DNA from: Deltaproteobacteria bacterium
GTDB lineage: Bacteria; Desulfobacterota; Binatia; UBA9968
Assembly (NCBI GenBank): GCA_016193465.1
Contig: JACPSE010000185.1
Location: 1-64,000 of the forward strand
DNA: 64,000 nt
Reading direction: 5' to 3'
Numbering within the stretch: the stretch's first letter is position 1; every line of letters starts with the position of its first letter. Position numbers and translations under genes: made by a program. The notes below the pieces were generated by a model. The model saw nothing but the letters and a program-made list of their open reading frames with translations. It was not told where the DNA came from and did no database searches. Shown here piece by piece: positions 1 through 64,000 of this stretch.

Positions 1-18
1 GGCAGATCCGCGAGGAGA

Positions 19-465
19 TTGCCGCTCGTGAGTATCCTGGATGAGTGGATCGTTTTTGATACCAACATCTGGATCTTCGGCCTCAGACGGGTCCCCGATA
101 ATCTCCCATGTGCTGAACTCCTTGAACATCTAGCCCGCCTCCGGGTTGTTCTTCCACGGCAAGTCCTGCAAGAGCTGCATGCCAACCTTTCCGAAGATGA
201 GATAAGAGTTCTCTTTCGTTTGCTCACGCGGTTTCCCGAAAGATTAAAAATTGATTGGGAAAAGACCAAGCCAGAAATTATAGCCAAGTATCAACGTCTG
301 GGCTGCAAACTTGGGGATGCAGTTGTAGCGGCCCATTTGGAAGAGCTAGAGATCAAGATACTCGTTTCGGAGAATCGGGACTTTCTGGAAGAGGTGAGAG
401 AGCTCCCTTTTCGACGGCTCAGTGCTGCCCAAGCATTGGCCGAGCTGGAGCAGAGTAAGAAATAG
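19..465 (+). CDS. PIN-domain ribonuclease toxin (VapC-like)
   Basis: Translation has VFDTNIWI N-terminal PIN acidic motif, GDAVVAAHLEE and LVSENRDF motifs; followed by an AbrB-like gene. The start is near the window edge and may differ. Confidence 0.8.
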   Translation: MPLVSILDEWIVFDTNIWIFGLRRVPDNLPCAELLEHLARLRVVLPRQVLQELHANLSEDEIRVLFRLLTRFPERLKIDWEKTKPEIIAKYQRLGCKLGDAVVAAHLEELEIKILVSENRDFLEEVRELPFRRLSAAQALAELEQSKK

Positions 466-485
466 GAACGAGGGGTTAAAATATC

Positions 486-761
486 GTGCATAAAGCAATT
501 GTGTCAGCGAAAGGCCACGTAGTGATTCCGGCAGAACTTCGTCGGAAGTACGGAATCAAGCCAGGGACTGAGATTTGCTTCATCGAGCATGGCCACGAAA
601 TTATTCTCCAGCCCGTTACCGCGGAATATTTCCGCGGCCTTGTCGGAATGTTTAAGAGCAGAACCTCTATGACCAAGGCACTGCTTAGAGAAAGGGCACT
701 GGACAAGAAACGCGAGGAGGCGAAGTTTAAGAAGTTCAAAAAGCTATCTGGCTCTAGGTAA
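486..761 (+). CDS. AbrB/MazE-family swapped-hairpin antitoxin
   Basis: KAIVSAKGHVVIPAELRRKYGIKPGTEI is a typical SpoVT/AbrB motif; 21 bp after the PIN gene. Confidence 0.85.
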   Translation: MHKAIVSAKGHVVIPAELRRKYGIKPGTEICFIEHGHEIILQPVTAEYFRGLVGMFKSRTSMTKALLRERALDKKREEAKFKKFKKLSGSR

Positions 762-884
762 TGCCCCGTTGTCTTTCGTTTCTTACGGAAAGAAGGCAGG
801 TTCCGATTGAAGCGTCGTACAATTCGATTTTGAGGTATAATACGCTTTGAAAGCTTTTTCCTTTACTAGGAAGGCTGCGGGAAG

Positions 885-1616
885 ATGGCTTACGGAAAAG
901 CTCTCGTGTTGATTCCGTGCTGCAGCGAGAAGCAGGTATCCGCTGTCCAGTTCCAAGCTGAAGCTCCTCTCTCTGGGATAGAATTCTTGCGGTCTGGCCT
1001 CAAGGCTATGCTAAAAGAAACCCCTGCACTGGCCAACAAGCCAGAGAATAGCGCGGGTCTCCTCAATGAAGGCGCACCTACAACGCCTGCTTACCTTCTA
1101 TACCGAGGCAAACTGTTTCGACCACTAAAGGAACTGTGGCGCCAGGAAACCGTGGAAGTTCTAATTGTGTCCGCCGCTTACGGGCTAGTAAAACCTAGGG
1201 AGTTCATAAGGACCTACGAGCTTCAGATGGGAGACCGTTTTGCTAATGGTCAGTCGGTATACCGCTACTGGGAAACAACCGGACTCGCTAATTTACTCGA
1301 AACTTACGTTCAAAACATGGAGGTATCCCATATTTGGAGCCTTCTCCCTAATTCTTATACGTCTCAGTCAAAGACTCCGTATCATCGTGTCTTTCGGGAT
1401 TACTGGATTCGAGCAGAAAAACGGGGAAAGCGATGTTTTTTGGTCAAGGTATTTACAGCCCGTGACCGCGCAGCTGGTACAGGCTCTGGCGCAAAGCGCG
1501 GCGAATGGCTGGCGGAGGTTTTCCGGGTAAACCCAGAAATGCTAACAGAAGACCGCCCATCTCAGACCGAGTTCCCTGGGCTTTCTGGTTTCCGCTTTCA
1601 GTATAAGCCATGTTGA
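885..1616 (+). CDS. YaaA/DUF6884-like protein
   Basis: LIPCCSEKQ near the N-terminus and VEVLIVSAAYGLVKPREFIRTYELQMG resemble the YaaA-fold signature (SALYGLL.P...I..YdL.M). Confidence 0.6.
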   Translation: MAYGKALVLIPCCSEKQVSAVQFQAEAPLSGIEFLRSGLKAMLKETPALANKPENSAGLLNEGAPTTPAYLLYRGKLFRPLKELWRQETVEVLIVSAAYGLVKPREFIRTYELQMGDRFANGQSVYRYWETTGLANLLETYVQNMEVSHIWSLLPNSYTSQSKTPYHRVFRDYWIRAEKRGKRCFLVKVFTARDRAAGTGSGAKRGEWLAEVFRVNPEMLTEDRPSQTEFPGLSGFRFQYKPC

Positions 1617-1623
1617 GGAGAAC

Positions 1624-2256
1624 ATGCTACCTAGCGAACGTTGTGTGCAAATCCACAAGTGCCTGTTGAGGAAATCGCTTCATGAGTTCCTCGGTCCTGG
1701 ATTGCCAAGAAACGGGCTATACTTTTTTTACGAAGAGGGCGAGATTTGTCCTCACACAGACGAGGGTAGGATTGTACGAGTGGGAAACCATCCTCGCTCC
1801 CAGAACGGTCTTATCCGTCGTCTTCGGATGCACTATGGCGGCAATAAAAATTCAAGCGTCTTTAGAAAATTTCTTGGAGGCGCTTTGCTAAGGCGCCAAG
1901 ATCCTAATCATCTATGTCTTCAGCCAGCTCCCGGCCAAGGCCATTGGGAGAAACAGGATGCAAAACCCTGTACTAACTGCAAGCCTATAGAAAAAGAGGT
2001 GAGCCGTCTTCTCCGGGAGAGATTCCGATTCCGTTGCGTTGAGATAATTGACCAAGAAGAACGCAACTACTTGGAAGAAAGGATTGTGGCTACCTTGGCA
2101 AGATGTCCAGAATGTCAGCCATCTCCCAACTGGTTGGGTCGATATGCTTACAATAAAAATGTGGTCAAAGCAGGGCTCTGGAATTCAGACTACGTCGACT
2201 CTTTGCCCCTAACACCAGACAATCTCAAGCGGTTTGAGCAGCTGGTCGGAAAATGA
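1624..2256 (+). CDS. GIY-YIG-like nuclease domain protein
   Basis: GLYFFYEEGE...RIVRVGNHPRSQNGLIRRLRMHYGG...SVFRKFLGGALLRR, with a later glutamate-containing EERNYLEERI segment; starts 8 bp after the YaaA-like gene. Confidence 0.6.
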   Translation: MLPSERCVQIHKCLLRKSLHEFLGPGLPRNGLYFFYEEGEICPHTDEGRIVRVGNHPRSQNGLIRRLRMHYGGNKNSSVFRKFLGGALLRRQDPNHLCLQPAPGQGHWEKQDAKPCTNCKPIEKEVSRLLRERFRFRCVEIIDQEERNYLEERIVATLARCPECQPSPNWLGRYAYNKNVVKAGLWNSDYVDSLPLTPDNLKRFEQLVGK

Positions 2257-2441
2257 CGGCATATTTTCTGACAAGGCTCGCACGCGGCTAGATTCAGGCA
2301 CTCACCGATATAGTTTCCTGCAGGATCTGTCGTATCCTCCTCTCCAAAATCAAAGGAAAGGAGAACTACGATGCGACAGGTTATCAAAAGGTTCCTAAAA
2401 CACCTTGGGATGGCAAAAAGGGGATGTCCTGGTTTTCTAAG

Positions 2442-3053
2442 CTATGTTTGTCCCACCCAACTGTCATCCGCGACTGCCAGCCAGCGGGAGCGGATCTTTT
2501 CGAAGAGATCCTCCGGCAAAGGGCCTGCTGCAAGCATAGCGGCGTTCTCCCGAATTCTTTCTGGCTTCGTCGTCCCGACGATGGCTGTATGAACGCCTGG
2601 CACACTCAGGGTGAAGCGGAGGGCGCCGGCGATGGCTTTGTTCAGCTCGCCTCGGAGGAAATCGTAATTTAGCTTCCGCAGCCGTTCCCAGTAAGGGTGG
2701 GCATAAGGATCGGCAGGCTTCCTCTTGCCGGATTTCCAGGCGGCGTTGGCGATGGGACGCTTGGCGATCACGCCGATGTTGCGCTCTCTGGCCAAGGGCA
2801 GGGTCAGCTCGAGCGCCTCTTGATCGGCGATGCTGACAGAGGTCTGCAAGGTATCAAACGCGCCGCATTCGACGGCATAAAGGGCGGCTTGACCGTCGCC
2901 GCTGTAGCCGATGTAGCGGGTGTGGCCGCGCTTGCGCGCTCCCCTTAACGCTTCGATCGCGTCACCCTTGTGTAGCTCGTCCTCCCCGCAGCTATGGAGT
3001 TGGACCAAATCCAGGTGATCGGTCTTTAAGCGCCGCAGTCTCCGCTTCTCCAC
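2442..3053 (-). pseudogene. Aldo/keto reductase, N-terminally truncated
   Basis: LKTDHLDLVQLHSCG, ARKRGHTRYIGYSG and RFTLSVPGVHTAIVGTTKPERIRENAA are AKR motifs; the N-terminal catalytic third is absent and a lipoprotein gene sits directly upstream. Confidence 0.75.
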
Positions 3054-3056
3054 GCC

Positions 3057-3287
3057 TTACTTCACCTCTTTCTCCTTTTCCGTTCTCTCCTGGGCCTCCT
3101 TCTCGGTCTTCTCCAGCGCCGTTTTGGCGCCCTCGTACATCTTGAACTCCTTGGTCACGGCCTCTTTTACCGCCTCTTCGGCCTTGCTCTTTTCTTCCGC
3201 CGCCTTGCGCTCGTCTTTCTGCCCACAGGAGGAAACGAGCACTAAGAGCAGCAAGTAAGGAATCCAACAAGTCTTTGTTCGGAGCAT
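3057..3287 (-). CDS. Small lipoprotein, charged coiled-coil
   Basis: ATG at 3285-3287 preceded by GGAGGTGAAA; MLRTKTCWIPYLLLLVLVSSCGQKDE lipobox, then Lys/Glu-rich helix. Confidence 0.7.
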   Translation of the reverse strand: MLRTKTCWIPYLLLLVLVSSCGQKDERKAAEEKSKAEEAVKEAVTKEFKMYEGAKTALEKTEKEAQERTEKEKEVK

Positions 3288-3346
3288 CTGTTTCACCTCC
3301 CCTGTTCTTGGCACACTAGCAAAATCGGCTTTCGGGCAAAAGCCTT

Positions 3347-4210
3347 TTAGTGAGTGAAAGACAAAGCAATTACCCCCGCCACGACGCAGAAGGTGCCGGT
3401 AACGGCAGCGGCGCCGAGCCGCTCCAGATCCCTGAAGAAAACCGCCACGAAGAGCATGGTCCATATCGGCGCAGTCGCGGTGATCGGCGATACCAGGACC
3501 ACAGGGCCGGAGGAAAAAGCGGCCAGCATCGAGAGGACCCCAAGCGTTTCAAAGATGCCGCCCATGATAAACGGCCAGAGCGCCTTTCTGTGCCACAGGG
3601 GCTTCTCTTTGCTTAACGGCGACGAAAGATAGACGGTAAAGGCGAGGAGAGAGATGGGGCCGACCAGGGCCGTAAGAAAGAGCGGCTCGTTGGAAACCGT
3701 CAAAGCGTAGCGCCTCAACGGATGGGCGACCGCTGTCACCAGAGCCGTTACCAGGGGAAAGAGCAGGTGGCGCTTGCGAAAGTTGACGATCCGGTCTTCC
3801 AGTCTCCACGTCGTGAGGATGAGCCCCGTGACCACGAGCAAGGTTCCCATCACCCCCAGGGCACTGAGCTCTTCGCCCAGAACGGCGACCCCGAGAATCA
3901 CGCTAAGGATCGGGAAGCTGTTGCGGAGCGTGACCGCGCGGGAGGCCCCCACCTTTTCGATTCCTATATAATTGCACAGGCGCATCACGGGCTGCAAAAG
4001 GCCTGTAAGCGTGATGGCAGCGACGGCGGCAAATTTAACCGTGGGAATCGTTCCCTGGGCGAGCACGGCAGCCCATAGAAGAATGGTGTGGGCGATGAGC
4101 GAGACAAGCGTGGCGGTACCGGCAGTGGAATAGTTGAGCCCTTGCTTTACGCTGACGTTTGCCAGGCCAAAGCCGATTGCGGATAGGAGCGCCAGGAGGT
4201 GAGGAGACAT
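3347..4210 (-). CDS. EamA/DMT-family transporter
   Basis: About 10 hydrophobic helices in two EamA-like halves (LLALLSAIGFGLANVSVKQGL..., ITATAPIWTMLFVAVFFRDLERLGAAAVTGTFCVVAGV). Confidence 0.8.
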   Translation of the reverse strand: MSPHLLALLSAIGFGLANVSVKQGLNYSTAGTATLVSLIAHTILLWAAVLAQGTIPTVKFAAVAAITLTGLLQPVMRLCNYIGIEKVGASRAVTLRNSFPILSVILGVAVLGEELSALGVMGTLLVVTGLILTTWRLEDRIVNFRKRHLLFPLVTALVTAVAHPLRRYALTVSNEPLFLTALVGPISLLAFTVYLSSPLSKEKPLWHRKALWPFIMGGIFETLGVLSMLAAFSSGPVVLVSPITATAPIWTMLFVAVFFRDLERLGAAAVTGTFCVVAGVIALSFTH

Positions 4211-4226
4211 GGATGCGGTGGCCGAT

Positions 4227-5261
4227 CTAGGAGACAGATTTGCGGAACAGTAAAAGCGAAAACCACTCGTTAGCATCCGTAAAATGGCCAACGGGGTTCA
4301 AGCCGAAAAGCTGGAGCTGCCGCTGCAGCCGGAGCGGCTCGAACTTCCGGCTGATCTCGACTAGAATCCTGTCATCTTTTTCCCAAACGAAGAAAGTCTT
4401 ATAGGAAGGAAAATGGATCTCCTGTGTGGCGGTCGAGATGGCATACATCTCTATCTGCTGCCATTCCGGGTTATACCAGGAGTGATAGCGCATCTTTTTT
4501 AAATCGAAATTGCCCTTCGTGAGCCGGTTGATGCTGACAAAAACGTTGAGGATAAAATCGGCAGTCACCCCTTGAGAGTCGTTGTAGGCCTTTTCCAGGA
4601 TTTCCACCTCTTTGACGCGATCTGTGCCGAGCAGCAGGAAATCTTTGGGCCCCATAGAGCGGGAAAGGTGAAGAAAGAAGCGGGTGAATTCGGAGCGGTT
4701 GAAGTTTCCGACCGTACTGCCCAAAAAGACAAATAGGGTAGGCAGGCTTGTGTCGACGCTGGAAATTCCCTCCTCATATCGGGAACAGAGCCCGTGAAAG
4801 GTCAACTGGCGGAACCGGCGTTTAACGGTATCTCTAGACGCCAGCAGGCTCCTCAGGCTCACGTCGATAGGGGCAAAGGTTCCGCCTTTCCTCAGCCGGA
4901 CCTGCTCCCTCAAGAGATGCATGGTTTTCTTCGATGTTCCCGCGCCCAGTTCCACGATGCACTCTACCGGCGCCGCGGCGATAATCTCAGCGGCCTTTTC
5001 AGTAAGAATCGAGTCCTCCGTTCGGGTCAGATAGTATTCGGGAAGCTCGCAGATCTGTTCGAACAGTTGAGAGCCCCTTTCATCGTACAGGTGGTATGGC
5101 TCCAACCAGCGAGGTTGGTCGTGCAGAGTTCTCAAAATGGATAGAGCGGGATTTTCGTGTGAAGGGTCGCTTTTGAGTGTCCAGATAGATGGTCTGAGCG
5201 CGCGCCATAGCGTTTTTTGGCCTGCGGAAAAAATGCCGTGATTGTTTTCTTTTTTTCGCAT
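4227..5261 (-). CDS. egtD: EgtD-family L-histidine N-alpha-methyltransferase
   Basis: LYDERGSQLFEQICELPEYYLTRTEDSIL and IVELGAGTSKKT are EgtD/Methyltransf_33 signatures; LFVFLGSTVGNF...FL matches the family. Likely start at 5261 (MRKKEN). Confidence 0.85.
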   Translation of the reverse strand: MRKKENNHGIFSAGQKTLWRALRPSIWTLKSDPSHENPALSILRTLHDQPRWLEPYHLYDERGSQLFEQICELPEYYLTRTEDSILTEKAAEIIAAAPVECIVELGAGTSKKTMHLLREQVRLRKGGTFAPIDVSLRSLLASRDTVKRRFRQLTFHGLCSRYEEGISSVDTSLPTLFVFLGSTVGNFNRSEFTRFFLHLSRSMGPKDFLLLGTDRVKEVEILEKAYNDSQGVTADFILNVFVSINRLTKGNFDLKKMRYHSWYNPEWQQIEMYAISTATQEIHFPSYKTFFVWEKDDRILVEISRKFEPLRLQRQLQLFGLNPVGHFTDANEWFSLLLFRKSVS

Positions 5262-5333
5262 GACCACCACGACTATAAGTGAAAGACGGCTGGAATGTCT
5301 AGCGCACATCGTGGTAGGTTGTGCCGGTAGCGT

Positions 5334-6104
5334 ATGAGCACAAACGGACAGAAAGCCATAGAGTTCCATAACGTGAGCTTTCGTCTCTTCAATGGCAAGA
5401 CGCTGCTCTCCAACCTTGAGGTGGAGATCTATCAAGGCGAAACGCTGATTCTTCTTGGACGCAGCGGCTGCGGTAAGACCACAACGCTTAAGTTGATTAA
5501 CCGTCTCCTGGATCCTACCGATGGGGAGGTAGTGGTAGAGGGCACAGCAACGACGCAGTGGGACCAGATCCGGCTCAGGCGGCGGATCGGATACGTCATT
5601 CAAGAAATCGGTCTCTTTCCTCATTTGACAGTCGAAGAGAACGTTGGGGTCGTCCCGCGTCTCGAAGGATGGGACGCAGAGAAGATCAAGATTCGGGCGC
5701 GCAGGCTCCTCGATATGGTGGGATTGGACCCTGATAGGTTCGCCGCCCGTTACCCGGCCGAGCTTTCCGGCGGCCAACGCCAAAGGGTGGGCGTCGCGCG
5801 CGCCCTGGCGGCGGATCCGCCCATTATTTTGCTCGACGAGCCCTTCGGCGCCCTGGACCCGATCACGCGCAGAGAACTGCAGCAGGAATTTCGCTCTCTA
5901 CAAAAGCGTCTTGGAAAAACCATGGTCTTCGTCACCCACGATGTGCGCGAGGCTTTTTTCCTTGCCTCCCGCATCGCTCTGCTTAAAGACGGGAAGCTGG
6001 TGCTGCTCGGGCAGCCGGATGATCTTCTAAAATCGGATGACCCTGAGGCCAGGGCCTTTGCTGACTGCCTGCGGGAGCCTGAGTCTGCAGAGGGAAGGGC
6101 ATGA
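5334..6104 (+). CDS. OpuCA/EgtV-type ABC transporter ATPase
   Basis: Walker A LLGRSGCGKTT, signature ELSGGQRQRVGVARALAADPPIILLDEPFGALDPITR. Confidence 0.9.
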   Translation: MSTNGQKAIEFHNVSFRLFNGKTLLSNLEVEIYQGETLILLGRSGCGKTTTLKLINRLLDPTDGEVVVEGTATTQWDQIRLRRRIGYVIQEIGLFPHLTVEENVGVVPRLEGWDAEKIKIRARRLLDMVGLDPDRFAARYPAELSGGQRQRVGVARALAADPPIILLDEPFGALDPITRRELQQEFRSLQKRLGKTMVFVTHDVREAFFLASRIALLKDGKLVLLGQPDDLLKSDDPEARAFADCLREPESAEGRA

Positions 6105-7672
6105 ACCTCTGGCAATTTGTGCTGCAGAATCGCGCTGAAGTCCTGGAGCTGACCCTGGAGCACCTCTTTCTCGTGGGACTTTCGACGGGGATCGCCGTGC
6201 TCATCGGCGTTCCCCTCGGCATCATGCTCACGCGCTGGCCCGCGCTCAGCAAGCCGGTGTTGGGCTTTGCCAATGTGATGCAGACCGTGCCCAGCCTGGC
6301 TCTATTCGGCTTTCTCATCCCGCTCAACATCTACTTGTTCCATGTGCGGATCCTTGGGGGCATTGGGGCGCGCACTGCCATTGTCGCGCTGGTCCTCTAC
6401 GCCCTGCTGCCGATCATCCGCAACACCTTTACCGGCATCAGCGGCGTAGACCCGGCGATCCGCGAGGCCGGACGCGGCATGGGTATGACGAACCGGCAGC
6501 TCCTGTTCCACGTCGAGATTCCGCTCTCTCTGGGCGTCATTATTGCCGGCGTGCGTGTTGCCGCGGTGATCTCTGTCGGGACCGCTACCATAGCGGCGGC
6601 CATCGACGCGGGCGGCCTGGGGCGATATATCTTCCGCGGCCTCAGAATGAACGATAACACGCTTATCCTGGCCGGGGCGGTTCCCGCTGCCTTGATGGCG
6701 TTGGCGGCGGACCTGGTTTTCGGGTGGGTGGAGCAGTTTTTTGGTACAGGCACTGCGGAGCGGTTCAAGAACCGGCGGGTTATCTTAGCTGCTCTCTTGT
6801 TGGCGGCTGTGGTCGGTGTCTGGGGCGTCATCACGCTCTACCCGGCGAAAACGGGCGGGCGCGTCGCCGTAGGTTCCAAGGATTTTACTGAGCAGATTAT
6901 CCTGGGGGAGATCCTGGCACAGGTCATCGAGTCCGAAGCTGGATTACGGGTAGAGCGGCGCTTCGATCTCGGCGGCAACCTCACACACGAGGCGCTGGTG
7001 GCTGGCGAAATTGATGCTTATGTAGAGTACACGGGCACTGCCCTTACCGCTATCCTTAAACGTCCGCCAGTGAGCGACCCGCGAGAAGTGTACCGCCGCG
7101 TCAAGGAGGAATATGCCACGAAATTCGGCATCGAATGGACCGAGCCCCTGGGCTTCAATAATACCTTCGCTATCCTGATTCGGGGCGAGGATGCGCGCCG
7201 CCTCAAGCTCAATACGATCACGGATGCCGCGCGCCCCGCGCCAAAGTGGCGCGCCGGTTTCGGACAGGACTTTATGTCTCGCCCCGACGGCTATGCGGGA
7301 TTCGCCCGCACCTACGGCCTAAGGTTTATGGAGCTGCGCGAGATGGACCTCTCGCTGACTTACCGTGCGCTGGTCGACCACCAGGTGGACTTGATCGCGG
7401 GTAATTCCACGGATGGGTTGATTGCGCGCCATGACCTCGTTCAACTCGCGGATGACCGCCGCTACTTTCCGCCTTACGATGCGGTTCCTCTGGTGCGACA
7501 GGACACTCTCAGCCGCCATCCCGAGGTGCGCCATGCCCTCAATATGCTTGGAGGATTGATTTCAGTCGAGGAAATGAGGCAATTAAACTACCAGGTGGAT
7601 GGAGAGCACCGGGGGGTCAAAGAGCTGGTTCAAGAGTTTTTACGGAAAAAGAGACTAAAGGGCGATGAGTAA
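6101..7672 (+). CDS. Fused permease + substrate-binding protein of the OpuC/EgtU type
   Basis: N-terminal BPD permease (SGVDPAIREAGRGMGMTNRQLLFHVEIPLSLGVIIAGVRVAAV), C-terminal OpuAC-type domain (VAVGSKDFTEQIILGEILAQVIE...GEIDAYVEYTGTALTAIL); overlaps the ATPase gene by 4 nt. Confidence 0.9.
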   Translation: MNLWQFVLQNRAEVLELTLEHLFLVGLSTGIAVLIGVPLGIMLTRWPALSKPVLGFANVMQTVPSLALFGFLIPLNIYLFHVRILGGIGARTAIVALVLYALLPIIRNTFTGISGVDPAIREAGRGMGMTNRQLLFHVEIPLSLGVIIAGVRVAAVISVGTATIAAAIDAGGLGRYIFRGLRMNDNTLILAGAVPAALMALAADLVFGWVEQFFGTGTAERFKNRRVILAALLLAAVVGVWGVITLYPAKTGGRVAVGSKDFTEQIILGEILAQVIESEAGLRVERRFDLGGNLTHEALVAGEIDAYVEYTGTALTAILKRPPVSDPREVYRRVKEEYATKFGIEWTEPLGFNNTFAILIRGEDARRLKLNTITDAARPAPKWRAGFGQDFMSRPDGYAGFARTYGLRFMELREMDLSLTYRALVDHQVDLIAGNSTDGLIARHDLVQLADDRRYFPPYDAVPLVRQDTLSRHPEVRHALNMLGGLISVEEMRQLNYQVDGEHRGVKELVQEFLRKKRLKGDE

Positions 7673-7883
7673 GAAGCAAGCGGCTGCGCCCGGTCCAGGC
7701 ACGATCATCGGCTCCTTGTGCCTGGCGACTCTGGGGAGGGTAAAGGTCGACAAGGTGTTTTAGTAATTGTCCTTTTGGCTTCGCAGAATTCGTGAGCCGT
7801 AGGCGTGTCGGCCCACGCCGGTTATTGGATAGGCTGATAGAATATGGTAATAGGCAGTTTAGCGCGGTACGGAAGGAGCCAAG

Positions 7884-8390
7884 ATGAAAAAAGCGTTGGG
7901 CCTAATCGTTTGTTTCTTCGCGCTGTTGGCAACTTTGCGGGCGGATGCCGGTGAGACCGTAAGCTGTAAAGTTAGGGCGCTGTTCCCGAGTCAGGGGACT
8001 GTCAGCGAAGCGGTCATACAGGAGATCCGCCAGACTCGTTCGATGTTGTCTCTGGCCCTTTATGGTTTTGATAACCGGGAGTTGGCGGAAGAGCTGGCGA
8101 AACTGGCCAGGCGCAGGATAAATGTAAGGGTTAAGATCGACTCGGCGAAGAGCGAGGAGAAGCGGGAGAGCAAGATCGTGGAATATCTCCGGGCTGCGGG
8201 AGTCCGCGTGCAGGCCGTAGCCCCGGAGGGGAGAAATCACAACAAGTTTGCCGTGATCGACCAGGACAAAGTGATCACAGGGTCCTATAACTGGACTTTG
8301 AAGGCTGAGAAAAACTGGGAGAACCTGCTTATCCTTGATTGCCCGGAACTGGCCAAGCTGTACGTTAGGGAATGGGAGGCGATTCAGTAA
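7884..8390 (+). CDS. Phospholipase D-like (Nuc-type) endonuclease/phosphodiesterase, secreted
   Basis: Signal peptide followed by HNKFAVIDQDKVITGSYNWT (HKD motif) and IVEYLRAAGVRV. Confidence 0.85.
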   Translation: MKKALGLIVCFFALLATLRADAGETVSCKVRALFPSQGTVSEAVIQEIRQTRSMLSLALYGFDNRELAEELAKLARRRINVRVKIDSAKSEEKRESKIVEYLRAAGVRVQAVAPEGRNHNKFAVIDQDKVITGSYNWTLKAEKNWENLLILDCPELAKLYVREWEAIQ

Positions 8391-8519
8391 AGATTTGTTC
8401 GCCGCCAGCCTTGCCGTTTGACATGCCTCAGGCCATCGAATAATCTTCCTCGTGAGTCCGCCTTGCCACTAAAGTGATGGCGGATGTTCCGTTCAAGATC
8501 ACTACGTTCAGGAGGATAG

Positions 8520-9452
8520 ATGCAGGATTTTTATTCAGCATGGCTGGAGGCGTCAGGGCGCGTCGGGAAGACGGTGGAGGAGGCGCCGCGGGTGGCGAAG
8601 GGCAAAAACCTCAACTGGGTACGCACCCGGCAGGACAGTAAGGCAGCGCTCATGATCGCGCCTGAGACCGGCTTTCCCACGGGCGGCAGTCTATTAATGA
8701 AGGCTGAGGTCCCGGTCGCATGGCATACGGGCAGGCACCTCCACGGCGAAGAGGCGATCTACGTCGAGAGCGGAGAAGGGTTCCTTGTGCTGGATGATCG
8801 GCGCTATGATTTCAGGAAGGGAACGATTTTCCATATCCCTTATCGCTCGCCGCACCAGCTCTTCAACACGGGCAAAGAGCCGGTATGCTATCTCTCGGGT
8901 CTGGCCTGGCCGCTCGAGGCCTTCATCCACATGGGGCGCATAGAACAGATTGAGGACGCGGGGCCGAATGACCCGGCTGCTCTTGCCAAGGCACCGCAAG
9001 AGGAGTCTCAGTACTGGCCGGCGGATGGTCGCCGCATCTCCATGCATGAGGAACAGTTCGAGCGCTCGGGCGAGACCAAGCATGGCGCTACCTACTTTCT
9101 AATGGGGAGGACTGGCAAGCAGAACGGCTTCAAGGCGACGGCGGTCGCGATCAGCTCCATTTTCCTGGATCTGCCTCACTCCAAGAGCCATAGCCACGCC
9201 CACCCCGAAGCCTACCTCTACGCGCTGCAGGGGAGTGGCTACTCGGAGATCGGCGCCAAGAGGTACGAGTGGGAGCAGGGTGACGCGGTCCACGTCCCGC
9301 CCGGCATGATGCACCACCAGCATTTTAATCCTAACGACACAGACATGAAAGAGCTCCGATTCGAGTTTGGCATCCGCTATTGGTTTGTGGACCAATGGGA
9401 GGGATACGCGACGATCGATCGCCACATGAAGGCGACACACATGGACGACTAG
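8520..9452 (+). CDS. Bicupin-domain protein
   Basis: Two cupin motifs: HTGRHLHGEEAIYVESGEGFLVLDD and HSHAHPEAYLYALQGSGYSEIG...DAVHVPPGMMHHQHFN. Confidence 0.8.
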   Translation: MQDFYSAWLEASGRVGKTVEEAPRVAKGKNLNWVRTRQDSKAALMIAPETGFPTGGSLLMKAEVPVAWHTGRHLHGEEAIYVESGEGFLVLDDRRYDFRKGTIFHIPYRSPHQLFNTGKEPVCYLSGLAWPLEAFIHMGRIEQIEDAGPNDPAALAKAPQEESQYWPADGRRISMHEEQFERSGETKHGATYFLMGRTGKQNGFKATAVAISSIFLDLPHSKSHSHAHPEAYLYALQGSGYSEIGAKRYEWEQGDAVHVPPGMMHHQHFNPNDTDMKELRFEFGIRYWFVDQWEGYATIDRHMKATHMDD

Positions 9453-9490
9453 GGGAACCCTGGCTTTTTCTGGGGATGGTTTATCTGAGG

Positions 9491-9748
9491 ATGGCCGATG
9501 ACATGACGCACGAGAATAATGGCACTAAGTTCATGCTCGGCTTTATTGTACGCAGGTGCGCGAGGGAAATCGGTCATCCGCCCACGGCGGAGGAATTTGC
9601 CGCTTGGGCCAATGGCCGGGAGGAAAACGGGCAACGCTACAGCCTTTTTGGCCGGCCGATCTCACCCTCCGCCGCCAGAATCATTCTCCGCCATCCAGGA
9701 CGGCTAGTGACCGCGCGTTTGGAGTCAATCATGAAAAGGGCGCGATGA
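9491..9748 (+). CDS. Conserved-looking hypothetical protein
   Basis: Open frame MADDMTHENNGTKFMLGFIVRRCAREIGHPPTAEEFAAWANG... downstream of the cupin gene. Confidence 0.4.
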   Translation: MADDMTHENNGTKFMLGFIVRRCAREIGHPPTAEEFAAWANGREENGQRYSLFGRPISPSAARIILRHPGRLVTARLESIMKRAR

Positions 9749-9784
9749 TGAACTCCTCCGGGCAGAGCGCTCCCAAGCTTCCTT

Positions 9785-10766
9785 TTATAAGCTGATCTTC
9801 TCCTCGTACAAGTCATCGACGAAGCCGCTCGCCTTCAGCTCTTCTAGAAAGCGCGGCTCGAACAAATCAGGCGGCTTGATGTTGATTGAATTTGGGTTGA
9901 CCCCTGAAGCGGCATCGATCAAGGCCTGCGCCGCTTCTCTGTTGGGCACGGGCAGCGGTTTCAGTTGAGCCGCAAAGGCCTCGTACATATTTTCCAGCCC
10001 TGACGGATTCGTAGCGCTGAAATATTTGCGCATAATCGCGATACTTTCCTTCCGGCGAGTCAAAAAAACGGCGGACCGCTTCCTCATCCCTTTTGATGAA
10101 AGACCGGGTGGTCATCAGCATGGCCGTGATCAAGGGGACATCTTTGCCATCGAGGACCTTCAGCCCTAGCTGCTTCGCCTGGTTGGCAATTTCCGGACTC
10201 AAAGGCGCGCCCTGGATGAAATTCTTTGACAGGGCCACCACTCTGTTGGGGGCGAGTCCCACCGATACTATCTCAACGTCTTTCACAGGATCCAATCCTG
10301 CTCGCCGCAGGATGACGCGGGCCAGGAGATCGGATCTTCCGCCGATTTGTGATACGCCGATCTTTTTCCCTTTGAGGTCCTTGATCTCGGAGATGTCGGC
10401 TGATACCCCGATGCGGTATGGTACCATGGATACGTGGGTGGAGAGGGAAACGATATCGGCGCCCGCCAGTATGGGCTGGAGGACAGCCAGGGGGTTGCCA
10501 AAGCCTATTAGGAAATCCACCCCGATCAAAGATTGAATCCCGGCGCTAAGCGAATCCCTGATGAAGACCTCCTCTACATCGAGGCCGTATCGTTTGAAGA
10601 TACCCCCGTCGATGCCGACATAGGCGATGGCAGTCCCCACCTCCCAACCGGAGTAGGCGAGCCTGACTTTCTTCGGTTGATCATCGGCCCCGGCATTGGC
10701 CGGGATGGTCCACTGCAGCAGCAAAACGAGCAGCCAGATGGTCCGTATGGCAAATGGTTTTCGCAT
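9785..10766 (-). pseudogene. ABC solute-binding protein (SsuA/THI5/NMT1-like), frameshifted
   Basis: ORF 9867..10766 (KVRLAYSGWEVGTAIAYVGIDGGIFKRYGLDVEEVFI...) continues in ORF 9785..10087 (TRRKESIAIMRKYFSATNPSGLENMYEAF...SGFVDDLYEEKISL) across a T7 tract on the coding strand. Confidence 0.8.
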
Positions 10767-10892
10767 AGATCAGCGACACAGAGACCTTAGTATTTTTACC
10801 GCTGGCTTGCAAGCTTGCCGGCGGACAAGAACGGTGCTTGACTTGATCGCTCTAGAAAGAGCATAATGAGTAGCGTTTATTGGGGGATATTG

Positions 10893-11102
10893 ATGAGAGA
10901 GAAAGAGATCCAGTGGCTTAGGGACCATCAGGACCAGGTAGAGAGGCTGCAAGGAAAGTGGATTGCAGTGGAGGGTGACATTTTGATTGCTGAAGGAGAT
11001 ACCTTTAATGCCGTTTACGAAACTGCAAAAGAAAAGGGTGTAGAGATCCCATTTCTCTTCCTTGTTCCACCAAAGGAGGATGTGGTTTTTGTGGGATTCT
11101 GA
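10893..11102 (+). CDS. DUF5678-like small protein
   Basis: EIQWLRDHQDQVERLQGKWIAVEGDILIAEGDTFNAVYETAKEKGVEIPFLFLVP matches the DUF5678-type pattern; the stop overlaps the next start (TGATG). Confidence 0.65.
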   Translation: MREKEIQWLRDHQDQVERLQGKWIAVEGDILIAEGDTFNAVYETAKEKGVEIPFLFLVPPKEDVVFVGF

Positions 11103-11505
11103 TGCCCACCGTTTTCTATCAACACACTCTGCAGCTTCTCCCTCATTCCCGTCCTCTAATCCCAGTCAGGCTAATCGGTAGGCGGGGATTTGCACCGATA
11201 GATACTTTAGCTCTCTTAGATAGCGGTGCCGACCGATGTGTTTTTCCTGAAGAGTTTGCTGTTAGGTTGGGATTAGATCTCTCAGCCGGGGCTTCCATCC
11301 CGATAAAAGGGGCCACTGGGGGCCAGTTTCCTGCGCGGATAGTTCCTGTGACAATCGAGGTCGTGGGATAGCTTTTGATTGCCATGCGGCATTTACGCCG
11401 GGACCGGTTCCTTACAGCTTCATAGGTCGAGAAGGGGTTTTTGAAAAATCCCAATGGGGCTTCCGAGTCGGTCATGGCATCGTCTATTTTGATCCGCAAC
11501 CTTAG
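11102..11505 (+). pseudogene. Retropepsin-like aspartyl protease, frameshifted near its C-terminus
   Basis: TLALLDSGADRCVFPEEFAVRLGL active-site motif; after the stop at 11371 the -1 frame continues as GIAFDCHAAFTPGPVPYSFIGREGVFEKSQWGFRVGHGIVYFDPQP up to 11505. Confidence 0.7.
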
Positions 11506-11737
11506 ACGCTTGTTTACAAAGGTAAAGATGCGACCCCTTCTGCGACATCACATTTCTTTCAAGTTCACGGTACAAGGCATCAATTTCACGTTGGATCTCT
11601 AGGGTCTTCGCCAATGCTGTTACGACGCGGCAGTAGTGCTTGATGTCGTCAAGATTGAGGATGCGCTTTTTGCGGTCCTTGAGCCATTTGTCCAGCACCC
11701 GATAGCCGCCGATCTGGTACTCTTGGACCTCCCACCC
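11420..11737 (-). pseudogene. C-terminal stub of a Type IIG/ISP-like restriction-modification enzyme
   Basis: GWEVQEYQIGGYRVLDKWLKDRKKRILNLDDIKHYCRVVTALAKTLEIQREIDALY is the typical C-terminus of these enzymes; no methyltransferase motifs precede it. Confidence 0.75.
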
Positions 11738-11850
11738 CTAAAAATAATTTGTCTTGGCGGTGTAACGCCATTCGTGACCCGCAATGGAAGGCCGCGCTCC
11801 GGCGAGGCTTTTCATGTGTCGCGGTCGACGCAATTGTTAGACGTTTCCTC

Positions 11851-12768
11851 TTACTTCATTGCCAATGTAAGCTGGTGGTCCCGAGATATATCGACTTCCT
11901 CGGACAACCTGCCGTTCTTGAATGGCATTCTGAACTTCTTCGCTCGAAGGCCGTTGAGGGTTTCATCAATGCGTTCGGTCAACGAACCTGGCAGGCTGAT
12001 TCTGTGAACGCCAAGTCGCTTCTCCGCAATGGCGGTGTATTCCTCGGAAATATCGCAGACGATGGAGAACCGCTCGTTGTTGTAAGCGGCGACGGCGCTG
12101 GTTCCCGCGCCGCTCATCAAGTCCACGACAAGGTCGCCTCTGGCGGTTCCCATCAGGACAATTCTCTCGATAACAGCGACGGGCTTTTGAGACGGGTGTC
12201 CCGTCTGCTCATTCCTTCCAACGAACCCGCAGAGCAAGGGCTCTTCGATCACGCTTGGTGGTCCGGGAATGAAGCGGAGCTTTCCTTGTTTGAGCTTCTG
12301 AAGTTGCACTTCGTTCAGGAAATTTTCCACGTGCATCTTCGCGTCCGGCTTTGACAAGTGAAGACATGTCATTTGTGCCGATCGCCATCCGCGGATCATC
12401 GACGGGGAATTCTTGTAGAACCACGTAACCCAGCATCGCAAAGCGAGCGGCGCTGGGATCTTGTCGACGAAGTGGGCAATGATCTCGGGGAATCCCCAGA
12501 AGAAGAGGTGTTCCGAGAAGGGGACCAAGGACTTCAGTACGTTCACGATGTACTGGACATAATCGTCCCTCTCGCCGCCGACGCCCTTGTTATACCACGG
12601 ATCAAAGATGGTGGTCTGAGCCTTGATTCCCAGCAAGTCCAAGAGTCGCGCCGAGACGTGAACGTCCATTGGCGGCAGAATCACGACGCCGTCGCCGGCT
12701 AGCGTGGTCTCGATCTTATCTCGGGTTTCCTCAAGCAACCTCCGCACGCGATCACCGTTGTTCTTCAT
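11851..12768 (-). CDS. DNA methyltransferase, N4/N6 beta-class
   Basis: Motif IV-like TTIFDPWYNKGVGG precedes SAM motif VVDLMSGAGTSAVAAYNNERFSIVCDI; GHPSQKPVAVIERIV is characteristic. Confidence 0.9.
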   Translation of the reverse strand: MKNNGDRVRRLLEETRDKIETTLAGDGVVILPPMDVHVSARLLDLLGIKAQTTIFDPWYNKGVGGERDDYVQYIVNVLKSLVPFSEHLFFWGFPEIIAHFVDKIPAPLALRCWVTWFYKNSPSMIRGWRSAQMTCLHLSKPDAKMHVENFLNEVQLQKLKQGKLRFIPGPPSVIEEPLLCGFVGRNEQTGHPSQKPVAVIERIVLMGTARGDLVVDLMSGAGTSAVAAYNNERFSIVCDISEEYTAIAEKRLGVHRISLPGSLTERIDETLNGLRAKKFRMPFKNGRLSEEVDISRDHQLTLAMK

Positions 12769-13466
12769 TTCTTGCCCTTCCTGATACTCCCATCCTTCAG
12801 CATGGTATACCCGAAGTAGGACAGAAGGAAGAGAAATACGTCCCTTTTATCCGCTTCCGGAGCAAACTGGACGATGGCATATGTGTTGAGCTTGCCGGTG
12901 GTTGTGTCCCAGTAATTTTTCTTCGTGACTTGGTGTCGACCACACAGGGCCTGCCATTGCTCCGGAGTCTCGGGGTCGGCATCTGGATTGAGCGAGTGGG
13001 GGTTCTTGTGATCCGGAGTCAGCTTGACTCGTCCTCCTCCCACCGGGTCGCTCTCTCCGTCCTCCAGTCCGCAGACCATTCCGGCTTCATTCCACTCGCA
13101 GGCGTAGCCTGCTCTCTCGAGAACGGCTGTCCAAGTGGCGTCCGTTGGGCGGACGCGTTTGCCGGCACCGCGCCGTTTCCGCTTGTCCGGCATCAAGTAT
13201 TCCTGAACCTTCAAGTCTCCCCGATTCCGCCAAGACAGAATCGTGTACCCATCATCTGTGCGGAGTTCGGATAACCGTTGATGCCAATTCTCGGGTTGCC
13301 GACCGGAGTCAGGATCGGTTGCGGCTTCGATGATTTGCTCTCGCGTGAGGACTTTGCCCAGGTTGTCGAGGAAGAGCGCCTCGATGCGCTTCTTGACGCT
13401 CTTCTGGCGGTACGGTCCCTTGGGTTTGCCGTAGGGCTTTCGTGAGGGGCTCATCTTGTCTGCCAT
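12765..13466 (-). CDS. HNH-family restriction endonuclease
   Basis: YACEW...CGLEDGE...VKLTPDHKNPHSLNPDADPETPEQWQALCGRHQVTKKN HNH core; N-terminal part looks like a DNA-binding helix region; overlaps the MTase start by 4 nt. Confidence 0.75.
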   Translation of the reverse strand: MADKMSPSRKPYGKPKGPYRQKSVKKRIEALFLDNLGKVLTREQIIEAATDPDSGRQPENWHQRLSELRTDDGYTILSWRNRGDLKVQEYLMPDKRKRRGAGKRVRPTDATWTAVLERAGYACEWNEAGMVCGLEDGESDPVGGGRVKLTPDHKNPHSLNPDADPETPEQWQALCGRHQVTKKNYWDTTTGKLNTYAIVQFAPEADKRDVFLFLLSYFGYTMLKDGSIRKGKK

Positions 13467-14821
13467 TGAGGTTTACTTTCCTCCAACTCTTCCCAGTCTA
13501 AGGTGTTCGTCAAGTAAAGTTGAAATCTCTCGTTTTCCTGCAACCGGTGCCCGAATTCTTCTAGTAGATACCCGACCTTGAGATGCCCCACCGCGTAGGG
13601 TGCCATCATCAATTCAAAGGCATAGAAGTTTTTCAAGATATGGTCTGGGATCAAACTTGCTTTGGCTCCGGTTCCGTATTTCTCTGAGAATTCCGTGACT
13701 GCCTGACGTGCAGCCTCCGCAGAGAAGGTGCAGGTGCCCGCTGCGGGGTCTAGCACCCGGACGGTGGTCGAGGCAAAACCATCGGACCGGCCAAAGACAT
13801 CCTTTAGAATCCGATGCAGAGACCGGACGATGTAGCCCACGACAGGCTCAGGCGTGTAGTAAACGCCTCTGCGTTCTCTCTCCGCAGGATCATATTCGGC
13901 CAGAAAAGGCTCGTAGAAATGGACTATGGGATCTCGTCCTTCTCTGTCCTTGAGAATGGCCTCGACATTCGCTACTGCTAGGACTTCGGCAATATCGTCA
14001 ATGATCCACTCCATCTGGGCAGGCGGATCTCCTAGAGATATGTAATGAAATACGTCTCGTAGTATGCCGATGCTTCGAGGAATAAGTTCAAAAGCCGGTT
14101 TGCGGTTGAACCCGTTCTTGGCCTTCGTGCGAGCGGCAAAAAGACCATAGGTGATGGTCTGAGCATAAAGGTCAGCGAAAGTATCCTTGGTTAGAGTTCC
14201 AATAAGGAATTTCTGAAAGGCCTCGTAAAACCCTAGTAAGTCACCTTTCTTTTCTGCCTCTTCTTGTTCCATCTCACCAAGGATTTGCACCTTTAGAAAC
14301 CGGGTTCTCTTAGCCAGCTCTACAGCCAGAGACTTGGCGGAGTAGGTCTTTGGGAGGGAAAAGGCGAAGAATTTTTCCAGAAGTTCAATGAACTCCTTTT
14401 CTTTCTCAACCTGAGGAATCGACTTGAGCTTGTAGAGAGTAAATGGCCGGGCAATCTGGGCCGAGTCAATAAGCTTCCCGTCTCGGTATAGCCTGAACTG
14501 GAAGAAATTCGTAAGGATTAGATTGGGGAACGTATGAAGGTAGCGCTTAAGCTGATCGGAGGTCTCTATGACTTCCAGGTTCTCCTGAGTCGGCGGCTTC
14601 GCTTCAATGTAACCAACGATATGCTGTTTTCCGTCCCACACCCGGAAGTCCGGGTTGCCGGCTTCGGTCTTTTTGGGTAGGACGGTGACGTGGGCCTTGG
14701 CGTGGCCTGATGAGTCGGCAAAGGCTTCGAGAAGAACTTTGAGGGCAGGATAGTAGCTCGGCTCGGTAGCGTCCGCTTGCTTGGCTGTCTTAAATATCCC
14801 TTTTAGATAGTCGTCCAGCAT
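13451..14821 (-). pseudogene. Type IIG/ISP-like restriction-modification enzyme, N-terminal part only
   Basis: Nuclease-like PDFRVWDGKQHIVGYIEAKPP and SAM motif I RVLDPAAGTCTFSAEA; ends at EELEESKPQWQTR before any NPPY motif. Confidence 0.8.
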
Positions 14822-14828
14822 CTAAGCT

Positions 14829-15278
14829 TCACAATCTCTCTTTGCCGGGAAGGACGATCTCAAGTGTCTTGTTTGAGACCAGCGAAAAATCGCTTTCATT
14901 GAACGTGAGTAAGGCCGTGATTTTTGCCTTGAGCCCGCAGGCTGCAATGACTGCGTCGTAAGTGTGCCCACCGGCGATGCCGCTAGCTGTTACCTGTTGA
15001 AGGAGGTGGCGGTATGATTTCCCATCCAGAGCGACTACTTTGGTTGTCTTTATAAAGTTGGCCTCTAACAGGGTCAGCGCATCTGCGGGAGCAAGACGAT
15101 GCGGCGGGGGTAGACGTGTAAGGACCACGTAGGCTTCGATTAGCGCTGGGGCCGCCACGGCCATTTTTTCACCTCGGTCTAACCTGCGCTTGATTTCTTC
15201 CACGGCGTGGCCGTGGTGCTCATGCCAGGAGCACACTGCCGCGACCATACAACTTGTGTCTGGTAGGAAACCGGCCAC
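14829..15278 (-). CDS. PIN-domain toxin (VapC-like)
   Basis: FLPDTSCMVAAV, YDAVIAACGL, LLTFNESDF motifs; preceded by an AbrB-like gene. Confidence 0.85.
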   Translation of the reverse strand: MAGFLPDTSCMVAAVCSWHEHHGHAVEEIKRRLDRGEKMAVAAPALIEAYVVLTRLPPPHRLAPADALTLLEANFIKTTKVVALDGKSYRHLLQQVTASGIAGGHTYDAVIAACGLKAKITALLTFNESDFSLVSNKTLEIVLPGKERL

Positions 15279-15284
15279 GACCGC

Positions 15285-15515
15285 TTAATTGTGAGGAGAC
15301 GGGTTCCGCCTCAAGGCCTTGCGCGTGCGCTCAACCGTTTCAGTCGTGAGAGACTCTATGTCCTTTTGCGGCACCGCTACAAGCAAACGTCCTCTGCGTA
15401 CGAGCTTGACGGACAGGGGCGCGGGCGTGATCTCAATGCAGCCCTCTTTCCAGCGCACGTCGAGAGGCGTTCCCGGCTTCAGGCCGGCTTCCCGGCGGAT
15501 TTCCTTGGGGATCAC
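15285..15515 (-). CDS. AbrB/VapB-like antitoxin
   Basis: IPKEIRREAGLKPGTPLDVRWKEGCIEI; the N-terminal TKTTIDTAGRLV segment extends upstream of the GTG at 15515 without an ATG. Confidence 0.8.
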   Translation of the reverse strand: MIPKEIRREAGLKPGTPLDVRWKEGCIEITPAPLSVKLVRRGRLLVAVPQKDIESLTTETVERTRKALRRNPSPHN

Positions 15516-15682
15516 CAGCCGTCCGGCAGTATCGATGGTAGTTTTCGTGGCAATAATTATACCACTGATTTTGCCAGGTTCAACAGGAGGCGGGGGCGCT
15601 CCAAAATCCTCCGTGCAGATCTATTTGTCATTTTCTATCGAGCTTCTTGCCCCTTCGGTACATCCTTGTTATTTTTCTCTTG

Positions 15683-17710
15683 ATGGACCGCCAGAGAAGA
15701 GAAGGACAGTTCCAGTTGGTCTCCGGCTTCATGCCCCAGGGGGACCAGCCGCAGGCCATTGGGAGGCTGGTCGAAGGGATTGAGGGAGGAAAGAGAGACC
15801 AAGTCCTCCTGGGCGTAACCGGTTCCGGGAAGACCTTTACCATGGCGAACGTCATCGCCCGGGTGAATAGGCCCACTCTGGTCATCGCGCCCAACAAGAC
15901 CCTTGCGGCCCAGCTCTATAACGAGTTTAAAGAATTTTTTCCTCATAACGCGGTTCGCTACTTCGTCAGCTATTATGATTATTACCAGCCCGAGGCCTAT
16001 GTCCCTTCCACCGACACGTACATCGAGAAAGATGCCTCGATCAACGACGAGATCGACAAAATGCGCCACTCGGCAACCAAGGCCTTACTGGAACGGCGGG
16101 ACGTAATCATCGTGGCGAGCGTCTCCTGTATTTACGGCTTGGGCTCGCCGGAGACCTATTTCGATATGATCGTTTATCTTGAAGAGGGGACGGAGGTGGA
16201 GAGAGACAAAGTTCTGAGAAAGCTCGTCGATATCCAGTACCAGAGGAGCGACTACGATTTTCACCGCGGGACATTTCGCGTGAGAGGGGACGTCGTCGAG
16301 GTCTTTCCGGCCTACGAAGACAGCTCCGCAGTGCGCATCGAGTTTTTCGGGGATAGGGTCGAAGGGCTCTTCGAGATTGACCCTATCAGGGGCAAGGTGG
16401 AACGGCGGACGGACAAGGCGGCGATCTATCCTGCCAGCCATTATGTGACGACAGAGGAGCGAATGAAGCGGGCAGTGGGGGAGATCCGCCTGGAACTTAA
16501 AGAAAGGCTCCTGGAGCTGCGGTCGCAAAACAAACTACTGGAGGCCCAGCGGCTGCAGCAACGCACTCTCTATGATCTGGAGCTGCTCGAGGAGATGGGT
16601 TTTTGTCCCGGCATAGAGAACTACTCGCGGCACCTGACGGGGCGGAAGGCCGGGGAGCCACCGCCGACGCTCATCAACTATTTTCCGGGAGACTTTCTCT
16701 TGTTCATCGACGAGAGCCATGTGGCCGTACCGCAGATCGGCGGGATGTACCGGGGCGACCGCTCGCGCAAGGAGACGCTGGTAGAATACGGTTTTCGCCT
16801 CCCCTCTGCCCTGGATAATCGTCCTTTGAATTTCGAAGAGTTCGAAAGGGCGGTGAGTCAGGCGGTCTACGTATCGGCGACTCCTGCGGAGTACGAGCTG
16901 GAGAAGGGCTGTGGGGTGGTGGTCGAACAGCTTATCCGTCCGACCGGGCTCACGGACCCGGAGATCCTGGTGCGGCCGGCGCGGACCCAGGTGGATGATC
17001 TCCTCGAAGAGATTCGAAAGAAAACCGAGAGAAAGGAACGGGTGTTGGTAACGACCCTGACCAAGCGAATGGCTGAAGATCTGACAGATTACTATCAGGA
17101 TTTGAGTGTGCGGGTGCGCTATCTCCACTCGGATATCGAGACCATCGAGCGGGTGGATATCATTCGGGAGTTGAGAAAAGGGAGCTTCGATGTCCTGGTC
17201 GGCATCAATCTCTTGCGCGAAGGATTGGATCTGCCTGAGGTCTCCCTGGTGGCGATTTTGGATGCGGACAAAGAGGGGTTCCTGCGCTCTGAGCGCTCCC
17301 TGATCCAGACCATCGGCCGGGCGGCGCGCAATGTCAACGGCACGGTAATTTTCTACGCCGATTCCGTGACGGAGTCGATGAGGCGAGCCATCGACGAGAC
17401 CAATAGGAGACGGCGGCTGCAGGCGGCCTTCAACAAGAAGCACGGGATCACCCCGCAGACGGTAGTGAAGTCGCTGGGAACCAGACTCGTGGAGGTCTAT
17501 GAGGCCGATTACGTTACTGTCCCGGTGGTTGCGGAGAAGGGAGAGAAATACGCCCTTCAGGAGATTCCGCGTTTAGTCCAACAGCTCAAAAGGGAGATGA
17601 AACGAGCGTCGGACAATCTGGAGTTCGAAAGGGCAGCGGAATTGCGCGATCGTATCCGCAAGCTTGAAGAGCGAGAACTAGGCCTCACAGACCCGTTAGT
17701 CGCGCGCTAA
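15683..17710 (+). CDS. uvrB: Excinuclease ABC subunit B
   Basis: [17 protein letters not shown], beta-hairpin [51 protein letters not shown]. Confidence 0.98.
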
Positions 17711-17759
17711 GCAGGCAGTTAAAGGGGAAGCTAGTTCTTGGATTCCTGGCGCCCTACCC

Positions 17760-18269
17760 TTAAGAGTAGCTTCCCGGCGTCTTCTCTATGAAGACCACCG
17801 TCGCCAGCTCCACCTGCGGGGTTGGACCTGTACCGCGCTTGAAGGTGTCAAAAAACCGCAGCATCCCAGGAGTTGGAGCTTCGCGGGTCCCGGATGGGTG
17901 GTTTATCCCCAGCCCGCAGCGATAGACAACAAGTGAAGTGCGTTCCCAGCTACACTGGTAGGTCCGCGACAAGAGAACTTGCTGGCCATTCGAATTTACA
18001 AAATAAGCCGGAAAAGAAAAGAAATTCTTCTCCGATCGCTCGCGGAGACCTGTGATATCCATAACAAAGATGGCATCCCGTACCTGGGGTTTCGTCCAGA
18101 CAATTAGGCGGGCCTGCCTTACCGCAATAACCATGCTTTCGCGGGGACCTAAGAATCTCTTCACGGCATCATATACCGGTCCAGGTTCACTCGCCAAATC
18201 CGTCGCGACCAGGGTTAATCCTCCGAAGATGCAAAGTACCAAGACCAAACTACAGAGAATTTTCTTCAT
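17760..18269 (-). CDS. Hypothetical exported protein
   Basis: Signal-like MKKILCSLVLVLCIFGGLTLVAT; RBS GGAGGTGCCCC just upstream of the ATG. Confidence 0.55.
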   Translation of the reverse strand: MKKILCSLVLVLCIFGGLTLVATDLASEPGPVYDAVKRFLGPRESMVIAVRQARLIVWTKPQVRDAIFVMDITGLRERSEKNFFSFPAYFVNSNGQQVLLSRTYQCSWERTSLVVYRCGLGINHPSGTREAPTPGMLRFFDTFKRGTGPTPQVELATVVFIEKTPGSYS

Positions 18270-18425
18270 GGGGCACCTCCTTATTAGCCAAGCTCTATTA
18301 TACCAAACAGTAAAAAATCTGCAACTACAGGAGATTTCTTTCATGGGGCACCTCCCTATTAATTAGGCCTTATTATACCAAATTAAAGCCTATTATACCA
18401 AACGGTAAGGAACCCTGCAACTACC
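18251..18425. repeat. Imperfect tandem duplication of the 5' region (RBS + ATG + TGGTATAATA boxes) of the hypothetical gene
   Basis: TTCATGGGGCACCTCC at about 18264-18280 and again at about 18339-18355; TATTATACCA at 18296-18305, 18371-18380 and 18391-18400; TGCAACTAC occurs at the end of both units. Confidence 0.8.
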
Positions 18426-18450
18426 AGGGAAGTGAGCGGCTTAGACATTT

Positions 18451-19434
18451 TTATCTTCGGTAGAGTTGTTTGATAAACCCGGCCGATTCCAGCTCCTGAA
18501 CGAAGCTCATATCCACGAAGCTTTTAGGGTCCGCGGCCGCCGCCTTGGGATTGCGCGGCGCCAGGTCGTCGAGCATAGTCTTGACTCCATCCGAGGTGGG
18601 ATACGGGGTCTCGGGGAAGACCGCGCTATAGGCCCGGTACGCCCTCTCCAGACTCTCCGGATCGGTGATCCTCAGATTCTTGCTGAAGATCGTTTTGGAC
18701 CCTTCCTTTTCCGTCCTTAAATAGTGAAGGGCCTCGATCATTGCTCTGGAGAACTTCGCCACAATAGGCCGTTTCGCCTTGATGATGGCCTCGCGGGTGA
18801 GGACCGCGTTCCACCAGAAGGGGATCTTCAGCGAGCCGATATCGAGCAGATCCTTGAAACCCAGCTTCTCGGCCTCGCGCACGAAAGGCTCCGGCATGAT
18901 GGTGAACTGGACCACGCCCTTTGACAGCGCGGCGAATCTCTCCGGGTTGCCTCCTGAAGAGATAATCTTGGTCTCCTTATCGGGATCGACCCCAAGTTTT
19001 CTCAAGGCCAGCCGAAGACCGAGGTCCGAGGTGCTGCCCAGCCGGTTGACGCCGCCGATCTTTCCTTTAAGCTGCTCTATCCTGGTGATGGATGAGAGGC
19101 TGATGATGTGGTCGACGAAGGTAGGAACCATGCCCAGGATCATGACGATGTCCGCTCCGGCTAAGCGAGAACTCACCAGCGTGGTAACTGAGGTGACGAT
19201 TACATCCAGCTCGCCGGCCAGCAGGGCCTGCAGGGCGATGGGACTCGCTGTGATGCTGATGACCTCTGCATCGAGCCCCTGCTTTTTCAGGAACCCTTTC
19301 TCTTGGACCACCCAGATCGGGCTGTTGGCCGGACTCGCCCCGGCCCAGGCGATACGGATCTTATCCTGAGCGTGGGATGAGGTTCCCAGAGATAGAAGAA
19401 AAGCGAGAGCGAAGGTTGCTGCGAGAAAGCGCAT
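18451..19434 (-). CDS. ABC solute-binding protein, SsuA/NMT1-like
   Basis: Signal peptide, IRIAWAGASPANSPIWVVQEKGFLKKQGLDAEVISI, LKGKIGGVNRLGSTSDLGLRLALRKLG. Confidence 0.85.
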   Translation of the reverse strand: MRFLAATFALAFLLSLGTSSHAQDKIRIAWAGASPANSPIWVVQEKGFLKKQGLDAEVISITASPIALQALLAGELDVIVTSVTTLVSSRLAGADIVMILGMVPTFVDHIISLSSITRIEQLKGKIGGVNRLGSTSDLGLRLALRKLGVDPDKETKIISSGGNPERFAALSKGVVQFTIMPEPFVREAEKLGFKDLLDIGSLKIPFWWNAVLTREAIIKAKRPIVAKFSRAMIEALHYLRTEKEGSKTIFSKNLRITDPESLERAYRAYSAVFPETPYPTSDGVKTMLDDLAPRNPKAAAADPKSFVDMSFVQELESAGFIKQLYRR

Positions 19435-19611
19435 GATTCGTCCCTCCCTTGTCGCCCGCAAGGCTAGCACTGCGGGCTCGGGTAAATCAAGGTGCGAATA
19501 GCGGTCAGCCATCAGCTAGGACTTCGCTGAGATCTTGCCCACATGTTGAGGTATAATTTATGCTATAGTTCGTAAGCTAAGCGCTGATCGCTGAGTGCTG
19601 ATAGCTAATTT

Positions 19612-21456
19612 ATGCTTCCCGTCGAAGAAAAAATGGATGCATTACCTGCCCGTCCCGGCGTCTATCTCATGCGCGACCGGGGCGGTAAAGTCATTTACGT
19701 AGGCAAGGCCAAAGACTTGAGGGCGCGCGTGCGGGCCTACTTCCGTAGCGGAGACGGGCGAGCCCAAATCCAGTTTTTAATCCGCCGGGTGGTGGATGTG
19801 GAGACGCTGGTAACGGCGAATGAGAAGGAAGCGCTCATATTAGAAAACAATCTCATCAAACAGTACAAACCGCGCTACAACATTCTCCTGAAAGACGACA
19901 AGAGCTACCTCAGCATCAAGGTGAACGTCCAGCACCCGTGGCCGAGGATCGTTGCCACGCGGAAGATCGTCAAGGACGGCAGCCGCTACTTCGGTCCCTA
20001 CTCGTCGGCCTTTGCCGTGCGCGAGACGCTGGATATCATCGAAAGGCATTTTCTTCTGAGAAATTGCACCGAGCACAATTTCAAGAACCGTGCCCGGCCC
20101 TGCCTGCAGTACCAGATCAAGCGCTGCCTGGCTCCCTGCGTCCTGCCGACTGATGTGAAGGACTACCGGGAAAATCTCCAGCGGGCAATCCTGTTCATCG
20201 AAGGGAAAAGACAGGAGCTGCTAGACCAGCTCAGATTGGAGATGCGCGAGAAGGCGGAGGCCCTTGAGTTTGAGGCCGCGGCAAAAATCAGGGATCAGGT
20301 CCAGGCGGTGGAGCGAACAGTTGAAAAGCAGCGGATGGTCTCCCATTGGGGCGCGGACCAGGATATCTTCGGACTTTACCGGGAAGGGGGCTTTATCGAG
20401 GCGCAGGTGCTCTTCGTACGCCAGGGAAAGCTTACTGGAAATCAGGCCTATTCGCTGGAGGACCTGGAGTTCTTCGACGCCGAGATCATGGAATCGCTCC
20501 TCACCCAGTTTTATCAGGGGGATCGCTTCGTGCCTGACGAGATCCTGGTCCCGGTGGAGATCGGAGATCGAGAGGTCAGGGAAGAGTATTTGAGCGAGCG
20601 GAAGGGGAAAAATATTTCCCTCCTTTATCCTCAGCGAGGAGACAAACGCCACCTGGTGGAAATGGCCGCTGAGAACGCGCGCCAGAGTTTCTTCGAGCGC
20701 CACGATCAAGAAAAGCGACGGGAGAAGATGCTCCTGGAGCTGCAGGAGAGGTTGAGACTCAAGAATTACCCGCAGAGAATCGAGTGCTTTGACATCTCAA
20801 ATATCCACGGTTCCCACGCCGTGGGCTCGATGGTTACTTTCTTCAACGGCGAGGCCGACAAAAAACGCTACCGCCATTATCGCGTTCGCTCCGTAAGCGC
20901 GGATTCCGGAGGAGACGACTTTGCCATGATGTACGAAGTGCTCAAGCGACGCTTTAGCCGGGGAGTTCACGACGGGGACCTCCCCGACCTGGTGGTGGTC
21001 GACGGCGGCAAAGGACAGTTGGGAATGGCCGTTGCCGCCATGCGGGAGCTCGGGATCAAAGATGTGGATGTGGCCGCGTTGGCCAAGATGCGCGTTCATC
21101 CCTCTGCGCGTGGTGCGGAGATACAGCGATCCGAGGAAAGGGTATTCCTCCCCGGGCAGAGCAATCCCGTAGCTCTAAGACGAAACTCCAACGCCCTCTT
21201 CCTTTTGCAGCGGGTGCGGGATGAGGCGCACCGCTTCGCGATCACGTATCACAAAAAGCTCAGGACGCGGCAGACCCTCTACTCGGCGCTGGACAGAATT
21301 CCCGGCGTCGGAGGGGCGCGCAAGAGAGCGCTGCTGCGCACTTTTGGCAGCATCAAGCGCATCGAGGAGGCGACCGTGGAAGAGCTGCTCAAGGTTCCGT
21401 CGATCAACGAGAAGGTTGCCCAGGAGATTCTCGATACCTTGAGATCGGCCCCGTAA
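19612..21456 (+). CDS. uvrC: Excinuclease ABC subunit C
   Basis: GIY-YIG PGVYLMRDRGGKVIYVGKAKDLRARV, UVR motif, IECFDISNIHGSHAVGSMV, C-terminal HhH IPGVGGARKRALL. Confidence 0.98.
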   Translation: MLPVEEKMDALPARPGVYLMRDRGGKVIYVGKAKDLRARVRAYFRSGDGRAQIQFLIRRVVDVETLVTANEKEALILENNLIKQYKPRYNILLKDDKSYLSIKVNVQHPWPRIVATRKIVKDGSRYFGPYSSAFAVRETLDIIERHFLLRNCTEHNFKNRARPCLQYQIKRCLAPCVLPTDVKDYRENLQRAILFIEGKRQELLDQLRLEMREKAEALEFEAAAKIRDQVQAVERTVEKQRMVSHWGADQDIFGLYREGGFIEAQVLFVRQGKLTGNQAYSLEDLEFFDAEIMESLLTQFYQGDRFVPDEILVPVEIGDREVREEYLSERKGKNISLLYPQRGDKRHLVEMAAENARQSFFERHDQEKRREKMLLELQERLRLKNYPQRIECFDISNIHGSHAVGSMVTFFNGEADKKRYRHYRVRSVSADSGGDDFAMMYEVLKRRFSRGVHDGDLPDLVVVDGGKGQLGMAVAAMRELGIKDVDVAALAKMRVHPSARGAEIQRSEERVFLPGQSNPVALRRNSNALFLLQRVRDEAHRFAITYHKKLRTRQTLYSALDRIPGVGGARKRALLRTFGSIKRIEEATVEELLKVPSINEKVAQEILDTLRSAP

Positions 21457-21474
21457 AGATCGTCCCTGGCCGCG

Positions 21475-21921
21475 ATGGAGTCCGCCAACTTGAAGTCGCG
21501 ATTTATGGCTTTAAGAACGCAAAGGTTTGATCCAAAAACGGACGCCAGCAACCGATCACAAATTGTGACCGGTTCCCAAAAGCACCGGGACCCGCGATTT
21601 CACCCATGGGCCTTCACAGAGCACGGCGCGCTGATGGCCGCGAATGTCCTGCGCAGCAGGCGCGCGGTGCAGATGAGCGTTTACGTGATCCGCGCCTTTG
21701 TCCGCTTGCGCGAGCACATCGCAGCAAACCATGCGATACTCAAGCGGCTTGCGGAGATAGACAAGACACTACTTCAGCACGATACTGCGCTCCGCGATAT
21801 CTACCGGAAACTGCTGCCGCTCCTACAACCGCCGCCGGAACCCGAGAAGCACAAGATCGGCTTTCTCGTCAGAGAACGGGCCGCAAAATACGGAAGATCA
21901 GAAATCCATCCAAGGAGCTAA
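21475..21921 (+). pseudogene. ORF6N-domain protein, N-terminally degraded
   Basis: [38 protein letters not shown] matches the ORF6N core; N-terminal DNA-binding half is missing or scrambled. Confidence 0.7.
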
Positions 21922-22060
21922 GATTCTCTCTCTTCCTTCTTATTTGAGATCTGCAATTTACCATTTGAGATCCCGAAGGGCTTGCCTGTTGCCTTCTTAG
22001 TAATTTGCCCTATTTTACGCGCAACTGACTTCGGCCGGGTTTCCCGATCCGGTCACATCT
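21856..22060 (+). repeat. Direct repeat copy 1 (ORF6N 3' end + trailer)
   Basis: ATCGGCTTTCTCGTCAGAGAA...GATCCGGTCACATC, near-identical to 23298..23504. Confidence 0.9.
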
Positions 22061-22395
22061 CTGATGTCAGCTCATCTGCTTCCCGGGGAGTGGAGAGGTT
22101 GTCGGTGCAGGACTCGAACAAACCAGAAAAGGAGGAGTGGTACGACCCGATCGTCGAATTCGCTGCCCACTTCATTGCAGCTAGCGTGATCTTCGTGATG
22201 CTCGGGGCGTTCACCACCGGCCTCCACTTCTATGTGGAATGGCTTAAAGCGTTGAAGGTCGAGCCCATATTCATTCATAGCTTCAAGGGGCTTGAGTATT
22301 TCGTATTCGCGACAGATGTAGTATTATTCATTGTGTACGTCGGCGGCTCGGCTATAAAGGCCATGCTGACGATGGTAAAGAGGTGGACATCATGA
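21982..22395 (+). CDS. Small membrane protein, hypothetical
   Basis: Two hydrophobic helices FIAASVIFVMLGAFTTGLHFYV and YFVFATDVVLFIVYVGG; likely start downstream (GTG near 22105). Confidence 0.5.
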   Translation: MPVAFLVICPILRATDFGRVSRSGHISDVSSSASRGVERLSVQDSNKPEKEEWYDPIVEFAAHFIAASVIFVMLGAFTTGLHFYVEWLKALKVEPIFIHSFKGLEYFVFATDVVLFIVYVGGSAIKAMLTMVKRWTS

Positions 22396-22680
22396 GTCCC
22401 ATAGCTAGGTTTGCGCAGATTTTGAATCGGGTCGCGGGAGTGTTCTGGCGGGCGTTCAAGGAGACTCCAGGGGGTTTCTTTGCGCCCCTGGTCGCTTTCT
22501 GGCATGCAGTGAAGACGAACGCGACGCCCCACGGGCACTACGAGGACGGCCGGCGCAGCCACCGGGTCTGAACTGAAGTAGGCTTCCGTTCTCATTCGTA
22601 CTCGTAATGGTTTACCAACACGAGCAACGATCACAGCTTTTTCCTCCCTGTTGCCTCTAGCCTCCCGCCTCTTGCCTATT

Positions 22681-22744
22681 TTGCACTTTTGCCTTATTTT
22701 ACGCGCAACTAACTTCGGCTGGGCCTCCCCATCCGGTCACATCT
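22681..22744 (+). repeat. Direct repeat partial copy
   Basis: TTTTGCCTTATTTTACGCGCAACTAACTTCGGCTGGGCCTCCCCATCCGGTCACATC matches the tails of the other two copies. Confidence 0.8.
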
Positions 22745-22802
22745 TTGATCCCACACCATCGCCAGGACTGGCTCTCCCCAGCCGGACTAAGGAGGAAAGT
22801 GA

Positions 22803-23363
22803 ATGACAATGAGCGGTCTGGTTCCTGCCGAGCGGATCGAGCAACGTATTCTCCTGCTGCGAGGATGTAAAGTGATGCTTGATAGCGACTTGGCACGGCT
22901 CTACCGGGTAACGACGAAGAGACTGAACGAGCAGGTCCGACGGAATATTGCCAGGTTTCCTGGTGATTTTATGTTCCAATTGACCCTTGAAGAAGTTGAA
23001 TCTTTGAGGTCGCAATTTGCGACCTCAAACAAAGGGCGTGGTGGTCGTCGGTATGCTCCCCTTGTCTTTACAGAACAGGGCATTGCCATGTTGTCGACCG
23101 TTCTCAACAGTGAACGTGCTATTCATGTGAATATCGAAATCATGAGGGCTTTCGTGCGGTTGAGGGAGATGCTGGCGACTCATAAAGATCTCGCAAGAAA
23201 GCTTGATGCGATGGAGAAAAAGTACGATGCTCAGTTCAAGGTGGTTTTTGATGCTATTCGCCAGCTCATGACGCCGGCGGAAGCCAAGAAACGAAACATC
23301 GGCTTTCTCGTCAGAGAAAGGGCCGCAAAATATGGAAGGTCAGAAATCCATCCAAGGAGCTAA
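22803..23363 (+). CDS. ORF6N-domain DNA-binding protein
   Basis: [52 protein letters not shown]...[35 protein letters not shown]. Confidence 0.9.
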
Positions 23364-23504
23364 GATTTTCTCTCTTCCTTCTTATTTGAGATCTGCAATT
23401 TGCCATTTGAGATCCCGAAGGGCTTGCCTGTTGCCTTCTTAGTGATTTTGCCTTATTTTACGCGGAAATAGCTTCGGCTGGGTTGTCCCCGATCCGGTCA
23501 CATC
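23298..23504 (+). repeat. Direct repeat copy 2 (ORF6N 3' end + trailer)
   Basis: Near-identical to 21856..22060, including coding sequence for [21 protein letters not shown] and the following non-coding trailer. Confidence 0.9.
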
Positions 23505-23736
23505 GTCGATTCCGCATTCATCGCCCGGACTGGTCTCCCCCAGCCGGGCTTCCTTACGGCTCTAACATAGACGGTTAGCGAAATTAGGCATCTCACACGC
23601 AGACCTTTCTTCTTAGCGGTGAAAAGGACGACCCCCCAGAGCAGAGGAGGAACGAGGGAAAGAGTAGACGGAATTGGATTACATCCATTCACTGATTGAA
23701 GACCCTGGTCGATCCCTCTAGAATGAGTTCAAGCTG

Positions 23737-25803
23737 ATGAAAGTAAACCACATCCCGTGCGGCGACTTCGCCAACGAAAGCGAGCGCCAGGCTTTTGAGG
23801 CCGTCAAGCAGAAGCTAATTGCGCAGCCCGGTACTGACGAGTGGATTATCCTCTCAAACCTCCCCCATACGTTTTCCCCACGTTATCAATCCGATGAGAT
23901 TGACCTTCTCGTTCTAGGTCCGCAAGGACTCTTCGTCATTGAGGTGAAGCATTGGGACCGTGCGTGGATGAAGAAAAATCAAATCCAGGCGGACACTGAG
24001 GCCGAAAAGCTTTCCAATAAAGTACGACGAGTCGCAACCAACGCGAGGCGCCGGTTCACGGCGCTTCCAAATGTTCCAGGGCGAGTCTTGCTGACGGCTG
24101 AGTCTAGGGCTCTTGGGTCTGCGGCCAGACTTTCCCATCGCGGCGTTGAATTTTTCTCCTTGAAAGAAATTAGGGAACTGCTCGACCTCGACCAACCAGC
24201 ACAGTTAACTCCCCAAGCGCTTAAAGACCTTTGCCAGTATCTGGAGCCTCGGACCAAGCTAAACGTGACCGGAGGTATGCGCCGTCTCGGAGATTTCACA
24301 AACCTTGAATTGCAAAGCTCCGCGAGCGAACGATTCCATCGCGTCTATCGTGGGTCGCATGCGAGGACCCAGGACAAAATCATCCTGCATCTCTACGATC
24401 TTTCAGCGTTAGATGACAACGGAGCTGAGAATCTAGCTGCCCGTGAGTTCGAAACGATGCAGCGGCTTCAGAAATCGCCGTGGGTACCCCGATTTCGCGA
24501 CTCTCTGCAAGACGTGCAAGGCTTCATTGGCGAAATGAAATTTTTCACAGTCGTCGACCCTTGCGCCCCTAGTCTCGAAGAACGAGCCAGAGATGCGAAT
24601 TGGATGACATCGAGCCGAATTGAATTTGCGCACTTGGCCGTGAAGGCGCTCACTGAACTGCAAGCCTCTCCGTCAGATGACGCGCCGCCCCTCGTTCACC
24701 GAAATCTTCGTCCCACCAACATTCTCGTCACCGCGCGCAACCGCGTCCTTTTCACGGACTTCTCTCTAGCACGAATCCCTGGTCTGGACACGGTGGGAAA
24801 GGCTTTGCTGCCAATTGATGAATCCGCAACTTTCATAGCACCAGAGGTGCAAAAGGACGGATTGGCGAGCGGGGATCAGCGCAGTGACATATATTCTCTG
24901 GCAGCCTCCCTCCTGACGATTCTGTACGGGCGACAGGATAAAGAAGCCGGACAGTGCCGGAATATTCTGCAAAGCGCATTGGCTGAGAATCCGACCGACC
25001 GCCCCACACTGACACAACTCGCGGAACAGCTTGGCCCGCTCGTACGCCCAGACGTGCCTCCGCAAGCGGCCTCCGTTGAAGCAGAGCCTGTACAACCCCT
25101 GCCTCGCTACTGGTCGGAGGACCTCAGTGTATCGTTCAACAACAAATCTTTTAGAATTGTTTCGCGTCTGGGTAGCGGTGGGTTGGGCCTAACGTTCAAA
25201 GTTGTAGAACTGGACCCTGCCACTGGTGAAAATTTCGGGACGTACGTCGCCAAAACGATAAACGAAGAGGCACCAGGTAACGCTGCACTCAAGGCCTACC
25301 AGCGCGTCAGAGCGCACACGGCCTATCCCAACCTTTCCGTGATTTATGAAACGGCAAGCACATGGCAGAACAACTCCTTCGTGGCTTTGCTCAAGTGGGT
25401 GGAGGGAGATTCGCTTGACAACCTTTATGGTGTTCTCCCGCTGGTCGCCGAGGAAAGCGGTGATGCATCCGTCGAAGCGCTCGTTCTCCGTTGGTGCAAG
25501 GATTTGTGCGAGGCGCTAAGCCGGCTGCACTGTGCCGGACTGGTTCATGGAGACGTGAGCCCCAGGAACATCATCGTTTATCATGGCGAAGTAACGCTTA
25601 CAGATTATGACCTCGTTACACCGAATGGTACTAAAGCGTCCGGTTGTGGAGCATTGATGTTCTGTTCCCGGGAAGCGGAGCTACGCCAGCCCCTTAGCTA
25701 TACGGATGACGTGTTTGCACTGGGCGCTTCGCTATTCAGAGCACTGACAGACCGGGAGCCGTTTCTTCCGCAAGGTTCAAGCTTTGACAAACAAGAAGTC
25801 TGA
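23737..25803 (+). CDS. NERD-domain + two protein-kinase-like domains (PglW-like), possibly C-terminally truncated
   Basis: NERD: EIDLLVLGPQGLFVIEVKHW; domain 1: LVHRNLRPTNILVTARNRVLFTDFSLA; domain 2: RLGSGGLGLTFKVV...YVAKTI...LVHGDVSPRNIIVYHGEVTLTDYDL. Confidence 0.8.
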   Translation: MKVNHIPCGDFANESERQAFEAVKQKLIAQPGTDEWIILSNLPHTFSPRYQSDEIDLLVLGPQGLFVIEVKHWDRAWMKKNQIQADTEAEKLSNKVRRVATNARRRFTALPNVPGRVLLTAESRALGSAARLSHRGVEFFSLKEIRELLDLDQPAQLTPQALKDLCQYLEPRTKLNVTGGMRRLGDFTNLELQSSASERFHRVYRGSHARTQDKIILHLYDLSALDDNGAENLAAREFETMQRLQKSPWVPRFRDSLQDVQGFIGEMKFFTVVDPCAPSLEERARDANWMTSSRIEFAHLAVKALTELQASPSDDAPPLVHRNLRPTNILVTARNRVLFTDFSLARIPGLDTVGKALLPIDESATFIAPEVQKDGLASGDQRSDIYSLAASLLTILYGRQDKEAGQCRNILQSALAENPTDRPTLTQLAEQLGPLVRPDVPPQAASVEAEPVQPLPRYWSEDLSVSFNNKSFRIVSRLGSGGLGLTFKVVELDPATGENFGTYVAKTINEEAPGNAALKAYQRVRAHTAYPNLSVIYETASTWQNNSFVALLKWVEGDSLDNLYGVLPLVAEESGDASVEALVLRWCKDLCEALSRLHCAGLVHGDVSPRNIIVYHGEVTLTDYDLVTPNGTKASGCGALMFCSREAELRQPLSYTDDVFALGASLFRALTDREPFLPQGSSFDKQEV

Positions 25804-25959
25804 GGGTCAGACTTCTACGTCTCGACTTTCTTCGGTCAGCGCTTCAGGGGTCAAAGTTTCCGTTCCATAGGGCCTTTTTGTTTTTGCTTGACGGATAGTC
25901 AGCAGTGGTCTAGCCTACATCCATTCTCACCGCCAAACTCGTAGGAGCGTAACCACAGA

Positions 25960-26215
25960 TGCCGGTTTTGCAGTTCAAAGGAAAGACCGCGATTGAGTGC
26001 TATCACCACACGGTCCGGCACCATGAGAAAGTCGGGCAGAAAGTCCCCTGGTAGAAACTCGCGGCGGATTTTCAGGACGAGACATTCCGGTTCCAGGTCT
26101 TGGACGAGGGCGAATACAAGGACCGCGACTGGCAGGACGACCTAAAGAAGCTGCTTGACTCGGCGCTGTAACCAAAACAGGGCGGGCCGACCATCCAGGG
26201 CCTTTATGACTAGGC
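25960..26215 (+). pseudogene. Fragment resembling the N-terminus of a Type III-like DNA methyltransferase, with internal stops
   Basis: MPVLQFKGKTAIECYHHTVRHHEKVGQKVPW* then KLAADFQDETFRFQVLDEGEYKDRDWQDDLKKLLDSAL*; no NPPY/DPPY part follows. Confidence 0.45.
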
Positions 26216-26249
26216 TAGCTCTAAGATCGGTTTCTCAGTAGAGCCCGGG

Positions 26250-28730
26250 ATGCCCGCCGACGACACCACTTCACGATCGCAACGCCTGCTCTCTCGATAC
26301 CCCTCCACCTGGCTTATCGTCGTCACTTTGGCTCTGCTTGTCGGACAGGCCGTGGCTGCTGGCCCGATTGTCTTTTCGCCGCTCTTTTTGCTGGCGCTCT
26401 TACTTCCGCTTCCATTTATTTTTTGGCGCGGGAAAAGGATCTGGGCTGTTTTGGCCGTTCTTGGCGGGCTCTTTTTTTCCCTGGGTTACGTCAGGCATTG
26501 GCAGATGCTTCATCCGGTCTTTGGACCGGGTCATCTTCGCTCCGTGATGAGCGAAGGCTCCCTGCTCTATCTGGAGGGGGTGCTGAGCCAGGAGCCGGAA
26601 AAACTGCCGCAGCGCAGCCGTTGGGTTATACGCGCCGAGCGCATCTGGCACCCGACCGGCTCACAGGAGATCAGTGGAGACCTCTTGATCAGCGTCCGAA
26701 ATGCGCGGCGGGAATGGCGTTACGGTGACCGCGTCCGCTTTTGGGCGCGGCCGCTTGCCCCGCACGATAGGGGCAATCCCGGGGGTTTCGATTATCCCTC
26801 CTACCTGGCCCGGCGCGGGATCTACGCGACTGCCTTCCTGGAGAATGACGACGGGGTGGAACTCCTGGCCCGGAACCCCGCGAGGGTGTGGGGCCTCATG
26901 GAATACCTTCGCAGAGAGATTCGGCGCTTTATAGACCTTCACTTCTCCCAGGATAATGGCGCTCTGATGAAGGCCCTGGTGGTGGGGGAGATGGGCGGTA
27001 TTTCCAGAGAGATGCGGGCGAATTTTACCGCCGCCGGCGTGAACCACGTCCTTTCCATTTCCGGTCTTCATGTGGGGATGCTCGGTCTGGTGGTTTTCTG
27101 GCTGATCCGGTTCGGGTGCTCCTTCAGCAGCGCTTTGCTGCTGCGTTGGAACTTGCTCAAGGTAGCGACCTTCATTTCGTTCTTGGCGGTTCTCTTCTAT
27201 ACGGCTCTGGCTGGGGCGATGGTGCCCACGGTGCGTTCCGCGATCATGATCGGAGTCTATGAGCTGGCGGTGCTGCTCGACCGCGAGGAGGAAGTTTTCG
27301 CGAGTCTCGCTTTTGCCGCTCTTCTTATTGCCCTTTTCTGGCCCGGGGTTATCACGGATATCTCGTTCCAGCTTTCCTTTCTTGCCATCCTTTTCATCGT
27401 GTGGGGAGTGCGCAAGGCGCAGGAATGGTTTCCCGCCCGACAGCAAGGCGATCTGCCTCAAGAGCGAAGCTGGCTTCGCCAAAGGCTTCGTCAGGCCGGG
27501 CTGCATCTGGCCGTTCCTATCTTGGCAACGGTCGGAACCGGTCCTTTGATCGCCCACTATTTTGGCCATCTCTCGTTGGCCGGTTTTGTCTCCAATCCGA
27601 TTGTTGTCCCGCTGGTGGGTTTCGTCGTCGTGCCGCTAGGGCTCATTATCGGTTTTTTCTCGCTGGTCTTGCCGGCGCTCGCGCTCCCGCTGGTCAGCCT
27701 CGCGGGAACGCTTTTATCTCTGACCAACGGGATCGTCGGTCTCTTTTCGCGTCTACCCCTCGCTAACATAGGCGTGCCTGTTCCTAGCCTTATAGAAGTA
27801 GCCGCCCTCTATCTGATGATCCTCTCTGTTCTGCTTCTTCACCGGATTCGCTACCCGGCTCTCCTGCTCGCTGCGGTCTCTGTGGGTCTCATCGGCGACG
27901 GCATCTACTGGTGGCAAGAGCGGCGCGAACGCAAGGAGCTCCGGATCACCCATCTCAGCGTGGGGCATGGGGATGCGGCGGTGGTCGAATTTCCCGGCTC
28001 TAAGGTGCTGGTTATTGATGCCGGCGGAACCGCAACGGGGGAATTCGACACCGGCGAGTTCGTCGTCGCGCCGTTCCTGCGGACGCGAAAGATTCTTCGA
28101 GTGGACTATCTCCTCGTGAGTCATCCCCGGGTGGACCATTATGGAGGGATGGCGAGCATCGTGGAGGAATTTTCGCCGTCGGAATTTTGGTCTGGAGGCG
28201 GGAAGGCTCGTACCGCGCGCTACGGAGAACTGGAAGAGGCTGTGGAGAGAGCGGGAATGAAGAGATTATATCTCAGTAGCCATGACCCGTGCCGCTCCGT
28301 CGAGCAGGCGCGGCTCTGCGTACTCTATCCGCCGGAGGATAAGACAGGCGACCCCTCTGTGGTGGTGCGCTTGAGTTTCGGCCGGGTGAGCGTTCTTTTT
28401 GCGGGTGATATCGAGAGCAGGGATGAGAGGATTCTCATTCAAAGTAAGTCGGAGCTGTCCAGCGCGGTCCTCAAGGTTCCGCGCCATGGCAGTCTTACCT
28501 CCAGCACGGAAGAGTTTGTCGCTGAAGTCAAGCCCAAGCTCGCAATCTTCTCCGTAGGCCATCGGAATCCCTTCGGCCTGCCGCGGGAACAGGTCCTCGC
28601 GCGCTATCAGCAGGCCGGCGCCGAGATTCTCCGCACGGACCAGGACGGCGCGATCATCATCGAGACCGATGGGGAAGAGATTCGTTATTGGACTTATAAA
28701 AGCGGTAAGCTGGGAAAGGTTGGATCTTGA
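26250..28730 (+). CDS. comEC: DNA internalization-related competence protein ComEC/Rec2
   Basis: AAGVNHVLSISGLHVGMLGLVVFWLIR competence domain plus C-terminal metallo-beta-lactamase domain (LSVGHGDAAVVEFPGSKVLVIDAGG, SHPRVDHYGGM). Confidence 0.92.
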   Translation: MPADDTTSRSQRLLSRYPSTWLIVVTLALLVGQAVAAGPIVFSPLFLLALLLPLPFIFWRGKRIWAVLAVLGGLFFSLGYVRHWQMLHPVFGPGHLRSVMSEGSLLYLEGVLSQEPEKLPQRSRWVIRAERIWHPTGSQEISGDLLISVRNARREWRYGDRVRFWARPLAPHDRGNPGGFDYPSYLARRGIYATAFLENDDGVELLARNPARVWGLMEYLRREIRRFIDLHFSQDNGALMKALVVGEMGGISREMRANFTAAGVNHVLSISGLHVGMLGLVVFWLIRFGCSFSSALLLRWNLLKVATFISFLAVLFYTALAGAMVPTVRSAIMIGVYELAVLLDREEEVFASLAFAALLIALFWPGVITDISFQLSFLAILFIVWGVRKAQEWFPARQQGDLPQERSWLRQRLRQAGLHLAVPILATVGTGPLIAHYFGHLSLAGFVSNPIVVPLVGFVVVPLGLIIGFFSLVLPALALPLVSLAGTLLSLTNGIVGLFSRLPLANIGVPVPSLIEVAALYLMILSVLLLHRIRYPALLLAAVSVGLIGDGIYWWQERRERKELRITHLSVGHGDAAVVEFPGSKVLVIDAGGTATGEFDTGEFVVAPFLRTRKILRVDYLLVSHPRVDHYGGMASIVEEFSPSEFWSGGGKARTARYGELEEAVERAGMKRLYLSSHDPCRSVEQARLCVLYPPEDKTGDPSVVVRLSFGRVSVLFAGDIESRDERILIQSKSELSSAVLKVPRHGSLTSSTEEFVAEVKPKLAIFSVGHRNPFGLPREQVLARYQQAGAEILRTDQDGAIIIETDGEEIRYWTYKSGKLGKVGS

Positions 28731-28871
28731 AAGGTATTTAAAAGCTCCCCGCCGCTGGATGGATGCCGCCTCAGGTTGACTAATAGTGGGTTATTGGATA
28801 TCTCTGGGCTCGATTTTCCGTCCAAATAAAATTCATAAATCGTTAATTCATAAAGAGGAGAGATTGTCACA

Positions 28872-30482
28872 ATGGCCTATTCTGATTTGCGCGATCACCT
28901 GAAAAAACTGGAAGCGGCCGGTTATCTTCGGCGCATCCAGCGAGTCATTAACAAGGATACCGAGCTGCATCCGCTCGTCCGCTGGCAGTATCGCGGCGGG
29001 ATTCCGGCAGAGGAGCGCAAGGCGTGGCTGTTCGAGAACGTAACCGACGCCAAGGGGCGGCGCTACAAGTTTCCGGTTGTCGTCGGCGCGCTGGCCGGGA
29101 ACCGCGCCATCTACTTTACCGGAATGGGCTGCGAGACCGTGGAGGAGATGGACGAGAAGTGGAAGCGCGCCCTGTCACAGCCGATTCCGCCGGTGGTCGT
29201 GAAAGAGGCTCCATGCCATGAAGAAATCCACATCGGTGAGGATCTCAAGCGCGAAGGCCTGGGTCTCGACGAATTTCCGGTGCCAATCTCGACGCCGGGC
29301 TTCGATAACGCGCCGTACACGACATGCTCCCACTACATCACGAAGGACCTCGACACCGGCATCCAAAACCTCGGCAACTATCGCGGGCAGCTCAAGGCGC
29401 GCACGCGCATCGGCGTCTTCCCGTCGGGCCTTGGGCAGGACATCTATCTCCACTGGAAAAAAGCCCAGGCCAAGGGCCAGCCTCTGCCCGCCGCGCTGGT
29501 CATCGGCGCGCCGCCGGTCGTTTCCTACACCTCGGTGCAGAAGGTGGCGTACGGAGTGGACGAAGTCGCGGTCGCCGGCGCTCTGGCGGGCGAGCCGATT
29601 CGCGTGGTGAAATGCAAGACCGTGGACCTCTATGTTCCCGCGGAGGCGGAGATTGTGATCGAAGGCCATTTCAACACGGAGTGGGTCGAGCCCGAGGGGC
29701 CGTTCGGCGAGTCGCACGGCTACATGCATCCGCGGCAGTACAATCCTTTCATGGAGGTGAGCGCGGTGACGCACCGCAAAGACGCCATCTATGTCTCGTG
29801 GCTGAGCCAGCTCACCCCGAGCGAGTCCTCGATGATTCGCAAGATCGGCTACGACCGTTTGATGCTGGTGCACCTGCGCGACGAATGCCGCATCACGAGC
29901 GTGCTGCGCGTCGAGATGCACGAGCCGCTCACGAATACCTACAAGCTGGTCATCATCCAGATGCGCCGGCCGAGCGAGGCGGAGGTCTGGCGGGCGCTGC
30001 ACGCGGCCTGCTCCTTCCATCCTGGCGTCGGCAAGATCGTGGTCGCCGTGGATGAAGATATCGACCCGTCGAACGAGGCCGCGGTCTTCTGGGCGATGTG
30101 CTATCGCATGAAGCCGCACCGCGACGTGCACATCGTTCCCGGCATGGAGAAGGGCCACGCGCCGCCGTTTCTCTATAAACACGAGGAGCGCGGCACCGAC
30201 GTCGTCTCCTATCACCTGCCGGCGGACGAATCCGCGATGCTGTGCAACGCGATTCAGAAGGAGCCTTTTCCTCCGGTGGCGCTGCCCAAGCGCGAGTACA
30301 TGGAGCACGCGCGCAAGATCTGGGAAGAGCTCGGGCTGCCGAAGCTCAACCCGCAGATGCCGTGGTACGGCTACTCGCTGGGACAGTGGGACGAGGAGCT
30401 GGACGAGGAGGCGCGCCTGGCGGTCGAAGGGCGCCACTATGAGACGGGAGAGAAGCTGGCCTCGCGGCGAATCAAGGCCTAG
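28872..30482 (+). CDS. UbiD-family (de)carboxylase
   Basis: MAYSDLRDHLKKLEAAGYLRRI; ARTRIGVFPSGLGQDIYLHWKKAQAKGQPLPAALVIGAPPVVSYTS; EPEGPFGESHGYM. Confidence 0.93.
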   Translation: MAYSDLRDHLKKLEAAGYLRRIQRVINKDTELHPLVRWQYRGGIPAEERKAWLFENVTDAKGRRYKFPVVVGALAGNRAIYFTGMGCETVEEMDEKWKRALSQPIPPVVVKEAPCHEEIHIGEDLKREGLGLDEFPVPISTPGFDNAPYTTCSHYITKDLDTGIQNLGNYRGQLKARTRIGVFPSGLGQDIYLHWKKAQAKGQPLPAALVIGAPPVVSYTSVQKVAYGVDEVAVAGALAGEPIRVVKCKTVDLYVPAEAEIVIEGHFNTEWVEPEGPFGESHGYMHPRQYNPFMEVSAVTHRKDAIYVSWLSQLTPSESSMIRKIGYDRLMLVHLRDECRITSVLRVEMHEPLTNTYKLVIIQMRRPSEAEVWRALHAACSFHPGVGKIVVAVDEDIDPSNEAAVFWAMCYRMKPHRDVHIVPGMEKGHAPPFLYKHEERGTDVVSYHLPADESAMLCNAIQKEPFPPVALPKREYMEHARKIWEELGLPKLNPQMPWYGYSLGQWDEELDEEARLAVEGRHYETGEKLASRRIKA

Positions 30483-30896
30483 TACGCTCAGGTGCAAGGT
30501 AGCTTTGCGCCCGCAGGGTTCCTCCGCACCGCGCCCTTGATAGTGGCTGGGTCGGCTAACCGCCGCACTGTTTGCGTGTAAACGGTGTCGTTTCCTGACC
30601 GAGCCGTTCTATGACTACAGCTCCTAGAATTCTCCCCTAGAAAAGCGCTTGTAACCAGGCTTCTCTCTCGCGTAAAATTGTCGGAGCTTAGGCCTTTGAT
30701 TCAAAGGTGACGCTAAACCTGAGGCGACGATGGATTTTTCTGTCTGGATAAACCTCGCAGTTACACTGAATAGGTAAATTACCGCACATCTGAGATGATG
30801 TAAGGGGTCTCTAGGGTGATGGGTTGGGGAACCCCGATGAGAGTTGACGATTCTAGCTAGTTGTTATATTTTGTATGCCGAATGTAGGCTGTAAAG

Positions 30897-31706
30897 ATGA
30901 CAAATGGCAGTCAAAATATAACGCGTGAGCCTTTGGGTAAGCTTGAGGCTCAATTTCTTGCAAAGGTGGCTGTCCGTCCGACCTTTTCCATTGAGGAGGC
31001 TCGCCAGCTTCTCCGACACGGTAAAGAGGCTCCTACCCGCCAGTTTCTTGAGCGCTTACAGCGCAAGGGTTGGATACGGCGGATTAGGTCGGGCAAGTTT
31101 GCGCCGATTCCGCTTTCTTCCGGCGAGGCGCGCACACCCCAGCTGCATGAGTTCCTGGTTGCGATGGAACTGGTTTCACCGGCAGTCATCGCCTACTGGT
31201 CAGCTCTCAACCACCACGGCATGACGGAGCAGATCCCCAGGACGGTATTTGTTCAAACAGATCACCCAGTTCGACGGCGTCCACAAGAGGCCCTGGGTGT
31301 CACTTTTAAGATCATCTCGGTCAGGCCTAAAAAATTCTTCGGGGTGATCAAGGACTGGATCAATGAACAACCCTTCTCAATTACGGATAAGGAGAAGACC
31401 ATCATTGACGGCTTGGATCTCCCAAGGTACGTGGGAGGAGTGGGTGAGATAGCCAAGGCCGTTAAGCAGGTATGGGAGGAGCTGGATGAAGCCAAGCTCC
31501 GTGAATACGTCGCGAAGATTGGGAACAGTGCCGTCGCCAAGCGCTTGGGTTACCTGATGGAGGCATCGGGTCTCGGCGATCCTGAGGCGCTGCGGAGAGC
31601 TGTCCCTCTCGCTCCGGGCTTTTCGCCCCTCGATCCCACGCTTCCCAAGAGAGGCAAGCACAATCGGCGCTGGGGGCTGCTCGTCAATGTCGAGGTGGGG
31701 GAGTGA
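30897..31706 (+). CDS. AbiEi-type antitoxin/transcriptional regulator
   Basis: N-terminal winged helix (FSIEEARQLLRHGKEAPTRQFLERLQRKGWIRRIRSGKF), then AVIAYWSALNHHGMTEQIPRTVFVQT; overlaps the AbiEii-like gene. Confidence 0.85.
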   Translation: MTNGSQNITREPLGKLEAQFLAKVAVRPTFSIEEARQLLRHGKEAPTRQFLERLQRKGWIRRIRSGKFAPIPLSSGEARTPQLHEFLVAMELVSPAVIAYWSALNHHGMTEQIPRTVFVQTDHPVRRRPQEALGVTFKIISVRPKKFFGVIKDWINEQPFSITDKEKTIIDGLDLPRYVGGVGEIAKAVKQVWEELDEAKLREYVAKIGNSAVAKRLGYLMEASGLGDPEALRRAVPLAPGFSPLDPTLPKRGKHNRRWGLLVNVEVGE

Positions 31707-32527
31707 TCACCAGTGCCGAACTGCACCGGGCCGCAGAGGCGGAGGGCCTTCGGTTCGATCAGGTCGAGAAGGATTATGTCATCCTGTGGGTTCTCCAAGG
31801 ATTGTCTCACTCCGCGTCCTCGGCTAAAGGGTGGGTCTTTAAGGGCGGCACCTGTCTAAGACACTGCTATTATCAGGGCTATCGTTTCTCTGAGGACATT
31901 GATTTTACCTGCCGTCCTGAAAGCGGCGGTCTGGAGGCGACCCAGGAAGCCTTGAGGCGCGTGGCGGTTTGGGTGCAGGAAAATTCGGGCATCCGAATGG
32001 CAGTGAAGAAACCGCGCACCATTCCAGGAGACTTCCAGATGGAGATTCCGGTCGAGTACAATAGAGGCGGCGCGCGGACGAGGGGGCTGCCTGCCGTGAA
32101 GGTTCACCTGACATTCGATGAGCCGCTTTTGACACAGGCGGCGGGGTGCAAAGTTAAGCCTCGCTACTCCGACCTTTCTGAATTTCAGATCGCAGCATAC
32201 AGCAAGAAGGAAATCGTCGCGGAAAAGATGAGGGCTCTCCTTCAGCAACAGAAGAAGTGGCCCCGACCGCGTGATCTCTACGATCTGTGGTACATCCTAT
32301 GCCGTTCAAAAGAGAAATTAGGCGCGGAGGAGTTGAAGGATCTCTTTGCTAAGGAGTGCCAGGCGCGTCGAATCAATCCTGAGATTAAGGAAATCGCATC
32401 AGAGAATCTGAGGGAGTGGAACAAGGGGGCCTGGGAAAACCAGCTCCGACCGCTCATGAGAGATGTCCCGGATTTCGGGAAGGCATGGAAAGAGTGGTCG
32501 CAGATATGTCGGCAACTCTTTGCCTGA
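31703..32527 (+). CDS. AbiEii-type nucleotidyltransferase toxin
   Basis: KDYVILWVLQGL, GWVFKGGTCLRHCYYQGYRFSEDIDFT, KEIVAEKMRALLQQQKKWPRPRDLYDLWYIL. Confidence 0.92.
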   Translation: MITSAELHRAAEAEGLRFDQVEKDYVILWVLQGLSHSASSAKGWVFKGGTCLRHCYYQGYRFSEDIDFTCRPESGGLEATQEALRRVAVWVQENSGIRMAVKKPRTIPGDFQMEIPVEYNRGGARTRGLPAVKVHLTFDEPLLTQAAGCKVKPRYSDLSEFQIAAYSKKEIVAEKMRALLQQQKKWPRPRDLYDLWYILCRSKEKLGAEELKDLFAKECQARRINPEIKEIASENLREWNKGAWENQLRPLMRDVPDFGKAWKEWSQICRQLFA

Positions 32528-32590
32528 TAGCAAATTGTACCGCGTCGTAGACTAGACGTTAAGCTACACCGGTAACAGTAAGCCTCGGCT

Positions 32591-33595
32591 TTAGTACGTG
32601 TCGAACATCCTCTGGATCTCATCGGCGTTAGTTGTTTTGGTAAGCGCCAAGGCGAGGAGGACGCGGGCCTTCCACGGCTGGAGATTGTCGCCTGCGACGA
32701 AGCCGCGGCGGGCCAGACCAGGACTCCGGACCACGCGCCCGGAACCCACGCGGCTGCATAGACACATGATCACTCCCTTTTCTTTATAGGCCCGGTCGAA
32801 CGCTTCGTCTTCCGCCGGCGTCGGCCGTCCGGCGCCGGTTGCCGCGCTGACAATTCCCTTTGCCCCGGCTGCTGCTGCGGCGTTGATCATGGTGCCGTCT
32901 GCGCCGACGTAAGAGACGACGACATCGACGCGCGGGAGCGATTGCAGGCTTCGCACATCGAATTCCGTGTGCATCGTATGCTTCTTAGCCGTCCGGTGGT
33001 AATAAACCACTCTCCCGTCCGCGTCCGCGAACCCCAGTGGGCCGAGATCTCGGGCCTGAAAGGCCTGCACGCGGTAGGTAGCGGTCTTGGTTACGTCGCG
33101 GCCGTTATAGATCGTATCATTCATGACCAGGAGGGCGCCGCGGCCTCTCGAATCGGGGTCTGCGGCAACTTTAACGGCATTGACGAGATTGAGATAGCCG
33201 TCGGCGCTGATCGCCGACGAGGGGCGCATGGATCCGACGACAACAACCGGTTTATCCGTTTTGAGCGTCAGGTTTAGAAAGTAAGCGGTCTCTTCAATGG
33301 TATTGGTTCCGTGGGTGATGACGATACCATCAGCCTTGTTTCCATCGAAAATCGAATGGATCGTTCGCACCAAGTCAAGCCAGTCTTTGTCCACCAGGGC
33401 ATGGCTCGGCAGCCGCCGGAACGGCACCTCCTGTACGCTGGCGATGGAATTGAGTTCCGGGAGCTGCGCCAGCAATTCGCCGGTATTCAGCCGCTTATTG
33501 GCCTCGATGTACCAGGCAAGATCCAGCCGGTCCTTGCCGACCGAGTCGATGGTCCCTCCGGTAATGATTAATGCCACTCGCGGTAGTTCGCTCAT
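32591..33595 (-). CDS. Asparaginase
   Basis: ALIITGGTIDSVG and DGIVITHGTNTIEETAYFLNLTL are the two asparaginase active-site signatures. Confidence 0.93.
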   Translation of the reverse strand: MSELPRVALIITGGTIDSVGKDRLDLAWYIEANKRLNTGELLAQLPELNSIASVQEVPFRRLPSHALVDKDWLDLVRTIHSIFDGNKADGIVITHGTNTIEETAYFLNLTLKTDKPVVVVGSMRPSSAISADGYLNLVNAVKVAADPDSRGRGALLVMNDTIYNGRDVTKTATYRVQAFQARDLGPLGFADADGRVVYYHRTAKKHTMHTEFDVRSLQSLPRVDVVVSYVGADGTMINAAAAAGAKGIVSAATGAGRPTPAEDEAFDRAYKEKGVIMCLCSRVGSGRVVRSPGLARRGFVAGDNLQPWKARVLLALALTKTTNADEIQRMFDTY

Positions 33596-33610
33596 CTTGG
33601 CTTTGTCCTT

Positions 33611-34579
33611 TCACAACCCTAGCAGTCGTCGGGCATTTTCTCCGAGCATCAGCGCCTTGCTCTCCTCGTCGATTCCCAGCGCCTTCAGGCGATCAATGTA
33701 GCTCTTTATCTCCAAAGGATTTTCGATGAAATTTTGCGGATAGTCCGTACCAAAGACCAACCGACCCGGTTGAATGGCGGTGAGGGCGCACCGGACGGCC
33801 TTCATGCCTCCTTTAAAACCGGCCATGTCGAAATACAGCTTATCGAAATAGTATTGGAATGGCATGCTCATGCGGCTGCCTTTCATCCCTCGTTCCCCGA
33901 AATAGTAGTCGATCCGTTCCTTGACCGCTGAGATGCCTCCACCCAGGTGGCTGATGACCAGTTTCAGATCAGGGAAGTCCTCGAGGACACCGCTCAAAAT
34001 GATCCGGGCGGTAGCAACTTGTAGGTCTATTTCCCTTCCAAGACTCCTTCCCAGATCATAGGGGGCTTCTAAAATGCCGAACCCCAATTGGACGCCGCTC
34101 GGATGGATAAATATCGGCACGCCGAAAGCAGATACCTTCCTGTAAAAGGGGTAGAGTTCCTGGGAATCGAGGGGGAGGCCTTCCACCTGAGAACGAATGA
34201 CAACGCCCTTTAACCCCAGGGATCCCATGGCCCGATCCAGCTCTGCGAATGCCTTTTCTCCTCCCAGGGGAGGAATCGGCGCCAACCCGACAAATCTCTT
34301 TGGATACTTTTTGACCAGCTCGCCGACGCAGTCGTCCCAGATTTTACCCTCTTCCAGAGCCACTTGCGTATTATCCTGCGTGACCGCCATGGAAAGGACA
34401 GCGGTATCGATCCCCACCGCATCCATGATCCTCAGATGCTCTTCCGCATCATAAAGCTCAGGGTGGAGCGTGCCGCGGGGTTTCCCATGTTCAAAAAAGG
34501 TGGCCCTTTCGGACTTCTTCCCTCCTTTTTTTAACCATAGTTCCTCCGGTAGATAATGGTGCTCCCAATCGATGATCAT
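33611..34579 (-). CDS. Amidohydrolase-2 family (ACMSD-like) protein
   Basis: DWEHHYLPEELW, KYPKRFVGLAPIPPL, LKLVISHLGGGISAVKERIDYYFG, RLVFGTDYPQN. Confidence 0.88.
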   Translation of the reverse strand: MIIDWEHHYLPEELWLKKGGKKSERATFFEHGKPRGTLHPELYDAEEHLRIMDAVGIDTAVLSMAVTQDNTQVALEEGKIWDDCVGELVKKYPKRFVGLAPIPPLGGEKAFAELDRAMGSLGLKGVVIRSQVEGLPLDSQELYPFYRKVSAFGVPIFIHPSGVQLGFGILEAPYDLGRSLGREIDLQVATARIILSGVLEDFPDLKLVISHLGGGISAVKERIDYYFGERGMKGSRMSMPFQYYFDKLYFDMAGFKGGMKAVRCALTAIQPGRLVFGTDYPQNFIENPLEIKSYIDRLKALGIDEESKALMLGENARRLLGL

Positions 34580-34681
34580 CTTAACCCCCGGGTTGCCGAT
34601 TTACTGTTAACAGGCTTGACCTGCCCTTTTACTTCCGGTAGCCGGGCGGCTGCGGCGTGACAAAACTCCTCGCGATTCGAA

Positions 34682-35605
34682 TCATTTCCCATAGAGAAGA
34701 GAAATAAAGCCTCCCTCAACTAGCTCGCTGATAAAACGCCCGTCTACGAATTGTTGCGCATCGGCCTTTTTTGCCTCGGGCAATTTCCTTGCCATAACAT
34801 CCAGAGCTATTTTCAGCGCCGGAAGGACCGGACGCGGGATTGCGGGCATCCCCGGCTGCGTGACGTCATAGGTCTCCTCTGCGATAGAGCGATCGGATAT
34901 GCCGCTGTATTCCTGCTGGACCTGCACGGTGAAGGCGCGATCGGTCCGGTAGCGGTGCATTCCCTCTACGTAGGCTTTGACGAATCCTCTTGTCACTTTA
35001 TCATGTTCCCGGATGTAGGCGCGTCTGGCGGCTATTCCTCCCAACGCGAAGTTTAATCCGTATTCAGCAAAATCGACCAGGATTCGACATCCTTGCCTTT
35101 TCGCCTCAATGGCCTCGGGGGGGGTGATGATCTCGGCGTCACTCTCTCCATGAAGCAATCTCTCTATCTTTTTCCTGCCGGAAGTCGTGGGGACGATTTG
35201 AACTCCACTGATCCCCTCCTTTTTGAGTTGATCCATAACAAAATAGGCCAAGATGTCGTTCAATCCGCCGTCGTCCACAAAACCGACTTTCCCCCCCGTT
35301 AGCTCTCTGCGGCTGTCGATTCCCGGACGGCCCATCAAAAACTGCTGATTAATCCCTCCCGTTAAAAAGACCAGGTCCGCGCCGGCCCGCAGGTTGGCAC
35401 GCAGCAGCGCCGGGCACGCCAGATTGCCAAACTGTATCTCGCCTCCCATGAGCCCACGCACCACGCCCCTTGCCCCATCCATTAAACGGACCTCAACATG
35501 CAGTCCATGTTTGTCAAACAGGCCAGCTTTAGCCGTCACGAGCATCGGCCCTGCCCCTTGTCCTATGGTGGCATAACCTGCCCGTAGTGAATAGAGATTT
35601 TCCAT
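34682..35605 (-). CDS. ABC solute-binding protein, SsuA/THI5-like
   Basis: GPMLVTAKAGLFDKHGLHVEVRLMDGARGVVRGLMGGEIQFGNLACPALLRANLRAGADLVFL. Confidence 0.8.
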   Translation of the reverse strand: MENLYSLRAGYATIGQGAGPMLVTAKAGLFDKHGLHVEVRLMDGARGVVRGLMGGEIQFGNLACPALLRANLRAGADLVFLTGGINQQFLMGRPGIDSRRELTGGKVGFVDDGGLNDILAYFVMDQLKKEGISGVQIVPTTSGRKKIERLLHGESDAEIITPPEAIEAKRQGCRILVDFAEYGLNFALGGIAARRAYIREHDKVTRGFVKAYVEGMHRYRTDRAFTVQVQQEYSGISDRSIAEETYDVTQPGMPAIPRPVLPALKIALDVMARKLPEAKKADAQQFVDGRFISELVEGGFISLLYGK

Positions 35606-35631
35606 ATGGAAATGCGATTTATGTCCTTGAG

Positions 35632-36687
35632 CTAGAGTCCTATGTGCGACTCGCCCTGTCCCTCCTCGCGGTAGAGGCCAAAGGCTTTCAGGACGGGCGC
35701 GTCGTTCATGGAAAAAAGGACAGCATCTTCCGTGGCTGAACGGTTGGCATGTTCATGCCAGCTCCATAGAGGGACGACGAAGGTGTCGCCCTTGTCCCAA
35801 TGAAAGGGCTCGCCGTTGATCACGGTGGTGCCGCTTCCGTAAAAGGCGTGATAGATGGTTGTACTCGTGTGGCGGTGGACCTGGGTGCGCGTCGCGGGAG
35901 GGAGCATCTGAACCCAGCAGGAAAGGGTCGGCAGGGTCGGGCCGGCCGTTAGTGGATTTACATATTCAAGGGCAACGCCGTCAAAGGGATGAGGCTCTCT
36001 TTCAGCTAGATGCCTGAGTGAGAGATGAGTGTCGCGCCAGTGATAATGGAGCGGCCGCGGCAGCGCCTCGGAAGTCGAGGCAACCGGCCGCGTCATACCG
36101 TAATGGGGCGCTAGATGGGGACTGTCTTTGACCGGGATGCGTGTGCCGGGGTAGGGCTCGAACGAGATGACCTGAAGCGCCTTGATCAGCGGCACATCCA
36201 GGCCATCGATCCAGATCATGGGCTCTTTGCCTTCGTGGGCGTGCTCGTGCCAGTTCCACTGAGGCGTCAAAATGAGATCCCCCTCTTCCATTACCATCTT
36301 CTGCCCTTCCACGTTCGTGTAGCCGCCCTTGCCCTGAAGGATGAAGCGGATCGCCGTCATCGTATGGCGATGAGCCGGCGCCAGTTCGCCGGCCTGAATG
36401 AGCTGGAAAGCGAAGAGCATCGTGTGGCTGGTCATCTCCGTTTCCGCCATTCCGGGATTGACCAGGCGTATGGCCCTTCTCTCCGCGCTCCCCCTCGCGA
36501 TGCCAATCCGGTCTCGCGCCTGAAGCAAGGCATCGTAGATATCGGCCCACTTCCATAAATGGGGTTTTACCGTTGTGGCGGGATCGAGAGGGCGCTCTTC
36601 GCGGTTCAGCCTCCAGGTGCCAGACATCCATTTTTGCCGGAGCAGGCGGTCCAGATCTTCATTCGCTTTTTTCGCTTCCGTTTTCAT
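35632..36687 (-). CDS. Gentisate 1,2-dioxygenase-like bicupin
   Basis: AGELAPAHRHTMTAIRFILQGKGGYTNVEGQKMVMEEGDLILTPQWNWHEHAHEG; second cupin HRHTSTTIYHAFYGSGTTVINGE. Confidence 0.85.
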   Translation of the reverse strand: MKTEAKKANEDLDRLLRQKWMSGTWRLNREERPLDPATTVKPHLWKWADIYDALLQARDRIGIARGSAERRAIRLVNPGMAETEMTSHTMLFAFQLIQAGELAPAHRHTMTAIRFILQGKGGYTNVEGQKMVMEEGDLILTPQWNWHEHAHEGKEPMIWIDGLDVPLIKALQVISFEPYPGTRIPVKDSPHLAPHYGMTRPVASTSEALPRPLHYHWRDTHLSLRHLAEREPHPFDGVALEYVNPLTAGPTLPTLSCWVQMLPPATRTQVHRHTSTTIYHAFYGSGTTVINGEPFHWDKGDTFVVPLWSWHEHANRSATEDAVLFSMNDAPVLKAFGLYREEGQGESHIGL

Positions 36688-36944
36688 AAGCCACCCCCTT
36701 GTTCTCCGTCACTAATTGGTGGTTGCACCCGTCGTAAAGATCGAGTACTACTTTTCTCAGCGCCGCGACTTTTTTCTTTGCCTCCCGTGGGCTTATTTTG
36801 ATATGTTCTGCCCCATACGCTTCCTTGCGGAGTTTTCCTGAGGAAAATTAGCCGATACGGGTGATGTTGTCAACGCGGCAAAAGAAATCGAGAGATAAGA
36901 GGCTCATGGGGTAAGGGGAAGGATTGAAGGGTGGCGCAGGGTTT

Positions 36945-37940
36945 ATGAGATTTTCTATAACGAGACATGGGATCGCTCTGGGATGTGCGGTAGTCGCGCT
37001 CTGCGCGCTGGGTATTGATGCCGGAGCCCAGGGATTGGAAAGGGCGCTCATCACTCATTCCAGCGAGAGCATCAGCATCACGCCTCTTATCTACGGGATC
37101 GAGAAGGGCTTCTACCGCACGGAGGGGGTGGATCTACAGTTTCGCATTCTGCGGGGAGATTTGGCGATTGGCGCTATGGTGAACAGCAAGGAGGTGGACT
37201 ACATCTATGGCGCGGGGACGGCCTTTCTGGCTGCCGTTAGAGGGGCGTCCTTGAAGATCCTCTCGCACGACTTTAAGAGCGTGCTGTTTTACTTGATGGC
37301 TCAACCGAACATCCAATCGCCGAGGGAACTTCAAGGAAAGAAAATCGCGGTTAGCTCTCTGGGCGGTACCGGCGCAGCTTCGGCAAGGGCCTCGCTCAAG
37401 GGCCTGGGGCTCGATCCCGACAAGGATATGACCTTTATTGTCATCGGCGCCGCCTCGATTCGCATGGCGGCGATGGAGGCCGGCTCGGTCCAGGCTGCCA
37501 TCATGCCGGTTCCCTGGAACATCCGGATGAGGCAAAAAGGCTTTAAAGAGATGATTTTTGCCGGCAATGTCATGTCCCAGCCGCTTACCGGCATTGCGAC
37601 GACCAGGGAAAAGTTGGAAAAAAATCCCGATCAAGTAAAAAAGGTCCTGAGAGGATTCTTGCGCTCTCTCAGGTCGATCAAGCGAGACAGAAAAGAGGTG
37701 AGCGAATTTATCGGCAGGAAGTTCAACCTGGAACCTAAGGTGGTCGACGAGGTCTACCCGGTTATATTGCAGACCATCAGCGAGGACGGGACCGTCGGCC
37801 AGCAGGTTTTGTCGGATCTCCTGGACCAGGTCAAAAGAGAAACTGGTGTAAAAAGAGAGATCGCGGTGAGAGATATCGTGGATTATCAGTTGTTGCGTGA
37901 GGTGGCAAGGGAGATGGAAGCAAAGGGAACAAGGGATTAA
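36945..37940 (+). CDS. ABC solute-binding protein, NMT1-like
   Basis: Signal-like N-terminus; SISITPLIYGIEKGFYRTEGVDLQFRILRGDLAIGAMVNSKEVDYIYGAG; LQGKKIAVSSLGGTGAASARASLKGLGLDPDKD. Confidence 0.87.
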   Translation: MRFSITRHGIALGCAVVALCALGIDAGAQGLERALITHSSESISITPLIYGIEKGFYRTEGVDLQFRILRGDLAIGAMVNSKEVDYIYGAGTAFLAAVRGASLKILSHDFKSVLFYLMAQPNIQSPRELQGKKIAVSSLGGTGAASARASLKGLGLDPDKDMTFIVIGAASIRMAAMEAGSVQAAIMPVPWNIRMRQKGFKEMIFAGNVMSQPLTGIATTREKLEKNPDQVKKVLRGFLRSLRSIKRDRKEVSEFIGRKFNLEPKVVDEVYPVILQTISEDGTVGQQVLSDLLDQVKRETGVKREIAVRDIVDYQLLREVAREMEAKGTRD

Positions 37941-38041
37941 GGGTTAAAGGGTTGAAGGGATAAAGAGTTGAAGAGGTGAAGGGCTCATCGAAAGGGAGAG
38001 CGAAAAAGGAGGAAGAAGGAAGAAAGGAGTAAGTGCATAAG

Positions 38042-39127
38042 ATGGCAGAGCCAAGGATTTCCGACAAACCGATAGCTGAGATGAAAAGCTCATATCGAAA
38101 ATGGGTAGAATCAGAGGGAATTTCCCTCATCGAGGGTTTCTTCATTGAAGATATCAGGACTGTTCCGCTTGAGCCCTGGGAGCGCAAGGGAGGGCCAGGA
38201 GCGATCATTTGTCTGGAGGGGACCGGCGAGACGGACGACGCCTACATCTGCGAAATTCCCCCAGGGAAGAGCCTTAGATCGGAGAAGCATCTCTTTGAAG
38301 AGATGATCTACATCGTGAGCGGCCGGGGGGCGACAACTGTGTGGAACGAGGGCGGGCCCAAGCACACCTTCGAATGGCAGGAGGGCTCGTTGTTTTCTCC
38401 GCCGCTCAACACCTGGCATCAGCTCTTCAACGGCAGCGGCAGCCAGCCGGCCCGCTACCTCGCCATTACGAGCGCGCCGATAATGATCAACCTTATCCAT
38501 AACGTCGAATTCATCTTTAACTGCGACTACCCCTTTACTGACCGCTATAATTCCGAGGAGGATTATTTTTCCAACGAAGGGACATGGTATGCGGGAAGGG
38601 TGTGGGAAACTAACTTCGTCCCTGATGTAAAGAATCTGAAACTCCTCGAGTGGAAGGAGCGGGGCGCTGGAGGCTCTCAGGTCCGCTTCCAAATATCTGA
38701 GAATACGCTTTGCGGCCACGTTTCTCAGTTCCCTGTGGGGACCTACAAAAAGGCCCATTATCATGGGCCGGGGGCTCATGTGATCATTCTGAGCGGCAAG
38801 GGCTACTCCCTTATGTGGCCGCAGGGACAGCCTATCCAGCGTTACGATTGGAAGCCGGGGAGCATGGTCGTCCCTCCGGCCAACTGGCTGCACCAGCATT
38901 TTAACGCTGGCGCCGACCCGGCGCGTTACCTCGCGCTGCGATGGGGCAGCAAGAAGTATCACGGAATGATGGGCGAGCAGGCCGGGATGAGCGACGTAGA
39001 TATCAAGCAGGGAGGGCACCAAATCGAATACGAGGATGAGGACCCGATCGTGCGCACGACCTTTGAAGAGGCCTGCGCCAAAGCAGGAATCAAGAACCAG
39101 ATGGAGAAATACTACAAGAAAGGATAG
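38042..39127 (+). CDS. Bicupin-domain protein
   Basis: GKSLRSEKHLFEEMIYIVSGRGATTVW and KKAHYHGPGAHVIILSGKGYSLMWP...GSMVVPPANWLHQHFN; related to the product at 58606..59748. Confidence 0.8.
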   Translation: MAEPRISDKPIAEMKSSYRKWVESEGISLIEGFFIEDIRTVPLEPWERKGGPGAIICLEGTGETDDAYICEIPPGKSLRSEKHLFEEMIYIVSGRGATTVWNEGGPKHTFEWQEGSLFSPPLNTWHQLFNGSGSQPARYLAITSAPIMINLIHNVEFIFNCDYPFTDRYNSEEDYFSNEGTWYAGRVWETNFVPDVKNLKLLEWKERGAGGSQVRFQISENTLCGHVSQFPVGTYKKAHYHGPGAHVIILSGKGYSLMWPQGQPIQRYDWKPGSMVVPPANWLHQHFNAGADPARYLALRWGSKKYHGMMGEQAGMSDVDIKQGGHQIEYEDEDPIVRTTFEEACAKAGIKNQMEKYYKKG

Positions 39128-39147
39128 CGGGGCTAGCTTTTTGAGCT

Positions 39148-40458
39148 ATGAAAGTTGCGGCGATCAAAGGGTTCAGCGATATCCTTCCGGGAGAGGTCGA
39201 GAGCTGGCAGTTTGTCGAGGAGAAGGCCCGCGAAGTCTTTGCCCTCTATAACTTCTCGGAGATCCGCATTCCCGTCCTGGAAAAGACCGAGCTCTTCAGT
39301 CGTTCCCTGGGAGAGACAACGGACATCGTGGAAAAGGAGATGTACACCTTTGTGGATCGTGACGCGATGGGCACCATGTTGCCACCTGGACCGGGCACCA
39401 TTCGTGGCTCCTCGTTGACGCTCAGGCCGGAAGGCACCGCCGGAGTAGTGCGGGCCTACGTCGAGTCTGAAATGTACAAGATCGAGGCAGTGCGTAAGCT
39501 TTTTTATCTCGGTCCCATGTTCCGCCGGGAAAAACCGCAGAAGGGGAGGCTGCGCCAGTTTTATCAGATCGGTGCAGAGGTTTTGGGTCGAGGGGATCCG
39601 TTCGCGGATGCGGAGCTGCTCCTGCTCCTGAGAGATCTGTTCGAGATGGTCGGGCTGGACGGCCTGACCCTGGAACTCAACTCTCTCGGCTGTGTCGCCT
39701 GCCGTCCTCGTTATCGAGAGGATCTCTTGTCGTTCCTTGGGGAGAGGGGGAAAAAACTGTGCGGCAACTGCCAGCGCCGCATGGGGCGGAATCCCATGCG
39801 GGTCCTGGACTGTAAAGAAGAGGTCTGTTCCCAACTCACGGGCGGAGCGCCTTCGATTCTCGGTTTTCTCTGCGAAAGCTGCGAGGATCACTTCGGGACT
39901 GTAAAGCAGCTCCTGGGTGAAACCGGTCTCGAGTTCAAGCTCAATCCGCGCATGGTGCGGGGGCTGGATTATTACTGCCGCACCGCTTTTGAGTGGACAA
40001 GCCCGCGACTGGGCTCCCAAAACGCGGTGGCCGCTGGCGGTCGTTATGACGGTCTGGTTGAGGAGCTGGGAGGCCCTCCTACGCCCGGGGTCGGTTTCGC
40101 CATGGGAATGGAACGGCTCGTGCTTCTGCTGGCGATGAAGGAGAGCAAGAAAGCCGCTCGTCCCGCCATCTATCTGGTATGGGTGGGAGCGACGGCGCGC
40201 GTGTGGGCATTTTCTGCTGCCCACAGATTGCGCCGGGCGGGATTCAGTGTAGAGATAGAAGGAGAGGCAAAGAGCCTCAAGAGTCAGATGAGGCGGGCGG
40301 ATAAAATGGGCGCGCAGTTCGTATTGATCGTGGGAGACGAAGAGCTGAGCAGTGGCAAGGGCATTCTCCGCAATATGGACAGCAAGGAACAATTTCCCGT
40401 GAGCCTGGATCGGATTGAAAAGGAGATTGCGGCGAGGCTAGAGACTAACACGGATTAA
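39148..40458 (+). CDS. hisS: Histidyl-tRNA synthetase
   Basis: GFSDILPGE, LRPEGTAGVVRAYVE, MFRREKPQKGRLRQFYQIGAEVLG, RGLDYYCRTAFEW. Confidence 0.97.
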   Translation: MKVAAIKGFSDILPGEVESWQFVEEKAREVFALYNFSEIRIPVLEKTELFSRSLGETTDIVEKEMYTFVDRDAMGTMLPPGPGTIRGSSLTLRPEGTAGVVRAYVESEMYKIEAVRKLFYLGPMFRREKPQKGRLRQFYQIGAEVLGRGDPFADAELLLLLRDLFEMVGLDGLTLELNSLGCVACRPRYREDLLSFLGERGKKLCGNCQRRMGRNPMRVLDCKEEVCSQLTGGAPSILGFLCESCEDHFGTVKQLLGETGLEFKLNPRMVRGLDYYCRTAFEWTSPRLGSQNAVAAGGRYDGLVEELGGPPTPGVGFAMGMERLVLLLAMKESKKAARPAIYLVWVGATARVWAFSAAHRLRRAGFSVEIEGEAKSLKSQMRRADKMGAQFVLIVGDEELSSGKGILRNMDSKEQFPVSLDRIEKEIAARLETNTD

Positions 40459-40532
40459 GGGTTGAAAAGTTTAAGGGTTAAAGAGAAGAGAAGCAAACGA
40501 ACACGAGCAACGAGCACGAGGCAGGATAAAGC

Positions 40533-42323
40533 ATGGAACGGGTTTTCACGGATCATCTTGGTGACTGGAAAAGGGGTTGTTGCTGCGGCGAGCCCCGGAC
40601 CGACGGTGTGGGTCGAGAGCTGACGCTGATGGGCTGGGCCCAAACACGACGCGATCACGGTGGTCTGATCTTCGTGGACTTGAGGGACCGTACTGGCATC
40701 GTCCAGGTCGTGTTCAACCCTGAGGTTAGTCAGGCCGCGCACGAAAAGGCCAAACAGATCCGTTCCGAAGATGTCTTGTCCGTGCGGGGCCTGTTGGTGC
40801 GACGGCCGCCTGAAACAGTCAACCCTGGCATCGCAACCGGTGAGGTGGAGCTGGTAGTGCGCGACGTGCGTCTCCTCAATGCCTCACAGGTTCCGCCGTT
40901 TCCGATTGAGGATGAGACGGATGCCAATGAGAATACCCGCCTCAAATACCGCTACCTCGACCTGCGCCGGCCGCAGAGTCTGGCGCACCTGTTATTACGC
41001 TACCGGATGACGAAGAAGATTCGGGATTACCTGGACGGGCACGGCTTTGTCGAGGTGGAGACGCCGGTGCTGACGAAGAGCACTCCCGAAGGGGCCAGGG
41101 ATTATCTCGTTCCCAGTCGTATCTATCCGGGTAAATTTTACGCGCTCCCTCAGTCCCCGCAGCTTTTCAAGCAGATTCTGATGGTCGGCGGGCTCGACCG
41201 TTATTTCCAGATCGTGCGCTGCTTTCGGGACGAGGATCTGAGGGCGGACCGACAGCCGGAATTCACGCAGCTCGACATGGAGATGTCCTTTGTCCAACCG
41301 GAGGATGTCCTCGAGGTAGTCGAGGGGTTGATGACGCTGCTCTTCAAAGAACTTAAGGGGATCGAGCTCCGCAGACCTTTTCCGCGCATGTCATGGGAAG
41401 AAGCGATGTCGCGCTACGGGACTGACAAGCCGGATCTCCGTTTTGGGCTCAAGCTGGTAGATTTTTCTTTGGCTTTCAAAGGGTCGCAGGTCAAAGTCTT
41501 TTCCGGCGTTATTGAGAGGGGAGGGGTGGTGAAGGGGATCCGAGTGTCAGGGGGAGGAATCTTCTCCCGCAAAGAGCTTGACGATCTGACGACCTTTGTG
41601 GGGCAATACGGTGCCAAAGGACTGGCGTGGATCAAAATGGCGGACGGTGAATGGCAGTCTCCGATCGCCAAGTTTCTCTCTGAAAAGGAACGTAGCGAGA
41701 TCCTCGAGCTGACAGAGGCCAACAGCGGCGACATTATTTTTTTTGTGGCTGACGAATCGAAGGTCGTTCATGAATCGCTCGCAAACCTTCGTCTCCATCT
41801 TGGGGAGAGGTTGGGGTTGATTTCGGAGAAGGATTACTCTCTAGTCTGGGTAGTCGACTTCCCACTGTTGGAATACGACGCGGAGGAAAAACGTTACATA
41901 TCAGTCCATCATCCCTTTACCGCGCCTTTAGAAAAAGACCTTGATCTCCTGGAAAAAGAGCCGTTGCGGGTTGGATCCAAGGCCTATGATTTGGTTTTGA
42001 ACGGGGTGGAGGTAGGGGGAGGGAGCGTGCGTATCCATCAGCCAGACCTCCAGAAGCGGATCCTCGGGCTCCTCGGCATCGGGCCGGAGGAGGCGGAGGA
42101 AAAATTCGGGTTCTTCTTGGAGGCTCTGGGCTTCGGCGCCCCCCCCCACGGCGGTATCGCCTTCGGCATCGACCGCATGGCAATGATCTTGAGCGGCGCG
42201 CGCTCGCTTCGCGACGTCATAGCTTTTCCCAAAAGCCAGCGAGCGGTGTGCCTGTTGACCGATGCCCCGTCATCGGTGGATGCCAAACAGCTCAAAGAAC
42301 TGGGCATCAAAACAGTAGATTGA
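40533..42323 (+). CDS. aspS: Aspartyl-tRNA synthetase
   Basis: FVEVETPVLTKSTPEGARDYLVPSRIYPGKFYALPQSPQLFKQILMVGGLDRYFQIVRCFRDEDLRADRQPEFTQLDMEMSF. Confidence 0.98.
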   Translation: MERVFTDHLGDWKRGCCCGEPRTDGVGRELTLMGWAQTRRDHGGLIFVDLRDRTGIVQVVFNPEVSQAAHEKAKQIRSEDVLSVRGLLVRRPPETVNPGIATGEVELVVRDVRLLNASQVPPFPIEDETDANENTRLKYRYLDLRRPQSLAHLLLRYRMTKKIRDYLDGHGFVEVETPVLTKSTPEGARDYLVPSRIYPGKFYALPQSPQLFKQILMVGGLDRYFQIVRCFRDEDLRADRQPEFTQLDMEMSFVQPEDVLEVVEGLMTLLFKELKGIELRRPFPRMSWEEAMSRYGTDKPDLRFGLKLVDFSLAFKGSQVKVFSGVIERGGVVKGIRVSGGGIFSRKELDDLTTFVGQYGAKGLAWIKMADGEWQSPIAKFLSEKERSEILELTEANSGDIIFFVADESKVVHESLANLRLHLGERLGLISEKDYSLVWVVDFPLLEYDAEEKRYISVHHPFTAPLEKDLDLLEKEPLRVGSKAYDLVLNGVEVGGGSVRIHQPDLQKRILGLLGIGPEEAEEKFGFFLEALGFGAPPHGGIAFGIDRMAMILSGARSLRDVIAFPKSQRAVCLLTDAPSSVDAKQLKELGIKTVD

Positions 42324-42401
42324 ACGTTTTGAACGGTTTAAACCGTTTAAGCTGTTCCAGCTGTTTAAATCGTTTAGTGGTTCTGGTATTTTAGAGGTGC
42401 C

Positions 42402-43025
42402 TTGATGCTGAAGTTTTTACCTCTACTCTTTTTTCTGTCTTCTTGCACCCTTGGGCCTGGGAATTTTCAGAGTGAACATTCGACGGATTTAGGTTCGAGA
42501 ACCATCAGGCGGATTGCTGTTCTCCCCACTTCTTCAGCACCATCCGGTGAGGTCAAGGGCGGGGAGAAGGATGCTGCCACCATTCTGAATAACCTTCTTT
42601 ACAATACGATTTCCGCGTTGCCTCAATGGCAGATCGTTTCAGACAGGGAGGTTAGAGAGGTACTTGGTATGCTCCCTCAGGTTAGTGAAAGCGGCAGGGC
42701 CAGAAGAGTAGGGGAGATGGTCTTTGCCGACGCAGTTTTAACCGGCAGGCTGCTTCGTTATCGCGAGAGGGTGGGTGAAGAGTGGGGAATCAAGAGCCCT
42801 GCCTCTGTGGCCTTTGTCCTTGAGCTGTGGGACGTGAGGCGCGGCGATCTTATTTGGTCCGGCCGGTTCGATGAAACCCAGAAGCCTTTGAGCCAGAACC
42901 TCTTCGCCATCGGAGAATTTACCCAGAGGGGCGGGAGATGGCTAACCGCCGAAGAGTTGGCCCTGGAGGGGGTCAGAAAGGCAGTGAATCAACTGCATCA
43001 AGCCCTGTACCGAGGGGCGACCTAA
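42402..43025 (+). CDS. Putative lipoprotein, envelope-associated
   Basis: LLFFLSSCTLGPG lipobox; RRIAVLPTS...LYNTISALPQWQIVSDREVREVL...AVLTGRLLRY pattern. Confidence 0.6.
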   Translation: MMLKFLPLLFFLSSCTLGPGNFQSEHSTDLGSRTIRRIAVLPTSSAPSGEVKGGEKDAATILNNLLYNTISALPQWQIVSDREVREVLGMLPQVSESGRARRVGEMVFADAVLTGRLLRYRERVGEEWGIKSPASVAFVLELWDVRRGDLIWSGRFDETQKPLSQNLFAIGEFTQRGGRWLTAEELALEGVRKAVNQLHQALYRGAT

Positions 43026-43123
43026 TATAGTCATTCGCCGAGATTTTCAAGACCCTTATCAGCAACCCTCCGTTCAACCGATTCCCATTTTGGCCTGGAG
43101 GCTATGCCGATGGAGGTTTGCCA

Positions 43124-43558
43124 CTACCGGCTTCCTGTGATGTAGTTTTCTAGCTGCTTGATGGTAAAATCCTTTTCGTCGATCACGGCCTTCACCAGAT
43201 CGCCAATGGAGATCACGCCGACCACCTGGTCATCCACGAGCACGGGGAGGTGACGGGTCCGTTTCTCAGTCACCAGCGCCATGCATTCTTCGACGGTCTG
43301 TTCTGGCCGCACCCAGATCATATCTTGGGTCATGATCTCCTTGACGGGAGTGTCCAGGGAAGACTTCCCGTGAAGGATAACCTTCCTGGCATAGTCGCGT
43401 TCCGACATAACACCGACCAATCTCCCAGCCTCAAGGACGAGTAGCGCCCCTATCTGCTTCTCAGCCATCAGTTCCAGGGCATGATACACCAGCGAATCCG
43501 GCGCGACGGACCAAGTCGTATGCCCCTTGCCATCGAGAATTTGCTTGACCGTTTTCAT
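43124..43558 (-). CDS. Tandem CBS-domain protein
   Basis: ALELMAEKQIGALLVLEAGRLVGVMSERDYARKVIL and VEECMALVTEKRTRHLPVLVDDQVVGVISIGDLVKAVI. Confidence 0.93.
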   Translation of the reverse strand: MKTVKQILDGKGHTTWSVAPDSLVYHALELMAEKQIGALLVLEAGRLVGVMSERDYARKVILHGKSSLDTPVKEIMTQDMIWVRPEQTVEECMALVTEKRTRHLPVLVDDQVVGVISIGDLVKAVIDEKDFTIKQLENYITGSR

Positions 43559-43853
43559 GGCTTATCCTCTCCGAAAAATCTTTTCCACAGTGACTTCACC
43601 GAATTGGAAGGACAAATAACGAATGACAGGAAATGGGTATTGAGGCATGGCCGCTGAGACCTCCAAAATTGCCCCTGCCTGACAACGGGCCAGACCTTGT
43701 TTGAGATCCGGTTGCCAGGTGACCGGCCGGCCCTGGGGGCATTTGATCAGAAAATAGCCGATAAGGACCCGCCATGTCAACTTACTCAGCAATCAACCCC
43801 GCCTAAAAAACCTGGAGCGGCTCGCCGGCAGGGCAGCCCTCTTCTGCCCTTGA

Positions 43854-44080
43854 CAGGGTGTTGAAAAACCCTGTTTTCAGGCCGGTCAAAAAGGTCCCAG
43901 ATGCGAGGCGGTCGAGCGCAACTATCATAACCGCCGGCCTGGGGGGCTCTCGAAGGGCCGATGCGTCAGTCGAGGAGCGTCAAGCGTATCTTCGGTTCAG
44001 CGTAACACAGGTCTATCGCATCGGACCTGAGAGAGACTCTCGGGCCGGCTGACGGCAGATGGGCCTTTTTCAACGGTCTG
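43854..44080. mobile_element. MITE-like non-coding element
   Basis: Terminal inverted repeats CAGGGTGTTGAAAAA (43854-43868) and TTTTTCAACGGTCTG (44066-44080), 12 of 15 matching; no convincing coding sequence inside. Confidence 0.6.
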
Positions 44081-44087
44081 TTGATAT

Positions 44088-44103
44088 CTGAAAATAATTT
44101 CAG
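44088..44103. promoter_or_regulatory. Candidate LexA operator upstream of lexA
   Basis: Palindrome CTGAAA-ATAA-TTTCAG immediately followed by GTATAAT and the lexA start 13 bp later. Confidence 0.55.
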
Positions 44104-44115
44104 TATAATCTTTTC

Positions 44116-44727
44116 ATGCCCTCCAAGTTGACCCTGAGGCAAAGGCAGATATACGAATTTCTCGCTAAAATCGTGCGGGAAAAAGGCTACGCCCCTTCTA
44201 TCCACGAAATCGGCCAGAGATTCAAAATCGCCTCCACGAACGGAGTCTCCGACCATCTGAAGGCCCTGGAGAGAAAGGGCTATATTCGCAGGATCGGTAA
44301 CAGGGCCATGGAGATCCTCAGCCCCCATGGAAGACCCTTGCTGCCTGAGGCCAGAGAGCTCCCCCTCCTCGGGCGCATCACGGCAGGAAGCCCGCTTCTC
44401 GCTGAAGAGAACATCGAGGGCTTTTTGGTTGTGCCCTATGAGATCGCCCGGGGAAAAGAGCTGTTCGCCCTGAAGGTCAAAGGGGACAGCATGGCTGAGG
44501 AGGGCATCCTGGAGGGAGACTGCGTGATTGTGAGGCGCCAGGAGACGGCGGAGAACGGCGAAATCATCGCCGCCTTAATCGGTGCGGAGGCGACGCTCAA
44601 GAGATTCTACCGCAAAGGCGACACCGTAACTCTGAAGCCGAGCAACAAAAACTATGCCCCCATCGTGCTTAATCGAGGCGAGTTCCGCATCCTGGGGAAA
44701 GTGGTGGGACTCGTCCGGAAGTTTTAG
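44116..44727 (+). CDS. lexA: LexA repressor
   Basis: LTLRQRQIYEFLAKIVREKGYAPSIHEIG; cleavage-region LPLLGRITAGSPLLAEENIE; FALKVKGDSMAEEGILEGDCVIVRRQ. Confidence 0.97.
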   Translation: MPSKLTLRQRQIYEFLAKIVREKGYAPSIHEIGQRFKIASTNGVSDHLKALERKGYIRRIGNRAMEILSPHGRPLLPEARELPLLGRITAGSPLLAEENIEGFLVVPYEIARGKELFALKVKGDSMAEEGILEGDCVIVRRQETAENGEIIAALIGAEATLKRFYRKGDTVTLKPSNKNYAPIVLNRGEFRILGKVVGLVRKF

Positions 44728-44738
44728 AGGGTGGACTA

Positions 44739-45431
44739 ATGTTGGACGCAAGGGTTTCGAGGGTGACGAGGATAATGGCCGCAAGCAACCTCTTCGGGAT
44801 TACAAGCGGTTCGACCGTCCTGTCTTCGACCCTGAGGCTCAGACCCGAAGGGAGCGGCCCACCGCCGAAGGGCAGCGAGGAGCGGTGGAATCTCGCGGAG
44901 AGTGCCGGACGTCTGGTGGAGATTTCCGGATCGGGAGCCGCGGCTTCGCTCACGTTCGCCTTCGGCCTGGTGCTGGAGGCGCAGCAGCAGGGCGAGCTGG
45001 TCGGCTGGGTCACGGTGACTGAGAGCTTCTTCTACCCGCCAGATGTCGCTCAGGGAGGAGTGGATCTCGATGCGCTGGTGGTCGCTCGCGTGCCCGACCT
45101 TCGAGCCGTTTCCCGGGCAGGAGAAAAGCTTCTGAGATCAGGGGCCTTTGGTCTGGTGGTGCTCGATGTAGGCGCCGCTGAAATTCCGATGCCGCTGCAG
45201 GCACGGCTGGCCGGACTTGCCCGCCAGCATCACGCTGCTTTGGTCTGCTTGACGGAGAAGGAGAAGAGGGACTTCTCGCTGGGATCGCTCGTATCGCTGC
45301 GAGTTCACGCTGAGCGGACGCAACTCCCGCAGGGTCGGTTCACGTGCAAGCTCAAAGTTCTCAAAGACAAGCGCCGGGGACCTACTTGGTCTCAGGCGGA
45401 GGTGTACCGTGGGCCGGCTGGCCTGTGCTGA
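44739..45431 (+). CDS. imuA: ImuA/RecA-like SOS mutasome component
   Basis: Position between lexA and imuB; GRLVEISGSGAAASLTFAFGLVLEAQQQGELVGWVTVTESFFYPPDVAQGGVDLDALVVARVPD resembles the RecA-like fold of ImuA; no canonical Walker A. Confidence 0.7.
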   Translation: MLDARVSRVTRIMAASNLFGITSGSTVLSSTLRLRPEGSGPPPKGSEERWNLAESAGRLVEISGSGAAASLTFAFGLVLEAQQQGELVGWVTVTESFFYPPDVAQGGVDLDALVVARVPDLRAVSRAGEKLLRSGAFGLVVLDVGAAEIPMPLQARLAGLARQHHAALVCLTEKEKRDFSLGSLVSLRVHAERTQLPQGRFTCKLKVLKDKRRGPTWSQAEVYRGPAGLC

Positions 45432-46893
45432 TCTTCCGGCGTTTCCGCTCCAACTCCTGCTCAGGCGCCATCCTGAGTGGAGCGCTTATCCGGCGGCTGT
45501 CATCGCCGAGGATAAGCCTCAGGCAAATATCCTCTGGGTGAACGAGAGAGCCCGGCGGGCAGGCTTGCGACCGAATCTCCGCCATGCCGCAGCCTCTTCT
45601 TTAGCGCCTGAACTGCGCGCCGGCGTGGTGCCGCTCAATGAAATCAAAAAAGAAACGGCCATGGTGACGGAGCGCCTCAGGCGCTTCACGCCCGATGTGG
45701 AGGCTTCCCATGAGGAGCACGGAGTTTTCTGGCTGAGCGGCAGCGGGCTAAATCTCCTCTACCCTTCACCGAAAGAGTGGGCGGCCGCGATCCACAGGGA
45801 TATCGAAGCCTTAAACTTTCGCGCAAGTGTTATCGTGGGCTTTACGCGCTTCGGCACTTATGCCGCAGCCAAGGCAGCGAAGGGAACGGCGGTTTTTCAG
45901 GATCCCTCTGAGGAGCGCTCCGCGGCGCGAGAAGTGGAACTCGACCGTCTGGATCTCGATCCGGATTTTCGCGGAGCGCTCTCAAAGCTGGGGATTAAAA
46001 ATGTCGGGGCGCTGCTCTCCCTTCCTGCCGGAGGATTGCGCGAGCGCTTCGGGTCCAAGGCCTATCGTCTTTACCGGGCGGCCTCGGGCGATCTGTGGGA
46101 GCCGCTTAAGCCCTGCCCGGTCGAGGAGCCGGTCCGGCAAAAACTCCTGCTCGATGATCCGGAGACGGACAGCGCGCGCCTCCTTTTTCTCATCAGGCGT
46201 CTTCTCCACCCCATGTTGGCGGCGCTCGCCGACCGGGGAGAGGCGCTTTCAGCACTGTTGCTTCGTCTCCTCACCGGCAGGAACGGCTGGCGCGAAGATC
46301 GTATCCGCCCGGCTGCGCCGACGCTCGACTCAGGCCAGGTGCTTGATTTGGTTCGTATTCGGCTGGAGAGATTGGAACTCTCCGCAGGTGTAATCGAGAT
46401 CGAGCTTCTAGCGGAAGGAATTCCGGCCACACGCGAACAGCTCCGTCTCTTCGCCGACCGGCCCCGGCGCGATCTCGACGCTGCCGGTCGGGCGCTGGCC
46501 CGCCTCAGGGCCGAGTTCGGCGAGCAAGCGGTGGTGCGGGCGAAGCTTACGGACCGACATCTTCCCGAGGCCCGCTTCACATGGGAGCCTATCGAGCATG
46601 TCGAGCTTCCAAAACCAAAACAAGGAGCGCCGAAAATTCTAGTGCGCCGGATCTTTGCCAAGCCCATTCCGTTACCTCCACAGCCGCGCACGCACGACGG
46701 CGGCTGGCCCCTTCTGGGACCGAAGTACGGAACGGTAGAGAGGCTCTCCAGACCGTATGTATTTTCCGGCGGATGGTGGAATCGCGAGATCCAGCGAGAA
46801 TACTATTTCGCCGAGACCCGCCGAGGCGATTTCCTGTGGGTTTACTACGACAAGTTGCGCCGCCGCTGGTTTTTGCAGGGACGGGTGGAGTGA
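45409..46893 (+). CDS. imuB: ImuB, Y-family polymerase-like mutasome protein
   Basis: RLACADLPAFPLQLLLRRHPEWSAYPAAVIAEDKPQANILWVNERARRAGLRPNLRHAAA; C-terminal WWNREIQREYYFAETRRGDFLWVYYDKLRRRWFLQG. Confidence 0.88.
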   Translation: MGRLACADLPAFPLQLLLRRHPEWSAYPAAVIAEDKPQANILWVNERARRAGLRPNLRHAAASSLAPELRAGVVPLNEIKKETAMVTERLRRFTPDVEASHEEHGVFWLSGSGLNLLYPSPKEWAAAIHRDIEALNFRASVIVGFTRFGTYAAAKAAKGTAVFQDPSEERSAAREVELDRLDLDPDFRGALSKLGIKNVGALLSLPAGGLRERFGSKAYRLYRAASGDLWEPLKPCPVEEPVRQKLLLDDPETDSARLLFLIRRLLHPMLAALADRGEALSALLLRLLTGRNGWREDRIRPAAPTLDSGQVLDLVRIRLERLELSAGVIEIELLAEGIPATREQLRLFADRPRRDLDAAGRALARLRAEFGEQAVVRAKLTDRHLPEARFTWEPIEHVELPKPKQGAPKILVRRIFAKPIPLPPQPRTHDGGWPLLGPKYGTVERLSRPYVFSGGWWNREIQREYYFAETRRGDFLWVYYDKLRRRWFLQGRVE

Positions 46894-46961
46894 GCCACTA
46901 ATTGCTGCCCGGACAAATTCGTGGTATCGTATTACGATATCACGATCGATAGGAGTACCGT

Positions 46962-47168
46962 ATGGAGACAGTCACTGTTTCTCCCAAATTCCAAGTGGTC
47001 ATTCCCCAGAGGGTTCGTAAAGCCCTAGGGATCAAACCGGGGCAAAAGATTCAAGTCATCCCTTATGAAGGCAGGATCGAGTTGATCCCGGTCGAGCCGA
47101 TCCGTCGAGGCCGGGGGTTTCTCAAGGGGATCGACACCGGAGTCGAGCGCGAGCCGGACCGGGTATGA
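46962..47168 (+). CDS. AbrB/VapB-like antitoxin
   Basis: METVTVSPKFQVVIPQRVRKALGIKPGQKIQVIPYEGRIELIP; overlaps the PIN gene by 4 nt. Confidence 0.92.
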   Translation: METVTVSPKFQVVIPQRVRKALGIKPGQKIQVIPYEGRIELIPVEPIRRGRGFLKGIDTGVEREPDRV

Positions 47169-47545
47169 ATGTAGTTGACTCCTCAGGTTGGCTCGAATAC
47201 TTCGCTGAGGGGCCGAACGCCGCCAAATTTGCCCCAGCAATCCAGAGCACACGGGAACTCGTTGTGCCGAGCCTGAGTATCTATGAGGTGTTTAAGCGAG
47301 TGCTGCAGCAACGAAGCGAAATCGAGGCCCTGCGAGCGGTTGCACTCATGCAGCAGGGGCGGGTGATCGACCTCAACTTCAAGACAGCGTTAAGCGCAGC
47401 AAAGTTGTCCGTCGATTTGGGGCTACCTATGGCGGATAGCAGTATGCTGGCGACGGCGCGGGAATACCAGGCGACGCTGTGGACACAAGATGCGGATTTC
47501 AAGGGTGTGGAAGGGGTCAGATATTTTGCGAAGGGGAAAAACTAA
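47165..47545 (+). CDS. PIN-domain toxin (VapC-like)
   Basis: MNVVDSSGWLEYF, VPSLSIYEVFKRV, LPMADSSMLATAREYQATLWTQDADF. Confidence 0.92.
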   Translation: MNVVDSSGWLEYFAEGPNAAKFAPAIQSTRELVVPSLSIYEVFKRVLQQRSEIEALRAVALMQQGRVIDLNFKTALSAAKLSVDLGLPMADSSMLATAREYQATLWTQDADFKGVEGVRYFAKGKN

Positions 47546-47559
47546 ACAGTTGCTTCGGC

Positions 47560-47720
47560 GGACGCCGGAAGCGCGCGCCCTTTTGCCCGCAGACCGCTTA
47601 TTTCTGGCTGACGACCGGCTGGTACGGTCAGAGCACTGCTTTGCAGAAACCCGCCGCGGCGATCTCTTGTGGATCTACTACGATAAGCTCCGCCTATTTG
47701 CGGAGTATATCTTCATCTGA
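47560..47720 (+). pseudogene. Fragment of an imuB 3' end
   Basis: CFAETRRGDLLWIYYDKLRLF aligns with ImuB YYFAETRRGDFLWVYYDKLRRRW; the preceding segment TAYFWLTTGWYGQS in a second frame resembles ImuB PYVFSGGWWN. Confidence 0.75.
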
Positions 47721-47787
47721 AGCGTACAGATTGACGACCTATGGTATCATGATATAATTACACTGTAATTACTCTCGGAGGATCTCT

Positions 47788-48033
47788 GTGAAGGTTAGTG
47801 TTGTACGAATCGGCAATTCCCGTGGCATTCGGCTTCCGAAACCAGTTCTCGACCAGTGCGCGATCCTGGACTCGGTTGATCTGGCTGTGGAGGGGCGGCG
47901 TATCGTTCTCACGCCCATTCGCAATAAGCCCCGGCAGGGCTGGCGTGAGGCGGCCGAGCGGATGCACCAGACGGGGGGCGATGAGCTGCTGATTCCCGAC
48001 GTCTTCGAGGACGATGTGGACGTCGAGTGGTGA
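47788..48033 (+). CDS. MazE-like antitoxin
   Basis: MKVSVVRIGNSRGIRLPKPVLDQCAILDSVDLAVEGRRIVLTP; overlaps the MazF-like start. Confidence 0.92.
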   Translation: MKVSVVRIGNSRGIRLPKPVLDQCAILDSVDLAVEGRRIVLTPIRNKPRQGWREAAERMHQTGGDELLIPDVFEDDVDVEW

Positions 48034-48350
48034 TGAGGCAGTACGACATCTTCATCGTCAACCTTGATCCAACGGTGGGGTCAGAGATCAGGAAAACAAG
48101 ACCTTGCATCGTGATCACCCCGGACGAAATGAACGGCCCTCTTCGTACGGTCCAGGTCGCGCCGATGACGACGAACATCCAGCCCTTTCCGTGGCGGGTT
48201 CCGATCACGTTCCAAGGGAAGCGGGGGATGGTTGCTCTGGACCAAATCAGGACAGTGGACAAAGCTCGTTTGCTTAAAAGGGTTGGTCGAATCAGCCGAC
48301 CGGTCGCCGCGATGATCAAGTCTGCCATCCAGCAGATGTTGGTGGAGTGA
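48027..48350 (+). CDS. MazF/PemK-like toxin
   Basis: QYDIFIVNLDPTVGSEIRKTRPCIVITPDEMN, FPWRVPITFQGKRGMVALDQIRTVDKARL. Confidence 0.95.
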   Translation: MVMRQYDIFIVNLDPTVGSEIRKTRPCIVITPDEMNGPLRTVQVAPMTTNIQPFPWRVPITFQGKRGMVALDQIRTVDKARLLKRVGRISRPVAAMIKSAIQQMLVE

Positions 48351-48370
48351 CCCAGCGCTGGACGCTGGGG

Positions 48371-48386
48371 CTGAGTTTTTACTCAG
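48371..48386. promoter_or_regulatory. Candidate LexA operator upstream of dnaE2
   Basis: Palindrome CTGAGT-TTTT-ACTCAG, same 6-4-6 geometry as the site upstream of lexA, 38 bp before the dnaE2 start. Confidence 0.45.
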
Positions 48387-48424
48387 TGCTGATCGCTGAT
48401 CGATAACTACTGAATACTGCGAAC

Positions 48425-51400
48425 ATGCGCCCCTACGTTCCCCTCTGGTGCAAGAGCAATTTTTCTTTTCTCGAAGGGGCGAGTCATGCCGATGAGCTGG
48501 TGGAGGAGGCTCATCAGCTTGGTCTTTCGGCTCTGGCCCTCACCGACCGTGACGGCGTGTATGGGATCGTGCGCGCGCATGTGAGGGCGCGGGAAGTAGG
48601 TCTGCACCTGATCGTAGGGTCACAGGTCATTGTGAATGATGGATCGGTGATCGTGCTTTTAGTGCAGGACCGAAGCGGCTACGCCAATCTCTGCCGGCTC
48701 ATCACCATGGGGCGGCTGCGCTCTCCCAAAGGAAAGAGCGCTCTGACGTGGGATGAGGTCTGCGAGCATGCAAGCGGGCTCGTCGCGCTCTGGGGCGGTG
48801 AGCGGAGCCTGATTGTGGGAGAGGCCGATCCTGGAGAAGTGGCGGGCAAGCTGCGCGATGCCTTCGGCGACCGGCTCTGTGCCATGGTCGCGCGGCACCG
48901 GCGGGAGGAGGAAGTCTCCCAGGAGGCGCGGCTGCGCAAACGAGCGGCACGGTATGGCCTTCCCCTCATCGCGGCGACTGAAGTTCTCTACCATACGCCT
49001 GCCCGCCGTCCGCTCCAAGATGTGCTCACCGCGATCCGCTATGGTGTCCCCGTTGCCTCTGCGGGCCGGAGGCTCAAGCCCAACGCCGGGCATGGCCTCA
49101 AATCTCCTTTTGCCTTTGCTGCGCTCTTTGCCGATGACCCAGCGGCTGTAGCCAGAACCGAAGAGATAGCTGAGCGCTGTACTTTTTCCCTTACGGAGAT
49201 TCGCTACCGTTATCCTTCAGAGCGTTTGCTAGACGGGACGGCATCATCTCAACGGCTGCGGCAGCTCGCTTTCGAAGGGGCGCGCCGGCGCTATGGCGAA
49301 GCGGTGCCGTCCGAGGTTGAGAAGCAGCTTGAGAAAGAACTCAACCTCATCGAGGCGCTGGACTATCCCGGCTACTTTCTCACTATGTGGGAGATCGTGG
49401 AGTTCTGCCGCGAGCGCGAGATCATCTGCCAGGGACGCGGCTCAGCAGCCAACTCGGCTGTCTGCTACTGCCTCGGCATCACGGCGATCGATCCGGTGCG
49501 GATGGGGCTTCTCTTCGAGCGCTTCCTCTCCCAGGAGCGCGCCGAGCCGCCCGATATCGACCTCGACATCCAGCACGACCGGCGCGAAGAGGTGATCCAG
49601 CATGTCTATGAGAAGTACGGGCGCGAGCGCGCCGCGATGGTGGCCAATGTGATCCGCTACCGCTCTCGCTCTGCCGTGCGCGACGTGGGAAAGGCCCTGG
49701 GACTTGCCGAGACCTCTCTGGATCGCCTGGCTAAATTTCTTTCTCATTCCGAGGAGATCACTGCCGAGGTCCTCCGGCAGGCAGGGTTCGATCCGGAGGC
49801 TCCGATGCACGGATATCTCCGTCAGCTCAGCGCCGAGATTCTCGACTTCCCGCGCCATCTCTCGATCCATCCCGGCGGATTCCTGCTCGGCCAGGAGCCT
49901 GTGCACGGCATCGTCCCGATCGAGAATGCGACCATGCCCGGCCGCACGGTCATCCAGTGGGACAAGGAGGATCTTGAGGATCTTGGGCTCTTCAAAGTGG
50001 ATCTGCTCGGATTGGGGGGTCTCACGCAGATCGATATCTGTTTTCGGCTTCTCAAGGAACATCGCGCCGTCGAGCTCTCCATGGCCACGATCCCGCCCGA
50101 AGATCCCGAGGCCTTTAAGATGATCTGCCGGGCCGACACCGTCGGCGTCTTCCAGATCGAGAGCCGGGCGCAGATGGCCATGCTCCCGCGCCTTCGGCCG
50201 AAAAACTTTTACGACCTCGTCATCGAGATCAGCATCGTGCGGCCCGGGCCGATTACCGGCGGTATGGTGCACCCCTATCTCAGCCGCCGCAGCGGTGAGG
50301 AAGCGGTGAACTACCCCCATCCAAGCCTCATTCCGGTCCTGGAAAAGACACTGGGCGTGCCGCTCTTCCAGGAGCAGGTGATGCGCCTGGCGGTTGTTGC
50401 AGCCGACTACACGCCGGGCGAGGCCGACCAACTCAGGCGTGACATGGCAGCCTGGCATCGCACCGGACGCATGGAGCGCCATCGCGAGCGGCTGCTCGCG
50501 CGCATGCAGGCCAAGGGGATCGCCCCGGAGTTTGCCGAACGCGTCTTTGAGCAGATCAAGGGTTTCGGCGAGTACGGCTTCCCCGAAAGCCACGCGGCGA
50601 GCTTCGCCCTGATTGCCTACGCTACGGCATGGCTCAAGTGCCACTACCCTGCGGAGTTCACCTGCTCGCTGCTCAATGCCCAGCCGATGGGTTTCTACAC
50701 CCCAGCAACCATCGTTGAAGACGCCAAACGCCATGGCGTGGTTGTGCGGCCGGTGGACGTGCAAAAGAGCGCCTGGGACTGCACGCTCGAACCCTGTCTG
50801 GAGAGCGCCGGCGGCTTCGCCGTGCGCATGGGATTGAGATACGTAAAGGGGCTTGGGATAGGGGACTGGGAGCGGATCGAAGAAGCGCGGCGCGCTTTGC
50901 CCTTTATATCGCTTGCGGATTTTGTCCGCCGTAGCGGCCTCGACGAAGGCGTGCTCAGCGCGCTCGCCGAGGCTGGCGCTTTCGAAGGCTTCGGTCTTGA
51001 GCGGCGCGCGGCGCTGTGGGATATGCGGCGACTCGTGCGTACGCGGAGAGAATCTCTTCCCCTCCAGGCCCGTGAAGTCACTCCGGCCTTTGATCCTCTG
51101 AGCGCCTTCGAGGAGGTGACCTGGGATTATCGCCGCACCCTCCACAGCCCGAGACGCCATCCGCTGGAGCCCTTGCGGGCAGGGCTCGCAGCCCAGGGTC
51201 TCCCGGACGCCCGCACTATCGCCTCTATGAGAAATGGCAGGGGAATCCGCTACGCCGGCTTGGTTATCTGCCGCCAGCGGCCCGGCACCGCCGACGGCGT
51301 GGTCTTCATGACGCTCGAGGACGAAACCGGCTTCGTGAACATAGTGCTGTGGGAACGGGTCTTTGAGCGGTATGCCGCGCTGGCAAGGACAGCCGGTTTT

Positions 51401-51520
51401 CTTGGCGTCACCGGCAGACTTCAGGCTGACGATGGCGTGGTCCACATCGTTGCCGACAAGCTCTGGACGCCAAAAGTGAATTTAGAAGTTGTCAGTGCCC
51501 CCAGTAGAGATTTCCATTAA
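48425..51520 (+). CDS. dnaE2: Error-prone DNA polymerase III alpha subunit DnaE2
   Basis: PHP domain [23 protein letters not shown]; polymerase [71 protein letters not shown]. Confidence 0.97.
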
Positions 51521-51646
51521 GGCGCCGTTATGTCAGCCTGGAACTGGGTTCCAGCCAGTGCTGGACATCTGCTCCGCCTTGGGGTAATGGGAGAGCTTTA
51601 AACTAACTGAGGAGAGGGTAGATGACGAGCAAGCACAACTATTGCA

Positions 51647-51952
51647 TTGCTGTTTCAGGCCTTGCTACTAATTGGAGCCTCCAGTCTTACTTTAGTAGTC
51701 GGAGCCGGAGCTCAATCACCCGACCGGCAAGTAGAATGGCAGCAGGTCTTAGCTGCGGCCAAGAAGGAAAAAAAGGTTGTCGTATCGGTCCCGCCGGGGG
51801 CGGAGTTAAGAAAGATGTTGAAAGAGGTCTTTGAGCGACGTTTCGGCATCGAGTTAGAACTCGTTACCGGTAGAAAAGACCCCGCCTCACCACCGGAAGA
51901 CGGTGGCCAGGTTATGACGGAACGTAATCGTAAAAAGACGAAAGCAGTCTAA
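51647..51952 (+). pseudogene. N-terminal fragment of an extracellular solute-binding protein
   Basis: TTG-start signal-like LFQALLLIGASSLTLVVGAGAQ then VEWQQVLAAAKKEKKVVVSVPPGAELRKMLKEVFERRFGIELELVTGR; homology stops there. Confidence 0.65.
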
Positions 51953-52288
51953 GCGGCCTAGCAACAACGGGACTTCTTCGAGAAGGCACCAGCCGACGCG
52001 CACGGGAAATGCCTTGGAGCCAACTTGGAACTGGAGACGGCGGATAACAATGGGGACACCCCGTTCGCCGATCCCTTTGATTTCTCTGATCTCTTGAGGA
52101 GAGGCTAGCTTCAGCCCTAAGAGGTCTCCGACAGATTTTGGAATAAGAGTGATGTCAGCCCCGGAATCGACATAGAACAGCTGGGGAATGCGCCGACGCC
52201 GGTGAATGACGATGACACGGGCGATAGGACGCGAAATCGAACCAAACAGATCACTGCCCTCTCTGCGGAACGCGAACTCTATTTCCAT
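51887..52288 (-). CDS. Retropepsin-like aspartyl protease
   Basis: IPQLFYVDSGADITLIPKSVGDLLGL active-site motif and VPLLLGRLDCF C-terminal segment; ATG at 52286-52288. Confidence 0.75.
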   Translation of the reverse strand: MEIEFAFRREGSDLFGSISRPIARVIVIHRRRRIPQLFYVDSGADITLIPKSVGDLLGLKLASPQEIREIKGIGERGVPIVIRRLQFQVGSKAFPVRVGWCLLEEVPLLLGRLDCFRLFTITFRHNLATVFRW

Positions 52289-52515
52289 CGAAGACAAAGC
52301 ACCAAAGTCTCTACACGGGGCAGCTTTCCGATGGTGGGAGTTGAGGAAGGGAAGCGCCGCTTGGCCTGGCTCCAAACCAGTCGCGCGTTTGATCCAGAGG
52401 CGACAACCTGCTGGCCGACGATGGCAATGTACTGACCAGCGAAACGTGAAAGATCCGCTCTGAGGAAGAAGTCAAACTCCACACTAACTCGATTCTTTCT
52501 CCGCCGTCTGGCCAT
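52279..52515 (-). CDS. DUF5678-like small protein
   Basis: DFFLRADLSRFAGQYIAIVGQQVVASGSNARLVWSQAKRRFPSSTPTIGKLP matches the pattern of the product at 10893..11102; its stop overlaps the protease start. Confidence 0.65.
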   Translation of the reverse strand: MARRRRKNRVSVEFDFFLRADLSRFAGQYIAIVGQQVVASGSNARLVWSQAKRRFPSSTPTIGKLPRVETLVLCLRWK

Positions 52516-52725
52516 GACCTTTTCTCCGTTTGCTAAACTTACCAGGCTGGAGTATATGCGTCAACCTTGCCTAGTAGTGGAAAAAAAGGGTTCCCCGGTT
52601 ATCAGCGCGGGTCGTGGTGGGTGCTGCAGTGGGCGACTCTCTGGAAAAGCAGCTCCCTGTTTTTCTCTTTGTCCGCTACCCCACAGCGGCGCACGGATTT
52701 CTGAATCTCACATCGCAGCTTCTCT

Positions 52726-53667
52726 TCATGAGTTTTGTTGTCTAAGGTCCTCAACGTCAGCGTCTGTCACGGGATTCATCGGATGCCCCTTGGGCTGGAG
52801 AACCTGACAGCTATATTTTTTGCCTTTCTTGGTGGTGATTTCTGCGATACCTGCTGAGTGGAATTCGTCTAGCTTAGGGTCCGGCTCTACAAAAATCTTA
52901 TCTGCCAGCTCCCGCCACCTTGGATCTCGCAGCTTCTCGTGTGAGTACTGCTCAGGCCCTACTGCCCGATCCAGGATAGCAACTGCGGTAGTGTAATAAG
53001 AACTGTGGTCCGCCGTCTCCTTGGTTTTGGGATATCGACGCGTTGCGTGACTGGCGTGGCGCCGGTAGTCATGCGAGGTTGTCCTAATCCTCACCTCCGC
53101 CACATCCTCAGCTCTTATGTCGTGCTCTTTAACCAACGTCAAAGTCGCTTCTAGAGGGCCTTCTAAATTTCCATCGGCGGCAAGATTCTTGACCCAGGTA
53201 TTCAGGATTGTCCAGTCTCTCCTCGGCTGCCTCAACTTCTCCAAGTCCATCTCTGCTCCCGCCACTACCTCAGCGAGGCCGTGATGCCCCTCAAAGACAT
53301 TAAGAGGGCCCTTAAAACCTTTCTGCGCCAATAAGGCGCCCAGGATACCGTGATAAGCGCCGTAGGCAAACTTCAGATTTCTGGCCATGGTTATTTCCTC
53401 GTGCGGCGACTGCAAGATGCCCAGCTCTAGGGTGAAGCACCCTGCGATCGCCAGAGCATTCGCCATTTGCTCCTCGTTGAGCCCAAGGAGCCTACCCGCG
53501 ATTAAGGCCATTACGCAGAGGGTTTTAATAGTATCGGGCGCCCATCCTCGTCTACCTAGGACCCCGTGGTTCCCTCCCACAGAATCACAGACTTTACTCA
53601 AGAGTTCATAGGCCAAAACGATCGCTGTTATAACCTCCTGACCACTAGAGTGCTGATGCTCACCCAC
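52726..53667 (-). pseudogene. MmgE/PrpD-family protein, truncated at both ends
   Basis: Highly similar to the product of 61047..62453 from QHSTGQEVITAIVLAYELLSKV to PMNPMTDADVE, but lacks about 115 N-terminal and 45 C-terminal residues. Confidence 0.85.
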
Positions 53668-53767
53668 AGCTAAGATCGGGGGGATCGACTCGCCATGGTG
53701 CCCCGTGTTGTCACGGCCCTTAACTCTTTTGGCGGAATTGCCTCACCACAAACTATTTCTTTCTCCT

Positions 53768-54889
53768 TTATTTATCCGCTTTCGGGAAACCGAAGGCTGC
53801 AATTATCTTCTCAATATATTCCTGAACCTTGGTGAAATGATCCCAGTCTATCACCGATAGCTTCTTCCCCCCGGTCACCTGTGCTGCTGCCGAGTTAGGA
53901 CTAAACACCGAGGCCTTAAACTCGTATTTATCTACTATCTCCTGACCCTCAGAAGAGGCGAGAAACTCAAGCCAGAGAAGAGCGGCATGGGGGTGATCGG
54001 CCGTATTGAGGATACCAACGGGTTGCTCAACAATCCTGATAGGGACAGGGTCAATGATCTTGTAGTTAAGGCTCCCTGTTGGGTCCTTGCTCATATGCCT
54101 CTTAACATTCTGGAAATTAATACCTAGGGAGAGGGAATGCTCTCCGGCAATTATGGCGGTGTTCATTCTGCTGGCGCCTCTAATCCACACGGGTTGCTGG
54201 GCGGCTAGCTTCCGGGCAAAATCTAACGTTCTTTCCAGGCCCCAGAAAGGCACTAGGTTGGCTACCGCCAAGGGCCGAATATCCGCGACGAATTTCCTTC
54301 CCTTGAACTCAGGTTTCAGAAAATCCTCCCACTTATCTGGGACCTTATCTTCCGAGATAAGCTTCCTGTTGTAGGGTACGGTTGTTACATTGCTTGTAAC
54401 GTCTACTGTGTGCCTCTCAACGGGGTGTATCATTCCGGGATGGATTTTAAGCACGCCCTGCTTGGACATGCCCAGGATGTCATGCTTCATTAGATAAGGC
54501 ATATACTCTTGGGCAAATTCGATGCGTATAGCGGCAATGTCCCACCCCTTAGCTTGTCCTGCCTTTATCTCCAGGAGAAGTCTCTGGTGAGCCTCTGTGC
54601 CCTGAATCTCCTCAACACGGATATCAGTGATAAAAGGATACTTTTGCTTAAATCCATTAACCAACGGCTTGTAAGTCGCGGGGTCCAGGCCAGTACCGGC
54701 CCTGAGTTTTCCCTCCTTCTTTGCCATGGCCACAATCTCGTCATGAGTGGTGAAAAAGATGTAGCCCTTAGCCTCAGCTTCCTGCTGGGCTTTCACCAGG
54801 TTAGGACTAGCTGCAATCGCATGCGTGGCAGCCAACATTAAAAGGAGAGTGGAGGAACCAACCATTTTGTTAAGAATCGTAATCCTCAT
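53768..54889 (-). CDS. Extracellular solute-binding protein (ferric/anion ABC type)
   Basis: Signal peptide; AMAKKEGKLRAGTGLDPATYKPLVNGFKQKYPF, VPYNRKLISEDKVPDKWEDFLKPEFKGRKFVADIRP; paralog of 59886..61013. Confidence 0.88.
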   Translation of the reverse strand: MRITILNKMVGSSTLLLMLAATHAIAASPNLVKAQQEAEAKGYIFFTTHDEIVAMAKKEGKLRAGTGLDPATYKPLVNGFKQKYPFITDIRVEEIQGTEAHQRLLLEIKAGQAKGWDIAAIRIEFAQEYMPYLMKHDILGMSKQGVLKIHPGMIHPVERHTVDVTSNVTTVPYNRKLISEDKVPDKWEDFLKPEFKGRKFVADIRPLAVANLVPFWGLERTLDFARKLAAQQPVWIRGASRMNTAIIAGEHSLSLGINFQNVKRHMSKDPTGSLNYKIIDPVPIRIVEQPVGILNTADHPHAALLWLEFLASSEGQEIVDKYEFKASVFSPNSAAAQVTGGKKLSVIDWDHFTKVQEYIEKIIAAFGFPKADK

Positions 54890-54954
54890 GATCTGCCTCC
54901 TTTTCGATTATCAGGATTTTTGAGAGATCTTCTCGACCGTCTGCCTGCTCTGCC

Positions 54955-55158
54955 TCAATTGCTGCCATCACCTGCATATCCCTTGACCCTGTTGAACCCC
55001 TGCTCGCAGTGAAGCACAGCTCCCAACAAGCGCTGAGCCATCCGACTCCCACGATACCGCTGGAGGTTCCCCTCGCAATCCCTGACCGTAGAGAACATGC
55101 TCTCAATGGGATTGGTCGAGTGCAGCGTCTTTCTCAATAAGAGTTGGTTAGGGTACAA
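54955..55158 (-). pseudogene. IS256-like (mutator) transposase C-terminal remnant
   Basis: LLLRKTLHSTNPIESMFSTVRDCEGNLQRYRGSRMAQRLLGAVLHCEQGFNRVKGYA. Confidence 0.85.
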
Positions 55159-55600
55159 CCTTACCAGGTTTAATGGTCACGTCTTTGATGTTTTGGACCA
55201 GGGCGGCCACATGGAGGAGTTCCAGCGGCTCGTCCCCGACGCTTTCAAACCAGTAGCTAAACCCCCGTGGTATAAGAATGCCCTCATGCTTTCCAAGTTC
55301 CGAAATAACCACATCACCTTCGCCATAGTAACGGGCACGTCCCTCTAGGACCATCCAAAACCCGTCGTTCCCAGGGTGGTAGTGCAGTTCGTCTTCGCCT
55401 CCTTCTACAAGGACCTTCACGTCCGCCCTCACCAGGTCGGACCTGCACAATCGGAAGCTGGCCTTGCCCTTCGCCGTTGATGACCGTCTCCAGTCTTTGA
55501 TCGTACCAATCTTTGATAGTGTAGGATCAACGTCCGGCCGTTTGTACTTGAATACTTGGGGTTGGTCTGCCATGTGGCCCTCCTTTGCAATTGCTTTCAA
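55148..55600 (-). CDS. Small single-domain cupin
   Basis: VKVLVEGGEDELHYHPGNDGFWMVLEGRARYYGEGDVVISELGKHEGILIPRGFSYWFESVG. Confidence 0.85.
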   Translation of the reverse strand: MKAIAKEGHMADQPQVFKYKRPDVDPTLSKIGTIKDWRRSSTAKGKASFRLCRSDLVRADVKVLVEGGEDELHYHPGNDGFWMVLEGRARYYGEGDVVISELGKHEGILIPRGFSYWFESVGDEPLELLHVAALVQNIKDVTIKPGKVVP

Positions 55601-55687
55601 TACCGTTCTACTTCAGGGGTTTCGGGGACTCTCCTTTTTGCGACTACCAGACGGCTGTAAATTTCCGCGGGCTTACGCCCGTGGCTT

Positions 55688-55844
55688 TCACTCGAATGCA
55701 AGCTTCGCTTGTCCCAACAAGAGCAACTTAACCATCCTTTTCACATTCATCACCAAAAAAGTCATGATGGGCTGAATGGCCATTTTCACTCTCCCAACGG
55801 TAACGGGCTCGACCTAATCCACGCCACTTCTTGCCTCCCCGGCG
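55688..55844 (-). pseudogene. Transposase C-terminal remnant (frameshifted)
   Basis: RRGGKKWRGLGRARYRWESE in one frame then MAIQPIMTFLVMNVKRMVKLLLLGQA in another, resembling the RGL.RARYRG..KV.IQ...TA...N.KR.VKLL end of IS transposases. Confidence 0.6.
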
Positions 55845-55857
55845 CTAAATCAGTCCT

Positions 55858-56958
55858 TTAGGTACGGATCACAACCTCATCCCCCTCCCAGGAGAATTTG
55901 GTGTCAAGCCTTTGGTCCCGGCAGCACCACTCCATATAGTCAAATACCTCAGAGCTACGCTTGTCGGAGCGGGATAAGACCTCAGGTTGTGCGCGCTTGT
56001 TAATCATCAGGGGCAAGTAGGAGACCCGCTCGATCTTCTTATCAGCAATGATACACTTAGCGATGATCGATTTTCTTGAATCAACGGGGAAGTCATAGTC
56101 AGGATATTCTGGATCCAGCTCCATACCGTATATCGCCTTAAAGGGGCTTCTATACCCTTGAGGAGCAGGCGAGACGAAGTTGCAAAGGCTATAGAAGATC
56201 ACCTTCCCTTTATAGACCTCGATTCCTTTCAGGATGTGGGCATGGTGGCCTAGAATTACATCGACGCCAGCATCGATGGCGGCATAGCCTACTTCTTTTT
56301 GATACATGGCTATCATAGCGGGGACATGATGGACTCCCCAGTGAATAGACATTATGACCACATCTGCCAAAGGCCTTACCTTCTTAATATCCTCCACCAT
56401 TGCTGCCAAGTCACCCTTATTGGCGAAGGTGAGGACCCTAGGAGGAGTCCCCGGCTGCCAATCGACCTGTTCATAAGAGGTGAAGGCTCTCATAGGGGCA
56501 CAACCTGATTTGTCGGGTCGGGCCTCGTATCCCTTTGGCACGACCGAACAATAAGCGAGGAAAGCGACTTTGGTTCCTTTGCGCTCCAATACCACGGGCT
56601 TTCGTGCCTCATCGATGTTCTTACCCGCGCCTACCACAGCGATGTTGTTCTTTGTCAGGGTATCGATGGTCTCGAAGAAGGCCTGTTCGCCACGGTCTAA
56701 GTGGTGGTTGCTGGCAAAAGCCATTACGTCGAAGCCTGCGTAGGTCAGCCCAGAAACCCTCTCGGGGTTCATCCGCCTACTACCGGGGAACATATGCATT
56801 TGGGGCTCGCCTTTCTCGGAGAGGTTGTGTTCCAACTGGCCAAAGAGAATGTCGGCCTGCTTAAGGGTGGGTAATGCCAATTCAAAAAGGTATTCAGGGT
56901 TGGGTCGGTCAGGGACTACGTCTCCAACTCCGTAAACAGAAACTTTCTCTGGGTTCAT
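55858..56958 (-). CDS. CapA-family (PGA_cap) metallophosphatase-like protein
   Basis: VSVYGVGDVVPDRPNPEYLFELALPTLKQADILFGQLEHNLSEKG, ADVVIMSIHWGVHHV, GVDVILGHHAHILKGIEVYKGKVIFYSLCNFV. Confidence 0.9.
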   Translation of the reverse strand: MNPEKVSVYGVGDVVPDRPNPEYLFELALPTLKQADILFGQLEHNLSEKGEPQMHMFPGSRRMNPERVSGLTYAGFDVMAFASNHHLDRGEQAFFETIDTLTKNNIAVVGAGKNIDEARKPVVLERKGTKVAFLAYCSVVPKGYEARPDKSGCAPMRAFTSYEQVDWQPGTPPRVLTFANKGDLAAMVEDIKKVRPLADVVIMSIHWGVHHVPAMIAMYQKEVGYAAIDAGVDVILGHHAHILKGIEVYKGKVIFYSLCNFVSPAPQGYRSPFKAIYGMELDPEYPDYDFPVDSRKSIIAKCIIADKKIERVSYLPLMINKRAQPEVLSRSDKRSSEVFDYMEWCCRDQRLDTKFSWEGDEVVIRT

Positions 56959-57157
56959 TTTTCGCTCCTATCGAGGTATTTTGAACACCCTGTTGCCTCT
57001 TTGGTGATCAATTGCGCCTCTCACTAGTGCCACGAAAAAAGCGAACAAAAGTTGCGGTCTTGAAAAGAGCCTGACCGTCCGCCGGCTAGATGCTTTAGAC
57101 GCTTCGCTCACTCAGGATTACGGCTCTGGGTACGGATCGGTCGACCCTCGCCAGCCG

Positions 57158-58513
57158 CTATGCTCGGGCTGCCAAGAGCGCCATTAGCTTAGCTACATCA
57201 TCCAACTCTTCCAGGTGATAGGCAGTGTCCATTATCTGCTGGATCTGCTCATCGCGCAGAACTTTTTTGGCCAATCCCCTAAACTTCGCCTCTATTTCCT
57301 TGTCCGTCATGGGATATTGCGGTGCCCCCTTGGGGTAGTCCACCCTCCGGCTATAGCGCTGTCCATTCCCTGTCTTGATCTCGACCACTGCGGGCCACCG
57401 CTCCGGGAAAAGCTTGTCGAATTCGGCGTCGCCCTGGAACTCCATCCTTCCCATCAGCTCCAACACCCGGGAATCTTTCCACTGCTCCCGGGCGAACTGG
57501 TCGAGCCCCACCTCTCCTTCAAGGATGGCAATGGCCAACAGGTACGGCAAACTGTGGTCGGCTTCCTCCTGGCATTGGGGTCTGCGGGAGCAGTTCCGCA
57601 CTTTGGTCACGGCGCGGTCGAACACCTTAACGTGTACCATTTCCACCTGTTGCGCTTTTATCCCATGCTCCCGTACCAATTCAAGGACAGCAGTGATGGC
57701 CGTGTGGGATTTGTGATATGCTGGGAAGCACTTCATCCAGCCCCGTAGGACCGCCCAGGCCCCCTTGCGTTCCGTAAGAGGGGCTAGCGGGACACCCTCA
57801 AAGTCCCTGTTGTAGCTCTCGATTATGCTTGTGGGACCAGTAAACCCCTTCTGGGCTAGTAAAGCGGCGGTCACGCCGCTCTGGGAGGCAAAGGCGTGCG
57901 CCATGCACTTCATCCTACTGATGGCCTCCCCCTCGCCGTAGACGCTATTGATGGTGAAGTTGTGGCCGCCGGCAATGCCTATGGCATTGGCGATCTGCTC
58001 TGCGTTCAGCCCCAGGAGTCTCCCCGCCACCACTGGGGCAGCGAAGCCCCCGACTGTGGCGTGGAAGAAATTGGGCATAGCAAAGGTGTCCTGAAATCTG
58101 AACTGGACCTCGTACCCCAGGATGACCGCCACGATCAGCTCCTTGCCGCTGGCATGCTCTCGCTCAGCCACCGCTAGCGCCTCGGCGATGGTGTTGCTTG
58201 GGTGGACGCTCGACACGCTACGAGAGGAGTAGGTGTCATTGAAGTCCAGGTAACGGATCATCGCGCCATTGGCCAGGGTAGCATTGGGACAACTGGTTTT
58301 CAGCCCGCTTCCGATGATGGTGGACTCCGGTGTACCGCCCAGCCCTTCCACTATGGTACGGACAATCGAACAGGGCTCACTGGCATAGGCCCCCAATGCG
58401 CAGCCAATGCTGTCCAGGATTAGTCGCTTGGTTCGTTCTACCGCCTGCTGCGGTATGTCTTCGTATCTCAGGTCTGCGGCAAACCGGCCCAGCGCCACAG
58501 CAGCCGTATCCAT
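57158..58513 (-). CDS. MmgE/PrpD-family protein
   Basis: AVERTKRLILDSIGCALGAYASEP, ANGAMIRYLDFNDTYSSRSVSSVHPSNTIAEALAVAE, AGRLLGLNAEQIANAIGIAGGHN. Confidence 0.92.
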   Translation of the reverse strand: MDTAAVALGRFAADLRYEDIPQQAVERTKRLILDSIGCALGAYASEPCSIVRTIVEGLGGTPESTIIGSGLKTSCPNATLANGAMIRYLDFNDTYSSRSVSSVHPSNTIAEALAVAEREHASGKELIVAVILGYEVQFRFQDTFAMPNFFHATVGGFAAPVVAGRLLGLNAEQIANAIGIAGGHNFTINSVYGEGEAISRMKCMAHAFASQSGVTAALLAQKGFTGPTSIIESYNRDFEGVPLAPLTERKGAWAVLRGWMKCFPAYHKSHTAITAVLELVREHGIKAQQVEMVHVKVFDRAVTKVRNCSRRPQCQEEADHSLPYLLAIAILEGEVGLDQFAREQWKDSRVLELMGRMEFQGDAEFDKLFPERWPAVVEIKTGNGQRYSRRVDYPKGAPQYPMTDKEIEAKFRGLAKKVLRDEQIQQIMDTAYHLEELDDVAKLMALLAARA

Positions 58514-58605
58514 GCAACGCCTCCTTTGTTCAACTGGCCCTACTTTATCAAGAAAGTCTATGAAACAGACCCAAAAGGCCCGACCCCTACGCTTCACGCT
58601 CTCTC

Positions 58606-59748
58606 TTATCCAGACTTCCTGGGGTGCCAGTCAAAGGTTTTGACTTTGTAAGCCTCTTCGGGCATCAGACTTGTAATCCCTCTTTTGCCGAGCTCCTCTT
58701 CGAACTTCCTTCGGATCCACGGATCCTCATCACAGTATTCAATCTCGTCCTTGGCGCGATCTTCTATCTTTTCTGCGTGTCCACGAAACTGCCGCGGTGG
58801 TTGCAGAGCCAAATACCTGGCCGGAGTTGCACCTACGTTGAAGTGCTGATGAAACCATCTATTGGGAGGCACAAACATGCTTCCCTCGTGCCACGGAGCG
58901 ACAATCTTTTCCTTGCCTTCCTCCCACAAGACCGAATATCCCTCGCCTCCGGTGATGACAAGGGCACGCCCCGGCCCGTGCCGCCCTGCTTTCTTGTAGG
59001 TCCGATTGGGAAAGACCGACATGTGACAGGACATCTCTGAATCGGGAAACATAATATAGACGCTAGAGCCTCCTTTCACGTTGGGACTGAAAATATTCCA
59101 AGCTTGCATGTCAGGGAAGAAATTGCCGAGCCAGTAGGCGCTTCTTCCACCCCAGACATGGGCAGGATTTCCATCCGTGACGAGCTTCGCCTCAGAGTAA
59201 AGATCGCCGCCCCGTCCCAGGTGGTCCTCTGCCTGAAAGGGGTTGTCGAAGTAAAAACGCGGCTCCGCGACGAGCGACATTGCCAGTGCCAGGTAACTGT
59301 AGCGCAGCACCCTGGCCGGCTTGTCGCCTCGCATATTACCCAGTTGCTGAAAATAATTGTGGGGAATTTGAAACAAACTGCGATCTTGCCATTCAAAAGT
59401 CTTTTTTGGGGCTCCGTCCGCGGCCCAAATGGTGGTCATGCCTCGGCCCTCTAACACGTAAATGACCTCATCCAAGGCGAATCTCACGGGAGGCAGCGTT
59501 TTCCCTGCCGGGATCTCCATGACCATGGCAGAAGTGATCCCTTCCTGCCCCATGAGTTGAATAAACGCCGCATTACACTGGCGCTCTTCCCACCATCCGA
59601 GCTCAACAGTTCTCAAATCCTCGATGTGGTACCCCCGATGGATCGGTATTCCGACCGACTCCATCCAAAGATCGTAAGTATATTCCTTGACCTCTACGTC
59701 CGGATTACTCGATGCATACACTTTTGTAGCAATTTTTTCTTCTTGCAT
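58606..59748 (-). CDS. Bicupin-domain protein
   Basis: FALDEVIYVLEGRGMTTIWAADGAPKKTFEWQDRSLFQIP and KKAGRHGPGRALVITGGEGYSVLWEEG...GSMFVPPNRWFHQHFN. Confidence 0.82.
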   Translation of the reverse strand: MQEEKIATKVYASSNPDVEVKEYTYDLWMESVGIPIHRGYHIEDLRTVELGWWEERQCNAAFIQLMGQEGITSAMVMEIPAGKTLPPVRFALDEVIYVLEGRGMTTIWAADGAPKKTFEWQDRSLFQIPHNYFQQLGNMRGDKPARVLRYSYLALAMSLVAEPRFYFDNPFQAEDHLGRGGDLYSEAKLVTDGNPAHVWGGRSAYWLGNFFPDMQAWNIFSPNVKGGSSVYIMFPDSEMSCHMSVFPNRTYKKAGRHGPGRALVITGGEGYSVLWEEGKEKIVAPWHEGSMFVPPNRWFHQHFNVGATPARYLALQPPRQFRGHAEKIEDRAKDEIEYCDEDPWIRRKFEEELGKRGITSLMPEEAYKVKTFDWHPRKSG

Positions 59749-59885
59749 ATTATTTCTCCTCCTTAACTACTATTGCTTGAGTAAATGTCACACCTCTTCC
59801 CTTCGTGGTGATTTTGGAATCGGACCTGGCCACTATCCGCTTGTGGTTGCCTCTCGTAAAGTCCAGAATCACGACAGCAATCCAT

Positions 59886-61013
59886 CTATTTATCCGCTTT
59901 CGGGAAACCGTAGGCTGCAAATATCTTCTCCATATATTCCCCCAACCTGGTGAAATGATCCCAGTCTACCACCGATAGCTCCTTCCCCCAGGTCATCTGT
60001 GCTGCGGTTGAGCCAGGAGTAAACACCGAGGCCCGAAGGTCGTATTTATCTAATATCTCCTGACCCTCAGGAGATGCGAGAAACTCGAGCCACAAGAGAG
60101 CGGCATGAGGGTGATCAGCCATATTGAGGATACCGCTGGCATTGTCAATATTCCTGGTAGGGACAGGCTCAACAATCTTATAGCTCAGGCTCCCTGTCGG
60201 GTCCTTCTTCATAGCCCTCTTAACGGCTTTGAAAGTAGAATTGAAGGTGAGGGCATACTCTCCGTTAGCTAGGGCGATGTTAATTCTGGTGGCTCCGCTA
60301 CTCCACGCGGGCTGCTGCGCGGCTAGCTTCCGGGCGAAATCCAACGTTCTTTCCAGGCCCCATGCAGGCACCAGGCCATATAGCTGATTGGGCCGAAAAT
60401 CCAAGACGAATTTCTTTCCCTTGAACTCAGGTTTCAGAAAATCCTCCCACTTAGCAGGGACCTTATCTTCCGAGATAAGCTTCCTGTTGTAGGGTACGAC
60501 TGATATGGCGCTTGTAACGCTTACTGTGTTCCTCTCAACGGGGTGAATCATTTTGGGATGGATTTTAAGCACACCATCTTTGGCCATGCCAAGGATGTCA
60601 TGCTTCGTCAGATAAGACATATACTCTTCGGCAAAGTCCGCGGGTATAAAGGTGATGTCCCACCCCTTAGCTTGTCCTGACTTTATCTCCAGGAGCAACC
60701 TCTGATAAGCCTCAGGGCCCTGGATCTCCTGAAGATGGATATCAGTGATAAAGGGATACTTCTGCTTAAATGCATTAGTCAACGGCTTGTAAGTCGGGGG
60801 ATCCACTACCATAAGTGCTCTGAGTTTTCCCTCCTTCTTTGCCATGGCTACAATCTCATCGTGAGTGGCAAAAAAGGTGTACCCCTTAGCTTCAGCTTCC
60901 TTTTTGGCTTTCAGTAGGGTAGGACTGGCTGCAACCGCATGCGTAGTAGCCAACATTAGTAATGAAAGGAGAGTGAAGGAACTAATGATTTTGTTAAGAG
61001 CCGTAGCCCTCAT
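59886..61013 (-). CDS. Extracellular solute-binding protein (ferric/anion ABC type)
   Basis: Close paralog of 53768..54889 with signal peptide, VPYNRKLISEDKVPAKWEDFLKPEFKGKKFVLDFRP. Confidence 0.88.
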   Translation of the reverse strand: MRATALNKIISSFTLLSLLMLATTHAVAASPTLLKAKKEAEAKGYTFFATHDEIVAMAKKEGKLRALMVVDPPTYKPLTNAFKQKYPFITDIHLQEIQGPEAYQRLLLEIKSGQAKGWDITFIPADFAEEYMSYLTKHDILGMAKDGVLKIHPKMIHPVERNTVSVTSAISVVPYNRKLISEDKVPAKWEDFLKPEFKGKKFVLDFRPNQLYGLVPAWGLERTLDFARKLAAQQPAWSSGATRINIALANGEYALTFNSTFKAVKRAMKKDPTGSLSYKIVEPVPTRNIDNASGILNMADHPHAALLWLEFLASPEGQEILDKYDLRASVFTPGSTAAQMTWGKELSVVDWDHFTRLGEYMEKIFAAYGFPKADK

Positions 61014-61046
61014 GACCCGCCTCCTTTTGGGTTGAGTTCATAAGTT

Positions 61047-62453
61047 TTAAGAGATCTGCCCGGGAATAACTAGCAATTTTACTAACTTACCAATATCATC
61101 GAGCTTCTCTAAATTGTAGACAGTATCAGTGATCTGGCTCATCTGTTTCTCATCCATAAACTTCCTCGCCAAGCTGCGGAATTTCTCCTCTACGTCGGCG
61201 TCGGTCATTGGATTCATAGGAAGCCCCTTAGGATGGAGAACCTCACAGCGATATTTTTCCCCCTTCTTGGTGATAATTTCTGCAATACCTGGATAGCTGA
61301 ATCTCTCTAGCTTAGGTTCCGGCTCTACGAAAACCTTATCTATCAACTCCTGCACCGTAGGATCTTGCAGCTTCTCGTCTGAGAACTGCTCGGGCCCTAG
61401 TGCCCGGTCAACAATAGCAACCGCAGTGGCATAATATAAACTGTGGTCCGCTGTCTCCTTAGTTTTGGGATATCGACGCGTTGCCGGATCGGCCATGATC
61501 TGGTAGGTATACGAATTTGTTTTAATCCTAACCTCCGCTACATCTTCAGCTCTTATGTCGTGCTCTTTAACCAAGGTTAAAGTCGCTTCTATAGGGCCAT
61601 GCGTATGCCCACCGGCGGCAAAGTTCTTGACCCAGGTATACAGGATTGTCCAGTCTTTTCTCGGCTGCCTCAATTTCTCCAAGTCTATCTCTCCTCCCGC
61701 CACAACCTCATTAATCCCGTGATGCCCCTCAAAGACATTAAGCGGGCCTTTAAATCCTTTCTGCGCCAATAAGGCGCCAAGGATACCGCTATAAGCGCCA
61801 TACGGAAACCTCAGATTTCTGGCCATCGTCAATGTCTCTTTTCCCGCATGCAAGATGCCCAGCTCTAGAGTGAAGCACCCTGCGATAGACAGAGCATTTG
61901 CCATTTGCCCCTCGTTGAGCCCTAGAAGCCTACCTGCAACTAAGGCCATTATCCAGGGGCTTCTAGTCTCGTGCGCCCATCCTCGCTTATCTAGGACCGC
62001 GTGGGTCCTTCCCATAGAATCAAAGACTTTACTCAAGAGTTCGTAGGCCAAAACGATGGCCGTTATGACCTCTTGACCAGTAGAGTGCTGCCGCTCACCC
62101 ACAGCCAAGATTGGAGGGATCGACTCGCTGTGAAACCCTGCGTGGTGTGCCTCCTTTGTGAGGTAGCATCCACTCATATAGTCAAGGTAGCGGACCATAA
62201 CGCCGTTGGCCAAAGTGGCATATAGACAAGAGGTCTTGAGACCGCTGACGTAAACCGTTGATTCACCCGGCCCGTTTATCTCCTTAATCAGGCTCTGAAT
62301 GATTTGGCTTGGCTCACTCAGATAGCCGCCAAAGCCGATACCCAAGGTATCCAGCACCAGACGCTTAACTTCATGAACCACCTCTGGTGGCAGCTCATGG
62401 AAGGTTAACCCCTTAGCCTCTGCTGCTAATTGCTCAGCTATTGTCTTCGGCAT
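61047..62453 (-). CDS. MmgE/PrpD-family protein
   Basis: VHEVKRLVLDTLGIGFGGYLSEPSQI, ANGVMVRYLDYMSG, SIPPILAVGERQHSTGQEVITAIVLAYE. Confidence 0.93.
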   Translation of the reverse strand: MPKTIAEQLAAEAKGLTFHELPPEVVHEVKRLVLDTLGIGFGGYLSEPSQIIQSLIKEINGPGESTVYVSGLKTSCLYATLANGVMVRYLDYMSGCYLTKEAHHAGFHSESIPPILAVGERQHSTGQEVITAIVLAYELLSKVFDSMGRTHAVLDKRGWAHETRSPWIMALVAGRLLGLNEGQMANALSIAGCFTLELGILHAGKETLTMARNLRFPYGAYSGILGALLAQKGFKGPLNVFEGHHGINEVVAGGEIDLEKLRQPRKDWTILYTWVKNFAAGGHTHGPIEATLTLVKEHDIRAEDVAEVRIKTNSYTYQIMADPATRRYPKTKETADHSLYYATAVAIVDRALGPEQFSDEKLQDPTVQELIDKVFVEPEPKLERFSYPGIAEIITKKGEKYRCEVLHPKGLPMNPMTDADVEEKFRSLARKFMDEKQMSQITDTVYNLEKLDDIGKLVKLLVIPGQIS

Positions 62454-62584
62454 TTCTGAGCTCCTTTCTTTGCTTAGCGAACCCACTGAAAAAGGAAGTC
62501 CCTTATCTCTTTTGACAAGGAAACAACGATTCTGTTAAGAACTGTAGTCCTCATGGCACGCCTCCTTTTTTAGAGTATGGAAGA

Positions 62585-63688
62585 TCACTTCCCCTGAGGG
62601 TAGACCACAACCTCATCCCCCTCCCAGGAGAATTTGGTATCAAGCCCTTGGTTTTTGCAGCACCACTCCATATAGTCAAATACCTCAGAGCTACGCTTAT
62701 CGGAGCGGGATAAGACCTCAGGTTGTGCGCGCTTGTTAATCATCAGGGGCAAGTAGGAGACACGCTCGATCTTCTTATCAGCAATGATACACTTAGCGAT
62801 GATCGATTTTCTTGAATCAACGGGAAAGTCATAGTCAGGATATTCTGGATCCAGCTCCATACCGTAAATCGGCCTAAGGGGGCCTTTGCGCTTTTTAGAA
62901 GGCTGGACGAAGTTCCCAAGACTATAGAAGATCACCTTGCCTTTGTAGACCTCAATTGCTTTCAGGATGTGGGCATGGTGGCCTAGAATGACATCAACTC
63001 CGGCATTGATGGCGGCATAGCCTACTTCCCTTTGATACATAGCGATGACAGCGGGAACATGATGGACTCCCCAGTGAATAGACATGATGACCACGTCTGC
63101 CAAAGGCCTTACCTTCTTAATATCCTCTACCATTGCCGCCAGATCATCCTTATTGGCGAAGGTGAGGATCTTAGGAGGAGTCCCGGGCTGCCAATCGACC
63201 TGTTCATAGGAGGTGGAGGCTCTCATAGGGGCACAGCCCGATTTGTCACCTCTGGCCTCGTATCCTCTTGGCACGACCGAACAATAAGCCAGGAAAGCGA
63301 CTTTAGTTCCTTTGCGCTCCAAAATCAGGGGCTTTCGTGCCTCATCGATGTTCTTACCCGCTCCTACCACAGCGATGTTGTTCTTTGTCAGGGTGTCGAT
63401 GGTCTCAAAGAGACCCACTTCCCCGAGGTCCAGAGTCTGGTTGGCGGCAAAAGACATTACGTCGAAGCCTGCGTAGGTCAGCCCGGAAACCCTCTCGGGG
63501 CTGACCCGCGTAACAAAGAAGCCTTGCATTTGAGGCTCGCCTTTCTCCGCGAGGGGGGCTTCTAACTGGCCAAAAAGAATGTCGGCCTGCTTAAGGGTAG
63601 GTAATGCCAATTCAAAAAGCGATTCAGGGTTGGGTCGGCCAGGTATTACATCTCCAACTGCGTAAATAGAAACCTTCTCTGGATTCAT
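62585..63688 (-). CDS. CapA-family (PGA_cap) metallophosphatase-like protein
   Basis: Close paralog of 55858..56958; identical long C-terminal segment YPDYDFPVDSRKSIIAKCIIADKKIERVSYLPLMINKRAQPEVLSRSDKRSSEVFDYMEWCC. Confidence 0.9.
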   Translation of the reverse strand: MNPEKVSIYAVGDVIPGRPNPESLFELALPTLKQADILFGQLEAPLAEKGEPQMQGFFVTRVSPERVSGLTYAGFDVMSFAANQTLDLGEVGLFETIDTLTKNNIAVVGAGKNIDEARKPLILERKGTKVAFLAYCSVVPRGYEARGDKSGCAPMRASTSYEQVDWQPGTPPKILTFANKDDLAAMVEDIKKVRPLADVVIMSIHWGVHHVPAVIAMYQREVGYAAINAGVDVILGHHAHILKAIEVYKGKVIFYSLGNFVQPSKKRKGPLRPIYGMELDPEYPDYDFPVDSRKSIIAKCIIADKKIERVSYLPLMINKRAQPEVLSRSDKRSSEVFDYMEWCCKNQGLDTKFSWEGDEVVVYPQGK

Positions 63689-63820
63689 TCTTTCGTTCCT
63701 TACAGTATTGTGAACACTCTCTTGCCTCAGCCTCCCCCCCTAGCATGCAGGTCTGCACTAGGCGGTTGGAGTTGGTAATCAATGAATGTTCACCCACAGC
63801 TCTCCGACAGACAACCTTCT

Positions 63821-64000
63821 TTAAGCACATAGATGAGCGACGAGTTCGGAGATGTCGCCCAAAGTTTCAAGCTTGTCAACAGTCTCTACAAGGAGTTGCA
63901 CTTTTGTGCTAGGTAACACCGTAGCTGCATTCTCCTCGAACTTCTCGACTACGTCTTGCCAGCTCAGAGGCTCCCCGGGCGGCGTCCCCTTGGTTGGACG
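63821..64000 (-). CDS. C-terminal end of a further MmgE/PrpD-like protein (runs off window)
   Basis: RPTKGTPPGEPLSWQDVVEKFEENAATVLPSTKVQLLVETVDKLETLGDISELVAHLCA*, matching the C-terminal layout of the other MmgE/PrpD copies. Confidence 0.7.
   Translation of the reverse strand, partial: RPTKGTPPGEPLSWQDVVEKFEENAATVLPSTKVQLLVETVDKLETLGDISELVAHLCA

Follow-up and report, generated by a model that had tools for sequence, protein, structure and literature searches.

A Type II restriction-modification gene cassette within a truncated Type ISP/IIG restriction gene of a Binatia bacterium

How did a complete restriction-modification (R-M) pair come to lie inside another restriction gene, in the place where that gene's core should be? 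The question is posed by a window of 64,000 nucleotides (the whole stretch of DNA analysed), which is part of contig C121 in the 238-contig metagenome genome of a Deltaproteobacteria bacterium (genome G000). The order on the minus strand is an AbrB-like gene, a PIN toxin gene, an N-terminal fragment of a Type ISP/IIG gene, an HNH-like endonuclease gene, a methyltransferase gene, an attC site and a C-terminal stub of the ISP gene, with ATGA overlaps chaining the N-terminal fragment to the two genes that follow it. The first-pass annotation, made from the letters alone, had proposed that one R-M system sits within another and replaces its catalytic and target-recognition core. All of the parts that it named are present on the minus strand by open reading frame and profile evidence, and both ends of the ISP enzyme are indeed there with the middle replaced by the pair. 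Our analysis suggests that this is probably a Type II R-M cassette that was inserted, outside any integron, into the resident ISP/IIG gene by an integrase, with loss of the core of that gene. The features of the locus are as follows.

13477..14821, minus strand: N-terminal fragment of a Type ISP/IIG restriction-methyltransferase, comprising the putative nuclease part and methyltransferase motif I and ending before NPPY
13477..13501, minus strand: left junction, where the ISP gene passes into the cassette, about 25 bp alike in both parents
12765..13454, minus strand: HNH-like Type II restriction endonuclease, 229 aa, its start overlapping the stop of the N-terminal fragment (ATGA)
11851..12768, minus strand: beta-class DNA methyltransferase, 305 aa, with an ATGA overlap at the endonuclease stop
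11842-11760, minus strand: cassette attC, with R'' GTCTAAC at 11842-11836 and R' G^TTACAC at 11766-11760
11543..11765, minus strand: C-terminal end of that ISP enzyme, left as a stub with an in-frame TAG

The interrupted Type ISP/IIG gene

The N-terminal fragment matches columns 1-443 of 1096 in the PADLOC IIG model PDLC03610 (2.5e-97), and the stub matches columns 1019-1074 of that model (8.7e-13) plus the end of Pfam Type_ISP_C. Since the two match the start and the end of one model, they come from one family and the middle is missing. An intact relative in the same family of bacteria (genome G010, L054:3285-6371), whose 1028-aa protein has NPPY and a full Type_ISP_C (317 bits), gives the extent of the loss: the N-terminal fragment is 83% identical to its residues 1-451 and the stub 68% identical to residues 951-1026, with the in-frame TAG placed by codon alignment at ...YTAKTNYF*GW. 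About 500 codons are gone, including the NPPY motif (motif IV) and the recognition/specificity domain, and of Type_ISP_C only the last residues are left. A putative N-terminal nuclease domain is suggested by coverage of PDLC03610 from column 1 and by a PD...E-x-K-like stretch (NPDFRV...YIEAK) that was recognized by eye in the sequence. As read from its losses, the ISP gene can no longer serve as a methyltransferase or as an enzyme with sequence specificity.

The fragments had first been drawn at 13451..14821 and 11420..11737, and both were assigned to this enzyme class. The assignments hold and the boundaries move. The open frame of the N-terminal fragment (ORF 14821-13451) continues into the insert to 13451, so that homology stops at about residue 451 and the closing PQWQTR of the 456-aa ORF comes from the insert; ISP homology in the stub starts at about 11764, not 11737. 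It had also been considered that 456 aa might be the natural length of the protein, or that the stub might align to a different family. The former is ruled out by the closest homologue of 1028 aa and others of about 1030-1190, and the latter by the match of the stub to the same PDLC03610 model as the N-terminal part.

The G010 ISP gene lies just downstream of a substrate-binding-protein gene. The window has a homologue of that gene (77% DNA identity) some 3.6 kb upstream of its ISP fragment, and because of this common neighbour the two ISP genes are probably orthologues. When the missing core was sought across the whole of genome G000, only its first 70 residues were found, in a second ISP copy on contig C139. 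This copy (L003:5152-7020, plus strand; an open frame of 622 aa) has likewise lost its core, separately: it retains NPPY, after which KNPKWLQD is fused straight to RKKRILNLDD, apparently by a deletion between imperfect TGGCTCMAGGAC repeats, as the sequence would have it. A close ISP relative (G013:C82:3376-6484, L055) is broken into several frames in its first third and is possibly frameshifted. In the surroundings of the window gene, the AbrB-like antitoxin and PIN toxin pair (14829-15515, minus strand) lies directly 5' of the ISP fragment, for which it is possibly the operon leader, and an ORF adjoining the stub (11102-11371, plus strand) carries a retropepsin-like DSGAD motif; a similar protease-like ORF is found downstream of the C139 ISP copy as well (L003:7668-7988).

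The inserted pair and its integron cassette features

The inserted endonuclease matches PDLC03503 (REase_II, 1.5e-88), and its residues C119/C128, D148-H149, C171/H174 and N180 are conserved across 23 homologues. A Pfam search with the endonuclease gave no HNH match, a PDB sequence search with it returned chance matches only, and a fold search with a model of middling quality (pLDDT 71) gave no significant PDB match, the Cap5 HNH nucleases appearing at E 0.6 and above. The methyltransferase, with DPWY first and DLMSGAGTS (motif I) last in its motif order, matches Pfam N6_N4_Mtase (2.9e-16), and its motifs are invariant or nearly so in 16 homologues. The earlier description of an overlapping pair of endonuclease and beta-class methyltransferase stands, except for one detail: the HNH-like gene most likely starts at the ATG at 13454 instead of 13466, a placement preferred because L028, the 93% identical relative, does not have the upstream ATG. 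The two genes are paired in 24 of the 26 public loci, the contigs of L038 and L049 ending just after the endonuclease. The conserved residues of the pair are intact in the window copy, both genes are under purifying selection (dN/dS 0.14-0.20 versus L028), and the pair is complete and, on its sequence, very likely functional. It is present in genome G000 as one copy only; a genome search for a second copy elsewhere found none.

The origin of the pair is best seen in its closest locus, L028, from a Nitrospirae MAG (nzgw276), where the insert is 93.1% DNA-identical over window positions 13483-11763 and the flanks are unrelated on both sides. There, the pair is flanked by attC sites (7914-7974 on one side, 9625-9705 on the other), and the next ORF is followed by a third (11121-11183). 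An R'' complementary to the cassette's own 5' end is a signature of integron cassettes, and L028 shows it twice: GTCCAAC (R'') and GTTGGAC (5' end) are exact complements in the R-M cassette, as are GCCTAAC and GTTAGGC in the next one. The strict R''/R' pattern is weak alone in L028, with three matches versus an estimated 1.6 or so expected, and the attC calls there are thus based on complementarity, folding, spacing and the presence of stop codons within R''. The window attC, which is homologous to that of L028, is 83 nt long and begins 8 nt past the methyltransferase stop; its bottom strand forms a single long hairpin with the R and L boxes paired (-17.9 versus -12.7 for the top strand, z -2.0, the MFE z-scores of several attC sites being modest, at -0.2 to -4.3), and of the 33 attC-like candidates in the 64 kb, no other folds with so low an energy or has boxes so complete. 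By these sequence features, the insert is an integron gene cassette, and a cassette with an attC explains both the mobility of the pair as a unit and the position of the right breakpoint. Three further loci (L030, L031 and L053) start with a similar TTRGACG...GAAGAAAG stretch. Group II intron pieces are present in L031 (4964-5572, minus strand) directly downstream of the methyltransferase gene, about where an attC is expected; some group II introns target attC sites, and the position of this one is as expected of such introns.

The two junctions differ in how sharply they can be placed. On the right, L028-like sequence extends to ...GGCGTTA and ISP sequence is recognizable from the TT of the attC R' G^TT, its similarity resuming with the TAC codon immediately past the G^T, such that the ISP stub starts at the crossover base (G^TT) of the cassette attC. 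On the left, the zone alike in both parents holds a G^TT at 13487 and TTAGAC at 13501, and the break was scored best at 13484-13477, inside GTTGGAGGAAAG. The left border would then be within a few bases of G^TT with the best-scoring break at least 3 bases inside, and a break inside the cassette means that its first bases may be lost. In another reading of the sequence, the left border would instead be the TTAGAC at 13501, which complements the cassette R'' (GTCTAAC) exactly; the same stretch also fits ISP coding sequence. No integrase or attI adjoins the insertion site, and the same composite or junction was not found among the 26 public loci, 395 genomes of the phylum, plasmids and viral contigs.

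How the cassette may have arrived

Genome G000 carries an intact integron integrase (C137:2470-3414, an open frame scoring 468 bits against a cut-off of 265) as well as attC cassettes on contig C3, found by pattern, and probably on C16. In the pattern search the reversed control matched more often than the real pattern; the pattern alone thus proves nothing, and folding and position after an ORF are needed in addition. The strict pattern gave no matches on the G000 contigs with integrase genes, several of which end at or near the integrase gene. With an integrase and attC cassettes elsewhere, the genome appears by its sequence to have, or to have recently had, the means to move such a cassette. 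Integron integrase genes of G000 lie on contigs C137, C162, C113, C174 and C170; besides the intact one, one has a stop codon, several are fragments and some lie at the ends of contigs, probably because the assembly broke there in arrays. The attC sites on C3 (L086:6236-7894) flank a 473-aa ORF matching the candidate defence models PDC-M55C and HEC-05, and in the genome that holds L028, three almost identical fragments from the C-terminal part of an integron integrase recur at regular intervals of about 1.83 kb (G058:C48:9638-13476).

In the mechanism that we favor as the probable one, the compact Type II R-M pair would travel as an integron cassette carrying its own attC, and an integron integrase, possibly the host's own, would recombine this attC with an attG-like G^TT within the ISP gene. 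The ISP core (about 1.5 kb) would be lost in the same or a later event, either through a second integrase exchange, of the attC with another G^TT, or through a microhomology deletion at the left end. The identity of the cassette, the attC at the right border and the loss of the ISP core can be read directly from the DNA, and it is the integrase-mediated joining that we infer from them. Against insertion by an integrase stand the left junction, which is not cleanly on G^TT, the loss of 1.5 kb of the target, which the insertion of a cassette would not by itself cause, the absence of an integrase or attI beside the site, and the finding of this junction in no second genome among those surveyed. 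The main competing route is one in which illegitimate (microhomology) recombination, with no integrase at work, brought the pair into the ISP gene; the pair would still be a cassette by origin, and the attC border just the point where the fragment stopped. The left junction scores best within a shared GGAGGAAA-like stretch, and this route gains weight from the C139 ISP copy, where short imperfect repeats bound the missing core and no cassette played a part, an indication that such deletions happen in G000. The right junction, however, coincides with the very base at which a well-formed attC crosses over, which would be rare by chance, and we regard entry by microhomology as rather unlikely, if a serious competitor.

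Two further explanations have much less in their favor. An assembly artefact, in which contigs of different organisms or gene copies were joined, might be suspected in a 238-contig, short-contig MAG with two ISP copies in one genome, but it needs two false joins in one gene, in the right order and orientation and with no long shared sequence at either. Moreover, the ISP core is on no other contig beyond the first 70 residues on C139, which speaks against a mis-join, and the pair is single-copy; we therefore consider an artefact very improbable. The remaining proposal is that the locus is a composite system, with the ISP N-terminal fragment kept as a working nuclease-domain protein acting with the HNH/methyltransferase pair. 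Its frame is intact, the ATGA overlap couples it to the HNH gene, and non-synonymous divergence is equal (0.105-0.107) for all pairs among the window fragment, the C139 copy and G010, with no extra decay of the fragment, though synonymous sites are saturated, such that this divergence fits recent insertion or continued use alike and dN/dS gives no timing. Recent insertion alone may account for this, the gene lacks motif IV and the recognition domain, and the composite is in no relative in the set surveyed above; of all the explanations this is the one to which we give least credence.

Relation to known systems and biological meaning

Neither element of the explanation that we prefer, integrase-mediated insertion of an R-M cassette, is without precedent. 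Integrases have been observed in experiments to act off target at GNT/GTTRRRY sites (PMC10127599), and cassette insertion into chromosomes via attG is described (Loot et al. 2024, as cited in PMC12901181). The window resembles such secondary-site insertions in having an attC-bearing cassette in a chromosomal gene, with no surrounding attI or array and an attC-side crossover at G^TT, but differs in that 1.5 kb of the target was lost, the left border has no clean G^TT and the target is itself a defence gene. R-M genes in integrons are already known (PMC4176335, PMC3031569, PMC12444791), as are defence genes as integron cassettes (Darracq 2025, Kieffer 2025 and Getz 2025, as cited in PMC12444791); here too a complete defence unit forms a cassette, and L028 has the R-M pair within an array, whereas the window copy lies outside an array and inside another R-M gene. 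According to PMC3031569 and the works cited there, R-M units have also been inserted in chromosomes with long target duplications or by insertion sequences (IS). The window similarly has a complete R-M unit at a new chromosomal site, yet shows no target duplication or IS, and its unit has an attC and replaces target DNA. The N-terminal fragment and stub are the two ends of an enzyme like the Type ISP/single-chain IIG enzymes (LlaGI, LlaBIII; PADLOC PDLC03610), though the window gene, which has no NPPY and no specificity domain, is not a functional member. No described twin, that is, a defence cassette replacing the core of another defence gene, was found in the literature searched, which leaves out most subscription journals. 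As R-M genes in integrons and cassette insertion outside integrons are both known, the window is a new natural instance and no new kind of system.

Following the insertion, the cassette genes probably owe their expression to the ISP frame, through read-through and the translational coupling that the two ATGA overlaps would allow, and the pair would now supply the restriction function at the ISP locus. A broader and, in our estimation, improbable extension is that off-target integron integrases exchange defence systems in place, with the cassette appropriating the start of transcription and translation from the gene that it destroys, and the remaining nuclease fragment kept under selection in a composite operon. 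Our findings highlight a natural, sequence-level case of an integron cassette settled outside an array in a chromosomal gene, with one defence system disabling another. Laboratory work shows that off-target insertion happens, and natural cases with two identifiable parents, here the in-array cassette of L028 and the intact ISP of G010, may help in asking how often defence repertoires are shaped in this way, and whether promoterless cassettes gain expression by insertion.
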